Below are positions 1 to 64,000 of a DNA stretch of 64,000 nucleotides, one piece after another. The stretch's first letter is position 1; the number at the start of each line of letters is the position of its first letter. The stretch spans positions 1-64,000 of the forward strand of contig NZ_JAAIYP010000004.1 of assembly GCF_011022235.1 (NCBI RefSeq), given 5' to 3'. The notes beneath the pieces are model-generated. The model ran no database searches. It saw only the letters and a list, made by a program, of their open reading frames with translations, and was not told the DNA's origin. The DNA comes from Magnetospirillum aberrantis SpK (GTDB lineage: Bacteria > Pseudomonadota > Alphaproteobacteria > Rhodospirillales > Magnetospirillaceae). The position numbers and the translations under genes were made by a program.

Positions 1-22
1 AAAATAATTCGACACGCCCCCG

Positions 23-1345
23 TCAAACCGGGTCCTTGGACTTGCCGATCCGTTCGAGGAAAGCGACCGCCATGGCCTTGTAGAAGGGTTCGGGACAGAT
101 CAGCTTGGACACGCCATAGGCGATGACCGAGGTGGTCAGCAAGGGAATGGTCATGTTGCTGTTGTCGGTCATCTCGAGGACGATGACCACGGCGGTGATC
201 GGCGCCTGCACCACGCCGGAGAAATAGCCGACCATGCCCAGCAGCACCAGGACCGCCGCCGGCGTCCCCACCAGCCAGCGCCCCCATTCCGCGCCGATGC
301 CGGCACCGATGGACAGCGATGGCGCGAAGATGCCGCCGGGTATCCCCGAGAGATAGGACGCCATGGTCGCCAGCATCTTTTCCAGAGCGAAGCCGAGGGG
401 CGGCGCGGCGCCGTGCAACGCCTGCGCCGCCTGTTCGTAGCCGGTGCCATAGGTGGCCCCGCCCGAAGCCAGGCCGATCAACGCCAGCACCAGCCCACAC
501 GCCGCCGCGAAGCGTTCCGGGTATCGGGCCTTGAAGCGCCCGACCGGCCCCGGTAAGCCCCGCCGCCCGGCCAGGATCAGCGACTGGCTGAAAATGCCGC
601 CCAACAGGCCGCCACTGACACCGCAGGCCAGGACCGCCACCCAAGCCTGTCCCAGTTCCATGCCTGCGTCGGCATGGCCGAAATAATGATAATTGCCGAC
701 CAAGGCCAACGAGGTGATACCGGCCAGGATCACCGCCGTCAGCACCAGGCCGTTGGTTCGGGCCTCGAACGAGCGGCTCAGTTCCTCGATGGCGAACACC
801 ACGCCGGCCAGCGGCGTGTTGAACGCCGCCGCCACCCCGGCAGCGCCGCCGGCCAGGATCAGCCCGCGCTGGATCTCGCGGCGGGTCAGCCGTACCCAGC
901 GGCCGAGGTCGTGCATGATGGCGGCCCCCACCTGGACCGTCGGCCCCTCACGCCCGACCGAGGCACCGCAGCACAAGGCCAGGAGCGTCAGCAGGATCTT
1001 GCCCAGGGCCAGACGCAGCGACAGCACCTTGCCACGGGCCTTCTGGTCGGAGATTTCGAGTGCAGCGATGGTTTGGGGAATACCGCTGCCTTCGGCACCG
1101 GGGAACACCCGGCGTGTCAGCCACAGGGACAGCCATAACCCCGCCGGTGTCAGCACCAGCACCACCAGCGGACTGAAGGACAGCAGGACGTGGAAGGCTT
1201 GGTCGGCCAGGGTCGCGGCACGGGCGAAAGCCACCGCGACCAGCCCCACCGACAAGGCGCCACCCCAGAACACCGCGCGGCGCAGCCATAGCCAAGACGA
1301 ATACCGAAAACGGCGCGAGGACAGAAAACGGGCTTCGATACGCAT
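23..1345 (-). CDS. clcA: ClC-family chloride/proton antiporter
   Basis: A 440-residue polytopic inner-membrane protein of the ClC family. The selectivity motifs are visible: GSGIP at about 86-90, GREGP at 131-135 and GGIFAP near residue 340. The gating glutamate of GREGP (E133) and the second glutamate of the IEEL motif (E188, equivalent to E. coli E203) are both kept, which fits a Cl-/H+ exchanger rather than a passive channel. No C-terminal CBS domains follow, as in short bacterial ClC proteins. Its physiological role here, such as acid resistance or charge compensation, cannot be told from the sequence. The start follows a short spacer and nothing better lies upstream. Confidence 0.9.
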   Translation of the reverse strand: MRIEARFLSSRRFRYSSWLWLRRAVFWGGALSVGLVAVAFARAATLADQAFHVLLSFSPLVVLVLTPAGLWLSLWLTRRVFPGAEGSGIPQTIAALEISDQKARGKVLSLRLALGKILLTLLALCCGASVGREGPTVQVGAAIMHDLGRWVRLTRREIQRGLILAGGAAGVAAAFNTPLAGVVFAIEELSRSFEARTNGLVLTAVILAGITSLALVGNYHYFGHADAGMELGQAWVAVLACGVSGGLLGGIFSQSLILAGRRGLPGPVGRFKARYPERFAAACGLVLALIGLASGGATYGTGYEQAAQALHGAAPPLGFALEKMLATMASYLSGIPGGIFAPSLSIGAGIGAEWGRWLVGTPAAVLVLLGMVGYFSGVVQAPITAVVIVLEMTDNSNMTIPLLTTSVIAYGVSKLICPEPFYKAMAVAFLERIGKSKDPV

Positions 1346-1442
1346 GAGAGCCGTTTTTATGCGAACAGGCCGCGCAAGACCAGCACGACAACCGAGCCAT
1401 GTGCCAAACGGGCATCATCCCCGGCAGCAGCGGGAACCGCTA

Positions 1443-1820
1443 TCAGCGCATCATCAGCCGGAGCACCAGCACCTCGAGGCATTTGGCGCCGTTCGGGTCC
1501 TTGCGCACCGCGTCCAGCGCCACCGCCTTGATGGTGGCGGCGGGATTGCCGCGAGAGAACTCCTCCCAGGTCATGGCCGACAGGGTTTGGGAAATCTCGT
1601 TCGAAACCTTCTTGTTGATGCTGGTCTGTTCGGCGAAGACCGCGCTCAGTTCCATGTTGACCGTGTGGAACAGGCCGTCGGCATCCCAGAACTCGATGAC
1701 GATGGAGGGCAGCTTGACATAGATCTCGCCATTGCCGCCGCCACCCGAGGCCTGGGCCGACGACGCGGCCGCCAGCACCGGCAACGCCGCCAGGAAAGCG
1801 CGGCGGGACAGTATCGCCAT
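1443..1820 (-). CDS. FliL-like exported protein with Tat-type signal
   Basis: A 125-residue protein. The N-terminus reads as a twin-arginine-like signal (SRRAFLAAL, then an Ala-rich hydrophobic stretch and a likely cleavage after AQA at about 24). The mature part begins with a Gly-rich linker and then a segment resembling the periplasmic domain of FliL (KLPSIVIEFWDADG, a short strand-rich part, a central helix, and a closing VLVLRLMMR strand). FliL itself is usually membrane-anchored, so a cleavable signal would be unusual. It starts only 5 bases after the cyclic-nucleotide-binding gene and appears to be the last gene of the nad operon. The FliL resemblance is by eye, and the function is unknown. 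Confidence 0.65.
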   Translation of the reverse strand: MAILSRRAFLAALPVLAAASSAQASGGGGNGEIYVKLPSIVIEFWDADGLFHTVNMELSAVFAEQTSINKKVSNEISQTLSAMTWEEFSRGNPAATIKAVALDAVRKDPNGAKCLEVLVLRLMMR

Positions 1821-1825
1821 TGCCG

Positions 1826-2218
1826 TCAGTCCTCGTCCAGGGCCAGGGTGACCTGGGCCTCGGCCAGTTCCGCCCCCATCAGACGGATGTTGCCCAGCAA
1901 CGCGCCGACGATGACCCGCACCCCCTTGGGGGCCTGTTCCAGTTGCTCGGTCAGCCGGTCCTTGCCGATCACCACACAGGCGGTTTCCGCCTCGGCCACG
2001 GCCGAGGCCATGCGCGGCTGGTCGTCGATCAGCGCCATCTCGCCGAAGATGCCGCCCTGGATCACCGTGCCCAAATCGACGCGCCGCCCCTTGACCGTCT
2101 TGAAGATGGCGACCCGGCCGTATTCGACCACATAGGCCTCGGTCCCGGGCTCCCCCTCGGCGAAGATCGGGGTGCCGGGCTCGAACACACGCCGGCGCGC
2201 GTTGCTGGGTTGGTTCAT
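1826..2218 (-). CDS. Cyclic nucleotide-binding (CRP-like sensor) domain protein
   Basis: A 130-residue protein that is almost entirely one cNMP-binding beta-barrel: FEPGTPIFAEGEPG at the start, YVVEYGRVAIFKT, then GGIFGEMALIDDQPRMASAVAEAET, which matches the phosphate-binding cassette (GE-x-ALID-x-x-PR-x-A). There is no DNA-binding helix-turn-helix, so it is a stand-alone sensor domain rather than a CRP-type regulator. The frame is open far upstream, but the ATG at 2218, 11 bases after the nadB stop, gives the compact protein and fits operon spacing. A link to NAD metabolism is only suggested by position. Confidence 0.8.
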   Translation of the reverse strand: MNQPSNARRRVFEPGTPIFAEGEPGTEAYVVEYGRVAIFKTVKGRRVDLGTVIQGGIFGEMALIDDQPRMASAVAEAETACVVIGKDRLTEQLEQAPKGVRVIVGALLGNIRLMGAELAEAQVTLALDED

Positions 2219-2229
2219 GGCTGCCCTCC

Positions 2230-3834
2230 TCAGGCGCGGCGCCGGGCCGAGAAGTTCTTGGGCACCAGGATGGTGCTTTGCACCGGGGCGATGCCGTCGG
2301 TGCCGGGAAAGTCGATGGTGTAATGCAGCCCCCGGCTTTCCCGACGCTGCAACGCCGAGCGCACGATCAGGTCGGCGACCATGGACAGGTTGCGCAGTTC
2401 CAGAAGGTCGCTGGTGACGCGGAACCCGCCGTAATATTCCTCGATCTCGGACAGCAGCAACTTGACGCGGTGCTTGGCCCGTTCCAGCCGCTTGGTCGAG
2501 CGCACGATGCCCACATAATCCCACATGAAACGGCGCAGTTCGTCCCAATTGTGGGCGACCACCACTTCCTCGTCGGAATCGGTGACCCAGCTTTCGTCCC
2601 AGGCCGCCAGCACCGGCGGCGGCGGGATGTCGGCCAGACGGGTGGAAATGTCCTCGGCCGCCGCCGCGCCGTAGACCAGACATTCCAGCAACGAATTGGA
2701 AGCCAGACGGTTGGCCCCGTGCAGGCCGGTGCACGCCACTTCGCCGATGGCATAAAGACCATCCACGTCGGTATGGCCGGTACGGTCGGTCAGGACCCCG
2801 CCACAGGTGAAATGCGCCGCCGGCACCACCGGGATCGGTTCCTTGGTCATGTCGATGCCGTATTTCAGGCACTCGGCATGGATGTTGGGGAAATGGGCGG
2901 TGATGAACTCGGCCGGTTTGTGGCTGATGTCCAGGAACACGCTCTTGCAGCCCAGGCGCTTCATGACGTCGTCGATGGCCCGCGCCACCACGTCGCGCGG
3001 CGCCAGTTCGCCACGCGAATCGTATTCATCCATGAAGCGGGTGCCGTCGGGCCGCAGCAACTGCCCGCCCTCGCCGCGCACCGCCTCGGAAATCAGGAAG
3101 GACTTGGCCTGGGGATGGTAAAGGCAGGTGGGATGGAACTGGCTGAATTCCATGTTGGCGATGCGGCAACCGGCACGCCAGGCCATGGCGATGCCGTCGC
3201 CGGTGGAACCGTCGGGGTTCGAGGAATAGAGGTAGACCCGCGAGGCACCGCCCGAGGCCAGCACCACGGCACGCGCCGCCAGCGTGCTCACCGTGCCGGA
3301 ATGGCGGTCAAGCGCGTAGGCGCCGACACAACGGCCCAGGCGGTTGCCGCCCAGACGCTCGCGGATCAGGTCGATGGCGTTGTGATGTTCGAAAATCTCG
3401 GCGCCCGATTCGCGCAGCCGCTCCATCAACCCGGTCTGCACCGCACGGCCAGTGGCGTCGGCGGAGTGAATGACGCGCCGGTGCGAATGTCCGCCCTCGC
3501 GGGTCAGGTGGTAGGCGCCGTCCTCGCGGTCGAACATCACCCCCTTGGCGATCAGCCATTCGATGGCCGAACGGGCGTTCTCGACGACAAACCGCACGGT
3601 GTCCAGGTTGCACAGGCCGGCACCGGCGACCAAGGTGTCGGCGATGTGGTTCTCCGTGGAATCGATGGCGTCCAGGACGGCGGCGATGCCGCCTTGGGCG
3701 TACATGGTGCTGCCTTCCGACAGCGGCCCCTTGGCCAACACGGCGACACGGGCGCGGGGCCGCGCCTCAAGCACCCTGAGCGCCACCGACAACCCGGCCG
3801 CGCCCGAACCAATCACCAGAAGATCATAAGCCAT
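2230..3834 (-). CDS. nadB: L-aspartate oxidase
   Basis: A 534-residue cytosolic flavoenzyme that oxidises L-aspartate to iminoaspartate, the first step of de novo NAD synthesis. The FAD-binding motif [10 protein letters not shown] is at the N-terminus. The fumarate reductase/succinate dehydrogenase-type signatures [12 protein letters not shown] and [12 protein letters not shown] are present, followed by the usual helical C-terminal domain. The length is normal for NadB. It lies 78 bases after nadC in the same direction, and its product feeds NadA, encoded at the head of the same operon. Confidence 0.97.
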
Positions 3835-3912
3835 GGGAAACGAACTCCCGTCGTTCTTCCTGGGCCGACGGGGCCGTGATCAGCCCTGTCGGACCGTCAT
3901 TGCCCCGAAGCG

Positions 3913-4764
3913 TCAGCTCCAGTCCAGGCCGATATCCACCGCCGGGGCCGATTGCGTGATACGGCCCACCGACACGAAGTCGACGCCGGTTTCGGCGATG
4001 GCCCGGATGGTGTCCAGGTTGACGCCGCCCGACGCCTCGGTCTTGCAGCGTCCGGCCACCAACGCCACCGCCCGACGCAGCACGTCGGGCCCCATGTTGT
4101 CGAGCAGCACGATGTCGGCACCGGCCTCGACCGCTTCGGCCACCTGTTCCAGCGTGTCGCATTCCGCCTCGACGTTGGGCAGGCCGGCAAGCTTGGCCGC
4201 ACGGACCGCCGCGCCGACGCCTCCACACACGGCGATGTGGTTGTCCTTGATCAGGACGCCGTCATAAAGCCCCATGCGGTGGTTCCTGGCGCCGCCGCAC
4301 AAGGTGGCGTACTTGGAAAGCCTGCGCAGGCCAGGAATGGTCTTGCGGGTGTCGAGCAGCGTGCAGCCGGTGCCCTTGATGCGGTCGGCATACTGCCGGG
4401 TCAGGGTGGCGATGCCGCTCAGCAATTGCAGCAGGTTGAGCGCGGTGCGCTCGGCGGTCAGCAGGCCGCGGGCCGGGCCTTCCATTTCCGCCAGGACGGT
4501 TCCGGCCGCCACCTCCTCGCCGTCGCTGACGCGGGGCGTGAAACGGGCCTCGGGCACCACCATGCGAAACGCCTCGGCCGCCACCGGCAGACCGGCCACC
4601 ACCATGGAATGGCGCGCCTGCATCACCCCCTTGAAGCGCAGATCGGCGGGAATCACCGTCACCGAGGTGATGTCGCCGCGCTCCCACCCCAGGCCGCCGG
4701 TATCCTCGTCCAGGCTGGACTGGATGACGCGGCGGGCGTCGGACAGGTCGAATTCGAACGACAT
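3913..4764 (-). CDS. nadC: Nicotinate-nucleotide diphosphorylase (carboxylating)
   Basis: A 283-residue quinolinate phosphoribosyltransferase that converts quinolinate plus PRPP to nicotinate mononucleotide with loss of CO2. Family motifs are clear: DTRKTIPGLR, KYATLCGGARNHRMGL, LIKDNHI, and near the C-terminus SVGRITQSAPAVDIGLD. The gene begins within two bases of the nadA stop, so the two are very probably translationally coupled. The length is normal. Confidence 0.97.
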   Translation of the reverse strand: MSFEFDLSDARRVIQSSLDEDTGGLGWERGDITSVTVIPADLRFKGVMQARHSMVVAGLPVAAEAFRMVVPEARFTPRVSDGEEVAAGTVLAEMEGPARGLLTAERTALNLLQLLSGIATLTRQYADRIKGTGCTLLDTRKTIPGLRRLSKYATLCGGARNHRMGLYDGVLIKDNHIAVCGGVGAAVRAAKLAGLPNVEAECDTLEQVAEAVEAGADIVLLDNMGPDVLRRAVALVAGRCKTEASGGVNLDTIRAIAETGVDFVSVGRITQSAPAVDIGLDWS

Positions 4765-4765
4765 C

Positions 4766-5782
4766 TCATTTGCTCCCGGTGGACATGGGGACCGACGCGG
4801 ACATTTCCAGCATGCGCTCCAGCGGCTTGAGCGCCCGCACCCGCAACTCCTCGGGCACGGTCAGCGCCGGGGCGGCGTTGGCCATGGCCAGATAGATCTT
4901 TTCCAGCGTGTTGCGGGCCATGAACGGGCAGTCGGCGCACGACGCGCAGGCACCGTCGGCGAAGGGCGCGGGGATGAAGGTCTTGTGCGGCGCCGCCTTG
5001 GTCATCTGGTGGATGATGTGCGGCTCGGTGGCGATGATGAACTCGGCGGCGTCGGTTTTCACCACGTAATCCAGGATTCCCTTGGTCGAGCCGACATAAT
5101 CGGCGTGGGCGACCACCGCCTCGGGGCATTCGGGATGGGCGGCGACCAGGGCGTTGGGATGGCGCACCTTGAGCTTGACCAGTTCCTTTTCCGAAAACTG
5201 TTCGTGGATCAGACAGCTTCCCGGCCACAACGTCATCTCACGCCCGGTCTTGCGCGCGATATAGCCGCCCAGATGACGGTCGGGCGCGAACAGGATCGGC
5301 TTGTCCTTGGGCAGGGCGTTGACGATCACCTCGGCGTTGGAGGAGGTGACGATCACGTCCGACAGCGCCTTGATGTCCGCCGAACAATTGATGTAGGTGA
5401 CCGCGATATGGTCGGGGTGCTTGGCCCGGAACGCGGCGAACGGCTCGGGCCGGCACGATTCCTCGAGCGAGCATCCGGCTTCGGCGTCGGGAATCACCAC
5501 GATCTTGCCGGGGCTCAGAATCTTCGCCACCTCGCCCATGAAGCGCACCCCGCAAAACACGATCATGTCGGCATCGGTGGCCGCCGCCTTGCGCGACAGA
5601 TCCAAGGAATCGCCGACGAAATCCGCCAGGTCCTGGATTTCCCCATCCTGATAGTAATGCGCCAGGATGATCGCGTTCTTTTCGCGGCGCAGACGGTCGA
5701 TTTCCGCCACCAGGTCCAAGGTTGGGTCGATGTCGGCCTCGGTCATGGCGTCGGCGGCGGGCAAAACAACGGTATCAGTCAT
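4766..5782 (-). CDS. nadA: Quinolinate synthase A
   Basis: A 338-residue [4Fe-4S] enzyme that condenses iminoaspartate with dihydroxyacetone phosphate to quinolinate. Conserved features are AHYYQDGEIQDLADFVGDSL at the N-terminus and cluster-type cysteines in FCGVRFMGE, HPECPEAVV and the C-terminal CASCADCPFM. It is the first gene of a leftward nadA-nadC-nadB operon whose promoter must lie in the 250-base divergent region before the response regulator. No NadR/NrtR-like operator was recognised. Confidence 0.97.
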   Translation of the reverse strand: MTDTVVLPAADAMTEADIDPTLDLVAEIDRLRREKNAIILAHYYQDGEIQDLADFVGDSLDLSRKAAATDADMIVFCGVRFMGEVAKILSPGKIVVIPDAEAGCSLEESCRPEPFAAFRAKHPDHIAVTYINCSADIKALSDVIVTSSNAEVIVNALPKDKPILFAPDRHLGGYIARKTGREMTLWPGSCLIHEQFSEKELVKLKVRHPNALVAAHPECPEAVVAHADYVGSTKGILDYVVKTDAAEFIIATEPHIIHQMTKAAPHKTFIPAPFADGACASCADCPFMARNTLEKIYLAMANAAPALTVPEELRVRALKPLERMLEMSASVPMSTGSK

Positions 5783-6033
5783 CGGCGTTCGTTCTTTCGG
5801 ACATCGGGCCTTGCGGCGGAGCGGGGCGGAAGCTCCTGAGAGATGAATTGAGAAGTAAGAGCGAATTTCGCCGCCAAGCGCAAGCCATCACGCACGAAGA
5901 CAAACGCAAGGCCGTTTGGCGGAAAAGCCGTCACACCCTGCCAAGGTCATACGGTGGTATGCCCATAGAACGAATTCCCCCGCTTGCCGCGATGCCGCAT
6001 TATTCCAGGGAAGTAGAGGGAAGGATTGCGATC

Positions 6034-6441
6034 ATGGCAGTCTTGATGCAAGCGGATGGTGCGACGTCGCCCCTGATCGTGGTGATCGAGGACGAATCCA
6101 TCGTGCTTGCCGGATATCAGATGCTGTTCGAAAGCTGGGGCTATCGGGTGGTTGCCGCCCCCAGCACCGAGGAGGCGCTGAAGCTTTTACGCGACAGCCA
6201 TGTCCGGCCCGACTTCATCCTGGCTGATTACCGCCTGAAGGAAGGCAACACCGGAACCGAGGCCATCCAGACCCTGCGCAGCGCCTTTGGCGCCGGCATT
6301 CCCGGCGTCCTGGTCACCGGCGACACCGCCGTCGACCGTCTGCGCACCGCCGCCGCCAGCGGTCTGCCCATCCTGCACAAGCCGGTCAACGGCCGCCAGT
6401 TGCTGGACATCCTGCAACGTTCGCTGGGCGCCGCCGCCTAG
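6034..6441 (+). CDS. Single-domain response regulator
   Basis: A 135-residue protein consisting of one receiver domain and no output domain. The acidic pair E19/D20 (VVIEDES), phospho-acceptor D65 (FILADYRL), T95 (LVTGDT) and K116 (LHKPV) are all in place. The reading frame is open upstream, but the ATG at 6034 is preceded by an AGGGAAGG-type ribosome-binding site and removes a non-conserved extension. The sequence style (LVTGDTA...HKPV) is that of receivers split off from hybrid kinases. No cognate kinase is in the window. Its stop codon overlaps that of the convergent small gene by four bases (CTAG). Confidence 0.85.
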   Translation: MAVLMQADGATSPLIVVIEDESIVLAGYQMLFESWGYRVVAAPSTEEALKLLRDSHVRPDFILADYRLKEGNTGTEAIQTLRSAFGAGIPGVLVTGDTAVDRLRTAAASGLPILHKPVNGRQLLDILQRSLGAAA

Positions 6442-6665
6442 GATTCCCCTCTCAGCCTCAGCCCTTCCAGCAATTCGACGCGGCGGCGCAGGTCGGCGAT
6501 CTGCGCGTCGAGCGCGTTGCTTTCCAAGGCATTGCGCAAAGCCTCGGTCACCCAGGCGCCCACCGTGCGCCCCTCCGTCTTGGCCCGTTCGACCACGGCC
6601 CGCCGCACGTCGTCGGGAATGCCGCGGACCGCCCAGACCATCTCGCTTTTTTGTTCGTTCGTCAT
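6438..6665 (-). CDS. Small putative ribbon-helix-helix protein
   Basis: A 75-residue protein. After a short strand-like segment (MVWAVRGIPDDVRRAVVERAKTEG) come two helices (TVGAWVTEALRNALES), the pattern of Arc/CopG-type ribbon-helix-helix DNA-binding proteins that begin with IPDDV. It ends in a heptad-like helix (LDAQIADLRRRVELLEGL), likely a coiled coil. The ATG at 6665 is chosen over an upstream one because the extra residues look non-coding. No toxin partner is adjacent, so an antitoxin role is not supported. The function is inferred from the fold pattern only. Confidence 0.65.
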   Translation of the reverse strand: MTNEQKSEMVWAVRGIPDDVRRAVVERAKTEGRTVGAWVTEALRNALESNALDAQIADLRRRVELLEGLRLRGES

Positions 6666-6902
6666 GACAGAATTCTTCGCCAGACCACAGTTGTTACGCA
6701 CAGGCCACACATGCGCCACAAGCGATTACCATCGATTGTGAACAGCATTACTGATGCCGTAGAAAAAATATAGGGGTAACAACTTAGGAACCGCTCGTCA
6801 TTCCGAGGTAGAAGGCGCCTTACATACTTCTTTCGGAGTAAAGAACTTCATCGCGAACCGACACGGCACGTTATCGGATCCATCGAGAAACCGCTTTATT
6901 TT

Positions 6903-9578
6903 CTAGCTTCTCCGCCGCCGTCTGGACCATCGCGCCACGAGCTTGCGTCCCTCATCCAAAAGAAGGACAAGGCTGGCGACGGCGGTCGCCGTCAGCCACT
7001 CGGCGGCGCTCAACGCCGTGGTGTGGAACAGCTCCTGGGCCGGCCCCCAATGCACCGCCAAGGCCTGAAGCCCGACCACCGCCACCAGCGCCAGCCATAG
7101 CTTGCGGTTACGGAACATCCGCCGCCCCAGGGCCGATTCCGCGGCGACACGGGCGTTGAACACGTTGAACACCTGGAACAGGACGAAGGTGGTGAAGGCC
7201 AAGGTGCGCGCTTCGATCGGATCGGCGCCTCGGGCCAAGGCCACCCACAACACCCCCAGTGTCCCCACCGCCATGGTGGCGCCATAGGTCGCCAGCCGGA
7301 TCAGCCGGGGACGCGACAAGATGGCTTCGTCACGGTCGCGCGGATGTTCGCGCATCAAGCCGGCGCGCGGCGGGTCGAAAGCCAGGGCCAGGGCCGGGGG
7401 ACCATCCATGATGATGTTGACCCAAAGGATCTGGATGGGGTGGAACGGCACCGGCATGCCCAGCAACGGCGCGGCGAACACCGCCAGCAACGCGCCGACA
7501 TTGGTCGACAACTGGAAGCGGACGAACTTGATGATGTTGTCGTAGATGGTGCGGCCTTCCTGGACCGCGCGCACCACGGTGGAGAAGTCGTCGTCGGTCA
7601 GCACCATGGTCGCCGCCTCGCGCGTCACGTCGCTGCCGGTGCGGCCCATGGCGACACCGATATGGGCGCGCTTGAGCGCGGCGGCGTCGTTGACCCCGTC
7701 GCCGGTCATGGCCACCACATGCCCCCGGCGCCTGAGCGCGGCGACGATCCGCACCTTGTGTTCGGGGGCGACGCGGGCGAACACGGCGATGGAATCGATC
7801 CGTGCGGCCAGTTCCTCCTCGTCCATGGCGTCGAGTTCCGGGCCGGTCACCACCTCGCCGTCCACTCCCAGCGAACGGGCCACCGCGGCGGCGGTGACGC
7901 GGTGGTCGCCGGTGATCATCTTGACGGCGATGCCGGCACGCCGACATTCGGCCACGGCATCCTTGGCCGCCGGCCGGGGCGGGTCCATCAGCCCAACCAA
8001 AGCGGTCAGCACCAGACCGCCGCGCGCCGCCGTCAGCGGGTCGGCCAGGGCGGCTTCGTCCACCTCGGCCTCGGCCAGGGCCAGCACCCGAAGCGCCCGC
8101 GCCCCCAGCCGCTCGACCTCGGCCCGCAACATGGCCCGGTCGCCATCGGTCAATGGCCGGTCGCCCTCTGGCCCACGCACCGCCACCACATGCTCCCCGA
8201 TCACATCGGGCGCCCCCTTGGCGCACAGCAGCAAGCGGCCGTCGGTCTCGCGGCGGTGAACGGTCAGCATCAGCTTGCGTGCCGAATCGAACGGCAACTC
8301 CGCCACACGCGGCCATGTGGCGTCGATTCCGGCTTTTTCCGCCAACACCCGAAGCGCCCCTTCGGTCGGGTCGCCGACCAGAGTCCAGCCTTCGGGACCG
8401 TTGTTCAACCGGGCATCGTTGCACAGCGCGCCGGCCCGCAAACAGGCAGCCAACGACGGCACCGCGCCATGCGGGTCGTCGGGCATGACGCGGCCGCGCG
8501 GCACATAGCCCTCGCCCTCGACCCGGAACCGGCGGCCCAGGGCCCATCCCGCCCGCGCCGTCATCTGGTTGAGCGTCAGCGTGCCGGTCTTGTCGGAGGC
8601 GATCACCGTGGTCGAGCCCAAGGTCTCGACCGCCGCCAGCCGTTTGACGATGGCACCCTTGCGCGCCATGCGCGCCATGCCGATGGCCAAGGTCACCGTC
8701 ACCACCGCCGGCAAGCCTTCGGGAATGGCCGCCACCGCCAACGCCACGGCGGTCATGACCGTGTCGGTCAAGGGCGCGCCGCGCGCCAGCCCCATGACCA
8801 GGATCACACCGACCACCACCCCCGCCACCAACGCCAGCCGGCGCCCCAACTGGTCCAGCCGCGCCTGAAGAGGGGTGCCGCCATCGATCGCGACATCGAG
8901 CAGGCCGACGATCCGGCCCATTTCGGTAGCGGCACCGGTGGCGGTCACCAGCATCTCGCCACGTCCGCGCGTCACCACCGTATTCATGAACGCCAAATTG
9001 CTGCGGTCGCCCAGGGCGGCACCAGGATCGGCCAGGACGCCCACATCCTTGGCGGTAGCCAGCGATTCCCCGGTCAGGCTGGATTCGTCAACCTCGATCC
9101 CGTACGCCACCACCAGCCGGCCGTCGGCCGGGACCCGGTCTCCGGCCTCGAGCAGCACCAGGTCTCCCGGCACCAGGGTTTCGGCCGCCACCTCGCGCGT
9201 TTCGCCGTCGCGGCGTACCCGCGATTGCTGGGCCAGCATGGATTTGAGCGCGTCGAGAATCCGTTCCGCGCGATATTCCTGATAGAAGCCCAAGGAGGCG
9301 TTGAACAGCACCACCACCACGATCACCGCCATGTCGGTGGTGTCGCCGATCATCCCCGCCAGCACGCCGGCCGCCAGCAACACCAGCGTCAGCAGGCTTT
9401 TGAATTGCGCCAGAAACAACCGCCATGCCGGCTTGCCCGGCTTTTCGGGCAAGGCGTTGGCGCCGAACCGGGCGCGGCGACGGCCGACCTCGTCCGAGCC
9501 AAGGCCGCGATCAAGGTCGCTGTCCAGCCGTTGGCAGGCTTCGGCGACATTCAAAAGATGCCAGGACGGTTCGCGCAT
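6903..9578 (-). CDS. P-type cation-transporting ATPase (Ca2+-ATPase-like, type II)
   Basis: An 891-residue inner-membrane pump with the complete P-type ATPase order: an N-terminal cation-ATPase domain, the actuator loop LTGES at 169-172, the M4 motif PEGLP at about 286-290, the phosphorylation site DKTGT with D329, a nucleotide-binding domain, the hinge GDGVNDAAALK, and C-terminal membrane helices. The PEGLP motif and architecture place it with SERCA/PMCA-type Ca2+ (or Na+/K+-like) ATPases rather than heavy-metal pumps. The exact ion is not certain. The start at 9578 is preferred because a GA-rich ribosome-binding site precedes it; an in-frame start at 9635 would add 19 residues of unlikely sequence. 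Confidence 0.92.
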   Translation of the reverse strand: MREPSWHLLNVAEACQRLDSDLDRGLGSDEVGRRRARFGANALPEKPGKPAWRLFLAQFKSLLTLVLLAAGVLAGMIGDTTDMAVIVVVVLFNASLGFYQEYRAERILDALKSMLAQQSRVRRDGETREVAAETLVPGDLVLLEAGDRVPADGRLVVAYGIEVDESSLTGESLATAKDVGVLADPGAALGDRSNLAFMNTVVTRGRGEMLVTATGAATEMGRIVGLLDVAIDGGTPLQARLDQLGRRLALVAGVVVGVILVMGLARGAPLTDTVMTAVALAVAAIPEGLPAVVTVTLAIGMARMARKGAIVKRLAAVETLGSTTVIASDKTGTLTLNQMTARAGWALGRRFRVEGEGYVPRGRVMPDDPHGAVPSLAACLRAGALCNDARLNNGPEGWTLVGDPTEGALRVLAEKAGIDATWPRVAELPFDSARKLMLTVHRRETDGRLLLCAKGAPDVIGEHVVAVRGPEGDRPLTDGDRAMLRAEVERLGARALRVLALAEAEVDEAALADPLTAARGGLVLTALVGLMDPPRPAAKDAVAECRRAGIAVKMITGDHRVTAAAVARSLGVDGEVVTGPELDAMDEEELAARIDSIAVFARVAPEHKVRIVAALRRRGHVVAMTGDGVNDAAALKRAHIGVAMGRTGSDVTREAATMVLTDDDFSTVVRAVQEGRTIYDNIIKFVRFQLSTNVGALLAVFAAPLLGMPVPFHPIQILWVNIIMDGPPALALAFDPPRAGLMREHPRDRDEAILSRPRLIRLATYGATMAVGTLGVLWVALARGADPIEARTLAFTTFVLFQVFNVFNARVAAESALGRRMFRNRKLWLALVAVVGLQALAVHWGPAQELFHTTALSAAEWLTATAVASLVLLLDEGRKLVARWSRRRRRS

Positions 9579-9780
9579 GCTCGCCCCTCTCGCCTCCCGA
9601 TCTCCACAGGATAAGCCCTGGGCCAAAGCCGGCAACAGCGGAGTTGCGAGGGCTGGAGAGCCGAGAGCGCGGAGCCTGCGGCAAGAAACGCCTTGTGCCT
9701 TGCGTTTTTCGCCCCAATGTCATGATGCATCGACGATGCATGTTGATACCATGGGGAGACATACAGCCAGGGAGGACGCC

Positions 9781-9867
9781 ATGAAGAGCGACTGGTTGCC
9801 CGAAGCCGTGCTGGCCCTTGCCTTTGTCGTCGCGTTGGTGGCGCAGTCGGCCCAAGCTTTCCCCTGA
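9781..9867 (+). CDS. Possible 28-residue membrane or exported peptide
   Basis: A very short reading frame with a strong ribosome-binding site (AGGGAGG at 9769-9775, five bases before the ATG). The peptide is MKSDWLPE followed by about 17 hydrophobic residues and ends AQSAQAFP, so it could be a single-pass membrane peptide or a signal peptide remnant (AQA is a typical signal-peptidase site). No homologue is recognised. Support comes from the ribosome-binding site and composition only. Confidence 0.4.
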   Translation: MKSDWLPEAVLALAFVVALVAQSAQAFP

Positions 9868-9909
9868 AGCTTACGCGCCGAACGCGATGCCCGGTTCCAG
9901 AGCTCAGGC

Positions 9910-10569
9910 TCAGGAACCGACCTCGGGGGCCGTCAGGCCCAGTTGCGAGGCCGCCACCACCGCGCGCGTGCGGTTATTGACATTCAGCGCCTTGAGAATG
10001 GCGGTGACGTGCAGCTTGACCGTGCCTTCGGCCAGTTGCAGCACGCGGGCGATTTCCTTGTTGGACTTGCCCTGGCCCAAAAGCGCCAGCACCTCGCGCT
10101 GACGCGGGGTCAGGAACGACACCGCGTTCTCATTGGCCACCGGGCCCAGGGAATCGCCTTGCGGGTTGCCCTGTTCCAGCAAGGCCGGCGGCAGATAGAC
10201 GCCGCCCGACAGCACCAGCTTGAGCGCCGACAGCATCACCCGCGACGACGACGTCTTGGGAATGAAACCCGCAGCCCCCATGTTGACCGCCTGCAACACG
10301 TGACGACGGTCGTCGGACGCCGACAGCACGATCACCGGCACCTGGTCGGACAGCATGTCCTTGAGCCGCTGCAAGCCCTCGTTCCAGCTCATGCCCGGCA
10401 TGTTGAGGTCCAGCAGCACGATATCCATGTCGGGATGCGCGTCGACGGCGGCCACCGCCTGGGGAAAATCGCAGGCTTCCACGATCGTCAACTCGCCGCC
10501 CAGCTGGTCCAGCACATGACGCAGTCCGTCGCGGAACAATTCGTGGTCGTCGGCAATCAGAATCTTCAT
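9910..10569 (-). CDS. NarL/FixJ-type response regulator
   Basis: A 219-residue two-domain transcription regulator. The N-terminal receiver has D7/D8, phospho-acceptor D54 (VLLDLNMPG), the LSASDD loop and the FIPK lysine. The C-terminal LuxR-type helix-turn-helix (about 150-205) reads LTPRQREVLALLGQGKSNKEIARVL followed by EGTVKLHVTAILKALNV. The start at 10569 places MKILIADDHELF at the N-terminus, as is normal for the family, with GGTGGAAG upstream; an in-frame start at 10626 would add an unusual leader. No sensor kinase is adjacent, so it is an orphan here and its targets are unknown. Confidence 0.9.
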   Translation of the reverse strand: MKILIADDHELFRDGLRHVLDQLGGELTIVEACDFPQAVAAVDAHPDMDIVLLDLNMPGMSWNEGLQRLKDMLSDQVPVIVLSASDDRRHVLQAVNMGAAGFIPKTSSSRVMLSALKLVLSGGVYLPPALLEQGNPQGDSLGPVANENAVSFLTPRQREVLALLGQGKSNKEIARVLQLAEGTVKLHVTAILKALNVNNRTRAVVAASQLGLTAPEVGS

Positions 10570-11039
10570 CGCTTCCACCGTCAACTTTGTCGCCCGACCG
10601 TCGCGGAACCGGTTTCCCGGAGACATCCCCGGCGGCGCCTTCCCCGGCAGCCATGGTGTCAGCTGCGCACGGCGACGTCACCAGGAAAAAGCCCGCCCGG
10701 ACATGGCGATTCCGCCGTTCCGGCCTCTCCCGACTTCTGCAAAATAAGCCGCCCCCTATCGAATGCAATACGAAACCCGAAAAGCGTTCTATTTCCATAC
10801 CATGGACATAAAATCGGATCAGAAAAGGTTATATCCATGGAGCAAGAAGAGGTACATTTCATCAAACAATGACTATAAGCTTGTCTTTGGCTGGTGCATT
10901 CATGGGAGGACACCATCCCCGGATTTGCCACGGTTGCGCCACACCCTTCCGATCACATTTCTCTTCCATGAGTGGGGGTGATTGGCGTACAGACGCCTCC
11001 CCCCTGGATCTTACGATCGGGAAACCGGAGAAAAACAAG
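10570..11039. other. Gene-poor intergenic stretch
   Basis: About 470 bases between the leftward response regulator and the rightward 73-residue gene, so it should contain divergent promoters. The central part (10745-10880) is noticeably A/T-rich compared with its surroundings. At about 10974-11003 a G-run and C-run bracket GGCGT-ACAG-ACGCC, giving a weak bulged hairpin just before the downstream gene. Reading frames here have no ribosome-binding site or recognisable product, and no promoter can be named with confidence. Confidence 0.4.
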
Positions 11040-11261
11040 ATGGCACGACGCGAAGTGGCCGTCGGACAACGATATCAGCCCACGGAATCCACCGCCCAAT
11101 GGGAGGTCCGGGAACTGACCCGCGACGCCGAGGGCATCGTCCACGCCCGCATGGTCAAGGTGGGCGACCCCACCGCGCTGAAGATGATTTCGGCCTTGGC
11201 GTTGCGGGACAGCAAACTCTATCGCCTGATGGCGGAACCCGCCGACGACGACACCCCCTGA
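11040..11261 (+). CDS. Hypothetical 73-residue protein
   Basis: A small soluble protein beginning MARREVAVGQRYQP. The middle reads as short beta strands (WEVRELTRD, IVHARMVKVGDP), and the end as a helix (LKMISALALRD) with an acidic tail. It could be a small beta-barrel-like domain, but no family is recognised. The ATG at 11040 has GGAGA about nine bases upstream; the in-frame ATG at 10869 has none. It stands alone and is followed by a perfect hairpin at 11311. Confidence 0.65.
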   Translation: MARREVAVGQRYQPTESTAQWEVRELTRDAEGIVHARMVKVGDPTALKMISALALRDSKLYRLMAEPADDDTP

Positions 11262-11310
11262 GAGCCCCCCTGAATCGAGACGCCCCTGAAACAGGTCGGC
11301 TGAAATACAC

Positions 11311-11338
11311 AGGCCGCCGGGAAGGTTCCCGGCGGCCT
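11311..11338 (+). terminator. Perfect GC-rich hairpin after the 73-residue gene
   Basis: Thirteen-base arms AGGCCGCCGGGAA and TTCCCGGCGGCCT pair perfectly around a two-base centre, 49 bases after the stop. No run of T follows, so it may be a factor-dependent or pausing structure rather than a classical intrinsic terminator. Being symmetric, it could act on either strand. Confidence 0.55.
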
Positions 11339-13007
<1,669 letters not shown>

Positions 13008-13025
13008 GGGCCAAGGGGGACACCC

Positions 13026-14246
13026 ATGTTCCGCACCATCGACGCCTTTGACGTCAAGGGCAAGCGGGTGCTGGTCCGTGCCGACCTCAACGTCCCGGCA
13101 AAGGACGGCAAGGTCACGGACACCACCCGCATCGACCGCTCGGCGGCCACTCTGAAAGAGCTGGCCGACAAGGGCGCCAAGGTCATCGTGCTGACTCATT
13201 TCGGCCGCCCCAAGGGGCGCGACGAGAAGTATTCGCAGAAACTTCTGGTCGAGCCGCTGGCCAAGGCGGTGGGCAAGCCCGTCGCCTGGGCCGACGACTG
13301 CATCGGTCCCGAGGCCGAGGGTGTCATCGCCGGCCTCAAGGACGGTGACATCGCGCTGTTGGAAAACGTCCGCTTCCATCCCGAGGAAGAGAAGAACGAG
13401 CCGTCCTTCGCCAGCAAGCTGGCCGATCTGGGCGACCTCTACGTCAACGACGCCTTCTCGACCGCGCACCGCGCCCACGCCTCGACCGAAGGTCTGGCCC
13501 ACATCCTGCCGGCCGCTGCCGGCCGGTTGATGCAGGCCGAGCTCGAGGCCCTGGGCCGTGCGCTGGGAGCCCCGGAAAAGCCGGTGGCCGCATTGGTCGG
13601 CGGCGCCAAGGTCTCCACCAAGCTGGATCTGCTGGGCAATCTGGTGGCCAAGGTGGATTACCTGATCATCGGCGGCGGCATGGCCAACACCTTCCTGTTC
13701 GCCATGGGCAAGCCGGTGGGCAAGTCGCTGTGCGAAAAGGAAATGGCCGACACCGCACGGGAAATCCTGGAAAAGGCCAAGGCCGCCCATTGTCACATCG
13801 TCCTGCCGGTCGATGCGGTGGTGGCCGGCGAGTTCGCCGAGAACGCGCCCAACAGCGTGGTGTCGGTGGACGCGGTGCCCGAGGACAAGATGATCCTGGA
13901 CGCCGGCCCGGCCAGCGTCGAGACAATCATCGACCGCCTGGGCGGCTGCAAGACCCTGGTGTGGAACGGCCCCTTGGGCGCGTTCGAGATCGCCCCCTTC
14001 AACGCGGCGACCGACGCCGTGGCGCAGGCGGCGGCGGAGCGCACCACCCAAGGCAAGCTGTTGACCGTGGCCGGCGGTGGCGACACCGTCGCGGCGCTCG
14101 CCAAGGCCGGCGTGGAAGAGAAGTTCTCCTACGTCTCGACCGCCGGCGGCGCGTTCCTGGAATGGCTGGAAGGCAAGACCCTGCCCGGCGTCGCCGCGCT
14201 TGAAATCAAGCATGGTGCCGGGTGCGGCTGCGGCGGCCAGCACTAA
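13026..14246 (+). CDS. pgk: Phosphoglycerate kinase
   Basis: A 406-residue cytosolic kinase interconverting 1,3-bisphosphoglycerate/ADP and 3-phosphoglycerate/ATP. The signatures [32 protein letters not shown], the nucleotide-binding [12 protein letters not shown] and the C-terminal GGGDTVAAL segment are all present. The protein ends in a short tail rich in Gly and Cys with a final His ([10 protein letters not shown]), not part of the usual fold. It is the last gene of the gap-pgk operon, which closes with a strong terminator. Confidence 0.97.
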
Positions 14247-14269
14247 GCTTGCCCTTCGACGGTATGACG

Positions 14270-14302
14270 AAGGCGGGGGCCATTTGGCCTCCGCCTTTTT
14301 TT
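14270..14302 (+). terminator. Intrinsic terminator of the gap-pgk operon
   Basis: An arm AAGGCGGGGGCC and its partner GGCCTCCGCCTT pair fully (one G-U wobble) around an ATTT loop and run directly into seven T. It lies 24 bases after the pgk stop. This is the clearest intrinsic terminator in the window. Confidence 0.9.
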
Positions 14303-14559
14303 GCGCCCTCACTCAGAACAAATAAAACCAGAGGTGGTAACGATTACATGTCATTCATGTGCGTAAGGGAAATGTGACGAAGAAGATTCGTCCCGCCACT
14401 GATGACCTCTCGATAAAGAAATTGTGCGTATGTGCGCAACGATACTCCTCGCAAATTCTTACAATTTGTTGGTTTCTCGTTAAGTATATTAGCCGATAAA
14501 ATTCCCTTGGACGAGCGCACCACCAAAATGTGGGCGCCGGTGGTCATGGGGACTTGCGG

Positions 14560-16281
14560 ATGCAAGCGGGTATCGAACGGCTGAAGACGTTCCGTGCAAG
14601 CAAAGGAACGAAGGGGTATGTCGGCGTCGCCTCGGTGATGCTGAATGTCCTTGCTCTCGCCCTGCCGCTGGCGCTGCTGCAAATCTATGACCGCATCATC
14701 CCCAACAGTTCGACCGGCACGCTGTTGATCCTGATGGCCGGCGTGGCCAGCGCGGTGATCCTTGAGGCGCTGTTGCGCGTGGCCCGCACCGAAATCGTCG
14801 GCTGGGCCGGCGTGAAGTTCGAACACAACGCCGGGTGCGAGGCATTCGGCCGCATCATGGCCACCCCGGCCGACGAGTTGGAACGCATCGGCGCCGGCGA
14901 GCTGATCGAGCGCCTTGCCGGTCTCCCCACGGTGCGCGAGGTGTTCTCGGAACAATGGGCACTGATTCTGTGCGACCTGCCCTTCGTGTTCCTGTTCCTG
15001 GGCGCTATCGCCTATGTCGCCGGCTGGCTGGTGCTGGCACCGGTGGTCATGCTGGCCGGCTTTGTCGCCTTCGCCTATGTCTCGACCCGCAGCGTCGGCA
15101 AGTCGATCACCGATTTCAACACGGTCCGCGACCGTCGCCAGAACTTCAACATCGAGGTCATCCACGGCATCCACGCCGTCAAGTCCATGGCCATGGAAGG
15201 CCAGATGATCCAGCGCTATGCCCGCCTTCAGGAAAGCGTGGCACGGGCCAACCACATGGTGGTCCAGGGCAATTCCAAAGCGCTGGCGGTGGGACAGGCG
15301 TTCTCGCAATTGCTGACCCTGGTGGTGGTGGTGGGCGGCGGCTGGCTGGTGGTGCGCGGCCATCTGACGGTGGGCGGCCTGTCCGCCTGTACGCTGCTGG
15401 CCGGCCGCGCCTTGCAGCCGGTGCAGAAAGCGGTGGCCATGTGGACCCGTTTCCAGACCGCGCGCCTGATGCGCGAGCGGCTGGCCAGCCTGATGGAATT
15501 GCCGGGCGAGCCCCGGTCGGACAAGGTGCCGTCGCTCAAGCTCAAGGGTGCCATCACGCTGCGCGACGTGAGCTTCGGCCATGGCGAGGACGGTGACGAC
15601 CTGTTCCAGGGGCTGTCGCTGGACATCCGGCCCGGCGAGCGCGTGGCCATCGCCGGCGACAACGGTTCGGGCAAGTCGACCTTGCTGCGCCTGATCCTGG
15701 GGGTAACCCAGCCCAATTCCGGCGAGGTGCTGATCGACGGCCAGCCGGTCACCTCCTACGACCCGGAGGCGCTGCGCAGCGGCGCCATCGCCTATGTGCC
15801 GCAATACAGCGAGTTGTTCCGCGGCACCATCCTCGACAACCTGACCATGTTCCGGCCCCATCTGCGCAAGTCGGCGCTGGCCATCGCCAAGGACCTTGGC
15901 TTGGACGAAGTGGTCTACCGTCTGCCCGGCGGCTACGACACCCGCATCGGCGACGGTTCGGCCGAAGCCTTGCCGCGCGGCGTCATCCAGCGCATCGCCG
16001 TGGTTCGCGCCCTGGCGCCGCGCCCCGGCATCGTGTTGTTCGACGAAGCCAACGCCAGCATGGACGGCCCCGGCGACGAACAATTGCGCCGCTATCTGGA
16101 AAACCTTGATCGCCACTGCACCATGATCCTGGTGACCTTGCGCCCCAGCCTGCAAAAGCTGGGCGACCGCCTGTTGCTGCTCAAGGGCGGCCGACTGGAG
16201 CCCAAGGCGCCAAATCCGGCGGCGCCGACCCCGTATCCCGGTGAATCCTCGGCGGCACCGCTCAGGAGGGCCGCGGAATGA
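14560..16281 (+). CDS. Type I secretion ABC transporter, first subunit (degenerate NBD)
   Basis: A 573-residue fused permease-ATPase: six membrane helices (about 20-310), then one nucleotide-binding domain. Walker A (GDNGSGKST), the Q-loop (YVPQYSELFRGT) and Walker B with its glutamate (IVLFDEANASMD) are normal. The ABC signature is LPRGV instead of LSGGQ, and the switch histidine is replaced by Leu (ILVTLRPS). It has the PrtD/LapB-like style of exporters for large repeat proteins but lacks an N-terminal peptidase-like domain. It is the first gene of an operon with a second ABC protein, a HlyD adaptor and the giant substrate. A GTG at 14530 is an alternative start; the ATG at 14560 is preferred for the GGGGAC upstream. 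Confidence 0.88.
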   Translation: MQAGIERLKTFRASKGTKGYVGVASVMLNVLALALPLALLQIYDRIIPNSSTGTLLILMAGVASAVILEALLRVARTEIVGWAGVKFEHNAGCEAFGRIMATPADELERIGAGELIERLAGLPTVREVFSEQWALILCDLPFVFLFLGAIAYVAGWLVLAPVVMLAGFVAFAYVSTRSVGKSITDFNTVRDRRQNFNIEVIHGIHAVKSMAMEGQMIQRYARLQESVARANHMVVQGNSKALAVGQAFSQLLTLVVVVGGGWLVVRGHLTVGGLSACTLLAGRALQPVQKAVAMWTRFQTARLMRERLASLMELPGEPRSDKVPSLKLKGAITLRDVSFGHGEDGDDLFQGLSLDIRPGERVAIAGDNGSGKSTLLRLILGVTQPNSGEVLIDGQPVTSYDPEALRSGAIAYVPQYSELFRGTILDNLTMFRPHLRKSALAIAKDLGLDEVVYRLPGGYDTRIGDGSAEALPRGVIQRIAVVRALAPRPGIVLFDEANASMDGPGDEQLRRYLENLDRHCTMILVTLRPSLQKLGDRLLLLKGGRLEPKAPNPAAPTPYPGESSAAPLRRAAE

Positions 16282-18473
16282 GCACGATCCCGGCATCCTC
16301 GTTGGGGTGGGGCGGTTTCGTCCAACATGTCGAACTGACCGAGAAACAGGCGGTCGAGGGCGTCCTGGGCGGATTCCGCGCCGTCACCGACCTTGCCGCC
16401 TGTGTCCTGCCGCTGTTGCAGGCCCTGCGCTGGGACGGCGATCTGGTCCACGTCGCCGAGGCGTTGCCCCATTTCGCCGACCAGCTCGACCTGACCGACC
16501 TGCTCAACGTCATGGCCAATCTGGGTTACGCCAGCGCTTCCGAGCGGCTGTGCCCTTCGGGCCTGGATTCCCGCCTGTTGCCATGCCTGTTCCTGCCCGA
16601 TGGCGACCACACCATGGCCATGGTGCTGGTGCGGCCCGCCGACGACGGCAGTGAAAAGCTGGTGGTGTTCGACGCCGCGTCGCGTTCCTATCTCACCATC
16701 ACCGCCCCCGACAGCGTCGGCACGGTCTATCTGTTCCGCCCGCTGGACGAGGACCAGCGGATCGAGATGGAAGAGGCCCCCAAGAACTTCGTGGCCATGA
16801 TCCTGGGACGGTTCAAGCCGCTGTTCGCCCAGATGCTGTTCACCAGTCTGGCGTCGAACCTGCTGGTGCTGGCGACGCCGCTGTTCATCATGGCCATCTA
16901 CGACAAGTTCCTGCCAACCGGCGCGTTCGGCATCCTGGGGGCGTTGGTGGCCGGCATCACGGTGGCGGTGGCCGGCGACTTCGCCTTGCGCAACATCCGG
17001 GCCCGCATGATCGCCTATATCGGCGCCCGCCTCGACCACCTTTTGGGACTGGCCATCTTCCGCCGGCTGCTGCTGTTGGCGCCGCCTTACACCGAATTGG
17101 CCAACCCCAACGCCCAGATCGCCCGGCTGCGCGATTTCGAACTGGTGCGCGAGTTCTTTACCGGCCCCCTGGCCACCACCTTGGCCGAAGCCCCCTTCGT
17201 CGTGCTGTTCCTGATGGTCATGGGCATGCTGGGTGGGGCTTTGGTGCTGGTGCCGTCCGGGGCGCTGGTGTTGTTCTTCCTGTTCGCCCACTTCACCCGC
17301 CCCTTGGTCGAACGCCGGGTGATGGCATCGACGCGGGCGTCGTCGAAGCGCCAGGAATTCCTGGTCGAGGCGCTGTCCAAACCGCGGGCCATCAAGGAAT
17401 CTGGGGCCGAGCAGGTGTGGCGTGAACGCTATCGCACGCTGTCCGCCGATGCCGGCCTGAAAACCCATGCCGCCAATCAGGCCCTGGCCATGGTGGCGTC
17501 GGTGTCCCAGGCCATGGTGGTGCTGACCGGTCTTCTCACCCTGGGCTGGGGGGTGTTGCGGGTGCTCGACGGCGCCATGACGGTGGGCGGGCTGATGGCG
17601 TCGATGATGATGGTGTGGTGGATCCTGCGCCCGCTTCAGACCGCCTTTTCGCTGTTCTCGCAGATCGAGCGGGTCAAGGCTTCGGTCGCCCAGATCAACC
17701 GGCTGATGCAGGTGCGCCCGGAACGGACCGGCACCCCGGCGGTACAGTCGCAACCCCGGCTGTCGGGCCGGCTGTCGCTCAACAACGTGTCGCTGCGCTA
17801 CCACCCCGACGCCGACCCGGCGGTGCTGGGCGTCACCTTCCAGGTGGAGCCGGGCGAGATCGTCGCGCTGATCGGCCCCAACGGCTGCGGCAAGTCCACC
17901 GTGCTGAAGCTGCTGTTGGGACTTTACCGGCCGCAGACCGGCGCGGTGCAGCTCGACAACATCGACATCCGCCAGCTCGACCCGGTCGAATTGCGCCGGG
18001 CCATCGCCTATGTGCCGCAACAGCCCGAGATGTTCTTCGGCACGGTGGCCCAGAACCTGCGTCTGGTCCGCCCCATCGCCACCGACGAGGAATTGCGCTG
18101 GGCCTGCCGCGAGGCCGGGGTGCTGGACGACGTCGAGGCGCTGGAGAAAGGTTTCGAGACCCGGCTGGGCGACGGTCAGACCGAACGCATGTCGTCGTCG
18201 TTCCGTCAGCGCCTGTCGCTGGCGCGGGCCTATCTCAAGCGGGCGCCGATCACCCTTTTGGACGAGCCGGCCTCGGGGCTGGACTTCATGGCCGACCGCA
18301 ACTTCATGGTCACCTTGGAACGCATGCGCGGCCATTCCACCGTGATGCTGGTGACCCACCGCCCCAGCCACCTCAAGCTGGCCGACAAGATCGTGGTGAT
18401 GCAACAGGGCCAAGTGCGCATGGCCGGCCCGGCCAAGCAGGTGCTCGACCGCCTGCCCGCCGGCTTCTTCTGA
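16278..18473 (+). CDS. Type I secretion ABC transporter, second subunit with N-terminal C39-like domain
   Basis: A 731-residue protein starting within the stop of the previous gene (ATGA). Residues 1 to about 150 resemble the catalytically dead C39-like domain of LapB/HlyB-type exporters; no catalytic Cys occupies the usual N-terminal position. Membrane helices follow (about 170-460), then the ATPase: Walker A GPNGCGKST, Q-loop YVPQQPEMFFGT, Walker B ITLLDEPASGLD, and H-loop VTHRPS with the histidine kept. The ABC signature is MSSSF in place of LSGGQ. With the upstream subunit it probably forms a heterodimeric exporter for the giant protein; homodimers cannot be excluded. Confidence 0.9.
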   Translation: MSTIPASSLGWGGFVQHVELTEKQAVEGVLGGFRAVTDLAACVLPLLQALRWDGDLVHVAEALPHFADQLDLTDLLNVMANLGYASASERLCPSGLDSRLLPCLFLPDGDHTMAMVLVRPADDGSEKLVVFDAASRSYLTITAPDSVGTVYLFRPLDEDQRIEMEEAPKNFVAMILGRFKPLFAQMLFTSLASNLLVLATPLFIMAIYDKFLPTGAFGILGALVAGITVAVAGDFALRNIRARMIAYIGARLDHLLGLAIFRRLLLLAPPYTELANPNAQIARLRDFELVREFFTGPLATTLAEAPFVVLFLMVMGMLGGALVLVPSGALVLFFLFAHFTRPLVERRVMASTRASSKRQEFLVEALSKPRAIKESGAEQVWRERYRTLSADAGLKTHAANQALAMVASVSQAMVVLTGLLTLGWGVLRVLDGAMTVGGLMASMMMVWWILRPLQTAFSLFSQIERVKASVAQINRLMQVRPERTGTPAVQSQPRLSGRLSLNNVSLRYHPDADPAVLGVTFQVEPGEIVALIGPNGCGKSTVLKLLLGLYRPQTGAVQLDNIDIRQLDPVELRRAIAYVPQQPEMFFGTVAQNLRLVRPIATDEELRWACREAGVLDDVEALEKGFETRLGDGQTERMSSSFRQRLSLARAYLKRAPITLLDEPASGLDFMADRNFMVTLERMRGHSTVMLVTHRPSHLKLADKIVVMQQGQVRMAGPAKQVLDRLPAGFF

Positions 18474-18485
18474 CGGAATTTCGCG

Positions 18486-19844
18486 ATGACCAACCTCGCC
18501 ACCAACCAGGCTTCCGCCATCAAGCTGCAAAAGGCGTCGCGTCAGGTGCGCCACCTGGCCCATTTCGCCATCGTCGAGGAAGCCGGCATGTCGGCCATCT
18601 CGCGGGCGGCGGTGATCGTGGTCTCGCTGGTGGTGGTCGCCTTCGTCATCTGGGCGTCGCTGATGCGCATGGACGAAGTGGCGACCACTTTCGGTTCGGT
18701 GGTGCCGTCGCGGTCGGTGCAGGTGGTCCAGCACCTGGAAGGCGGCATCGTGCGCGAGATCCTGGTCGAGGACCGCGCCATGGTCGAAGCCGGCCAGCCG
18801 CTGATCCGTCTCGACCCGGTCCAGGCCTCGGCGGAAATGGAACAGGCGGACAGCCGCCGCGTCGCCCTGATGCTCAAGGCCGAGCGTCTGCGCGCCTTCG
18901 TCGACGGCCGCAAGCCCGATTTCGGCAAGGTGTCGCCCAAGTACCAGGGATTGGCCGCCGACCAGATCGACATTCTGCGGGCCGACACCGAACGCTGGCT
19001 GTCGCAAGGCAACGTCTTGTTGGAACAATCGGCCCAAAAGCGCGAGGAAGTCGCCGCCGCCGCCGCCCAGGAACGCGCCGTGCGCGACCAGTTGTCGCTG
19101 GTGGCGGAAGAGGCGCAGATGCGCGAAACCCTGTACCGTGCCGGCCATACCAGCAAGGTCGACTATTTCGCCGCGCTGCGCCAGAAAGCCGCCATCGAGT
19201 CGGAAATCTCGCGCCTTCAGGGACAGCAGCGCACCGCCGGCAAGGCGCTGGAGGAGCTGGAACGCCGCCTCGCCGACCTCGACAACAACCAGCGCCAGGA
19301 CGCCCTCAAGGACCTGGGCACGGTGACCGCTGAACTGGCCCAGGTGGACGAATCGGTGGCCCGCCTCAAGGACCGCGTCGATCGCCTGGAGTTGGTGTCG
19401 CCGGTCCGCGGCTATGTCCAGAACCTTAAGGCCAAGACGGTGGGCGCGGTGGTGCCGGCCGGCGGCCAGATCATGGAAATCGTGCCCACCGACGACGACC
19501 TGTTGGTGGAAACCAAGATCAACACCCGCGACGTCGGCCATCTGATGGCCGGGCAAAAGGTGATCATCAAGGTGGCATCCTATGACTTCGTCCGTTACGG
19601 CAGCGTTGAAGGCACGCTGAAGTCGGTGTCGGCCACCACCTACCTAGACGAGAAAGACAACACCCCATACTACAAGGGATGGGTGCAGATTGCCCATCCG
19701 TGGGTCGGGGACAAGGCCGCCGGCAACACCATCCTGCCCGGCATGACCGTGCAGGCGGACATCGTCACCGGCGAGAAGACGTTGCTGCAATATTTGTTGA
19801 AGCCGATCCACGCTTCGGTGGCACAGGCTTTCCACGAACGCTGA
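18486..19844 (+). CDS. HlyD-family periplasmic adaptor (membrane fusion protein)
   Basis: A 452-residue adaptor linking the ABC exporter to an outer-membrane channel. A short cytosolic N-terminus is followed by one membrane helix (about 40-60). Next come a lipoyl-like half-motif (VVQHLEGGIVREILVEDRAMV), a long coiled coil (about 110-310) for the TolC-type channel, the returning lipoyl half (LVSPVRGYVQNL) and a beta-barrel ending in LPGMTVQADIVTGEKTLLQYL, the hallmark of type I secretion adaptors. It lies 12 bases after the second ABC gene. The TolC partner is not encoded in this window. Confidence 0.93.
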   Translation: MTNLATNQASAIKLQKASRQVRHLAHFAIVEEAGMSAISRAAVIVVSLVVVAFVIWASLMRMDEVATTFGSVVPSRSVQVVQHLEGGIVREILVEDRAMVEAGQPLIRLDPVQASAEMEQADSRRVALMLKAERLRAFVDGRKPDFGKVSPKYQGLAADQIDILRADTERWLSQGNVLLEQSAQKREEVAAAAAQERAVRDQLSLVAEEAQMRETLYRAGHTSKVDYFAALRQKAAIESEISRLQGQQRTAGKALEELERRLADLDNNQRQDALKDLGTVTAELAQVDESVARLKDRVDRLELVSPVRGYVQNLKAKTVGAVVPAGGQIMEIVPTDDDLLVETKINTRDVGHLMAGQKVIIKVASYDFVRYGSVEGTLKSVSATTYLDEKDNTPYYKGWVQIAHPWVGDKAAGNTILPGMTVQADIVTGEKTLLQYLLKPIHASVAQAFHER

Positions 19845-19884
19845 GCGGTTCCGGGATTCAGAAGGCGGGCTTTTGGAGGGGATG

Positions 19885-22800
19885 ATGGCGGAAGAGAACC
19901 AGAACCAGAGCCAGGACGACGTCACCGACAGCGGTGCCGACCAGAACATCCAGACCCTGCACGCGCTGCATCTGGACGGCAAAGGGGCGCCCACCCTGGA
20001 CGAGGCCGACGAGCGTTCGCTGAACGAACAGGGCGACATCCGCCCCGAGGACGTCACCGGCAACGCCAACGTGCAAAGCGCCGGCCGCACCACCTTCGAA
20101 CAGATGGTCCAAGGCGGCATCCAGGAAGCTCCGGTGGTGCCGACCGGCGACAACGTGGTGCCCGATACCGTCACCCCCAGCGAAGGCGACAACCAGGTCG
20201 CCGCCCAGTTCGACAACGTCCACCCCGCCTTCACCCCCACCGCCGGCCTGGACGAACCCGACGCCCCCGCCACGCCGGACCAGCCCCCGTCGCCCGACTT
20301 CGCCCCACAGGTGACCCCCGACCCGGAAAATCCGATTCCGGCCGGACCGGACGACAACAGCGCGACCTCCGGCGCCCCCGCCCCGGCGGCCTTCGCGGAA
20401 ACGCTGTCCGAGCCCCCTCTAGCCGAAGATCCCACCCCGGACGAAATCCCCGAGCCGGAAGAGATCATCCCGCGCGTCGCCGACGCCCCGGCGGTGACGG
20501 TCCAGACCGCGTCCGGCATCGAGGACACCGACACCCGCCTTGACATCACCGTCGCCACCGCCGACCGGGACGGCGGCAGCGAAACCATTTCCGCCATCAC
20601 CATCTCGGGCGTGCCCGCCGGCTTCAGCTTCGTCAACGCCGCCGGCCAGACCGTCGGCGTCAACACCGGCAACGGCTCGTGGTCGTTCACCCAGGACCTG
20701 TTGCAGGACCTGTATTTGCGCCAGCCCGGCAATTATTCCGGCGACATCACGCTGACCGTGTCGGCGACATCGACCGAGATTTCAGGCGACACCGCCACCA
20801 CCACCTTGCCGCTTTCCGTGCACGTCGAGGCGGTGGCCGACGCCCCCGGTCTCGACACCCGCGACGCCGCCGGCATGGAAGACCAGCCCATCGCGCTGTC
20901 CATCACCGTCGCCAACAACGATACCGGAAACGAGGGCACCGGCGCCTATGCCGCCGAGACCCAGACCGTCTACATCGACCGGCTGCCATCGGGAGCCACC
21001 TTGATCGACGGCGCCACCGGACAGGCCATCACCACCCGTCTCGACGACGATCTGGTCGTCGACGGCACCACCATTCCCGCCGGTTCCTACGTGGTCTCCG
21101 CCGCGCAGCTGGCCAGCCTTCAGGTGCAATCCGCCCCCAACGACAGCGCCGATTTCAGCCTTGACGTCTGGGCCACCTCGACCGAACCCAGCAACGGGGC
21201 CGTCGCCATCACCGGGTTCCAGACCATCGACGTGGACGTCGGCATCGTCGCCCCCACCGTCGATGGCCAAGCCACCGGCCAGGAAGGCAGTTGGACCACG
21301 CTTGACCTGTCGGCGACGGTCGAACACGACCTTGCCGGCGACCAGGAAACGCTGACCGTCTATGTCGAGGGGCTGCCCGACGGCGCCGAAATCCGCTTCG
21401 CCGACGGCACTGTCCCCACCGCCGTCGTGGTGGACGGCGTCACCCGCTACGACGTCACCGGCCATCTGGATGAGGTTCAGGTGCGCTGGACCGATTCGCG
21501 CTCCGACACCGACATGGATCTGACGCTGCGCGGCGTGGTCCACGACACCGACGTCGGCACCGACCGCGAGACGCCCTTGGGCGACACCACCGCGCCCGAC
21601 TGGAACCAATCCACCGCCACGGTCCACGTCACCGTCCAGGCGGTGGCCGACGGCCCCAGCGAACTTTCGGCCAGCGGCATCGGCGTCGAGGACAAGTGGT
21701 TCGACCTCGACATCACCACCGGGCTGATCGACACCGACGACGGCAGCGAGGTGCTGACGGTCCAGGTGGCCGGCCCCGCCGGCTTCCTGTTGGCCGACAA
21801 GAACGACACCGACCATCCCTATGCCGGCGTCACCAGCGACGACGGCACCACCGTCACCTACACCCTGAGCCAGGCGCAGTTGGACGGGTTGCAGATGCGG
21901 GCCAAGCCCGACAGCGACACCGACATCGCCCTGACCATCAAGGCCACGGCGACCGAAACCGCCACCGGCGACGACCAGGTCGCGCTGGCCGAGAAGTCGC
22001 TGACCATCCCGTTGACCGTGACCGTGCTGTCCGACGCCGACACCCCCATCGTGTCGGTGGTCAAGGACACCCAGACCATCGACGAGGACGCGCTGTTCGA
22101 CCTGTCGAAATCGGTCACCGGCACCTTCAGCGACGGCACCACCCCGACCACCCACGCCGCCGTCAGCGGCGGTTCGGCGGAAAGCGGCAGCACCCTGGGC
22201 GGCGACGCCAGCGGCGACGGGTCGGAAACCATCACCTACCGCATCACCGCCAACCAGGATTCGCGCATTTCGCTGGATGGCGGCGCCACCGTCGTCGACT
22301 TCCCGGCCGGGTCGTCGGTGACCGTCAACGCCGAGGACATCCGTACCGGGCTGGTCCGTCTGGGCGGGGTCGAGGATTGGGCCAGCAGCGCCGGCACGCC
22401 GCACCTGACCTTCAGCGTGGTGACCATCGCCACCGAAGCCACCAACGACGACGCCCTGGAAACCGCCGATCTGGCGCGAGAGACGGTGCGCGAAAGCGCG
22501 CCCGCCATCCTGACCATCGCCGTCAACCCGGTGGCCGACGTCGCCACCGCCACGCTTTCGGTGGTGGCCAGCGGTTACGAGGACGGCCTGTCCGGTGCCG
22601 CCGACCACACCGCCGGCGTTTCCGGCGGCGGCATCGCCATCACCCCCACCCTGACCCTGTCCGACGCCGACCATTCGGAAACCCCGACCGGCGTGCTGAC
22701 CATCACCTCGACCGATCCGAACATGATCGCGGGCGAAATCGAGGTCACCGGCGGCACCGTCAGCCGCGTCGACACGGTGGAGAACGGCGTGGTGGTCAAG

Positions 22801-25800
22801 ACGGTGTGGACCGTCGAGGGCGCCGACTACACCACCGCCGACAACGCCACCTTCACCTTCGGCGGCTTGGTGTTCAAGCCCGAGGCCGACAACGATTCCG
22901 ATCCCAAATTCGATCTGGCCGTCCAGTTCCAGGACAGCGACGGCGGCCCCACCGCCATGGTCCAACTGGCCGACCAGACCGTCACCGTCGCCGCGGTGGC
23001 CGACGCCCCCACCTTGTCCACCACCGCGGCCGGCGGCCTGGAATCCGCCAGCGGCCCGGCCGAGATCGCGCTTGCCATCGACGCCAACCTGACCGACGGC
23101 GACGGCTCGGAGACCCTCTACGTCTACGTCACCGGCATCCCCGCCGACGCGGCGACCCTGTCGTCCTATGCCCAGGTGGTCAGCGGCGACGTCACCATCG
23201 GCGGCGTCACCATTTCCGGCTCGGCCGACACCCCGGTCTACAAGCTGGCGGTGTCCGACCTGGAAAACCTCAAACTGGTGGTGAACCAGGGCTATTCCGA
23301 GGACATGCGGCTTACCGTCTACGCCCAGAGCGTCGAAGGCGAAAACGGCGACGTGGCGGTGACCGGACCCAGCGTTCTGGACGTCGATATCGGCGTCCTG
23401 GCCCCGACCATCGGCAGCACCGGCCCATTGGCCGGCGCCGAAGACGATTACGTGTCCCTGGCCAGCATCGTCACCCAGCGTCAGGCCGGCGATGCCACCG
23501 ACAGCCTGAGCGTCTATGTCGAGGGCTTGCCGGACGGCGCCAGCCTGTACAAGCTGGGAGCCGGCGGCACCTATGTCGCGCTTGAACCCGCCGAGTACCA
23601 GGACGCCTCGGGCGCCACCCACACCGGTTACGATGTCAGCGCCCTGGTGGGGGCCGATGGTTCGCTGGCGGGCGTCTACGTCAAATGGGACGACGCCAAC
23701 AAGGCCGACGCCATCGACTTCACCCTGCGCTCGGTGGTGGCCGACGTGGATGCCGACGCGGCCGCCGACGCCGGTGGAATCGACCGCGCCACCGCCTATG
23801 ACCAGCCCTACCGCGACATCACCGACCTGACCCAGGATTTCACCGTCACCCTGACCGCCAACGCCGACCAGCCGAATCTTTCGGCCAGCGCCATCGGCGT
23901 CGAGGACCAGTGGGTGGCCATCGACATCGACGCCGCCCTGATCGACACCGACGGTTCGGAAAGCCTGAGCGTCACCATTTCCGGCGTGCCGGCCGGCATG
24001 ACCCTGAGCGCCGGCACGGTGATCACCACCGCCGACGATGGCACCACCACCTGGCAGCTTGATCCCGCCACGGACGACCTGCACGCCCTCAAGCTGACCG
24101 GCCTTGCCCCCAACAGCGACGCCGATTTCGATCTGGTGGTCCGCGCCACCGCCACCGAAAGCGGCGACGGCGCCCCGGTGGGCACCGCCACCGCCACCCG
24201 CGAGGTCACGGTCAACGTCCAGGTGTTGTCGGACGCCGACAAGCCGGTGGTGTCGGTGATCCAGGACACCCAGACCATCGACGAGGACGCTTGGTTCAAC
24301 CTCGCCACCCAGATCAGCGGCAGCTATAGCGACGCCGCCAGCGCCGACCACGCCGCCGTCACCGCCACCGCCGGCGAGACCGGCAGCGTGCAGGGCGAGG
24401 CCACCAGCGCCGATTCCTCGGAAACCCTGACCTATCGCATTACCGCCAACCAGGATTCGCGCATCACCACCGATGGCGGCCTGACCGTCAAGGACTTCGC
24501 CGCCGGCCAAACCATCGAGGTCACCGCCGCCCAGATCGCCTCGGGCAAGGTGCTGATCAGCGGCGTCGAGGACTGGGCCAGCAGCGCCGACAACCCCAAC
24601 CTGACCTTCAGCATCGTCGCGGTGGCCACCGAAACCCGAGGCGCGGCCGACGACGCCCTGGACGACAGCTTGCCGGACGGACTGAGCCGTTCCTCGGTGT
24701 CGATCAGCGCCCCCGCCGTCCTGACCCTGGCGGTCACCCCGGTCGTGGATTCCGCTACCGCCACCCTGACCGTGTCCGCCGTGGGGTACGAGGACGGCCT
24801 GTCCGGTTACGACCACACCGCCGGAGCCACCGGCTCGGGCATCGCGGTCAACGTGACGCTGGAGCTCACCGACGCCGACAAGTCGGAAAAACCCACCGGC
24901 GCGGTCACCATCACCTCGACCGACCCGACCATGATCGCCGGCACGCTGGAGCTGTCCGGCGGAACCATCCACCGCGAGGATACGGTGGTGGACGGCGTGG
25001 TCGTCAAGTCGGTGTGGACCATCGAGAACGGCACCTTCACCACCGCCGACAATTCCAGCTATGCGCTGTCCGGTCTGGTGTTCAAGCCCCAGGCCGACAA
25101 CGCCGACGATCCCACCTTCGACCTGTCGGTGAAAATCCAGGACACCACCACCGGCGCGGTCGCCGACAAGGACGCGCTGAACCAGACCATCGTGGTCAAC
25201 GCGGTGGCCGACCAGCCGCTGGTCGAGGCGCACGACACCGCCTTCGTGGAAAGCGCCACCGGCACCGACACCTTCGCGCTGGACATCGACGTGGCGCGCG
25301 GCGCCGACGCCGACGGCTCGGAAACCCTTTACGTCCTGGTCACCAACCTGCCCAAGTCGGCGGGCACCATCGTCGGCACCAACGTCGAACGCATCACCGA
25401 CGGTTCGATCCCCGGTCTCGGCGCCAGCGACGACAACCCGGTCTATCGGGTGCTGGCCTCGGACGTGGACAGCCTGAGGCTGCAACCGGCCGCCGGCTGG
25501 TCCACCGATCTGACCCTGACCGTCTATTCCCAGACGGTGGAACAGGAAGGCGACAGCGCGCTCAGCGCCCCCGACAGCCTGCGCGTCGATATCGGCGTGC
25601 TCGATCCGGTGGTCGACGCGCCCACCTCCCTGACCGGTAACGAAGACGCCCGGATCAGCCTGTCCTCGGTCAAGGTCACGCTGGACGCCGTGGACGGCAG
25701 CGAGACGCGGACCGTCTATGTCGAGGCTCCGTCCGACGTCACCTTGTTCGACAGCAGCAACAAGGCGCTGACCCGGATCACTTTCACCGACGCCGACGGC

Positions 25801-28800
25801 GTCACCCACAGCGGCTACGACGTCAGTTCCCTGATCGACGCCAGCACCGGCGCGCTCAGGGCTTCGGCGCGCAACAGCGCCGCCAATGATGACGGCAACT
25901 TCTCGCTCAAGGTGTTCGCGCTGGCCCAGGACGTGGATTCGTCCACCAACACCGCCACCAACACCGCCTATGGCGAGGATTACCAGGATACCGCCCAGGT
26001 GACGGCGACGATCGCCGTCACGGTCAGGGCCATGGCCGACCAGCCCGGCCAATTCAGCGTCGTCGCCGCCGGGGTCGAGGACAAGTGGGTCGCACTGAAC
26101 CTTGCCAGCCTGAAACTGGCCGACACCGATGGTTCGGAAACCCTGAGCGTGACCATTTCCGGCGTGCCCGAGGGGCTGACCCTGACCACCGCCGACAGTT
26201 CTGTCCAGATCACCCAGGTCAACGCCACCACCTGGAAGATCGAACCGGTCGGCGACATCGACCCAACCAAGACCTGGCTGGCCGACACCGACCTGCACAT
26301 CACCGGCCTTGCCGACGCCCAGGAAGACCTGAACTTCAGCTTCCCACTGACGGTGACCGCCACCTCCACCGAGCACGGCACCGACGGCGAGATCGCGTCC
26401 GGCAAGACTACCAGCACCCGCAGCGTCGATGTCACGGTCACGGTGCTGGGTGACGCCGACATCCCGGTGGTCGAGGTGACCGCTGGCGCCACCGTCGCCA
26501 CCGCCGAGACGGTGGCCGAGGACGAGTTCTATAACCTGAACGACGCCATCCGCGCCTCTTCCGGCGAAAATCCGGGCGTCTATGGCTATGAAAGCACCGA
26601 CGGGTCGGAAACCCTGTCCTTCCGCGTCACCGTGTCCGAGGATTGCGTCATCAAGATCGGCGACACGGTCTACGAACTGAAGGCCGGCGACACCTTGCCG
26701 GTATCGGTCAGCGCCCAGGACATCGCCGAGGGCAAGGTGTGGGTGGGCGGCACCGCCAATTGGGGCAGCGTGGACGGCGATTCCGTCCTGGGCTTCCAAT
26801 TGACTCCGATCGCCACCGAAGGCGACGCCAACGCCTCGACCGACGCCTTGAACGCCAGCAACGCCGTGGCCGACGAGGACTTGACCCGGCAGACCACCGC
26901 CGAGGGAACCGCGCAATGGTTCTACCTCAAGGTCACGCCCCAGGCCGACACCACCGACATCGTGGTCTCGGCGGCGGGGCTAGAGGATTCCACCGGCATC
27001 GCCATCGCCCCGACCATCACCTTGCGCGATACCGACGGTTCGGAAAGCTTGACCGGCACGGTGGACATCCTGGTGCGCTGTGACGAAAACGGCGACTTCC
27101 CCGGCACCATCGCCTTTTCCGGGACCGGTCTGGTCGATGCCGGAACCGAGGTCTACGAGGGTGTGACCTACCATGTCTACCAGGTCCCGGTGGACCAACT
27201 GACCAAGGTCGGCGACAACAGCTATCAACTGAACGGCGCGACCTTCGCCCCCACGCCCAATTCCGACATCGACATCCAGTATTGCATCCGCACCACCACG
27301 GTCGAGGAAGGCAATTCCAACAGCTACACCACGGTCAGCACCCCGGCGGTGCTGGCGGTGGCGGCGGTGGCCGACGCGCCGGCCCTGTCCATCGACGCCG
27401 ACGGCGCCACCACCGACGCCAACGGCGTCGTCACCGTGCATGACGTCGAGGACGGCGGCGCCGACGGCTTGGTCTCGCTCGACCTCAAGGCGGCGTTGAC
27501 CGACACCGACGGTTCGGAAACCCTGACCAACGTCGAATTGCGCAGCGTCCCCAAGGGATGGGGCGTGGTGGTGGTGGACCAAGACGGCAACACCACCGCC
27601 ATCGCCGGCACCGACGACGATGGCGACGGGCTGTTCACCTTCGTCATCAACCCTTCGGTGTTCGCCGAGGATTCCGGGCTTTCGGTGGCGTTGGTGCCGC
27701 CGGCCAATTCCGACGTGGACGTCAGCGGGTTGCAAGTGTGGGCCAAGTCCACCGAAAACGCCCAGGCCGGCCGTCTGGACGGCGACACCCAAATCGACAC
27801 CGCCACGGCGGAAAAGACCCTGACCTTCAACGTCCAGCTTGATCCGGTCGCCGACAAGCCGACCCTGATGGTCACCAGCGCCCGCACCAGCGAGGATGCC
27901 GGCGTGGCCCTGGACATCCGCGCCAGCGTCACCGACAGCGACGAAACCGCCAGCGTCACCATCACCGGCGTCCCGACCGGCGGCGTGCTCACCTATGTCA
28001 GCGCCGAGACCGGCCTGACGGTGACCACCACCTTCGGTGGCGACGTGACCTCGCTCACCTGTTCCGCCGCCGAGGCGCGCAGCCTGCGCTTCATCCCGCC
28101 GCCGGACGCCAGCGGCAAGTTCACCCTTTCGGTGACCGCGACCGCGACCGACACCGACCCCGAAGGACTGGCCGCCGCCAGCACCGCGTCCGACACCAAG
28201 GAACTGGTGGTCTATGCGCGCGGCGTCAACGACGCCATCCTGGACGCCGGCGGCCACGACATCACCACCATCGGCAATTTGACCGCACAGGGTACCGAAG
28301 ACGCCAGCGGCAATCTGGTCAGCCTGAACCTGGGCAGCTACAGCGTCGACGACATCGACGGCTCGGAAACCCTGAGCGCGGTGATCAGCGGCATTCCCTC
28401 GGGCTTCACTCTGGTGGTCAAGACCGAGGACGGGGTCCAGGACCTGGCCGGCACCTTGCAGTATATCGGCAAGGACGCCAACGGCGGCGCCATCTGGTCG
28501 GTGCCGACCCAGTACCTCGACGACATCTACATCCGGGTGCCGCACAATTACGCCGGTGATTTCGACCTCGACGTCCGGCTGGTGACCACCGAGGCGGATG
28601 GCGCCGCCACCGCCATCGACAAGACGTTGACCGTTTCGGTCGAAGCGGTGGCCGACGGGCCGAACATCTCGGTCGCGCCCTCGGTCAAGGAGGACGCATT
28701 CGACCCCGCCACCGGCATCCCGGTCGCCATCTCCGTCACGCCCTCCGACACCTCGGCGGAAAGCCCCGAGCACATCACCGCGATCACCATCGACGTGGAC

Positions 28801-31800
28801 GTTCCGGCCGGCCTTCCCGAAAACACGGTTCTTCATCTGAAGTTGGGCGACATCGTGGTCGAAATCGGCGCGGGCGCCGAGTTCACCATCACCCCGGACA
28901 GCCCGCTATGGGCGTCTTACGACGCCGCCACCGGCAAGATCGAAGGTCTTTCCCTGTTGGGCGTTCCCGACGGCTGGTCCAAGAACATCGCCCTGTCCGT
29001 CTCCGCCACGTCCGAGGACATCAACGGCACCACCGCCTCCTCCTCCACCAGCAGCGCCAAGGTGGTGATCACCGCCCAGGCCGACGAACCCGATTGGAGC
29101 CTGAACAGCGGCGCCGCCCAAGTGGACGACCACTGGACCGGCACGGCTTCCATCGGTCAGGCGGTGGATATGGGGCTCAGTGCCACGGCGGGCGATCCCG
29201 ACGGGTCGGAAAGCATCTATTTCATCGTCTCGGGCGTTCCCAACGGGGTCGTGCTGAATCACGGCTACAACAACGGCGACGGCACCTGGACGGTGCTGAA
29301 CACCGGCGAGGACGGGTGGACGCTGACCGCCACCTCGACCTATAGCGGCCAGGCCACCCTGACGGTCACCCCGGTCGTGGTGGACAAGGACCCCGATGGC
29401 GGCAGCGACCGCGAAAGCTTCGCCGCCAAGACCTTCGTCCTGGCGGTGACCGACGAAAACGGCGGCATCGGCACCTGGCCCGACAGCGAGGCGACGGTTC
29501 CCGCCTTGTCCTCTTCCCCGCTCGACGGTGTGGAAGAGAACGCCGTCAGCCTGGGGGGCGTCACCGCTTCGGCCGCCGCCGGCGACACCGTCAGCGCCAT
29601 CGTGCTGACCCTGCCGGCTGGAGTGACGGTGGTCAGCACCACCGACGACGACGGCAACACCATCGCCTGGTACAACCCAGTCAGCGGCAGTTGGACCATC
29701 GATCCCGGCCACCTGGACGACTTCACCGTCAAACCGCCCAAGGACCTGTCCGGGACCTTCAGCCTGGAGCTGACGGCGGTGTCGGAACACAACGGCCTGA
29801 CCTCCTCGACCACCAGCACGGTGGCGGTGGCGGATCTGGCCCCGGTGACCGACGGCGCCAGCCTGACGGCGGCGGTGACCGGCGGCGACAGCACCGAGGA
29901 CGGCGGTCCCGTCACCTTCTCGCTGACCGTGGAAGGCAACGAGACACAGTATTATTCCGAAATCCTGGAAGACGGCACCATCACCGTGTCGATCTCCACC
30001 AGCGGTTCCTCGACGCCGCCCGGCACGTTGGCGACCGGGACGCTGGCCAACGGCGCCGTCGTGGCCGAGGGGTCCACGCCCGGCACCTACGTCATCACCT
30101 TGACCGAGGCGCAGAAGACAGCCTTCGCCAATGACGAGTCCTTCACCCTTGAGGACCTGTCCTTCACCCCCGCCGCCAACTTCTCAGGCACGGTCAGCGT
30201 CGGCTTCTCGACCTCGGTGGTCGATCCCGGCGCCGATGCCGTCACCTCGACCGGCGGCGTCAGCTTCACCGTCACCCCCGAAGTGGACAGCACGACCTTC
30301 GTCGCCGGGACCATGTCCGGCAACGAAGACAGCGCCATCGCGCTGAACCTCACCATCGAGCACCAGGACCTTGCCGGCACCGGCGATTGGGGATCGGAAA
30401 CCGCGTCGGTGGTGATCACCGGCGTTCCGGCCGGCGCCATCATCCAGGGCGCCACCAACAACGGCCCGGTCACGGTGGACGGCGTCACCACCTACAGCTG
30501 GACGGTGAAGCGGGCGAATCTTGAGGTGTCCGAGGACGGCATCACCCTCAAGAACGTCAGCTTCGTCTCGGCCTCCGACGATTCGTCGGATGTGGCGCTG
30601 ACCTTCACCACCTACGTCTTCGAAAAGGGCAGCTCGGACCCGGTATCGTCCTCGGCCACCTACACCGTCACCGTGGACGGCGTCACCGACGGGGCGATCC
30701 TGAACCCCGTCGATGCCGTGGGCGTCGAGGACAAGGTGACCGCCATCGACCTGGGTACCGAACTGATCGACATCGTCGGCACCTCCGAGGAGACCTACAT
30801 CCAGCTTTCGGGCCTGCCGTCCGACTGCACCTTCACCGACGCCGATGGCGTCAAACTGACCCTGGCATCCGAACCGGTGCTCGATCCCGACACCAACACC
30901 ACCACCTGGACCTTCTCCACCACCGAGGTCGCGGCCCTGGGGCTGATGACCGGCGGCAAGCTGTATGTGGTCGGGCCGGCCAACGTGTCGGGAAGCTGGA
31001 ACCTGACCGCCCAGGCCTTCACCCGCGACACCGACGGCGCCAACGCTCAATGGGTGGCCAGCAACGCCTTGCCGCTGACCCTGACGTTGACGGCCGAGGC
31101 CGACACCCCCACCCTGACCCTGGGCGGCGACGCCGACGCCACCGAAATCGCCGCCGGCATGGTGGAAGACGGCACCCTCAGGCTGGATCTCGGCGCGGCG
31201 CTCAAGGATACGGACGGCTCGGAATCTCTTGGCCTGACCATTACCGGTGCGCCCGCGGGCTCGGTGATCCTGGTCGATAGCGGCGACGGCACCGTGATCG
31301 AAATCCACGGCCAGGACGGGGTGTGGACCATCTCCGCCGGCACCGCGCTCAGCCTGGACACCCTTTCCATCGTGCCGCCAGCCAATTACAACGGCGACTT
31401 CACCCTTGAGGTCACGGCCAGCGCGACGGAAATGGCCGGCGGATCGGCCTCCAGCGCCACCAAACAGATCCACGTCACCGTCGACGCCGGCAACGACGCC
31501 CCGGTCACCACCGTCGTCAGCGGCGGCATCGGCATCGAAGGCGGCGTGCACACCACGCCGGTCATGCTGTTGAAGGACGCCGACCAGATCGGCTTTACCG
31601 ACGTGGATTTCGGCGTCGCGGAAACCGTGATGCTGGGCTCCATGACCGTGTCCATCAGCGGCGGCAGCGGCCGAAGCGCCGCCGATTCCCTGTCTCTGGA
31701 CGGTCTCGACGTCACCTTGGCGGAAGATGGAACCTTGCAGGTTCATCTGGACGACGGCTCCACCGTGACCGTGGCCTATGACCACGCCAGCCAGTCGCTG

Positions 31801-33492
31801 ACCTTCACCGGTGCGGCCTCGGCCGAGCAATATGCCGATCTGGCCCGCCATGTGGTGTTCTCGTCCCAGACCGAAGCGGTCGCAGCCGGTACCCGTGTGG
31901 TGAGCTTCAGCGTCACCGACCTGGAAGGCGCGGCCAGCACCGGCACCACCACCGGCATCACCGTGACGGTGGCCGAAGGCGCCAGCCTGCAAGGGGCGGC
32001 CAGCGGCGACGTGTCCTTCACCGCCGCCGGCGCGCCGGTGCTGGCGGCCGGGACCCTGGGCGTCGTCGAAGACGCCGCCCCGTTCTCGCTGGGCCTCAGC
32101 ATGGCCTGGACCGCCGACGCCGACATTCCGGTGACCATCAGCGGCTTGCCCGCCGGCACGGTATTGTTGGACGCCAACAACGCCGTGGTCGATCCCGACA
32201 GCTTGACCGCCGGTCAATTGGCCGGCTTGCGCGTCGATCTGCCCGACGACTGGAACGGCAGCGTCAGCCTGACCGTCACCGCCACCGCCGGGGCCACGAC
32301 CCTGACCGAGCAGGTCACGGTGACGGCGACGGCGGTCAACGACGCCCCCACCACCAGCGCGGTGACCCTGACCGGCACGGACGAAGGCACCGCCTTCACC
32401 TTCACCCGCGCGCAATTGCTGGCCAACGCCCACGACGTCGAGGGCGACGCCCTGTCCGTCGGCGGCCTCAGCGCCCTGCACGGCACCGTCACCGACAACG
32501 GCGACGGCACCTACACCTACCGCCCCAGCGGCGATTACGCCGGCACCGACACCATCAACTACACCATCGCCGACATCCACGGCGCGACGGTGGAGACGAC
32601 CGCCAGCTTCCTGGTGTCCCCCATCAACGACGCCCCGGAAATAACCGCCGACGTCACCAGCCAGACGGTGACAGGCACCGATGGATCAATTTCCGATCCG
32701 TTGCTTGTACTCTCCGACAGCGCCAACCTGGCGTTCTCGGACGTGGACGACACCAAGATGTCGTCCATGGTGGTGCACCTGGACGGTCTGGACGGCGACA
32801 CGCTGGGATTGGCGGACAAGGATCTGGCGCTCAACGCCTCGTGCGAGCTGGTGATCAAGGGCACCGACATCCTGGTGTCCTACGACCAGACCAGCCACAC
32901 CCTGACCTTCAGCGGCGAAGCCGACACCTCGGTCTATGCCAATCTGGCCCGGTCGGTGGTGCTGTCCAGTTCCGACGGCACCCTGGCCGCCGGCGAGCGC
33001 GAGATTTCCTTCACCCTTTACGATGACGGCGGCGACGCCAGCTTGCCTTTCAGCACCAGCCTGACGCTGGACGACGGCACGACGACCTCTTTCGAGGTCG
33101 AGCGCGACGCCCTGGGCACCGTCTATTGGAACGGCGCGACCCCGGTGCTGAACGGGTCCGACGCCGACGACACCTTCATGGTCTCGGCCACCGGCCAATG
33201 GTCGGTCAACGGCTATGACGGCGCCGACACGCTGGTTCTCGATCCACAACAGGGAAGCTGGCTGTTCCAGGTGGACACCGACGGCGCCTTGCACGCCACC
33301 ATGACCGATGCATTCGGCCAGTCGCACGACGGCGTCATCCACCTGAACCCCGATTCGGCGACATCCGGCCTGGATCATCCGTTCAGCATCGACCACAACC
33401 AAGTGGTGTTCAACGACGCCGCCAGCGGCAGCATCGACTTCGGCGACGGCAACCACGTCGACTTCCACAACCTGGAAAAAATTCACGGCTGA
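19885..33492 (+). CDS. Giant secreted repeat protein (type I secretion substrate, adhesin-like)
   Basis: About 4,535 residues, very acidic, in the operon of its own exporter. Residues 1-200 are low-complexity and rich in Asp, Pro and Gln. The bulk is a series of immunoglobulin/cadherin-like domains of 90-270 residues, separated by VADAP/VADQP-type linkers and carrying DTDGSE-type acidic loops that probably bind Ca2+. Three consecutive super-units of about 735 residues start near 21642, 23860 and 26032. A classical cadherin-like repeat lies at 32336-32640 (TYRPSGDYAGTDTINYTI). The C-terminus has one degenerate RTX-like turn pair (GSDADDTF, GYDGADTL) and an uncleaved-type secretion signal region. 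The start ATG at 19885 follows GGAGGGG; 19882 is also possible. A surface adhesin or matrix protein is the best guess. Confidence 0.9.
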   Translation: MAEENQNQSQDDVTDSGADQNIQTLHALHLDGKGAPTLDEADERSLNEQGDIRPEDVTGNANVQSAGRTTFEQMVQGGIQEAPVVPTGDNVVPDTVTPSEGDNQVAAQFDNVHPAFTPTAGLDEPDAPATPDQPPSPDFAPQVTPDPENPIPAGPDDNSATSGAPAPAAFAETLSEPPLAEDPTPDEIPEPEEIIPRVADAPAVTVQTASGIEDTDTRLDITVATADRDGGSETISAITISGVPAGFSFVNAAGQTVGVNTGNGSWSFTQDLLQDLYLRQPGNYSGDITLTVSATSTEISGDTATTTLPLSVHVEAVADAPGLDTRDAAGMEDQPIALSITVANNDTGNEGTGAYAAETQTVYIDRLPSGATLIDGATGQAITTRLDDDLVVDGTTIPAGSYVVSAAQLASLQVQSAPNDSADFSLDVWATSTEPSNGAVAITGFQTIDVDVGIVAPTVDGQATGQEGSWTTLDLSATVEHDLAGDQETLTVYVEGLPDGAEIRFADGTVPTAVVVDGVTRYDVTGHLDEVQVRWTDSRSDTDMDLTLRGVVHDTDVGTDRETPLGDTTAPDWNQSTATVHVTVQAVADGPSELSASGIGVEDKWFDLDITTGLIDTDDGSEVLTVQVAGPAGFLLADKNDTDHPYAGVTSDDGTTVTYTLSQAQLDGLQMRAKPDSDTDIALTIKATATETATGDDQVALAEKSLTIPLTVTVLSDADTPIVSVVKDTQTIDEDALFDLSKSVTGTFSDGTTPTTHAAVSGGSAESGSTLGGDASGDGSETITYRITANQDSRISLDGGATVVDFPAGSSVTVNAEDIRTGLVRLGGVEDWASSAGTPHLTFSVVTIATEATNDDALETADLARETVRESAPAILTIAVNPVADVATATLSVVASGYEDGLSGAADHTAGVSGGGIAITPTLTLSDADHSETPTGVLTITSTDPNMIAGEIEVTGGTVSRVDTVENGVVVKTVWTVEGADYTTADNATFTFGGLVFKPEADNDSDPKFDLAVQFQDSDGGPTAMVQLADQTVTVAAVADAPTLSTTAAGGLESASGPAEIALAIDANLTDGDGSETLYVYVTGIPADAATLSSYAQVVSGDVTIGGVTISGSADTPVYKLAVSDLENLKLVVNQGYSEDMRLTVYAQSVEGENGDVAVTGPSVLDVDIGVLAPTIGSTGPLAGAEDDYVSLASIVTQRQAGDATDSLSVYVEGLPDGASLYKLGAGGTYVALEPAEYQDASGATHTGYDVSALVGADGSLAGVYVKWDDANKADAIDFTLRSVVADVDADAAADAGGIDRATAYDQPYRDITDLTQDFTVTLTANADQPNLSASAIGVEDQWVAIDIDAALIDTDGSESLSVTISGVPAGMTLSAGTVITTADDGTTTWQLDPATDDLHALKLTGLAPNSDADFDLVVRATATESGDGAPVGTATATREVTVNVQVLSDADKPVVSVIQDTQTIDEDAWFNLATQISGSYSDAASADHAAVTATAGETGSVQGEATSADSSETLTYRITANQDSRITTDGGLTVKDFAAGQTIEVTAAQIASGKVLISGVEDWASSADNPNLTFSIVAVATETRGAADDALDDSLPDGLSRSSVSISAPAVLTLAVTPVVDSATATLTVSAVGYEDGLSGYDHTAGATGSGIAVNVTLELTDADKSEKPTGAVTITSTDPTMIAGTLELSGGTIHREDTVVDGVVVKSVWTIENGTFTTADNSSYALSGLVFKPQADNADDPTFDLSVKIQDTTTGAVADKDALNQTIVVNAVADQPLVEAHDTAFVESATGTDTFALDIDVARGADADGSETLYVLVTNLPKSAGTIVGTNVERITDGSIPGLGASDDNPVYRVLASDVDSLRLQPAAGWSTDLTLTVYSQTVEQEGDSALSAPDSLRVDIGVLDPVVDAPTSLTGNEDARISLSSVKVTLDAVDGSETRTVYVEAPSDVTLFDSSNKALTRITFTDADGVTHSGYDVSSLIDASTGALRASARNSAANDDGNFSLKVFALAQDVDSSTNTATNTAYGEDYQDTAQVTATIAVTVRAMADQPGQFSVVAAGVEDKWVALNLASLKLADTDGSETLSVTISGVPEGLTLTTADSSVQITQVNATTWKIEPVGDIDPTKTWLADTDLHITGLADAQEDLNFSFPLTVTATSTEHGTDGEIASGKTTSTRSVDVTVTVLGDADIPVVEVTAGATVATAETVAEDEFYNLNDAIRASSGENPGVYGYESTDGSETLSFRVTVSEDCVIKIGDTVYELKAGDTLPVSVSAQDIAEGKVWVGGTANWGSVDGDSVLGFQLTPIATEGDANASTDALNASNAVADEDLTRQTTAEGTAQWFYLKVTPQADTTDIVVSAAGLEDSTGIAIAPTITLRDTDGSESLTGTVDILVRCDENGDFPGTIAFSGTGLVDAGTEVYEGVTYHVYQVPVDQLTKVGDNSYQLNGATFAPTPNSDIDIQYCIRTTTVEEGNSNSYTTVSTPAVLAVAAVADAPALSIDADGATTDANGVVTVHDVEDGGADGLVSLDLKAALTDTDGSETLTNVELRSVPKGWGVVVVDQDGNTTAIAGTDDDGDGLFTFVINPSVFAEDSGLSVALVPPANSDVDVSGLQVWAKSTENAQAGRLDGDTQIDTATAEKTLTFNVQLDPVADKPTLMVTSARTSEDAGVALDIRASVTDSDETASVTITGVPTGGVLTYVSAETGLTVTTTFGGDVTSLTCSAAEARSLRFIPPPDASGKFTLSVTATATDTDPEGLAAASTASDTKELVVYARGVNDAILDAGGHDITTIGNLTAQGTEDASGNLVSLNLGSYSVDDIDGSETLSAVISGIPSGFTLVVKTEDGVQDLAGTLQYIGKDANGGAIWSVPTQYLDDIYIRVPHNYAGDFDLDVRLVTTEADGAATAIDKTLTVSVEAVADGPNISVAPSVKEDAFDPATGIPVAISVTPSDTSAESPEHITAITIDVDVPAGLPENTVLHLKLGDIVVEIGAGAEFTITPDSPLWASYDAATGKIEGLSLLGVPDGWSKNIALSVSATSEDINGTTASSSTSSAKVVITAQADEPDWSLNSGAAQVDDHWTGTASIGQAVDMGLSATAGDPDGSESIYFIVSGVPNGVVLNHGYNNGDGTWTVLNTGEDGWTLTATSTYSGQATLTVTPVVVDKDPDGGSDRESFAAKTFVLAVTDENGGIGTWPDSEATVPALSSSPLDGVEENAVSLGGVTASAAAGDTVSAIVLTLPAGVTVVSTTDDDGNTIAWYNPVSGSWTIDPGHLDDFTVKPPKDLSGTFSLELTAVSEHNGLTSSTTSTVAVADLAPVTDGASLTAAVTGGDSTEDGGPVTFSLTVEGNETQYYSEILEDGTITVSISTSGSSTPPGTLATGTLANGAVVAEGSTPGTYVITLTEAQKTAFANDESFTLEDLSFTPAANFSGTVSVGFSTSVVDPGADAVTSTGGVSFTVTPEVDSTTFVAGTMSGNEDSAIALNLTIEHQDLAGTGDWGSETASVVITGVPAGAIIQGATNNGPVTVDGVTTYSWTVKRANLEVSEDGITLKNVSFVSASDDSSDVALTFTTYVFEKGSSDPVSSSATYTVTVDGVTDGAILNPVDAVGVEDKVTAIDLGTELIDIVGTSEETYIQLSGLPSDCTFTDADGVKLTLASEPVLDPDTNTTTWTFSTTEVAALGLMTGGKLYVVGPANVSGSWNLTAQAFTRDTDGANAQWVASNALPLTLTLTAEADTPTLTLGGDADATEIAAGMVEDGTLRLDLGAALKDTDGSESLGLTITGAPAGSVILVDSGDGTVIEIHGQDGVWTISAGTALSLDTLSIVPPANYNGDFTLEVTASATEMAGGSASSATKQIHVTVDAGNDAPVTTVVSGGIGIEGGVHTTPVMLLKDADQIGFTDVDFGVAETVMLGSMTVSISGGSGRSAADSLSLDGLDVTLAEDGTLQVHLDDGSTVTVAYDHASQSLTFTGAASAEQYADLARHVVFSSQTEAVAAGTRVVSFSVTDLEGAASTGTTTGITVTVAEGASLQGAASGDVSFTAAGAPVLAAGTLGVVEDAAPFSLGLSMAWTADADIPVTISGLPAGTVLLDANNAVVDPDSLTAGQLAGLRVDLPDDWNGSVSLTVTATAGATTLTEQVTVTATAVNDAPTTSAVTLTGTDEGTAFTFTRAQLLANAHDVEGDALSVGGLSALHGTVTDNGDGTYTYRPSGDYAGTDTINYTIADIHGATVETTASFLVSPINDAPEITADVTSQTVTGTDGSISDPLLVLSDSANLAFSDVDDTKMSSMVVHLDGLDGDTLGLADKDLALNASCELVIKGTDILVSYDQTSHTLTFSGEADTSVYANLARSVVLSSSDGTLAAGEREISFTLYDDGGDASLPFSTSLTLDDGTTTSFEVERDALGTVYWNGATPVLNGSDADDTFMVSATGQWSVNGYDGADTLVLDPQQGSWLFQVDTDGALHATMTDAFGQSHDGVIHLNPDSATSGLDHPFSIDHNQVVFNDAASGSIDFGDGNHVDFHNLEKIHG
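21642..28230 (+). repeat. Tandem 2.2-kb super-repeats inside the giant gene
   Basis: Units beginning near 21642, 23860 and 26032 repeat the same order of subdomains: GVEDKW/GVEDQW opening, VVSV-DTQTIDED, YRITANQDSRI, GVEDWASSA, YEDGLSG, TITSTDP-MIAG, GLVFKP-AD, DGSETLYV, then ADQP. The first two are close enough that DNA identity is visible (compare 22233-22265 with 24427-24465). The third is diverged. They look like in-gene duplications. Confidence 0.8.
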
Positions 33493-33498
33493 TCCCAA

Positions 33499-33527
33499 TT
33501 CCGGGCGGGGACGAACCCCGCCCGGAA
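33499..33527 (+). terminator. Hairpin after the giant gene
   Basis: Twelve-base arms TTCCGGGCGGGG and CCCCGCCCGGAA pair perfectly around the loop ACGAA, six bases after the stop codon. There is no T-run, but position and stability suggest it ends the secretion operon. Confidence 0.65.
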
Positions 33528-33633
33528 CATCCGAATCGGCCATGGTGTTGCCCCAATCCCAGCTTATTTTCCGATTTCTGTCGGTGCGCGCCGGAAATGG
33601 CTCGGCATCCCAACACCTGCCCCCTCGTGCCCC

Positions 33634-35190
33634 ATGCCGAACAAAGCCTCTCTTTTGTGGGTCAGCGCGCATCAGACCCTGACGTCGCGCGGCGCCCGTC
33701 TGGCGACTTTTCCGCTGTTGCTGGCGGTCATGGTGTTGCCGGTCCTGGCCGGGCCGGTGGCGCCGCTGGCCGATTTCGTCAACCACCTGGCGCGGATGCA
33801 CGTCCTGGCCGCACGCGACAGCCACCCCTTGCTGGCCGAACTTTATCGGGTGCAATGGGCGGTGATCCCCAACCTGATCATGGACGCGGTGGTACCGCCC
33901 CTGGTGCGGGTTTTCGGAGTCTACGCCGCCGGCCAGATATTCGTGGCGGCGACGCTGCTGGTTCTGGCCACCGGCCCGATGATGGTGCACCGCGCCCTGT
34001 TCGGCCGGTTCTCGCCCCTGCCCATGGTCGCGGTGCTGTTCCTCTATAACGGCATGCTGCTGTTCGGGCTGATGAACTACCTGCTCGGCCTGGGCATCGC
34101 GCTTTGGGGACTGGCCGGGTGGATCGCCCTCAGGGACCGTTCCTTGTGGCTGCGGCTGCCGTTGGCAACCGCCATCGTCGCCGTGCTGTTCTTTTGCCAC
34201 CTGTTCGACGTCGGCCTGTTCGGGCTGGCGGCGGGCAGCCTGGAATTATGGCGGTGGTCCCGCGACTGGCCGGTGGCGCCACGTCGTCTGGTGGCGGATT
34301 CCCTGGCGTTGCTGGTGCCGTTCCTGCCGGTGCCGTTGTTGATGCTGGCCAGCCCGACCATGGGCTTGTCCCATGACGTCTTGTGGTTGCCGCAGGGCAA
34401 GATGGACGGCATCACCGCCATCATCCAGCTTTATGGCGACGTCACCGATCTGGTGTTCGGCGGCTTGTTGATCGGTGGCGGCCTGTGGCTGGCCCGTCGC
34501 CGGCTGCTGGGGCTGCACCCCGCCGGCTGGACGCTGTTCGTGATTGGCGTGCTGGTCTTCCTGGCCCTGCCGCGCATGCTGTTCGGATCGTGGCTGGCCG
34601 ACCAGCGCATGCCCATCGCCCTGCTGTTCCTGGTGCTGGGGTTCCTGCGGCCGGCCTCCGGGCGGACATTGGGCGCGGCCTTCTACACCCTGCTGATCGG
34701 TCTTTCGCTGTTCCGGGTGGTGGACGTCCAGGCCCATTGGAGCCAATTGGGCAACCGTTATCAGGAATTCCGCGCCGCCTCGCAGCTGATTGCCCCCGGC
34801 GCCTCGGTTCTGGTGGCGACCGCCGATCAGCCGGCCGGTACCGAGGCCGCCAACCTGGCGATCAGCCACGCCGCCTGTCTGGCGGTGATCGAGCGCGACG
34901 CCTTGGTCTCCACCGTGTTCAGCGTGCCGGGGAAGCAAATCCTGGACGTCGCGCCGGCAAAACGCGACCGCGTCGATGCCGAAGACGGCGACCCGCCGAC
35001 CGTCAGTCAGATGCTTGCGGCGGCCGATGGCCCCTTGCCGGGCAAGCCCCGCTATTGGGACCGCTGGGGCCAACGCTACGACTATCTCTTCGTGCTCTAC
35101 ACCCGGCGCGGCGACGACAATCCCGATCCCGAGCAATTGGCGTTGCTGACGGAAGGCGACGCTTTCCAGCTTTACCAAATCCGGCGCTAA
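33634..35190 (+). CDS. Polytopic membrane protein of unknown function
   Basis: A 518-residue protein with roughly ten hydrophobic segments spread over residues 25-370, followed by a soluble C-terminal domain of about 130 residues. An early loop reads LADFVNHLARMHVLA, with acidic and histidine residues in the position where GT-C glycosyltransferases carry their first-loop catalytic residues. The overall topology would fit such an enzyme, but no diagnostic motif is certain. It follows the giant gene's terminator by about 100 bases, so it is probably expressed separately. No ribosome-binding site of note precedes the ATG at 33634. Confidence 0.75.
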   Translation: MPNKASLLWVSAHQTLTSRGARLATFPLLLAVMVLPVLAGPVAPLADFVNHLARMHVLAARDSHPLLAELYRVQWAVIPNLIMDAVVPPLVRVFGVYAAGQIFVAATLLVLATGPMMVHRALFGRFSPLPMVAVLFLYNGMLLFGLMNYLLGLGIALWGLAGWIALRDRSLWLRLPLATAIVAVLFFCHLFDVGLFGLAAGSLELWRWSRDWPVAPRRLVADSLALLVPFLPVPLLMLASPTMGLSHDVLWLPQGKMDGITAIIQLYGDVTDLVFGGLLIGGGLWLARRRLLGLHPAGWTLFVIGVLVFLALPRMLFGSWLADQRMPIALLFLVLGFLRPASGRTLGAAFYTLLIGLSLFRVVDVQAHWSQLGNRYQEFRAASQLIAPGASVLVATADQPAGTEAANLAISHAACLAVIERDALVSTVFSVPGKQILDVAPAKRDRVDAEDGDPPTVSQMLAAADGPLPGKPRYWDRWGQRYDYLFVLYTRRGDDNPDPEQLALLTEGDAFQLYQIRR

Positions 35191-35197
35191 AACAGCC

Positions 35198-36013
35198 TCA
35201 GGCCGCCTTGCGCAACGCCTCGGCGCGGGATTGCATCTTCTTCCAGGCGAAGGCCTTGGCCTTGCCGCCGATCCAGCCGGTGGGATCGATACCGATCACC
35301 TTGAGCACCATGGAAACGGCACGTTCGGTGTGTACCGGCCGATAGAAGCCATAGGCCCGCGCCGCGTATTCACGGTTGCAGCGAACATGATCATACGGAA
35401 CGTCCAGCGGATCGACCGCCGCGTGGTAGGCATAGGCCAGTTCGTCGTCGTCGGTTTCCCTGATCCGGCTAATGGCGACCATGGCACGGCGCATCATGCT
35501 GACGCCCTCGCGGGCGACATAATGCTTCATGCCGTCATAGAACCACTTGTAATGGCGGAATTCGTCGCCGGCGATGCGATGGCAGATGGCCTTCAGCACC
35601 GGTTCGTCGGTGGCGTCGCGCAAGGCGGAATAAAAGGACGAGGTTCCGGTTTCGACGATACAACGGGCCAGCAACTCGCCGGTCAGCGAACCGCGAACCG
35701 AATTGTCCAGGTCGATCGGCACCTTGTAGCCGTCGGTGAAGCGCTTGAAGCGTTCCTGGAAATTGAAGCCGGGGTCGGCCAGTTCGGCATAGCGCCCCAG
35801 CACGTCGCCGTGCTGCACTTCCTCGGCCCGCCATTGCACCGACAATTGCTGGAATTCCGGGTCGTCGCGGAAAATCTTTTGTAGGTAGGACGTATAGTCG
35901 CCGGCGTTGCGTTCCACCATGGAAGCGGCCTTGACCACCTTGAGGATATCCGGGGAAAGCTTGGAAGCGTCGAATTCGCCCCACGGAATGTCATCCGGCG
36001 TCCATTGCGGCAT
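35198..36013 (-). CDS. Ferritin-like di-iron protein
   Basis: A 271-residue helical protein with two E...ExxH half-sites: E34 with E65xxH68 (EEVQH), and E121 with E151xxH154 (DEFRH). This is the di-iron ligand set of the ferritin-like superfamily, in the style of acyl-ACP desaturase or rubrerythrin-like oxidases. The substrate is unknown. The ATG at 36013 has GAGGAAAG just upstream; the frame is open further up but only through tandem-repeat DNA. It is convergent with the membrane protein gene and lies downstream of the atp operon terminator on the same strand. Confidence 0.8.
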   Translation of the reverse strand: MPQWTPDDIPWGEFDASKLSPDILKVVKAASMVERNAGDYTSYLQKIFRDDPEFQQLSVQWRAEEVQHGDVLGRYAELADPGFNFQERFKRFTDGYKVPIDLDNSVRGSLTGELLARCIVETGTSSFYSALRDATDEPVLKAICHRIAGDEFRHYKWFYDGMKHYVAREGVSMMRRAMVAISRIRETDDDELAYAYHAAVDPLDVPYDHVRCNREYAARAYGFYRPVHTERAVSMVLKVIGIDPTGWIGGKAKAFAWKKMQSRAEALRKAA

Positions 36014-36080
36014 GGTGCTTTCCTCGTCTGAAGGTGATTTGACCATTCTGTTACAGCGGTCGTAAAGTTCAAGGACATTC

Positions 36081-36124
36081 AACGACAAAGGGGGCAACGA
36101 CAAAGGGGGCAACGACAAAGGGGC
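36081..36124. repeat. 15-base tandem repeat, almost three copies
   Basis: The unit AACGACAAAGGGGGC is repeated at 36081, 36096 and 36111 (the last copy is partial and diverges at its end). The last copy merges into the atp terminator stem, so the array looks like slippage duplication of the terminator's 3' tail. Confidence 0.85.
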
Positions 36125-36145
36125 CGACCCGAAGGTCAGCCCCTT
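36118..36145 (-). terminator. Terminator of the atp operon with UUCG tetraloop
   Basis: Read leftward, AAGGGGCTGACC pairs with GGTCGGCCCCTT (one G-U) around TTCG, so the RNA has the very stable C(UUCG)G loop. It lies 43 bases after the atpC stop and is followed only by TTTG, a weak T-tract. Confidence 0.7.
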
Positions 36146-36188
36146 GCCAATGTTCGACGGCGCGACACGCGACGGCAACCGACACCAA

Positions 36189-36590
36189 TCAGGCGGCGGC
36201 GGCCTTCATGGCGTTGGCGACCGCGATCTTCTTCTCGGCCGCGACCTTCTCGGCCTCGGTGCGGGCGTCGTCCAGCGCGTCCTTGGCGGCCACCAGACGT
36301 TCCTCGACCATGGCGGCGGTCAGGTCGGCCACCGGAATGGCCTCTTCGGCCAGGACGGTGATGCGCTCTTCGTTGACTTCGGCGAAGCCGCCAGCCACGA
36401 AAATACGGTCGGCGACCTTGCCGGCGTCATGGATGTCGATGACACCCGGACGCACGGTGGCGATCACGGGGGAGTGGCGGGGCAGCGCGCCGAAGTCGCC
36501 TTCGGTGCCCGGAACCACCACCATGTCGACGGCCGAGCTGACCAACAGCTTTGCCGGCGACACCAGTTCGAACTGAATCTTTTCGGCCAT
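36189..36590 (-). CDS. atpC: ATP synthase F1 epsilon subunit
   Basis: A 133-residue subunit of the F1 central stalk. The N-terminal beta-sandwich is typical (FELVSPAKLLVSSAVDMVVVPGTEGDFGALPRHSPVI), followed by the two-helix C-terminal domain rich in Ala and Glu. It is the last gene of the F1 operon, 65 bases after atpD. Confidence 0.96.
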   Translation of the reverse strand: MAEKIQFELVSPAKLLVSSAVDMVVVPGTEGDFGALPRHSPVIATVRPGVIDIHDAGKVADRIFVAGGFAEVNEERITVLAEEAIPVADLTAAMVEERLVAAKDALDDARTEAEKVAAEKKIAVANAMKAAAA

Positions 36591-36655
36591 GAGCCCGGTT
36601 CCTTAACTAAATCGAGAAGAGGGGGCGGGCCGGAGCCCACCCCTTCGCGACCGGA

Positions 36656-38982
<2,327 letters not shown>

Positions 38983-38997
38983 CGGCTAAGCCACCCC

Positions 38998-40527
38998 TTA
39001 GGCGAAGGTCTTGGCGTAGGCGTCGAGGAAAGCCTTGAGCTTTTCCTCGGTCTCCTTGGTGAGCTGCTTGTCGGTGGCGATGGCGGTCAGAATTTCCGGC
39101 GCCTTCGACTTGACTTCCGACAGCAGGCCACGCTCGAAGCGGCCGACGTCACGAACATCCAGCTTGTCCAGGTAACCCCTCACACCGGCGAAGATGGAAA
39201 CCACTTCCTCTTCGGTCGACAGCGGAGCGAACTGCGGCTGCTTCAGCAGTTCGGTCAGACGGGCGCCGCGGGCCAACAGCTTCTGGGTGGCCGGGTCCAG
39301 ATCGGAAGCGAACTGCGCGAAGGCAGCCATTTCGCGATACTGGGCCAGTTCCATCTTGATGGTGCCGGCGACCTGCTTCATGGCCTTGATCTGGGCGGCG
39401 GAGCCGACGCGCGACACCGACAGACCCACGTTCACGGCCGGGCGGATGCCCTTATAGAACAGGTCGGTTTCCAGGAAGATCTGACCGTCGGTGATCGAGA
39501 TCACGTTGGTCGGAATGTAGGCCGACACGTCGTTGGCCTGGGTCTCGATCACCGGCAGAGCGGTCAACGAGCCGGAGCCGTTGGCGTCGTTCAGCTTGGC
39601 GGCGCGCTCGAGCAGGCGCGAGTGCAGGTAGAACACGTCGCCCGGATAGGCTTCGCGGCCCGGCGGACGGCGCAGCAGCAGCGACATCTGACGATAGGCC
39701 ACGGCCTGCTTGGACAGATCATCATAGATGATCAGGGCATGCATGCCGTTGTCGCGGAAGTATTCGCCCATGGTGCAGCCCGAGAACGGGGCCAGGTACT
39801 GCAACGGAGCGGCTTCCGACGCGGTGGCGGCGACGACGATGGTGTAGTCCATGGCGCCGTAGTCGGACAGCGTCTTGACGATCTGCGCGACGGTCGAACG
39901 CTTCTGGCCGACGGCGACGTAGATGCAGTACAGCTTGGCCTTCTCGTCGGAACCGGCGTGGGCGGCCTTCTGGTTGATGATGGTGTCGATCAGAATGGCG
40001 GTCTTGCCGGTCTGACGGTCACCGATCACCAGTTCGCGCTGGCCGCGGCCGATCGGGATCAGGGCGTCGACGGCCTTGATGCCGGTGCTCATCGGCTCGT
40101 GCACCGACTTACGCGGAATGATGCCCGGCGCCTTGACGTCGACGTGGCGCATCTCGGCGCCGTCGATCGGGCCCTTGCCGTCGATCGGGTTGCCCAGCGC
40201 GTCGACGACGCGACCCAGCAGACCCTTGCCGACCGGCACTTCCACGATGGCGCCGGTACGCTTGACCGTGTCGCCTTCCTTGATGGAGCGGTCGTCGCCG
40301 AAGATCACGATACCGACATTGTCGGTTTCGAGGTTCAGCGCCATACCCTTGATGCCACCCGGGAACTCGACCATCTCGCCGGCCTGGACCTTGTCCAGAC
40401 CGTGAACGCGGGCGATACCATCACCCACCGAGAGAACCTGGCCGACCTCGGCGACTTCCGCCTCGGTACCGAAATTGGCGATCTGTTGCTTGAGGATCGC
40501 GGAGATCTCAGCCGCGCGGATTTCCAT
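38998..40527 (-). CDS. atpA: ATP synthase F1 alpha subunit
   Basis: A 509-residue nucleotide-binding, non-catalytic subunit. The P-loop GDRQTGKTA, the [14 protein letters not shown] context and the [10 protein letters not shown] / [26 protein letters not shown] segments are all normal. Its ATG shares one base with the atpH stop (TAATG), indicating translational coupling. Confidence 0.98.
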
Positions 40528-41081
40528 TATCCAACCCCTTTCATAGCGAGCTTGAGGTGCTGCAGCTTCGTCTTGAGCGAGCTGTCAACCATTCGGGAAC
40601 CGACCTTGACCACCATGCCGCCCAGCAGGGCGGGATCGACGACCAGGTCCACGGCGACATTGCTGCCGAACGCGGCCTTGAGCGACGACGCCAACGCATC
40701 CTGTTGAGCCTGGCTCAGCGGAACGGCGGAAGCGACATTGGCCGAAAGCTCACCGCGCTTGGCGGCAAGTCGGCCGAGATACGCGTCGATCACCCCAAGA
40801 AGGGTGTCTAGACGGCGATTCTTGGCCAAAAGCCCGAGGAAGTTCGCCGTCAGGGACGAGAACTTCGCAGCGTCGGCTAGGGCGGAAACGCCTTTGCCTG
40901 CTTCGTCACGGGTCAGCACGGGAGAGTCGAGAAGACGACGCAGGTCCGCACTTTCGCGGACCATGGCCTTCAGAGTTTTGAGGTCGCCCGCCACCTGATC
41001 GAGCACACCCTGGGTGTCGGCAAGCTCGAAGAGCGCGGTGGCATAGCGGTCGGCGATCACGCCAGTTGTTTCGGATGGCAC
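40527..41081 (-). CDS. atpH: ATP synthase F1 delta subunit
   Basis: The 184-residue peripheral-stalk subunit (OSCP family). The N-terminal helical domain begins with [17 protein letters not shown], and the C-terminal signature [31 protein letters not shown] is present. It is the first gene of the F1 operon. Membrane F0 genes are absent from the window, as expected in alphaproteobacteria, where they lie elsewhere. Confidence 0.96.
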
Positions 41082-41510
41082 CTGGGCAAGTCCTTCGGGT
41101 CAGGTCGAAAACGAATTCGCCGGGCGGCCTAAAATATTGTTTTGCAAACGTATTCTGTCGCCATGCGGGAAAATTCCCCCAAAAGCGCGTCGGTTAACTA
41201 ACACATCGGGTTATACGTTGCAAGCCGACTCCTGCCCGTTTGGAGTGGGCTGTCCACTCTTGTCGTTCCAAGGGCCTGTGGAATCGACCCCACCCAACGA
41301 GGTAGCCATCGCTCCACCCACCCCCTACCCGCAGGCAGAAACCGCCAAATCAAGCATTCATACCCCAAGACGAATACCACCCCAGCGCCAACGATTTTGG
41401 CAACCTTGGCGAGAAAACGATTCGCGAAAAACGGCCAATGGCGGTTGATTAATAAGACCTTGCTCTTATGATTGTTTTGCCAGGCAGCAACCATCGCATC
41501 GGGGGATCTC
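41082..41510. other. Intergenic stretch between atpH and the unknown module
   Basis: About 430 bases carrying divergent promoters for the atp operon (leftward) and the frameshifted gene (rightward). A/T-rich patches occur at 41130-41210 and 41450-41490. A short hairpin GAGTGG-GCTGT-CCACTC is at 41243-41259. A leftward frame across this stretch is open but has no start signal or recognisable product. No attachment-site or tRNA fragment was recognised. Confidence 0.4.
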
Positions 41511-42206
41511 ATGCCGAAACTCGAGCCCAGTGATTTGAAGCCGGTGACCGGCATGCCCCAGGCGCTAGACAACCAGTGGCGTCCAAGGGGGGCGAAAGAG
41601 CAGGCATCCGCCACGGCGGAAACACCGCGCGACGATCTTGTCCGCGAAGAATTCATCCGCGCCCTGATTGCCCTGGAAAGCGTGGTCGTCAACCGCGCAA
41701 GCCTAGTCAACGCGTCCGCCTTGCGGCCCTATTTCGATCCCGGTCACCCCGAACGCGAACATCTAGCGGCATTGTTCCGTGACAAAGCCCTGATACCGTT
41801 CCTGTCCCGCGAAAACGACGCGCTGATCGACCCGGACGCGCTCGGTTTTTCTGCCAATGCCGAACAGGCCCGTGCGTGGAACGACTTCCAGCGCGACGCG
41901 GGGGATCTGCCCTTGCTGCGGCTGTCGTGGAACGATGCCGAAAACGACCAGTTGCTCCGCGAGAGGCTTGGACAAGCCTTTCACCATCGCATTCTGGTGA
42001 TGTCCGCGCCCACAGATATGAGCGCGCTGGCCATGGCGCTGAACCTTGGCGAGGATGCGGTCGATACCTTGCGACGGACCCTGACACAGGTGGCTGCCGC
42101 CTGCCTTGCAGAATACGGCAACCATGGGCATTACACCCAACGCGAATTCATCTACAGGAAGTTCGTCGTTGAGGACGACAGCCCCCCCCCATCTCGGCCG
42201 CATTGA
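41511..42206 (+). CDS. Unknown protein, N-terminal half of a frameshifted gene
   Basis: The frame opens with an ATG preceded by GGGGGAT and encodes 231 residues, ending soon after a run of nine C. The sequence is helical (EEFIRALIALESVVVNRASLVNASALRPYF), and no known family or catalytic motif is recognised. Coding quality persists up to the C-run, then continues in the +2 frame of the next entry. Removing one C would join the halves through ...VVEDDS-PPHLGRIDERK... to give one protein of about 497 residues. The module appears less GC-rich than the priA and atp genes on either side (by eye). Confidence 0.6.
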   Translation: MPKLEPSDLKPVTGMPQALDNQWRPRGAKEQASATAETPRDDLVREEFIRALIALESVVVNRASLVNASALRPYFDPGHPEREHLAALFRDKALIPFLSRENDALIDPDALGFSANAEQARAWNDFQRDAGDLPLLRLSWNDAENDQLLRERLGQAFHHRILVMSAPTDMSALAMALNLGEDAVDTLRRTLTQVAAACLAEYGNHGHYTQREFIYRKFVVEDDSPPPSRPH

Positions 42207-43005
42207 TGAGCGCAAGCCCTTTTCCCGTGCCATCAAGGAATGTGCCGATCTGATCTACAACACCAATCTTCCGGATGCCCTCGACCGCTACCTGCTCACC
42301 CCGGCCGGCAGCCCCAGTCGTTCGATGCTTCAGGAGTTCGACCGCGACCTTAAACGTGGCAATGCTCTCGATCCGGAACGAGCCTTCCATCTGTTGCGGG
42401 CGACCACCTTCAGTCGCTTGCACGAGGGACTTTGCATTGCCGGCTATGGCGCCCTGGGACTGGGCGAAGTCAGAGCCTTGCGCGACACCGAGCAATGGAG
42501 AAACTACATCGCCTCCCATTCGCGGACCCTGGACGTGAGGACGCTGTGCGAGAACACGATGATCCTTGATGACGTTTTCCGACATTACGTTGAGGTCATC
42601 ACCGAGGCCACCACCATGCTGGACCGGAAGCGCCGCGGCCAATTGGTGACACGGTGGCGGCCAATGGTCCAGATCGTGCTGGAAGCGGCAGGGCGCCCCG
42701 TGATCAGCACCATCTTTGATGGAAACGAGGCTTATTACACCGTCGCCGAGGCGGTCTTGCCCTACCTGACCGACCTAGCCACGCCAACCGTCATCAAGAT
42801 GTGCGTCCTCGGCTATGACAGCCTGAATGGCGGATCGCCTCACCAGAGAAAGCTGGACAACAACATCGTTCTGATGACAGGCAACATGAGCCGAGCACGG
42901 ACTGAGATAAACAATATGGTCCGCCGGTTCAAATCTGAAGGCGTCTTCTCTGATGCCCGGACGGAATTAGTCAAACGGCTTTCCGCCTGCCGCGAGAACC
43001 GATGA
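42106..43005 (+). CDS. Unknown protein, C-terminal half of a frameshifted gene
   Basis: An open frame of 299 codons overlapping the first half. The part after the C-run (from about codon 29) looks genuinely coding: RIDERKPFSRAIKECADLIYNTNLPDALDRYLL, then a helix-rich region ending [17 protein letters not shown]. The upstream ATG at 42106 lies inside the first half in another frame, lacks a good ribosome-binding site and yields a Thr/Ser-rich leader unlike the rest, so a separate gene is the less likely reading. The stop overlaps the ATG of the Nudix gene (ATGA), implying coupling. Confidence 0.6.
   Translation: MQNTATMGITPNANSSTGSSSLRTTAPPHLGRIDERKPFSRAIKECADLIYNTNLPDALDRYLLTPAGSPSRSMLQEFDRDLKRGNALDPERAFHLLRATTFSRLHEGLCIAGYGALGLGEVRALRDTEQWRNYIASHSRTLDVRTLCENTMILDDVFRHYVEVITEATTMLDRKRRGQLVTRWRPMVQIVLEAAGRPVISTIFDGNEAYYTVAEAVLPYLTDLATPTVIKMCVLGYDSLNGGSPHQRKLDNNIVLMTGNMSRARTEINNMVRRFKSEGVFSDARTELVKRLSACRENR
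42182..42190 (+). repeat. Run of nine C at the frameshift site
   Basis: A C9 homopolymer inside coding sequence, exactly where the reading frame changes. C8 would give a continuous gene. It could be a phase-variable slippage site, a fixed mutation or a sequencing error. Confidence 0.85.
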
Positions 43006-43640
43006 TGACCTACGAAGAACTCCAGAGAGCACATCCTGAACTTTTCAACAACCCTGACGACGCTCCCATCCGCGTCCGTGCGAAAGCCGCTGGCGACGGG
43101 ACCCATGGAATACTCTATGCGGATCCCTACCTGCTTCTGCTGCGCGACCCCGTCGTATTCGCGTCCGGACGGGCCGGAAGCTACCTGAGGATTATTGACC
43201 AGCCGATTGGAGTTCCCGGAGTGGCGGTCCTGCCCAGACATCAGGGCAACATCATCTTGATCAACCATTTCCGCCACGCCACACGGCGGCACCACCTGGA
43301 AATTCCGCGCGGCTATGGCGAAACCGGACGATCCTCGGTCGAGAACGCCGCAAAGGAAGTCCTTGAGGAGATTGGCGGCCACATCGAACACTTGATCAAC
43401 CTGGGTTCGTTGACCTGGAACAGCGGCCTCAGCAATGGCTGCACCGATCTGTTTCTGGCTGACCTAGACGAAATCGGCGCCCCGGCAACGGAAGAAGGCG
43501 TGTCGGCCATCATGCCAGTCACCCTGAGCATCTTCGAAGAATGGATCGCCTCGGGCCGGATTGCGGATTCCTTCACCATCGCATGCTGGAGCCGCGCCCA
43601 TCTCCGGGGGCTGCTGTCGTCACCCGTCCCCACTGCCTAG
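43002..43640 (+). CDS. Nudix hydrolase (ADP-ribose pyrophosphatase-like)
   Basis: A 212-residue protein with a Nudix box at 104-126 in the context [19 protein letters not shown] then KEVLEEIGG. The metal-binding glutamates of REUxEE (E119, E122, E123) are present. The first Glu of Gx5Ex7RE is Arg110, and the Arg is Lys118, so the box is slightly atypical. The ExPRG lead and central placement resemble enzymes acting on ADP-ribose or nucleotide sugars. The gene overlaps the broken gene by four bases at its start and the priA stop by four bases at its end (CTAG). The substrate is unknown. Confidence 0.85.
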
Positions 43641-45835
43641 AAAAAACTATAGGGATCGACGTCCACCTGGACCCGGATTCCGCCGGTCGGCGGCACCTGG
43701 GACAGCCATTGCCGAAGCGCCGCGTGCAGGTTGGCCGAACGCGCCGCCTTGACCAGGAAACGGCGGCGGTGACGGCCGCGCAACAGCGCCAGGGGGGCCG
43801 GGGCCGGCCCCAGAACCTGAAGGGCCGGATCATGCGGCGCGGCACGGGCCAGACGGCGGCAGAAATCGTCGAGCGCGTTTGTGTCGGGGCCTGAAACCAC
43901 CAGCGCGGCCAGCCGGCCATAGGGCGGCATGCCGGCCTCGCGCCGGAATTCCGCTTCCGACGCGATGAAGCCGTCGCGGTCGCCGTCGATCAACGCCCGC
44001 ATCACCGGATGGTCGGGCTGATAGGTCTGCAACAGCACCCGACCGGGACGTTCGGCACGGCCGGCACGGCCGGCCACCTGGGACAGCAATTGATGGGTCC
44101 GTTCGGCGGCACGCAGGTCGCCGCCTTCGAGCCCGAGATCGGAATCCACCACGCCGACCAGGGTCAGCATGGGAAAGTGATAGCCCTTGGCGACGATCTG
44201 GGTGCCGATCAACAGGTCGATCTCGTGGTCGGCCACCTGACGGACGAACTCGGCCGCCGCGTGCGGTCCGGTCACCGTGTCCGACGCCATCAGGGCGACA
44301 CGGGCGCCGGGAAAGCGGTGCGCGGCCTCTTCGGCGATGCGCTCGACGCCGGGACCGCAGGCGACGAAGCTGTCCTCAGCCTCGCATTGGGGGCATTTTT
44401 CCGGCGGCCGCACCGCATGGCCGCAATGATGGCAGACCAGCCGTCCGGCAAGACGATGCTCGACCAGCCACGCCGTGCAATGGGGACATTGCAGGCGGTG
44501 GCCGCAGGCGCGGCACAGCGTCAGCGGCGCATAGCCCCGGCGATTGAGGAACAGCATGGCCTGCTCGCCGGCCGCCAGGGTTTCCTCGATCGCCTGGACC
44601 AGCACCGGCGACAGCCACATGCCGCGCGGCGGCGGAAAGCGGCGCAGGTCGACGGCCGAAATCTCCGGCAAGGCGGCCCCGGCATGACGGTCGGGCAGGT
44701 GCAGGCGGACATAGCGCCCGGCCTGGATATTGGCCAAGGTCTCCAACGACGGCGTGGCCGAGGCCAGCACCACCGGCACCCCACCCAGCCGCGCCCGCAC
44801 CACCGCCATGTCGCGGGCGTGGTAGCTGACGCCGTCTTCCTGTTTGAAGGCGCCGTCGTGTTCCTCGTCCACCACCACCAGCCCGAGAGTCCGATAGGGC
44901 AGGAACAGCGCGGACCGCGCCCCCACCACGACCCGGGCCTCGCCCGAGGCGACGGCGCGCCAGGTCTCGCGCCGCCGGGCGTCGGACAGTTCGGAATGCC
45001 ACTCGGCCGGGGCGACGCCGAAACGGGCGCTGAAACGTTTGAGCCATTGCGCCGACAGAGCGATCTCGGGCAACAGCACCAGCACCTGACGCCCCTTCGC
45101 CAAGGCGGCGGCCACCGCCTCGAAATAGACCTCTGTCTTGCCCGAGCCGGTGACGCCGTCGATCACCTGGACGGAAAACCCGCTGTCCAGCGCCGCCACC
45201 AGAGCGTCGGCGGCCACGCGCTGACCGTCGGACAGGATGGGGGCCGGCCGGCCCAGATCGGGAGCGTGAAAAAACGGCGGCCGGGCGATTTCCACCATCT
45301 CCAGCCCGCCGGCCTCGACCAACCCCTTGACCACCGCCGGCCCCACCCCCGCCTCGCGCGCCAGATCGGCGCCCGGCAACGGTGGCAACTGGGCCGCCAG
45401 ATCCAGCACCCTGCGCCGGGCCGCCGTCATCTTCAGGTCGGGCATTGTGGGGGCCAGCCGCACGCCATGCAGGGGCTTGGGCGGAACCAGCGCGTCGGGA
45501 ACGCTCATGGCCATCTTCAGCACGGCACCGGGTGCCGCCAGGGTATAGGCCGCCACCCAGTCGACAAACTTGCGCGTCACCTCGGGCAAGGGTGGGCAAT
45601 CAAGACGTTCCCCCACCACCCGCAAGCGACCGGCATCGACGTCACCACGGCCCTCGCCCCACACCACCCCCACCAGCTCGCGCTTGCCCAGCGGCACGGT
45701 GACGAAGTCGCCCACAGCCAACGGCCGCTCGCCGACCCGATAGTCGTAGGCGCCGGCCAAGGGCAACGGCAGCAAAACGGCAACGCGGTCTTGCGGAGAA
45801 AATCGCGGCGTGGGGTTGGCGACGGCGGAAAGCAT
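43637..45835 (-). CDS. priA: Primosomal protein N' (replication restart helicase)
   Basis: A 732-residue superfamily-2 helicase that reloads the replisome at stalled forks. The N-terminal DNA-binding domain begins [17 protein letters not shown]. Walker A is [13 protein letters not shown] and Walker B is [13 protein letters not shown]. The zinc-binding cysteines ([13 protein letters not shown] and [17 protein letters not shown]) and the late helicase motifs ([25 protein letters not shown]) are intact. It faces left toward the atp operon, as in related genomes where priA is next to atpH, but the two-gene Nudix module separates them here. Confidence 0.97.
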
Positions 45836-45884
45836 GGTCTAGACTGTACAGCCCTTACCTCTTTCGCAAAAGCCGAGACGCTGA

Positions 45885-46607
45885 ATGGCGCACAAGCGCG
45901 ACGACGCCGCATCAGCCGCACCCCCTGCGGCCGCCCCCACCGAAGCCCAGGTGGCGGCTTATCTTCGCCGGCACGGCGACTTCCTGTTGCGTCACCCCGA
46001 TCTGGTGATGGCGCTGTCGCCGCCGTCGCGCTGGGCCGAGGCCGGATCGGTGGTGGACATGCAGGCGTTCATGATCGAACGCCTGAAGGAAGAGGTGAAC
46101 CGCATCAAGGGTGCGGCCGAGGATTTGATCCTGACCTCGCGGTCCAACATGAACACCCAGAACCGCACCCATCAGGCGGTACTGGTGTTGATGGAGGCCG
46201 ACAGCCTGGCCGAACTGGCCCAGGCGGTGGCCGACGACCTGCCGCCGATCCTGGACGTGGACATCGCGACCTTGTGTTTCGAACGCGACGACCTCCAGCC
46301 GTTGCCGGTGTTGCAGGTGCCGGGCGTGTTCGCCCTGCCGACCGGCAGCGTCGATTTGCTGATGGGCGGTCCCGAGCGCCATTGCGCCCTGCACGAGGAA
46401 ATGCCCGGCGACCCGGCGCTGTTCGGCGGCGGTGCGGGATTGGTGGCGTCGTCGGCCCTGGTCCGGCTGTCGCCCGGCGGCATCTGCCCCGAGGGGGTGC
46501 TGGCCCTGGGATCGCGCCACGGCTGCACCTTCCACGCCGGCCAGGGCACCGAGCTGATCTCGTTCCTGGCCCGCGTCATCGAGCTTTGTCTGCGCCGCTT
46601 CGTCTGA
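45885..46607 (+). CDS. DUF484 family protein
   Basis: A 240-residue protein with the characteristic N-terminus EAQVAAYLRRHGDFLLRHPDLV, a coiled helical linker (MIERLKEEVNRIKGAAEDLI) and a GAF-like C-terminal domain. DUF484 proteins are regularly found next to xerC, as here (530 bases upstream), but their biochemical role is not established. It is divergent from priA, with 49 bases between the starts. Confidence 0.88.
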   Translation: MAHKRDDAASAAPPAAAPTEAQVAAYLRRHGDFLLRHPDLVMALSPPSRWAEAGSVVDMQAFMIERLKEEVNRIKGAAEDLILTSRSNMNTQNRTHQAVLVLMEADSLAELAQAVADDLPPILDVDIATLCFERDDLQPLPVLQVPGVFALPTGSVDLLMGGPERHCALHEEMPGDPALFGGGAGLVASSALVRLSPGGICPEGVLALGSRHGCTFHAGQGTELISFLARVIELCLRRFV

Positions 46608-46675
46608 AAGGATGATTGACGGCTCCCTCGGCGCATGCTGCCTTATGGCGTCATTCCTGAGGGGGGATTTCAATC

Positions 46676-47062
46676 ATGACTTTCGGTAACGCTGTCTCGG
46701 TCTGTTTCAGCAAGTTCGCCACCTTCCAGGGCCGGGCTGCACGGTCGGAATACTGGTATTTCACCTTGTTCCTGGTCCTGGCCAACATCGTCTTGACCAT
46801 TATCGACGCCGTCACCGGCATCGGCGTGCTGGCGCTGATCTTCGCTTTGGCCACCCTGGTTCCGTCCATCGCCGTCTCGGTGCGCCGGCTGCACGACACC
46901 GACCGTCCCGGCTGGTGGTACCTGCTGTTTTTCCTGCCGGTGATCGGCGCCATCGTGCTGCTGATCTGGTTCAGCACCAAGGGCACCACCGGCCCCAACC
47001 GCTTCGGCGACGACCCCTTGGGCGGCGGCGAAATCCCGGCAGCGCTGGAGGCCCAGGCCTGA
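46676..47062 (+). CDS. DUF805 family inner-membrane protein
   Basis: A 128-residue protein with the family pattern F..FATFQGRAARSEYWYF, three to four membrane segments, and the conserved loop VRRLHDTDRPGWW followed by a hydrophobic helix and TKGTTGPNRFGDDPLG. A GAGGGGGGAT ribosome-binding site precedes the ATG. The function of the family is not established. It sits between DUF484 and xerC, which is not a fixed neighbourhood. Confidence 0.88.
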   Translation: MTFGNAVSVCFSKFATFQGRAARSEYWYFTLFLVLANIVLTIIDAVTGIGVLALIFALATLVPSIAVSVRRLHDTDRPGWWYLLFFLPVIGAIVLLIWFSTKGTTGPNRFGDDPLGGGEIPAALEAQA

Positions 47063-47117
47063 GAGTCCGTTGAGCCTGGGAGCCCGTTAAGCTTGAGAGT
47101 CCGTTGATCTTGGGAGC
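47061..47117. repeat. Short imperfect tandem repeat before xerC
   Basis: Units GAGAGTCCGTTGAGCCTGG (47061), GAGCCCGTTAAGCTT (47080) and GAGAGTCCGTTGATCTTGG (47095) follow each other between the DUF805 stop and the xerC start. They may be slippage products; no function is apparent. Confidence 0.6.
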
Positions 47118-47137
47118 GGCGGCGCTATCATCACGCC

Positions 47138-48082
47138 ATGGTCGCCGCTCCCATCCATTTCGCCGCCCGTCCCGATCTGGCCGCCGCCATTCAGAACTGG
47201 CGCGACTGGCTGGCCGGTGAACGCCGCGCCAGCCCGCACACCCTGGACGGCTATGCCCGCGACCTGTCGGCGTTCTGCGCCTTCCTGCTCGGCCATCTGG
47301 GACAAGAGCCCGACCTGCCGGCGCTGGCGACGCTGAGCCCGGCCGATTTCCGCGCCTTTCTGGCGGCACGTCAGAACGACGGCCTGGGGCGGTCGTCCAT
47401 GGCCCGGCTGATGAGCACGCTGCGCGGCTTCTTCAAATATCTCGACCGCTTCGACCTGGTGCACAACCCAGCGCTTGGCGCCGTCAAGTCGCCGCGTCCG
47501 CCAAAATCGGTGCCCAAGCCGCTGGCCGCCGACGAGGCCTTGGAAGCGCTGGCCACCGCCGGCGAACTGCACGACGAACCATGGCTGGCGGCACGCGACG
47601 TCGCCTTGTTCACCCTGCTTTACGGCTGCGGCCTGCGCCTGGGCGAGGCCTTGGGCATGAACAAACGCGACGCGCCCAAGGGCGACACCATGGTCATCAC
47701 CGGCAAGGGCCGCAAACAGCGCATGGTGCCGGTGCTGGCGGTGGTGCGCGAGGCCATCGCCGATTATGTCGGCCAATGCCCCTATCCGCTGGCCGCCGAC
47801 GGCCCGCTGTTCGTCGGCGCACGCGGGGGCAAGCTCAATCCCGGCGTGGTCCAGCGCCAGATGCGGCGGCTGCGGCTGTTGCTCGGCCTGCCGGAAACGG
47901 CGACGCCGCACGCCCTCCGACATTCCTTCGCCACCCACCTGCTGGCCGGCGGCGGCGACTTGCGCACCATCCAGGAATTGCTGGGCCATTCCTCGCTGTC
48001 CACCACCCAGCGCTATACCAAGGTGGACGCGGCACGGCTCAAGGGCGTCTACGACGCGGCCCATCCGCGGGCGAAGGGATAA
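47138..48082 (+). CDS. xerC: Tyrosine recombinase XerC
   Basis: A 314-residue site-specific recombinase for chromosome dimer resolution at dif. The N-terminal SAM-like domain (LAGERRASPHTLDGYARDLSAF) is followed by the catalytic domain with Arg in YGCGLRLGEAL, the HALRH box, HLLAGGGDLRTIQELLGHSS, and the nucleophile Tyr in TTQRYTKV. Length and context (DUF484-xerC-priA) fit the housekeeping enzyme rather than an integrase. Confidence 0.95.
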   Translation: MVAAPIHFAARPDLAAAIQNWRDWLAGERRASPHTLDGYARDLSAFCAFLLGHLGQEPDLPALATLSPADFRAFLAARQNDGLGRSSMARLMSTLRGFFKYLDRFDLVHNPALGAVKSPRPPKSVPKPLAADEALEALATAGELHDEPWLAARDVALFTLLYGCGLRLGEALGMNKRDAPKGDTMVITGKGRKQRMVPVLAVVREAIADYVGQCPYPLAADGPLFVGARGGKLNPGVVQRQMRRLRLLLGLPETATPHALRHSFATHLLAGGGDLRTIQELLGHSSLSTTQRYTKVDAARLKGVYDAAHPRAKG

Positions 48083-48098
48083 GGGGCTTTGCAGCCCC
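48083..48098 (+). terminator. Small hairpin between xerC and tsaE
   Basis: GGGGCT and AGCCCC pair around TTGC immediately after the xerC stop. It is short and lacks a T-run, so it may only attenuate transcription into tsaE. Confidence 0.3.
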
Positions 48099-48123
48099 GC
48101 ATCGCCCACGCTACAAGCAAGGG

Positions 48124-48591
48124 ATGAGCACGACCCTCACTCTCGACCTGCCCGACGAGGCCGCGACCCGGGCCCTGGGCGCGCGGTTGGCCCGACTGGC
48201 CCGACCGGGCGACGTCATCTTGCTGTTCGGCACGCTGGGCACCGGCAAGAGCACGCTGGCACGGGCCTTCATCCGCGCGCTCACCTCCCCGGACGAGGAA
48301 GTCCCCAGCCCCACCTTCACCCTGGTCCAGGCCTATGAGGCAAAGACCGCCGACATCTGGCATTTCGACCTGTACCGCCTGGACAAGCCCGAAGACGCCT
48401 ATGAACTGGGGATCGAGGACGCCTTCCTGGACGGCGTCAGCCTGATCGAATGGCCCGAGCGGCTGGGCGGACTGGCACCGCGTCGGCGCCTGGACCTAAG
48501 CCTTGAGACCGGTGGCGCCGAAACCGCCCGCCGCGCCACCTTGACCTCCCACGGACAGTGGGACGACCGACTGAAAGACCTGCCCGCATGA
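48124..48591 (+). CDS. tsaE: tRNA threonylcarbamoyladenosine biosynthesis ATPase
   Basis: A 155-residue P-loop ATPase (YjeE family) that works with TsaB/TsaD in making t6A37 of ANN-reading tRNAs. Walker A is GTLGTGKSTLARAF. The family segments VPSPTFTLVQAYE, WHFDLYRL and SLIEWPERL are intact. The ATG at 48124 gives the normal length; the frame is open far upstream only as a shadow of xerC. It overlaps the following kinase gene (ATGA). Confidence 0.95.
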   Translation: MSTTLTLDLPDEAATRALGARLARLARPGDVILLFGTLGTGKSTLARAFIRALTSPDEEVPSPTFTLVQAYEAKTADIWHFDLYRLDKPEDAYELGIEDAFLDGVSLIEWPERLGGLAPRRRLDLSLETGGAETARRATLTSHGQWDDRLKDLPA

Positions 48592-49577
48592 CCACGCGCG
48601 ACGCGCTGATTTCCCAATTCCTGACCCAGGCCGGCTGGGCCGACGCCGCGCGCGGCCGGCTGGCCGGCGACGCCAGCTTCCGCCATTACGACCGCCTGAC
48701 GCGCGGCGACGAAAGCGCCGTGCTGATGGACGCGCCGCCACCCAAGGAAGACGTGCGCCCGTTTGTCCGCGTTGCCCGCCATCTCGCCGCCATGGGGTAT
48801 TCGGCGCCACGCCTGTTGGCGGTGGACGAAAAGGCCGGCCTGCTGCTGCTGGAGGATTTGGGCGACGGCACCTATACCCGGCTGTTGGCCCAGGGCGGCG
48901 ACGAAACCGCGCTTTACGCGCTGGCCACCGATGTTCTCGCCGACCTCAACAACCGTACCGACGCCATCCCCCAAGGGGTGCCGGCCTATGACAACGACCG
49001 ACTGCTGACCGAGGCGTTGCTGCTGACCGATTGGTATCTGCCGGCCCTGGGAATGCAGCCCGACCCGGTGGCGCGGGCCGAATACCAGCGGCTGTGGCTG
49101 GAGTTGTTCCCCGTCGCCCGCGCCGTGCCCGAAACGCTGGTGCTGCGCGACTTCCATGTGGACAACCTGTTGCTGCTGGACCGTCCCGGCCTTGCCGCCT
49201 GCGGCCTTCTGGATTTCCAGGACGCGGTGGCGGGTCCTTTGACCTACGATCTGATGAGCCTGTTGGAAGACGCCCGGCGCGACATCGACCCCGCCTTGGT
49301 CTCGGCCATGAAGGACCGCTACCTCGCCGCCCGCCCCGGCCTGGACCGCGCGGCGTTCGAGGCGTCGTGGGCGGTGCTGGCCGCCCAGCGCCACGCCAAG
49401 GTCATCGGCATCTTCACCCGGCTGTGCCGGCGCGACGGCAAGCCCGGTTACCTGATTCACATTCCGCGCCTGTGGCGGTTGCTGGAGCGGGCCTGCGCCC
49501 ACCCGGCACTGGCCGGCATCAAGGCGTGGCTGGATACCCATGTTCCCGCCGACCGGCGCGAGGTGCCGACACCATGA
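48588..49577 (+). CDS. amgK: N-acetylmuramate/N-acetylglucosamine kinase (AmgK-like)
   Basis: A 329-residue aminoglycoside-phosphotransferase-fold kinase. The catalytic loop LRDFHVDNLLLL (HxDxxxxN-like) and the metal-binding LLDFQDAVAG are present. With the adjacent nucleotidyltransferase it matches the AmgK-MurU peptidoglycan recycling route, in which the sugar is phosphorylated at C1 before conversion to UDP-MurNAc. The ATG lies within the tsaE stop and the end overlaps the next ATG, so the three genes are coupled. Substrate assignment rests on the pairing. Confidence 0.88.
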   Translation: MTTRDALISQFLTQAGWADAARGRLAGDASFRHYDRLTRGDESAVLMDAPPPKEDVRPFVRVARHLAAMGYSAPRLLAVDEKAGLLLLEDLGDGTYTRLLAQGGDETALYALATDVLADLNNRTDAIPQGVPAYDNDRLLTEALLLTDWYLPALGMQPDPVARAEYQRLWLELFPVARAVPETLVLRDFHVDNLLLLDRPGLAACGLLDFQDAVAGPLTYDLMSLLEDARRDIDPALVSAMKDRYLAARPGLDRAAFEASWAVLAAQRHAKVIGIFTRLCRRDGKPGYLIHIPRLWRLLERACAHPALAGIKAWLDTHVPADRREVPTP

Positions 49578-50287
49578 CCGCACATCTCCACCACGCCATG
49601 GTGCTGGCCGCCGGGCTGGGCCTGCGCATGCGCCCCATCACCGACCACACCCCCAAGCCGCTGGTCGAGGTGGCCGGGCGGACCATGCTGGATCGGGCAC
49701 TGGACCATCTGGCGGTGGCCGGGACCAGCCATCTGGTGGTCAACACCCATTGGCTGGCCGACAAGGTGGCGTCGCACCTGTCGGGCCGTCCCGGCATCAC
49801 CTTGTCACACGAGAGCGAACTGCTGGAAACCGGCGGCGGTGTCGCCAAGGCATTGCCGCATCTGGGAACCGACCCGTTCTATGTGGTCAATTCGGACATC
49901 ATCTGGACCGACGGGGCGGTGCCGGCATTGAAGCGGCTGGCCCTGGCCTGGGACGACGACCGCATGGACGTGCTGTTGCTGTTGACCCCCACCGCCACCG
50001 CCATGGGCTATGACGGACCCGGCGACTTCTTCCTGGACGGGCACGGCCTGCCGCGCCGCCGCCGCGACCGCGAGGTGGCGCCGTTGCTGTTCGCCGGCGT
50101 TCAGATCCTGTCGCCGCGGTTGTTCCAGGACGCGCCATCGGGCAAGTTCTCGTTGAACGTGTTGTACGACCGTGCGTTGGAGGCGGGACGGCTGTCCGCC
50201 ATCGTCCACGACGGCCGCTGGTACCACGTCGGCACCCCCGACGCCCTGCCCCAAGTCGAAGCGGCTATCGAGGCCGAGACACCCTAG
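49574..50287 (+). CDS. murU: N-acetylmuramate-1-phosphate uridylyltransferase (MurU-like)
   Basis: A 237-residue sugar-1-phosphate nucleotidyltransferase. The signature AMVLAAGLGLRMRPITDHTPKPLVEVAGR binds the nucleotide, ETGGGVAKALP contacts the base and VVNSDIIW carries the metal-binding Asp. It would form UDP-MurNAc from MurNAc-1-phosphate, bypassing fosfomycin-sensitive MurA. It overlaps amgK by four bases. A repeat element, not addB, follows immediately. Confidence 0.88.
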   Translation: MTAHLHHAMVLAAGLGLRMRPITDHTPKPLVEVAGRTMLDRALDHLAVAGTSHLVVNTHWLADKVASHLSGRPGITLSHESELLETGGGVAKALPHLGTDPFYVVNSDIIWTDGAVPALKRLALAWDDDRMDVLLLLTPTATAMGYDGPGDFFLDGHGLPRRRRDREVAPLLFAGVQILSPRLFQDAPSGKFSLNVLYDRALEAGRLSAIVHDGRWYHVGTPDALPQVEAAIEAETP

Positions 50288-50293
50288 TGGGGT

Positions 50294-50376
50294 GGTGACA
50301 CGGATGGACACGGATAAACACGGACCAAAAGCAAACGGGGGAACATCCGTGTTCATCCGTGTCCATCCGTGTCACC
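50294..50376. repeat. Gene-less inverted repeat made of ACACGGATRR decamers
   Basis: The left arm (50294-50325) contains three decamers of the type ACACGGATGG/ACACGGATAA, and the right arm (50345-50376) is its reverse complement with two mismatches over 32 bases. A 19-base spacer separates them. The same decamers flank the GxxExxY gene at 53.4-53.8 kb. The copy sits between murU and addB and could fold into a long hairpin, possibly affecting read-through. Confidence 0.9.
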
Positions 50377-50404
50377 TTGATCCGGGCTGTTCGGGGAAGA
50401 CCCC

Positions 50405-53344
50405 ATGACCAATGTCGCGGGCAGGATATTCACCATTCCGCCGGGCATGGCCTTCGTCGATGCCCTGGCCGCCCACCTGTTGGCCGAGGCCGACGGCGAC
50501 CCGTTGCGGCTGGCCGAGATGGAGGTGCTGTTGCCCAACCGCCGCGCCTGCCGCTCCGGGCGTGAGGCGTTTCTGCGGCTGTCTGGCGGCAAGCCCCTGC
50601 TGTTGCCGCGCCTGCGTCCCATGGATGGCGGCGACGGCGACGAGGCGGAATTGTTCGCCGATGGGCCGCTCGACATTCCCCCGGCCATTTCCCCCATCGA
50701 ACGCCACCTGTTGCTGACCCGGCTGGTGCTGGCCATGGGCTCGGGGCGCGGCGGTCTGCCCCCCACCCCCGACCAGGCGGCCCGGCTGGCGGCCGAACTG
50801 GCCGCCCTGTTGGACGCGGTGCAGATCGAGCGCATCGACTTCAGCCGCCTGGAAACCCTGGTGCCCGAGGATTACGCCGAGCACTGGCAGGTGACGCTGA
50901 AGTTCCTGACGATCGTCACCGAATTGTGGCCGGCGCTGTTGGGCGACCGCCTTGATCCGCAGGAACGGATCAACCGCATCCTCGACGCCCAGGCGGCACG
51001 CTGGCGAAGCGATCCGCCCGATACCCCGGTCATCGCCGCCGGCTCCACCGGTTCGCGTCCGGCCAGCGCCGAGTTGATCGCCGTCATCGCCGGCCTGCCG
51101 CGCGGCAAGGTGGTGTTGCCCGGCCTGGACCTTGCCATGGACGAGGCCGCCTGGGCGGCCCTGGACGAAAGCCATCCCCAGTTCGGCATGAAGAAATTGC
51201 TGGCCCATCTGGGGGTGGAACGCCGCGCCGTCCGCCCCCTGGGCCGCGAGCCCGACCCGCGCGGCGCCCGCGCCGCCCTGTTGGCCGAGGCCTTGCGCCC
51301 CGCCGCCACCTGCGAAGCATGGCGCGACATGGGAGAGTTCCCCGCCGCCACCTTGGACGGCGTATCCCGTCTTGACGCCCCCACCCCGCGTGAGGAGGCG
51401 GGCGCCATCGCGCTGATCCTGCGCGAGACGTTGGAAAAGGACGGCCGCACCGCCGCCCTGGTCACCCCCGACCGGACCCTGGCCCGGCGGGTGGCGGCCG
51501 AACTGGAACGCTGGGGACTGGTGATCGACGATTCCGCCGGCCAGCCGCTCGACACCTCGGAACCAGGGTGCTTCCTGCGGCTGTTGGCCGAGATGGTGGC
51601 CGACGATTTCGCGCCGCACGCCACGCTGTCCTGTCTCAAGCATCCGCTGGCGGCGGCGGGCGACGACACCGCCGCCTTCCGCGCCCTGGTGCGGCGGCTG
51701 GAAACCGCCGCCTTGCGCGGGCCGCGCCCAGCCCCCGGCATCGCCGGCCTGAAGGCGGCCGCCAAGGACGGCAAGATCCGCGACGGGCTGGACCGCGTCG
51801 CCGCCGCGCTGGAACCGTTCGTGCGGGTGATGGCGCAAGAGACCGCCCCCCTGGCCGATCTGGTCCGCACCCACATGGAAGCCGCCGAGGCGTTGGCCGC
51901 CACGCCGCTGTTGCCTGGACCGGCGCGGTTGTGGAAGGGCGAGGCGGGCGAGGCCCTGGCCGGCTGGGCCGGCGACCTGACCACCGCCGCCCAAGCGGTG
52001 GGCGCCACCTTCCCGGCCATCCCGCCGCGTTTCTATCCCGCCTTGTTCGAACAGCTCCTGAGCGGCCAGGTGGTGCGCCAGGCCTGGGGCAGCCATCCCC
52101 GGCTGTTCCTGTGGGGCCCCATGGAGGCGCGGCTGCAAAAGGCCGACGTCATGGTGCTGGGCGGCCTGAACGAGGGCACCTGGCCGGGCGAGGCCCAGGC
52201 CGACCCGTGGATGAGCCGCCCCATGCGCGCCGCCTTCGGATTGCCGGCCCCCGAGCGCAAGATCGGATTGGCCGCCCACGATTTCGCCATGGCCTTCGCC
52301 GCGCCGCGGGTGGTGCTGTCGCGGTCCGCCCGCGTCGATGGCACCCCCACCGTACCGGCCCGCTGGCTGCTACGCCTCAAGGCGGTGATGGACGCCGCCG
52401 GCCTGGATTTTGGCGAGGACGCGACCCCTTTCCTCGACTGGCACACCCGTCTCGACCGTCCCGAGGCTTTCGAGCGGGTGGCCCCCCCGGCCCCGCGCCC
52501 GCCGGTCACCGCCCGGCCGCGCAAATTGTCGGTCACCGAGATCGAAACCTGGATGCGCGACCCCTATGGCATCTATGCCAAGCACATCCTGGGGCTTCGC
52601 GCGCTCGACCCCATCGACGCCGATCCCGGTGCCGCCGAATACGGGTCCCTGGTCCACGCCGCCATCGAAACCTTCCTGAACGAGATTTCCGGCCCGTTGC
52701 CGGCCGACGCCGAAACCCGGCTGCTGACCATCGGCCGCGAGGTGTTCGCCGACGTGCTGGACCGGCCCGGCGTGTGGGCGTTCTGGTGGCCGCGCTTCGT
52801 GTCGGTGGCGCGATGGCTGGTGGCGCATGAAAGCGCCCGCCGCGCCGACATCGCCCGAACCCATTGCGAGATCAAGGGCGCGCTTGAAATCGACGCCCCC
52901 GCCGGCCCCTTCCTGCTGCATGCCCGTGCCGACCGTGTGGACGTGCTGCGCGACGGCACGCTGGCGCTGGTCGATTACAAGACCGGCCAACCGCCCAGCC
53001 CGCGCGAAGTGGCCGCCGGCTACGCCCCGCAATTGCCTCTGGAAGCCGCCATCGCCCGCTTCGGCGGGTTCGAGGGCGTCGCCCCGGCCGAGGTCGCGCG
53101 CATGCTCTATTGGCGCCTGAAAGGCGGCGCGGACGGCGGCGAGGAAAAATCGGCCGGCGACAATCCCCGCCAGTTGACCGACCAAGCCATCGAGGGCCTC
53201 AAGGCCCTGGTCGCCACCTTCGACGACGAGCGCACCCCCTATGGCGCCCGCCCGCACCCCGACCGCGCCCCCAAATATTCCGACTACCAACATCTGGCCC
53301 GCATCCGCGAATGGTCAACCGCCGCCGAAGACGCAGAAGAGTGA
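50405..53344 (+). CDS. addB: Double-strand break repair protein AddB
   Basis: A 979-residue helicase-like/nuclease subunit of the AddAB complex, which processes double-strand ends for RecA. The N-terminal part lacks a complete Walker motif, as is usual in alphaproteobacterial AddB. The C-terminal RecB-type nuclease domain is clear: EIETWMRDPYGIYAKHIL, GSLVHAAIE, and the catalytic VDYKTGQ with D857 and K859. The ATG at 50405 follows GGGGAAGA. It is normally directly followed by addA; here a GxxExxY element lies between them. Confidence 0.94.
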   Translation: MTNVAGRIFTIPPGMAFVDALAAHLLAEADGDPLRLAEMEVLLPNRRACRSGREAFLRLSGGKPLLLPRLRPMDGGDGDEAELFADGPLDIPPAISPIERHLLLTRLVLAMGSGRGGLPPTPDQAARLAAELAALLDAVQIERIDFSRLETLVPEDYAEHWQVTLKFLTIVTELWPALLGDRLDPQERINRILDAQAARWRSDPPDTPVIAAGSTGSRPASAELIAVIAGLPRGKVVLPGLDLAMDEAAWAALDESHPQFGMKKLLAHLGVERRAVRPLGREPDPRGARAALLAEALRPAATCEAWRDMGEFPAATLDGVSRLDAPTPREEAGAIALILRETLEKDGRTAALVTPDRTLARRVAAELERWGLVIDDSAGQPLDTSEPGCFLRLLAEMVADDFAPHATLSCLKHPLAAAGDDTAAFRALVRRLETAALRGPRPAPGIAGLKAAAKDGKIRDGLDRVAAALEPFVRVMAQETAPLADLVRTHMEAAEALAATPLLPGPARLWKGEAGEALAGWAGDLTTAAQAVGATFPAIPPRFYPALFEQLLSGQVVRQAWGSHPRLFLWGPMEARLQKADVMVLGGLNEGTWPGEAQADPWMSRPMRAAFGLPAPERKIGLAAHDFAMAFAAPRVVLSRSARVDGTPTVPARWLLRLKAVMDAAGLDFGEDATPFLDWHTRLDRPEAFERVAPPAPRPPVTARPRKLSVTEIETWMRDPYGIYAKHILGLRALDPIDADPGAAEYGSLVHAAIETFLNEISGPLPADAETRLLTIGREVFADVLDRPGVWAFWWPRFVSVARWLVAHESARRADIARTHCEIKGALEIDAPAGPFLLHARADRVDVLRDGTLALVDYKTGQPPSPREVAAGYAPQLPLEAAIARFGGFEGVAPAEVARMLYWRLKGGADGGEEKSAGDNPRQLTDQAIEGLKALVATFDDERTPYGARPHPDRAPKYSDYQHLARIREWSTAAEDAEE

Positions 53345-53350
53345 GGCGGG

Positions 53351-53389
53351 ATGACACGGATGGACACGGACAAACACGGATGAACGGAG
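53351..53389. repeat. Left decamer arm of the GxxExxY element
   Basis: Four ACACGGA-containing decamers in tandem (ATGACACGGA, TGGACACGGA, CAAACACGGA, TGAACGGAG), starting seven bases after the addB stop. The start codon of the GxxExxY gene (53380) lies inside the fourth unit. It is inverted relative to the arm at 53764-53793. Confidence 0.9.
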
Positions 53390-53760
53390 CGCTTCCCCCC
53401 GCCACGGAAAAAATCACCGAAGCGATCATCGGTGCGGCTTTCGAAGTGTCGCGCCTGATGGGGCACGGTTTCCTGGAGGCGGTTTACCGGCGCCCGCTCG
53501 GACACGAGCTCGGACTGTGTGGGCTGAAATGGCGAGAAGAGGTTGCCTACCACCTTGCCTACAAGGGCAACCCCGTCGGCACGTATGTCGCCGACCTGTT
53601 GGTGGAAGACACGGTCATCGTGGAACTGAAGGCCGTGGACGCCCTCAACCCCCAGCACACCGGGCAAGTCCTGAATTATCTCAAGGCAGCCGACCTTACG
53701 GTCGGCCTTCTGCTCAATTTCGGCAAGCCGAGACTGGAAGTGAAAAGGGTGCTGCGATGA
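53380..53760 (+). CDS. GxxExxY family protein (PD-(D/E)XK nuclease fold)
   Basis: A 126-residue protein with the name-giving motif at 30-36 (GFLEAVY). Downstream it shows the PD-(D/E)XK nuclease pattern: D72 in YVADLLVED and E82-x-K84 in VIVELKAVD, then the helix QVLNYLK. All candidate catalytic residues are present, so it is probably an active nuclease-fold protein, although no activity has been assigned to the family as far as I know. The ATG is made by the flanking decamer repeat (CGG-ATG-AAC). The gene with its repeats is wedged between addB and addA, two genes expected to be adjacent. Confidence 0.85.
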   Translation: MNGALPPATEKITEAIIGAAFEVSRLMGHGFLEAVYRRPLGHELGLCGLKWREEVAYHLAYKGNPVGTYVADLLVEDTVIVELKAVDALNPQHTGQVLNYLKAADLTVGLLLNFGKPRLEVKRVLR

Positions 53761-53763
53761 CCC

Positions 53764-53793
53764 GTCCGTGTTCATCCGTGTTCATCCGTGTCC
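53764..53793. repeat. Right decamer arm of the GxxExxY element
   Basis: Three tandem units reading CCGTGTTCAT (GTCCGTG-TTCATCCGTG-TTCATCCGTG-TCC), the reverse complement of the left-arm decamers. It begins within four bases of the GxxExxY stop and ends 22 bases before the addA start. Confidence 0.9.
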
Positions 53794-53815
53794 TTCCTCT
53801 GTTGGGGGGCCGTTC

Positions 53816-56800
53816 ATGACAGATCCCTCGTCCTCCGCCCTTTTGGACGACGCCGCGTCGCGGCAGCGCCGTGCCGCCGATCCCGAGGCGTCGGTGTGGG
53901 TGGGCGCCTCGGCCGGCACCGGCAAGACCAAGGTGTTGACCGACCGGGTGCTGACCCTGTTGCTGGCCGGCACCGCGCCGCACCGCATCTTGTGCCTGAC
54001 CTTCACCAAGGCCGCCGCCGCCGAGATGAGCAACCGCATCAACGAGCGGCTGGCGAAATGGGCCACGGCCCCCGATTCCGCCCTGGCCGGAGACCTGTTC
54101 AGGCTGTTGGGCCGCACCCCGGACGAGGGCACCATGATCAGCGCGCGGCGGCTGTTCGCCCGCGTGCTCGACGTGCCGGGCGGCATGCATATCGAAACCA
54201 TCCACGCCTTTTGCCAATCGCTGTTGCGCCGCTTTCCGCTGGAAGCCGGGCTGGCGCCGCACTTCCAGGTGATGGACGACCGCGACGCCGGCGAATTGCT
54301 GGAGGAAGCCAAGGAAGAAATCCTGTCGCGCGCCCGTGGCGCCGCCGAGGGCGGCGTGGCCGACATGGCGCTGGCCGACGCCTTGGCCGACGTCACCGGC
54401 CGGGTCCACGAAAGCGCCTTTCCCGAACTGATGGCCGAATTGTCGGCGGAACGCGGCCGTCTGAAACGTCTGCTCGACACCCATGGCGGCATGGTGGGGG
54501 TGGTCGCGGCGGTGCGCGCCCGGCTTGGCCTCGCCGATGGCGACACCCCCGAAACCATCGTGGCGCGGGCCTGCGACGACGGTTCCTTCGACGGCGACGG
54601 GCTGCGCCACGCCATGGCGGCGTTGCTGAACGGGTCAAAGACGGACGTCGAACGCGGCCAGATTCTGGACCGCTGGCTGGCCGACCCGGACGGGCGGACG
54701 GCACGCTTCGCCGCCTATCGTCTGGCGTTCCTGACCGCCACCGACGGCACCGTCCGCAAGACGTTGTGCACCAAGAAAGTGGCCGAGCTTCCCGGCGTGC
54801 AGGCCGCGCTCGAGGCCGAGGCGGAACGTCTGGTCCGGGTGTCGGACCGGCTGAAATCGGCCACCATCGCCACCGCCACCGGCCATTTGCTGACCCTGGG
54901 CCACGCCTTGCTGGCCGCTTACGAACGGCGCAAGCAGGGCCGGGCGCTGATGGATTACGACGATCTGATCCTGGCGGCGCGCGAGCTTCTGGCCCGGCCC
55001 GGCGTCGCACCATGGGTGCTGTACAAGCTGGACGGCGGCATCGACCATGTGCTGATCGACGAGGCCCAGGACACCAACCCCGACCAATGGGCGGTGGTGG
55101 CGGCGCTGACCGAGGAGTTCTTCGCCGGACGCGGCGCCCGCGAGACGATCCGTACGGTGTTCGCGGTGGGCGACGTCAAGCAATCCATCTATTCGTTCCA
55201 GCGCGCCGACCCCAAGGCCTTCGACGCCATGCGCCGGCTGTTCGCCGAGCATGTCCCGCAAGCCGGCGGCAAATGGGCGGAAATCCCCCTGAACCTGTCG
55301 TTCCGTTCGGGCTGGGCGGTGTTGCGTGCGGTCAACGCGGTGTTCGCCCCCGACAGTCCGGCGCGCGACGGCGTCGCCGGCGCCGACGAGGACATCACCC
55401 ACCTGGCTTTCCGCACTGGCTCCGCCGGCCGGGTCGAGGTGTGGCCGCCGGTGGAACCGCGCGCCGCCGACGAGGTGGCGCCGTGGAAGCCGCCCGTCGA
55501 GCGCATCAGCGGCGATTCCCCGCGCACCCGGCTGGCCCGGCTGGTGGCCCGGCGGATCAAGGCCATGGTCGGCCGCGAGACCCTGCCCAGCCACGGCCGC
55601 CCCGTCCGGGCCGGCGACGTCATGGTGTTGCTGCGCCGGCGCGGGTCGTTCGTCGAGGATCTGGTGCGCGAGCTCAAGGTGCTGGAAGTGCCGGTGGCCG
55701 GCGCCGACCGCATGGTGCTGACCGAACAGATGGCGGTCATGGACCTGATGGCGCTGGGCAACTTCCTGATCCTGCCCGACGACGACCTGACCCTGGCGAC
55801 CGTGCTCAAGGGACCACTGGTGGGGCTGAGCGAGGAGGAGTTGTTCCGGCTGGCCTGGGGACGAGGCCGGGCGGGATTGTGGGACACCCTGCGCCGCCGC
55901 GCCGGCGAGGAGGAGGCGTTCGGCCGTGCCTTCGACACCCTGTCCGGGTTGTTGTCCAAGGTCGACCGGCTGTCGCCGCACGCCCTTTACGCCCAGGTGC
56001 TGGGGCCGTTGGGCGGCAAGCGCCGCCTGCTGGCGCGGCTGGGTCTCGAGGCCGAGGACCCGCTGGACGAGTTCATGTCGCTGACGCTGGCCTATGAACA
56101 AGGCCGCGCGCCCAGTCTTCAGGGCTTCCTGCATTGGCTGGAAACCGGCGCGGTCGAAATCAAGCGCGACCTGGAACAAGGCGGGCGCGACGCCGTGCGC
56201 ATCATGACCGTGCACGGCTCCAAGGGACTTCAGGCGCCGGTCGTCTTCCTGCCCGACACGTTGCAGACGCCAACCCAAGGCTCACGCCTGCTGTGGCTGG
56301 ACGACGACCTGTTGCTGTGGCCGCCGCGCGCCGAAATGAACGACGCGGTGGCCCAGGCGGGACGCGACGCCCAGAAGCTGGCGCGGGAACGGGAATACCG
56401 CCGTCTGCTTTACGTCGCCATGACCCGTGCCGAGGACCGGCTGGTGGTGTGCGGCTGGCAGACCAAGCGCGCCGCCCCCCAGGGGTGCTGGTACAACCTG
56501 ACCCGCGAGGCGCTGGCCCCCGTCGCCGCCGAAATCGAGGACCCGTTCCTGGCGGCGCAAGGGGAAACCTCCGATGCCCGTATCCTGGTGACCGAATGCC
56601 CCCAGGACGGCCCCCCCGACCGCGAGGCGAAGACGGCCACCACCCGCCCCCCTGCCGCCGGCCCGCTGCCGTCCTGGGTGACGGCCCAGGCGCCGAACGA
56701 ACCGGCGCCGCCGCGCCCGCTGGCGCCGTCGCGTCCCGACGGCGAAGAACCGGCCGCCCGCTCGCCGCTGAGCGGCGGCGCCGACACCCGCCGCTTCGCC

Positions 56801-57304
56801 CGTGGCAAGCTGATCCACAAGCTGTTGCAAACCCTGCCCGACATCGCCCCGGCCCAGCGCGCGGCGGCGGCCATGCGCTATCTGGCCAAGGCGGGACGGG
56901 AATTCGACGCCGCCGAACGAATCGCCATCGCCAACGAGGTCCAGACCGTGCTGGACCACCCCGCCTTCGCGCCGCTGTTCGCACCGGGCAGCCGGGCCGA
57001 GGTGCCCATCGTCGGCGTGGTGGACGAAACCCGCGTCATCGCCGGCCAGGTGGACCGGCTGGTGGTCACCGACAGCGAGGTTCTGGTGGTCGATTACAAG
57101 ACCAACCGCCGGCCGCCGGTGGACCCGGCCGACATTCCGGCCGTCTATGTCCATCAGATGGCTGCCTATCATCTGGCTTTGTCGTGCATCTATCCGGGCC
57201 GCGCGGTGCGCTGCGCCCTGGTGTGGACCGACGGCCCCCGTCTGATGGAGGTCGAACGGAGCAGAATGGACGACGTTTTGGCCGGAATGATGACGCAGCG
57301 ATAA
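53816..57304 (+). CDS. addA: Double-strand break repair helicase/nuclease AddA
   Basis: A 1,162-residue UvrD-type helicase fused to a RecB-type nuclease. Walker A is VGASAGTGKTKVL (about 28-40) and Walker B is VLIDEAQDTNPDQW. Late helicase motifs include MTVHGSKGLQAPVVFLPDT and RLLYVAMTRAEDRLVV. The C-terminal nuclease has LVVDYKTNRRPP (D1093, K1095). The ATG at 53816 after GGGGGG is chosen; the open frame continues upstream only through the repeat arm, giving a spurious FIRVHPCPS leader. Confidence 0.95.
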   Translation: MTDPSSSALLDDAASRQRRAADPEASVWVGASAGTGKTKVLTDRVLTLLLAGTAPHRILCLTFTKAAAAEMSNRINERLAKWATAPDSALAGDLFRLLGRTPDEGTMISARRLFARVLDVPGGMHIETIHAFCQSLLRRFPLEAGLAPHFQVMDDRDAGELLEEAKEEILSRARGAAEGGVADMALADALADVTGRVHESAFPELMAELSAERGRLKRLLDTHGGMVGVVAAVRARLGLADGDTPETIVARACDDGSFDGDGLRHAMAALLNGSKTDVERGQILDRWLADPDGRTARFAAYRLAFLTATDGTVRKTLCTKKVAELPGVQAALEAEAERLVRVSDRLKSATIATATGHLLTLGHALLAAYERRKQGRALMDYDDLILAARELLARPGVAPWVLYKLDGGIDHVLIDEAQDTNPDQWAVVAALTEEFFAGRGARETIRTVFAVGDVKQSIYSFQRADPKAFDAMRRLFAEHVPQAGGKWAEIPLNLSFRSGWAVLRAVNAVFAPDSPARDGVAGADEDITHLAFRTGSAGRVEVWPPVEPRAADEVAPWKPPVERISGDSPRTRLARLVARRIKAMVGRETLPSHGRPVRAGDVMVLLRRRGSFVEDLVRELKVLEVPVAGADRMVLTEQMAVMDLMALGNFLILPDDDLTLATVLKGPLVGLSEEELFRLAWGRGRAGLWDTLRRRAGEEEAFGRAFDTLSGLLSKVDRLSPHALYAQVLGPLGGKRRLLARLGLEAEDPLDEFMSLTLAYEQGRAPSLQGFLHWLETGAVEIKRDLEQGGRDAVRIMTVHGSKGLQAPVVFLPDTLQTPTQGSRLLWLDDDLLLWPPRAEMNDAVAQAGRDAQKLAREREYRRLLYVAMTRAEDRLVVCGWQTKRAAPQGCWYNLTREALAPVAAEIEDPFLAAQGETSDARILVTECPQDGPPDREAKTATTRPPAAGPLPSWVTAQAPNEPAPPRPLAPSRPDGEEPAARSPLSGGADTRRFARGKLIHKLLQTLPDIAPAQRAAAAMRYLAKAGREFDAAERIAIANEVQTVLDHPAFAPLFAPGSRAEVPIVGVVDETRVIAGQVDRLVVTDSEVLVVDYKTNRRPPVDPADIPAVYVHQMAAYHLALSCIYPGRAVRCALVWTDGPRLMEVERSRMDDVLAGMMTQR

Positions 57305-57324
57305 ATTGGACACATTCCGCTTCA

Positions 57325-57350
57325 AAAACTGAACCGGCTAGTTTAGTTTT
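57325..57350. promoter_or_regulatory. Probable TetR-type operator before the first TetR gene
   Basis: The arms AAAACTGAAC and GTTTAGTTTT are inverted with one mismatch around CGGCTA. The overall ACT-AAC-CGG-TAGTTT layout resembles operators of AcrR/BepR-type efflux regulators. It ends six bases before the TetR start codon, pointing to autoregulation. Confidence 0.65.
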
Positions 57351-57356
57351 GTCTTT

Positions 57357-57977
57357 ATGCTCAAATCCTGTTCCGCCCGATCCTCGGCCAAACGCTCGGC
57401 CATCCTCGACGCCGCCCAGAGGTGTTTCCTCGAACACGGCTACGCCAGCACCAGCATGGACACCGTCGCCGCCACCGCCGCCGTGTCCAAGGCCACCATC
57501 TACGCCCACTTCCAAAGCAAGGACCAACTGTTCGCCGCCATCATCCACCGGCGCTGCGATTCGCTGGCCTGTGCCGCCGACGCGCTGGAAGTGTCCGAGA
57601 TCACCGACGCGCGGGCCACCCTGACCACGCTGGCCCGCCAGTTGATGTCCATGCTGCTGGACGGCGACGTGTTGTGCATCTATCGCATGGTGGTGGCGGA
57701 ATCGTCGCGCCACGCCGATCTGGCGCGAACCTATTTCGAGGCCGGACCGACACGCGGCAAGCAACGCCTGTCGAAAACCCTCGACGCGCTGGTGAGCAAG
57801 GGGCTGCTCCAGATCGACGACACCTGGCTGGCCATGGACCAGTTCATCGGCATGCTGCGCGGCGAACATTTCCACCGCGCCCTGCTGGGGTTGCCGGCCG
57901 GCGACCGCACCGATTTGGAACGCACCATCGAAGGCGCGGTCGAGACGATCATGCGGGCTTACGCCCCCCGCGCCTGA
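57357..57977 (+). CDS. TetR/AcrR family transcriptional regulator
   Basis: A 206-residue repressor. The N-terminal helix-turn-helix (about 11-57) reads KRSAILDAAQRCFLEHGYASTSMDTVAATAAVSKATIYAHFQSKDQLFAAII, typical of AcrR-like regulators. The helical C-terminal domain carries a TetR_C-like segment (LLQIDDTWLAMDQFIGMLRG). No Shine-Dalgarno sequence precedes the ATG, and the operator lies directly upstream, so the message may be leaderless. Its 3' end overlaps the convergent MFS gene by 29 bases. An effector or an efflux target beyond itself is not evident. Confidence 0.9.
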   Translation: MLKSCSARSSAKRSAILDAAQRCFLEHGYASTSMDTVAATAAVSKATIYAHFQSKDQLFAAIIHRRCDSLACAADALEVSEITDARATLTTLARQLMSMLLDGDVLCIYRMVVAESSRHADLARTYFEAGPTRGKQRLSKTLDALVSKGLLQIDDTWLAMDQFIGMLRGEHFHRALLGLPAGDRTDLERTIEGAVETIMRAYAPRA

Positions 57978-59154
57978 TCTCCCCGCGCGCCAGTCCCTCG
58001 ACCGCCGCCGCCGCCAGACCAAGACCGCCGCCCAGCACGCAGACCCCGCCCCAGCCCCAGCCGGCCCAGGCCTGGGCCCCCAAGGCCGAGCCCAGGGCGC
58101 CACCGGTGAACATCACCGTCATGTACACGGTGTTGAGCCGCGACCGCGCCGCCGCGTCCAGCGCATAGATGCGGGTCTGGTTGGACACCATGGCCGCCTG
58201 GGCGCCGACATCCATCACCAGCACCCCCACCACCAGCGCCGTCAGCGAATTGGGCCACAGCGCCATGGGGACAAAAGCCAACCCCACCGCCGCCGCACCA
58301 CCGACGATCAGGAACCGCGGCCCCCGCCGGTCGGCAAGCCGCCCGGCCAAGGGCGCCATCAAGGCGCCGGCCGCGCCGATCACCCCGAACAGGCCGGCGA
58401 CCGAACTGCCCAGATGCAGCGGCGGGGCCTGAAGCTTGAGCGCCAGCACCGACCAGAAGACGGAAAAGGCGGCGAATTGCAGCGCCTGGACCAGGGCGCC
58501 GCGCCGCAACACCGGATGAGCCAGGAACAGATCCAAAAGCGAGCGCATCAGACGCGGATAGGACAGACGCACGCTGGGCGCCACGCGCGGCAAGCGTGCC
58601 CACAACGCCAAGGTCATGACCAGCGTCAGCGCCACGCCGCCCCAGAAGGCGGCACGCCAGCCGGCCAGTTCGGCGATGAAGCCCGAGACGGTGCGCGCCA
58701 GCAAGATCCCCAGCAACAGCCCCATCATCACCGTGCCGACCGACCGGCCGCGCCGTGCCTCGGGCGCCAGTTGCGCCGCCAGCGGCACCACCTGCTGCGT
58801 CACCGTCGCCAACAGCCCGACCCCCAGTCCGGCCGCCGCCAGCACCGACAGCGACGGCGCCAGCGCCGCCACCGTCAGGGCCACCGTCAACGCCGAAGCG
58901 GTCACCAGGATCAGCCGCTTGCGCTCGACCCGGTCGCCCAACGGCGACAGCAGCAAAAGCCCCAGGGCGTAACCCACCTGGGTCAACACCGGCACCATGC
59001 CGATTTCGGCGCCGTCGGCCCCGAACTCGTGCGCCAGCAACCCCAGCACCGGCTGATTGTAATAGATGTTGGCGACCATGATGCCGGCCGCCGCCGCCAA
59101 CAGGAACAGCAGCGACGGCGGCAACGGGTCGGCGGTGGATTCCGGGTTACGCAT
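57949..59154 (-). CDS. Major facilitator superfamily transporter
   Basis: A 401-residue, 12-helix inner-membrane transporter of the drug/sugar efflux style. The loop between helices 2 and 3 ([14 protein letters not shown]) is the MFS A-motif, and a related [14 protein letters not shown] loop occurs between helices 8 and 9. The N-terminal [21 protein letters not shown] is typical of the YnfM/AraJ-like group. The start overlaps the end of the aldo/keto reductase gene by eight bases, so the two are one operon. Substrate unknown. Confidence 0.9.
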
Positions 59155-60133
59155 TCAGGCCCTTCATTCCTTCGGTGGGGTAGCGTTCGCCGGCCGCCGC
59201 ACCGGGTGGCAACGCGGCATCCAGCGCCGCCAGTTCGGCCGCCGTCAAGGTTACGGCCGCCGCCGCGACGTTGTCTTCCAGATACTTGATCCGCTTGGTT
59301 CCGGGAATGGGCAGGATGTCGCCGCCTTGCGCCAGCAACCAGGCCAGCGCCACCTGGCCGGGGGTGCAGCCCTTGGCCGCCGCCAGGGCGCGGACCTTGT
59401 CCACCAGATGCTGGTTGGCCTCCATGTTGGCCCCCTGAAAGCGCGGGTTGGCGCGCCGGAAATCGCCTTCGGCCAGATCGTCGGTCTTGGCGATGGCCCC
59501 GGTCAACATGCCGCGTCCCAGCGGCGAATAGGCCACCAGACTGACCCCAAGCTCGCGACAGGTCGGCAGCACCTCGGCCTCGACGTCGCGGGTCCACAGC
59601 GAATACTCGCTTTGCACGGCGGAAATGGGGTGCACCGCATGGGCCCGGCGCAAGGTGTCGGCCGACACCTCGGACAGGCCCAGCGCCCGGACCTTGCCCT
59701 CCTTCACCAGATCGGCCATGGCCCCCACCGTATCCTCGATGGGAATGTCGGGATTGCGGCGATGAGCGTAGTAAAGGTCGATGACCTCGATTCCCAAGCG
59801 GGACAGCGACGCCTCGCACGCCGCCTTCACATAGGCCGGGCTGGTGTCGATGGTCCGCGCGTATTGACCGGGCTGGCGCACGATGCCGAACTTGGTCGCC
59901 ACCACCACCCGGTCGCGCTTGCCCGCCAGAAAGCGTGCCAACAGACGCTCGTTGTGGCCGCTGCCATACATGTCGGCGGTGTCGAAATGGGTGACGCCGA
60001 TCTCGAAAGCGCGGTCCAGGGTGGCCAGCGACTGCGTCTCGTCGGTGGGGCCATAGAACTCGCTCATGCCCATGCAGCCCAGACCCAGGGCCGAAACGCT
60101 CAGGCCGCTTTGGCCGATCTTACGCTGTTCCAT
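59147..60133 (-). CDS. Aldo/keto reductase
   Basis: A 328-residue NADPH-dependent oxidoreductase of the AKR superfamily. The catalytic tetrad is visible: Asp and Tyr in [13 protein letters not shown], Lys in VVATKFGI, and His in [11 protein letters not shown]. The cofactor end reads [16 protein letters not shown]. The ATG at 60133 has GGAGAAG upstream; upstream extension in frame is not conserved-looking. It heads an operon with the MFS transporter and is divergent from a TetR gene, with a palindrome between them. Substrate unknown, perhaps a xenobiotic carbonyl. Confidence 0.92.
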
Positions 60134-60192
60134 GTTTTCTTCTCCCGCGCCGGGGTTGGGCGCATTAAGCTGGAGGGAGGAAATATGTAAAC

Positions 60193-60208
60193 TACACTGT
60201 GCAGTGTA
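60193..60208. promoter_or_regulatory. Palindromic operator between the AKR-MFS operon and tetR
   Basis: TACACTG and CAGTGTA form perfect seven-base inverted arms around TG, 16 bases before the TetR start and 59 bases before the aldo/keto reductase start. Size, symmetry and divergent position are those of a TetR-family operator controlling both directions. Confidence 0.75.
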
Positions 60209-60224
60209 CTTTCGGAGCCCAACC

Positions 60225-60830
60225 ATGTCAAACCCCGGCTGCGGACAGCGCGGCGAGGTCAAGCGTCAGGCGGTGATCGATGCCGCCGAACGGATTTTCC
60301 TGGATCTGGGCTATGCCAACGCCTCGATGGATGGCATCGCCGCCGAAGCCGGGGTGTCCAAGCGCACGGTCTACAATCATTTCGCCGGCAAGGCCGAATT
60401 GTTCCAGGCGGTGGTCGGACGGCTGTATGCCGGCTTGCAGGAAGTGCAGCGGCGCGGCCTGCCGCTGGATCGCCCGCCGGAAGAGGTGCTGGCCGAGTTC
60501 GCCCGCGAGCTTCTGGTCCATCTGCGCCGGCCCGAGATGCTGGGGCTGTTCCGGCTGATCGTCGCCGAACGGCCGCGTTTCCCCGAACTGGGGCTGGCCT
60601 TCACCTCGGGCGGCAAGGGCGCCATCTTCGCCGTTCTCGAGGACTATTTCGCCGCCCAGACCAAGCGCGGCATCCTGGCGGTGGACGATCCGTGGCAGGC
60701 GGCGGCGGTATTTTTGGGGGTGCTCAAGGAAAGCGTGCACTGGCCGGCCCTGTTGGGCCTGCCGGTGACCGCGGACGACCGTGCCATCGCGACGGCCGTC
60801 CGCGCGATCATGCGTATGTATGGGGGGTGA
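60225..60830 (+). CDS. TetR/AcrR family regulator of the AKR-MFS operon
   Basis: A 201-residue repressor. The helix-turn-helix (about 12-58) reads [48 protein letters not shown]. The C-terminal domain is of the AefR/TetR_C type ([28 protein letters not shown]). The ATG at 60225 has GGAG upstream. It is divergent from the aldo/keto reductase-MFS operon with a palindrome between, so it most likely represses that operon and itself. Its stop abuts the convergent pheA stop. Confidence 0.92.
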
Positions 60831-61697
60831 TTACTCCCCCGCCACGTTCTGGCTGAGACGGAACGGGTGCGCCGGATAGACGCCGACGATCCGCACCTCG
60901 TGGCTGAAGAATTCCAGTTCCTCAAGCGCCAGCCGCAGGGAACGCTGACTGGGGTGCCCCTCGACGTCGGCATAGAACTGGGCGGCCACGAACTCGCCGC
61001 CGACCAGATAGCTTTCCAGCTTGGTGATGTTGATGCCGTTGGTGGCGAAGCCGCCCATGGCCTTGTAAAGCGCCGCCGGCACGTTGCGCACCCGGAAGAC
61101 GATGGTGGTGACGCAGGGCTGGTTGGGGTTGGGTTCGATCGCGTCGCGGGCCAACACCACGAAACGGGTGGTGTTGTGCTCGGCGTCCTCGATATTGGCC
61201 TTGAGGCTGTCGAGACCATAGATTTCGGCCGCCAGCTCGGAGGCGATGGCGGCGCGGGTGAGGTCACCGCTCTTGGCCAGTTCGGCCGCCGAACCGGCGG
61301 TGTCGGCGCCGACAATGACCTTGAGCCCCAATTGGCGGATCAGGTTGCGGCACTGTCCCAAGGCGTGGACATGGCTTTCCACCGAGGTGATGGAGTCGAG
61401 CGAAGCCCCCTTGGGGGCCAGCAGGTGGTGCTGGATGCGCTCGAAATGCTCGGCGATGATATGCAGCCCGGAATAGGGCAGCAGATGGTGCACGTCCGCC
61501 ACCCGGCCGGCCACCGAATTGTCGATGGGGATCATGGCATAGCGGGCGCGGCCTTCGCGCACGGCGGCGAAGGCGTCCTCGAAAGTGGCGCAGGGCAAGG
61601 GCTGCATGGCCGGAAAGGCGTTGCGGCAGGCCAGATGGGAATAGGCGCCGGGCAAGCCCTGGAAGGCGATGGAATTGGCGGAATCGGACGTGGTCAT
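60831..61697 (-). CDS. pheA: Prephenate dehydratase
   Basis: A 288-residue monofunctional enzyme that converts prephenate to phenylpyruvate in phenylalanine synthesis. The N-terminal FQGLPGAYSHLACR and the active-site NTTRFVVLARD are characteristic. The C-terminal ACT domain (AALYKAMGGFATNGINITKLES) should bind phenylalanine for feedback; the usual ESRP reads ESYL here. No chorismate mutase domain is fused. It follows kdsB by 15 bases. Confidence 0.95.
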   Translation of the reverse strand: MTTSDSANSIAFQGLPGAYSHLACRNAFPAMQPLPCATFEDAFAAVREGRARYAMIPIDNSVAGRVADVHHLLPYSGLHIIAEHFERIQHHLLAPKGASLDSITSVESHVHALGQCRNLIRQLGLKVIVGADTAGSAAELAKSGDLTRAAIASELAAEIYGLDSLKANIEDAEHNTTRFVVLARDAIEPNPNQPCVTTIVFRVRNVPAALYKAMGGFATNGINITKLESYLVGGEFVAAQFYADVEGHPSQRSLRLALEELEFFSHEVRIVGVYPAHPFRLSQNVAGE

Positions 61698-61712
61698 GGC
61701 AGCCTGGAAATC

Positions 61713-62462
61713 CTAGAGGCCGGCGGCGAGGATGGCGCGGGCACGGTCGAGGTCGGCGGGAGTATCGACACCCAGCGGAACGGTGTCAACCAAGGCGCAG
61801 TCGATGCGCATACCGGCTTCCAACGCCCGCAACTGCTCCAGTTTCTCGCGCTTCTCCAGCACGCCCTGGGGCATCGAGACGAAGCGCCGCAATGCATCGC
61901 GCTTGTAGGCGTAAAGACCGATGTGGTGGTAATGCGGCCCCTCTCCCCATGGCGCGGTGGCACGGGTGAAATAAAGGGCGCGGCCGACCCGCGCACCGGC
62001 GGCGAACCCGACCACCGCCTTGACCACGTTGGGATTGGTGCGCTCGTCCTCGATGGCGATCTCGGCCACCAGGGTCGAGAGGTCGACATCTGGATTCTCA
62101 AGCGGCTGGAACACCGCGCGCACGATCTGGGGGTCGAGGGTCGGCAGGTCGCCCTGGACGTTGACCACCGCCCCATAGCGGCCTTCGGGGTCGACCTTCT
62201 GCAACGCCTCCCACACCCGGTCCGAGCCCGAGGGATGACCGGGATCGGTCAGCACCGCCGTCCCGCCATGGGCGACGACCGCGTCGGCGATTTCCTGCTC
62301 GGCGGCGGCCACCACCACCGGGCCGATACCGGCATCCACCGCGCGCCGCCACACCTGGACGATCATCGGCACGCCGTTGATGTCGGCCAACGGCTTGTTG
62401 GGCAAACGGGTGGCGGCCAGACGGGCGGGAATGACGACGACGGGATCGAGACGCGAAGACAT
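61713..62462 (-). CDS. kdsB: 3-deoxy-manno-octulosonate cytidylyltransferase
   Basis: A 249-residue CMP-Kdo synthetase for the lipopolysaccharide inner core. Motifs: [26 protein letters not shown] for the nucleotide, [15 protein letters not shown], and VVNVQGDLP with the metal-binding Asp. It is the first gene of a leftward kdsB-pheA operon, divergent from the hisN-type gene with 138 bases between starts. Confidence 0.95.
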
Positions 62463-62600
62463 GGGAAACGGCCCTCAGGAGGAATACGCAAGACGGCAAC
62501 CTTATCGTGCCGCCCGCACGCGCGCCAACGCCTTTCCCCTCTGGCCTTCCGCGCCGGATCGCGCCACACTCGGGCCGCGCAAGAAATCCTTGGGGGATCC

Positions 62601-63398
62601 ATGACCGCCGCCTGCACGCCTGGATTTGTCGTCCCGGCCGAGTTCGTCGCCCTGGCCGGGCGTCTGGCCGACGCCGCCCGCCCGGTGATCCGCAAGTATT
62701 TCCGTACGCCGGTGACGGTGGACGACAAAGCCGATTCGAGCCCGGTCACCATCGCCGACCGCGAGGCCGAGGCGACCATGCGGGCCATCATTTCGGAAAC
62801 TTTCCCCGAGCACGGCATCCTGGGCGAGGAACACGGCCGCCATAACACCGACGCCGAATGGGTGTGGGTTCTGGACCCCATCGACGGCACCAAGGCGTTC
62901 ATCACCGGCAAGCCCAGCTTCGGCACGCTGATCGCCCTGGCCCATCGCGGCAAGCCGGTGCTGGGGGTGATCGACCAGGCCATCCTGGACGAACGCTGGC
63001 TGGGTGGCGCGGGCCATCCCACCACCTTGAACGGCCAGCCGGCGCGGGTGCGGGACTGCGATGCGCTGGCCAAGGCCTATGCCTATACCACCGGGCCGGA
63101 ATTCTTCGACGCCGACACCTTGCCGGCATGGAACCGCATCGCCGAACGGGTCAAACAGCCGCGTTATGGCTGCGATTGCTACGCCTATGCGTTGCTGACC
63201 TCGGGTTTCGTCGATCTGGTGGTCGAGGCCGGGCTCAAGCCCTATGACTATGCCGCCCTGGTGCCGGTGATCGAAAACGCCGGCGGCACCGTCACCGACT
63301 GGCTGGGGCAGCCGTTGACCATCGCTTCCGACGGCCGCGTCTGCGCCGCCGGCGACGCCCGCCTGCACGCCCTGGCGCTCGAGGTGCTGGCGGGATGA
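62601..63398 (+). CDS. hisN: Inositol monophosphatase-family phosphatase, probable histidinol-phosphatase
   Basis: A 265-residue Mg2+-dependent phosphatase. The metal-site motifs are ILGEEHG, LDPIDGTKAF and the late GLKPYDYAALVPVIENAG. The segment ITGKPSFGTLIAL after the DPIDGT motif resembles HisN histidinol-phosphatases of alphaproteobacteria more than inositol or CysQ phosphatases, but the substrate is inferred. The ATG follows GGGGGAT at 62592-62598. The following gene starts within its stop (ATGA). Confidence 0.85.
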   Translation: MTAACTPGFVVPAEFVALAGRLADAARPVIRKYFRTPVTVDDKADSSPVTIADREAEATMRAIISETFPEHGILGEEHGRHNTDAEWVWVLDPIDGTKAFITGKPSFGTLIALAHRGKPVLGVIDQAILDERWLGGAGHPTTLNGQPARVRDCDALAKAYAYTTGPEFFDADTLPAWNRIAERVKQPRYGCDCYAYALLTSGFVDLVVEAGLKPYDYAALVPVIENAGGTVTDWLGQPLTIASDGRVCAAGDARLHALALEVLAG

Positions 63399-64000
63399 GG
63401 GGAATCGCCGCGGCCGTCCTTGCCCTGATCTGCGCCACCACCCCCGCCTGGGGCGCCCCCCGCCACGGTATCGCCATGCACGGCGAGCCGAAATACCCGG
63501 CGGGCTTCAGCCATTTCGGCTACGTCAACCCCGACGCCCCCAAGGGCGGCGAGCTGCGCCTTGCCGACCAGGGCACCTTCGACAGCCTGAACCCGTTCAT
63601 CGCCAAGGGACAGACCCCGGCCGGGCTGACGGCACTGGTGTACCAGAGCCTGATGGTCGCCAACGCCGACGAGCCGTTTTCCATGTACGGCCTGATCGCC
63701 GAAAGCGTCGACACCCCCCCCGACCGGTCGTGGGCCACCTATGTCATCCGCAAGGAGGCACGCTGGCAGGACGGCACCCCCATCACCCCCGAGGACGTGG
63801 TCTTCTCGCTCGACATCCTGCGCGGCAAGGGCACACCCAATTACCGCTTTTACTATGCCGGGATCGAGAAAGCGGAAAAGGTCGGGCCGCGTTCGGTCAA
63901 GTTCACCTTCAAGCCCGGCGACAACCGCGAACTGCCGCTGATCATCGGCGAGATGCCGATCCTGCCCAAGCATGCCTGGGAGGGCCGCGCCTTCGATTCC
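63395..64000 (+). CDS. Periplasmic oligopeptide-binding protein (YejA-like), truncated by the window end
   Basis: Only the first 202 codons are visible. A Sec signal peptide (MRGIAAAVLALICATTPAWG, cleavage near 20) is followed by HGIAMHGEPKYPAGFSHFGYVNPDAPKGG, the typical start of YejA-type extracellular solute-binding proteins (family 5), then ARWQDGTPITPEDVVFSLDIL. It would deliver peptides to an ABC importer encoded to the right. It overlaps hisN by four bases. Confidence 0.92.
   Translation, partial: MRGIAAAVLALICATTPAWGAPRHGIAMHGEPKYPAGFSHFGYVNPDAPKGGELRLADQGTFDSLNPFIAKGQTPAGLTALVYQSLMVANADEPFSMYGLIAESVDTPPDRSWATYVIRKEARWQDGTPITPEDVVFSLDILRGKGTPNYRFYYAGIEKAEKVGPRSVKFTFKPGDNRELPLIIGEMPILPKHAWEGRAFDS

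Follow-up and report, generated by a model that had tools for sequence, protein, structure and literature searches.

Introduction

Among described systems, the closest to the one reported here are REPINs and their RAYT partners. As far as the accessible parts of the sources describe them, these are short inverted-repeat doublets that can form hairpins, are dispersed and are tied to a specific gene, and their recognition pairs co-evolve (PMC3116915, PMC8266576). The locus considered here lies in the window, by which we mean the whole 64,000-nucleotide stretch of Magnetospirillum aberrantis SpK DNA that was analysed (contig NZ_JAAIYP010000004.1, positions 1 to 64,000). In it, a gene for a small GxxExxY protein stands between inverted decamer repeats at the junction of addB and addA.

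PD-(D/E)XK enzymes hydrolyse DNA, and a QxxxY motif marks their Cas4/lambda exonuclease/RecB branch; Cas4 itself features a four-cysteine Fe-S cluster. To our knowledge, no PD-(D/E)XK enzyme is known to join strands alone. A search of the openly licensed PMC literature, a scope outside which most subscription papers and bioRxiv preprints fall, returned no description of a partnership between GxxExxY genes and repeats.

Results

The unit is bordered by two host genes that serve here only as markers, addB upstream (50405-53344, + strand) and addA downstream (53816-57304, + strand, ATG picked by eye). Pattern matching and arm alignment place three tandem decamers, ACACGGATGG, ACACGGACAA and ACACGGATGA, in a left arm at 53354-53383 (+ strand). 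Those at 53354-53363 and 53374-53383 are exact, the one at 53364-53373 (ACACGGACAA) has one mismatch, and the decamer type of the window's arms is ACACGGAT. The last decamer supplies the ATG (53380-53382) of an open reading frame of 126 codons plus TGA (53380-53760, + strand), which by its profile matches and structural model encodes a GxxExxY protein of 126 aa with a predicted minimal Cas4/lambda-exo-like PD-(D/E)XK nuclease fold. The right arm (53765-53791, - strand) comprises one partial and two exact inverted decamers: the partial unit begins at 53765, four bases past the stop, and the reverse-complement decamers occupy 53772-53781 and 53782-53791. Complementarity between the arms is 85% over 33 nt and 89% over 28 nt, and no second gene was found among the ORFs of the window unit between its arms. 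The original prediction had read just this layout from the sequence (tandem ACACGGATRR decamers supplying the start codon, their reverse complement within four bases of the stop, and no other cargo), and each of these points was confirmed.

The motif ACACGGATRR occurs 8 times in the window against 0.42 expected, and none of 100 shuffles got to 8. We rejected a chance or compositional artefact, since the reversed pattern has 0 matches in the same genome against 51 real ones; the control ORFs described below also speak against it. Terminators were rejected as well: a scan of 50150-53900 returned two terminator-like sites, neither at the arms. Mechanical ORFs run through the repeats (49805-50356, - strand, and 53768-53815, + strand, of the window; strings such as MNTD..., ...SIRVTT and MFIRVHPCPS) and could give rise to false proteins and put the start of addA too far upstream.

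The window protein is a plain member of the TIGR04256 GxxExxY / PF13366 PDDEXK_3 family, matching TIGR04256 at E 1.5e-39 (134.9 bits, cut-off 35) and PF13366 at E 9e-38 (129.7 bits, cut-off 22). Across 43 aligned sequences (the window protein and 42 relatives), E33, D72, E82 and K84 are invariant, which bears out the D...ExK residues that had been noticed at the outset, and Q96 and Y100 are conserved at 90% or more; we take these six to be the residues of a Cas4/lambda-exo/RecB-type active site. The AlphaFold2 model has a mean pLDDT of 96.1, and its best solved Foldseek matches are Cas4 SSO0001 (E 3.3e-4), LHK-Exo, lambda exonuclease, AddAB and ACE1 (E 0.015). The top eight include 4ic1, 3syy, 6m9k and 4ceh, three matches have E of at most 0.001, and TM-scores are modest (0.54 by query for the best match, at E 3.3e-4). 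Together, the predicted fold and these residues place the protein in the QxxxY branch of PD-(D/E)XK nucleases. Sequence comparison with the PDB gave no significant relative (best E 0.26 and 1.6), and profile searches found no partner domain in the 126 aa. There is a single Cys and therefore no four-Cys cluster of the Cas4 type, which sets the protein apart from Cas4 proper.

Three other identities were tried and rejected. PADLOC matches to known defence genes were weak (best E 0.0069). As phage cargo, the gene had no phage match and no PHROG, and two queries gave no relative on viral contigs. As plasmid cargo, 8 plasmid records were obtained, every one below 60% identity. At two loci of relatives (L067 and L074) the GxxExxY domain starts a longer protein of about 260 aa; no matching arms were found around the gene there, and a palindrome lies upstream.

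We then compared loci of relatives, taken as best-scoring matches and not as a random draw: 52 from many phyla, 29 from the window's family and 30 from its phylum. An inverted repeat with a score of at least 16, a measure that presupposes no motif (flavour assignments do), spans the gene at 28/52, 21/29 and 19/30 of these loci, against 1/495, 0/73 and 0/34 control ORFs of the same loci. Overall this gives 68/111 loci (67/110 with L033/L108 counted once) against 1/602 control ORFs, the latter being mechanical, mutually overlapping and not independent. Arm sequence varies by locus. The usual scheme is a tandem of C-R-C-N-R-A-K units 8, 9 or 10 bp apart, mostly in three copies; other arm schemes occur, for example GACAGGATAACAGGAT (L042, L045). 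Eight variants, or flavours, were found around at least six genes each.

The decamer had been proposed as something to look for on both sides of GxxExxY genes at large. As a fixed signature of the whole family, the exact ACACGGAT decamer was rejected, being one of the eight flavours that differ between loci. The refuting condition set in the original prediction, a lack of the decamers at most GxxExxY genes, thus holds to the letter, but it overlooks equivalent repeats, which are common: of 143 distinct GxxExxY units, 77 have inward-pointing tandem C-R-C-N-R-A-K arms on both sides, as against none of 647 control ORFs. Any tandem motif within 180 bp was found for 111 of these units (controls, 58/647) and not found for the other 32. 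Three loci are present twice (L033/L108, L032/L214, L034/L220), and 77/143 is the count with doubles removed (79/145 before). From the 136-protein tree, the 647-control comparison, the spacing counts and the flavour count, L108 is excluded; the L032/L214 and L034/L220 doubles are still included there. Unit spacing goes with the last motif base: of 162 T-type pairs, 144 are spaced at 10 bp, and of 244 G-type pairs, 215 are spaced at 8-9 bp. The gene is present in 31/55 genomes of the window's family and in 58/299 sampled genomes of its phylum. At one locus (L082), a C-terminal gene remnant directly follows an arm and resembles an internal deletion derivative between the gene-bearing and gene-less forms.

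Within the window, the remaining four of the eight decamers make up a gene-less palindromic element of the same flavour as the gene unit (50298-50372, no strand assigned; arms 50298-50324 and 50346-50372, 21-nt spacer). It lies across addB from the gene unit, between addB and an upstream gene that by eye resembles a nucleotidyltransferase. Together with a few flanking bases it gives an RNA fold of -57.8 kcal/mol (z -8.9), and a hairpin of about 30 base pairs is predicted for it. The original description of the repeats was thus right for the gene unit and missed many gene-less copies, this one included. The whole genome (4.15 Mb) has one GxxExxY gene, whereas the double decamer with at most one mismatch has 51 matches, which group by position into 16 sites: the gene unit, 11 gene-less both-strand sites and 4 with matches on a single strand only. 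In the best-kept copies, the gene-less arms run from an outer ACACGGATGG through ACACGGATRA to ACACGGAT. Their spacers are short and, by eye, seemingly unrelated to one another in this genome, so the elements do not appear to be simple recent copies. All 12 gene-less elements examined have the edge of an ORF of at least 150 aa within 32 bp on at least one side, and mechanical ORFs of at least 60 aa, real and spurious ones unsorted, cross 8 of the 12.

Gene and gene-less repeats also go together between genomes. Of the 31 family genomes with the gene, 20 contain the double ACACGRAT decamer, compared with 3 of the 24 that lack the gene (p = 1.1e-4). Arm flavour was read for 64 of 76 family gene matches (12 partial ones left out), and 55 were assignable; left and right arms agree in 35/39 two-sided family units (permuted mean 5.9, largest 16). 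Gene-less repeats were counted in 55 family genomes for five flavour patterns (GGAT and GAAT pooled), with matches within 300 bp of units subtracted. Repeats of the resident-arm flavour have a median of 18 (46 cells), whereas the 94 unmatched cells from these genomes have a median of 1 (p = 2.9e-10); none of 5000 permutations within genomes reached the observed match. G024 has three genes: the first has GAAT arms, the second AGAG arms, and the third, at the end of a contig, has no arms that could be read. The gene-less elements of this genome are of GAAT, AGAG and GGAT types.

The pairing has exceptions. No GxxExxY gene was found in G021, G012 and G039, which carry 45 AGAG, 54 CAAG and 34 GAAG matches, respectively; these are either orphan populations or genes missed in drafts. 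G025 has 71 AGAG matches but an AGAT unit. Background also enters some counts: the reversed AGAG control is not zero, reaching 22 matches (G029; real pattern 85), and CACCAAG pairs occur in 46/55 family genomes, often with 1-5 matches. At the end of one contig (G024:C62, L169) the sequence breaks within repeats right after addB; given this break, copies may be undercounted in draft genomes. Outside the family we used 47 of the 52 many-phyla loci (L032, L033, L034, L052 and L083 left out), in 46 genomes. The difference between AGAG-unit genomes and the others (7 vs 39) was weak there (p = 0.038), with strong counterexamples of 174, 83, 67, 65 and 35 AGAG matches, perhaps because usually one gene per genome is known in that set.

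As judged from sequence comparison, flavour tracks the nuclease more than the host. We used a quick tree of 136 proteins, 109 of which have an assigned flavour; it has many unresolved forks and includes L095 and L100 in the wrong frame. On it the last motif base (G/T) changes 4 times against a shuffled mean of 34, and the whole flavour 30 times against 74. Candidate residues that vary along with the last motif base include those at the NFG/NFN site. For the 54 family units on the tree, the host genome changes 47 times and flavour 13. A tree-free comparison of best matches, with the L095 and L100 frames corrected and doubles removed, agrees with the tree. The last base is shared with the best match in another genome in 105/107 cases, and in 104/107 when matches are held below 55% identity (56 expected). 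Whole-flavour agreement falls from 74/107 uncapped to 53/107 below 70% identity and 12/107 below 55% (13 expected); before doubles were removed, the same five counts were 108, 107, 77, 55 and 11 of 110. By this dependence on identity, the last base and the unit spacing belong to deep enzyme clades, and the two middle bases drift faster. Because gene and arms are linked, simple co-inheritance accounts for part of the agreement between flavour and enzyme, but not for the pairing in trans.

We also looked at orthologous junctions. In three genomes of the same genus (G023, G027, G031), addB and addA are tight with no unit between them. The empty-site check suggested in the original prediction therefore found such sites, which supports a discrete, insertable unit. 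The junction holds GGAT-type units in G000, G020, G028 and G029 and AGAT-type units in G025 and G026. As the AGAT units fall in a clade of their own flavour, at least two arrivals at addB-addA are suggested. The names of four further junctions (carA-carB, metF-metH, accD-trpA and truB-rbfA) were checked on G020/G024 flanks. At carA-carB, G000 and G020 have GGAT gene-less palindromes and G024 an AGAG gene unit, the element is absent in G022, G023 and G027, and G031 has an apparent remnant; GAAG gene units of G036, G043 and G046 appear at this junction too (flanks matched by eye). At metF-metH, GGAT elements are found in G000 and G020 and AGAG elements in G024 and G027, with spacers related by eye, and the junction is empty in G022, G023 and G031.

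Flanks of the empty or differently filled junctions are 74-99% identical, and intergenic DNA beside elements usually differs between relatives too. Identity between G020 and G024 is 92.7% around addB, and the junction replacements therefore look recent. Taken together, presence and absence at these junctions support mobility of the unit, as read from the genome comparisons. Inspection by eye of the gene-less sites that we read, among which there was no clean filled/empty pair, showed no target-site duplication. Unrelated REP-like palindromes (of the CCCGCGAAAGCGGG type and others) occur at the same junctions (L300 in G022; L308 and L309 in G020), so these junctions may be general landing places. 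Longer composites with the same decamers were observed in G020 and G024 (L244, L248, L252, L254, L256), several of them framed by outer inverted repeats resembling CCAGCCGCA/TGCGGCTGG and containing a small inverted segment, rich in GC, between decamers.

Discussion

We lean towards a REPIN/RAYT-like system in which a PD-(D/E)XK nuclease takes the place of the HuH transposase and drives movement, a reading that we hold to be somewhat probable. On this view, short palindromic elements form a family of which the unit is the member that carries the gene. The two arms of an element face each other, and in each arm a handful of C-R-C-N-R-A-K units, mostly three, follow in tandem at a distance of roughly one DNA turn or a little under. 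Both in cis and in trans, the minimal nuclease would recognise its own arm flavour, as RAYT does with REP/REPIN. In single-stranded DNA during replication or repair the arms may fold back as a hairpin or cruciform; nuclease subunits would then bind to the tandem units and make a cut at the base of the arm. Once released or copied, the element would be joined by host repair at a different intercistronic break, and no target duplication would result. Binding, cutting, the single-strand intermediate, rejoining and mobilisation are all steps that we infer.

Some of the same observations could be produced by a nuclease that moves nothing. A domesticated housekeeping enzyme might bind or trim the palindromes, controlling cruciforms or mRNA hairpins at operon junctions, with the repeats spread otherwise and kept by selection. 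The very strong hairpin, the position of elements between neighbouring genes (e.g., carA-carB, accD-trpA, metF-metH, addB-addA) and the G024 and G027 elements, whose spacers differ and whose arm flavour is kept, would suit such a role. Against it, the gene is present in only 31/55 family and 58/299 sampled phylum genomes, and flavour follows the nuclease across genera (47 host changes against 13 of flavour over 54 units); we therefore regard it as unlikely. It is very improbable that another enzyme moves the repeats and that the nuclease gene is a captured passenger with no role of its own. Orphan repeat families without a GxxExxY gene and other REP-like palindromes at the same junctions (S2 in G022, S10 in G020) would fit that account, but agreement of the last base below 55% protein identity (104/107) and the flavour match in trans are not expected of cargo, and the window unit has no second gene between its arms.

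A homing-like parasite would make the gene-less palindromes its targets: the nuclease would cut its own flavour, and repair from the gene copy, with the ~30-bp arms as homology, would put the gene into the spacer. Three observations agree with this: the arms around the gene resemble the arms of gene-less palindromes, flavours match in trans within the family, and at L082 a gene remnant adjoins an arm. We nevertheless find it distinctly unlikely, as one gene stands alongside 11 gene-less both-strand sites in this genome, the carA-carB gene unit (AGAG, G024) differs in flavour from the gene-less palindromes there (GGAT, G000 and G020), and arrival of gene-less palindromes at new junctions would be left unexplained. 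Of the original reading as a minimal mobile or homing-like unit, the gene within inverted repeats is accordingly real and common in the family, and an insertable unit is supported; the ratio of gene to gene-less sites and the mixed flavours at one junction tell against the homing-like part.

Carrying the REPIN/RAYT-like reading further, we tentatively suggest, as a generalization that falls short of being probable, that miniature mobile elements of a widespread class owe their movement to a stand-alone Cas4-like PD-(D/E)XK nuclease, with no transposase involved. Their enzyme-repeat pairs would diversify by a readable C-R-C-N-R-A-K code, in which deep protein clade would fix the last base and the spacing, and more recent changes the N-R bases. 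If true, this would suggest a function for the unassigned GxxExxY nuclease family and would provide an enzyme partner for the repeat families CACAGAGG, CACGAAGG, ACACGGAT and others found beside GxxExxY genes in bacteria of many phyla. Systems of the REPIN kind would then have arisen more than once, on the basis of unrelated enzymes. Since enzyme-repeat pairs come in a natural variety, the way in which a minimal nuclease recognises DNA can be tested directly.

Among known systems, the window protein is a plain member of TIGR04256/PF13366; the one-line family descriptions name neither a repeat nor a role, and the repeat partnership is added here. With Cas4, lambda exonuclease and the RecB-AddB nuclease domain it shares the predicted fold and the catalytic residues, including Q-x-x-x-Y, and it differs from them in its 126 aa, its single Cys and the lack of any partner domain found. 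A homing endonuclease element would have its gene inserted in its own recognition site and would cut empty alleles; as regards this comparison, the window gene lies between a pair of arms, and empty junctions exist. BrickBuilt, as described in the accessible part of its source, is a different element (PMC4596501). MITEs are similarly short and gene-less with inverted terminal repeats, but here no target duplication was seen by eye at the gene-less sites read, interiors seem by eye to be unrelated between copies and no DDE transposase parent was seen. The likeness is greatest with REPIN/RAYT (TnpA-REP), as far as its accessible descriptions go, since here too dispersed, hairpin-forming inverted doublets accompany a cognate gene, at the family level and weakly beyond it. 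The enzyme here is a PD-(D/E)XK nuclease and there a HuH/Y1 tyrosine transposase, and the arms here are tandem 8-10 bp units, in contrast to single stem-loops next to a GTAG-like motif. Lacking a HuH enzyme, the GxxExxY system is therefore not a member of REPIN/RAYT, though by analogy it may well work like one.
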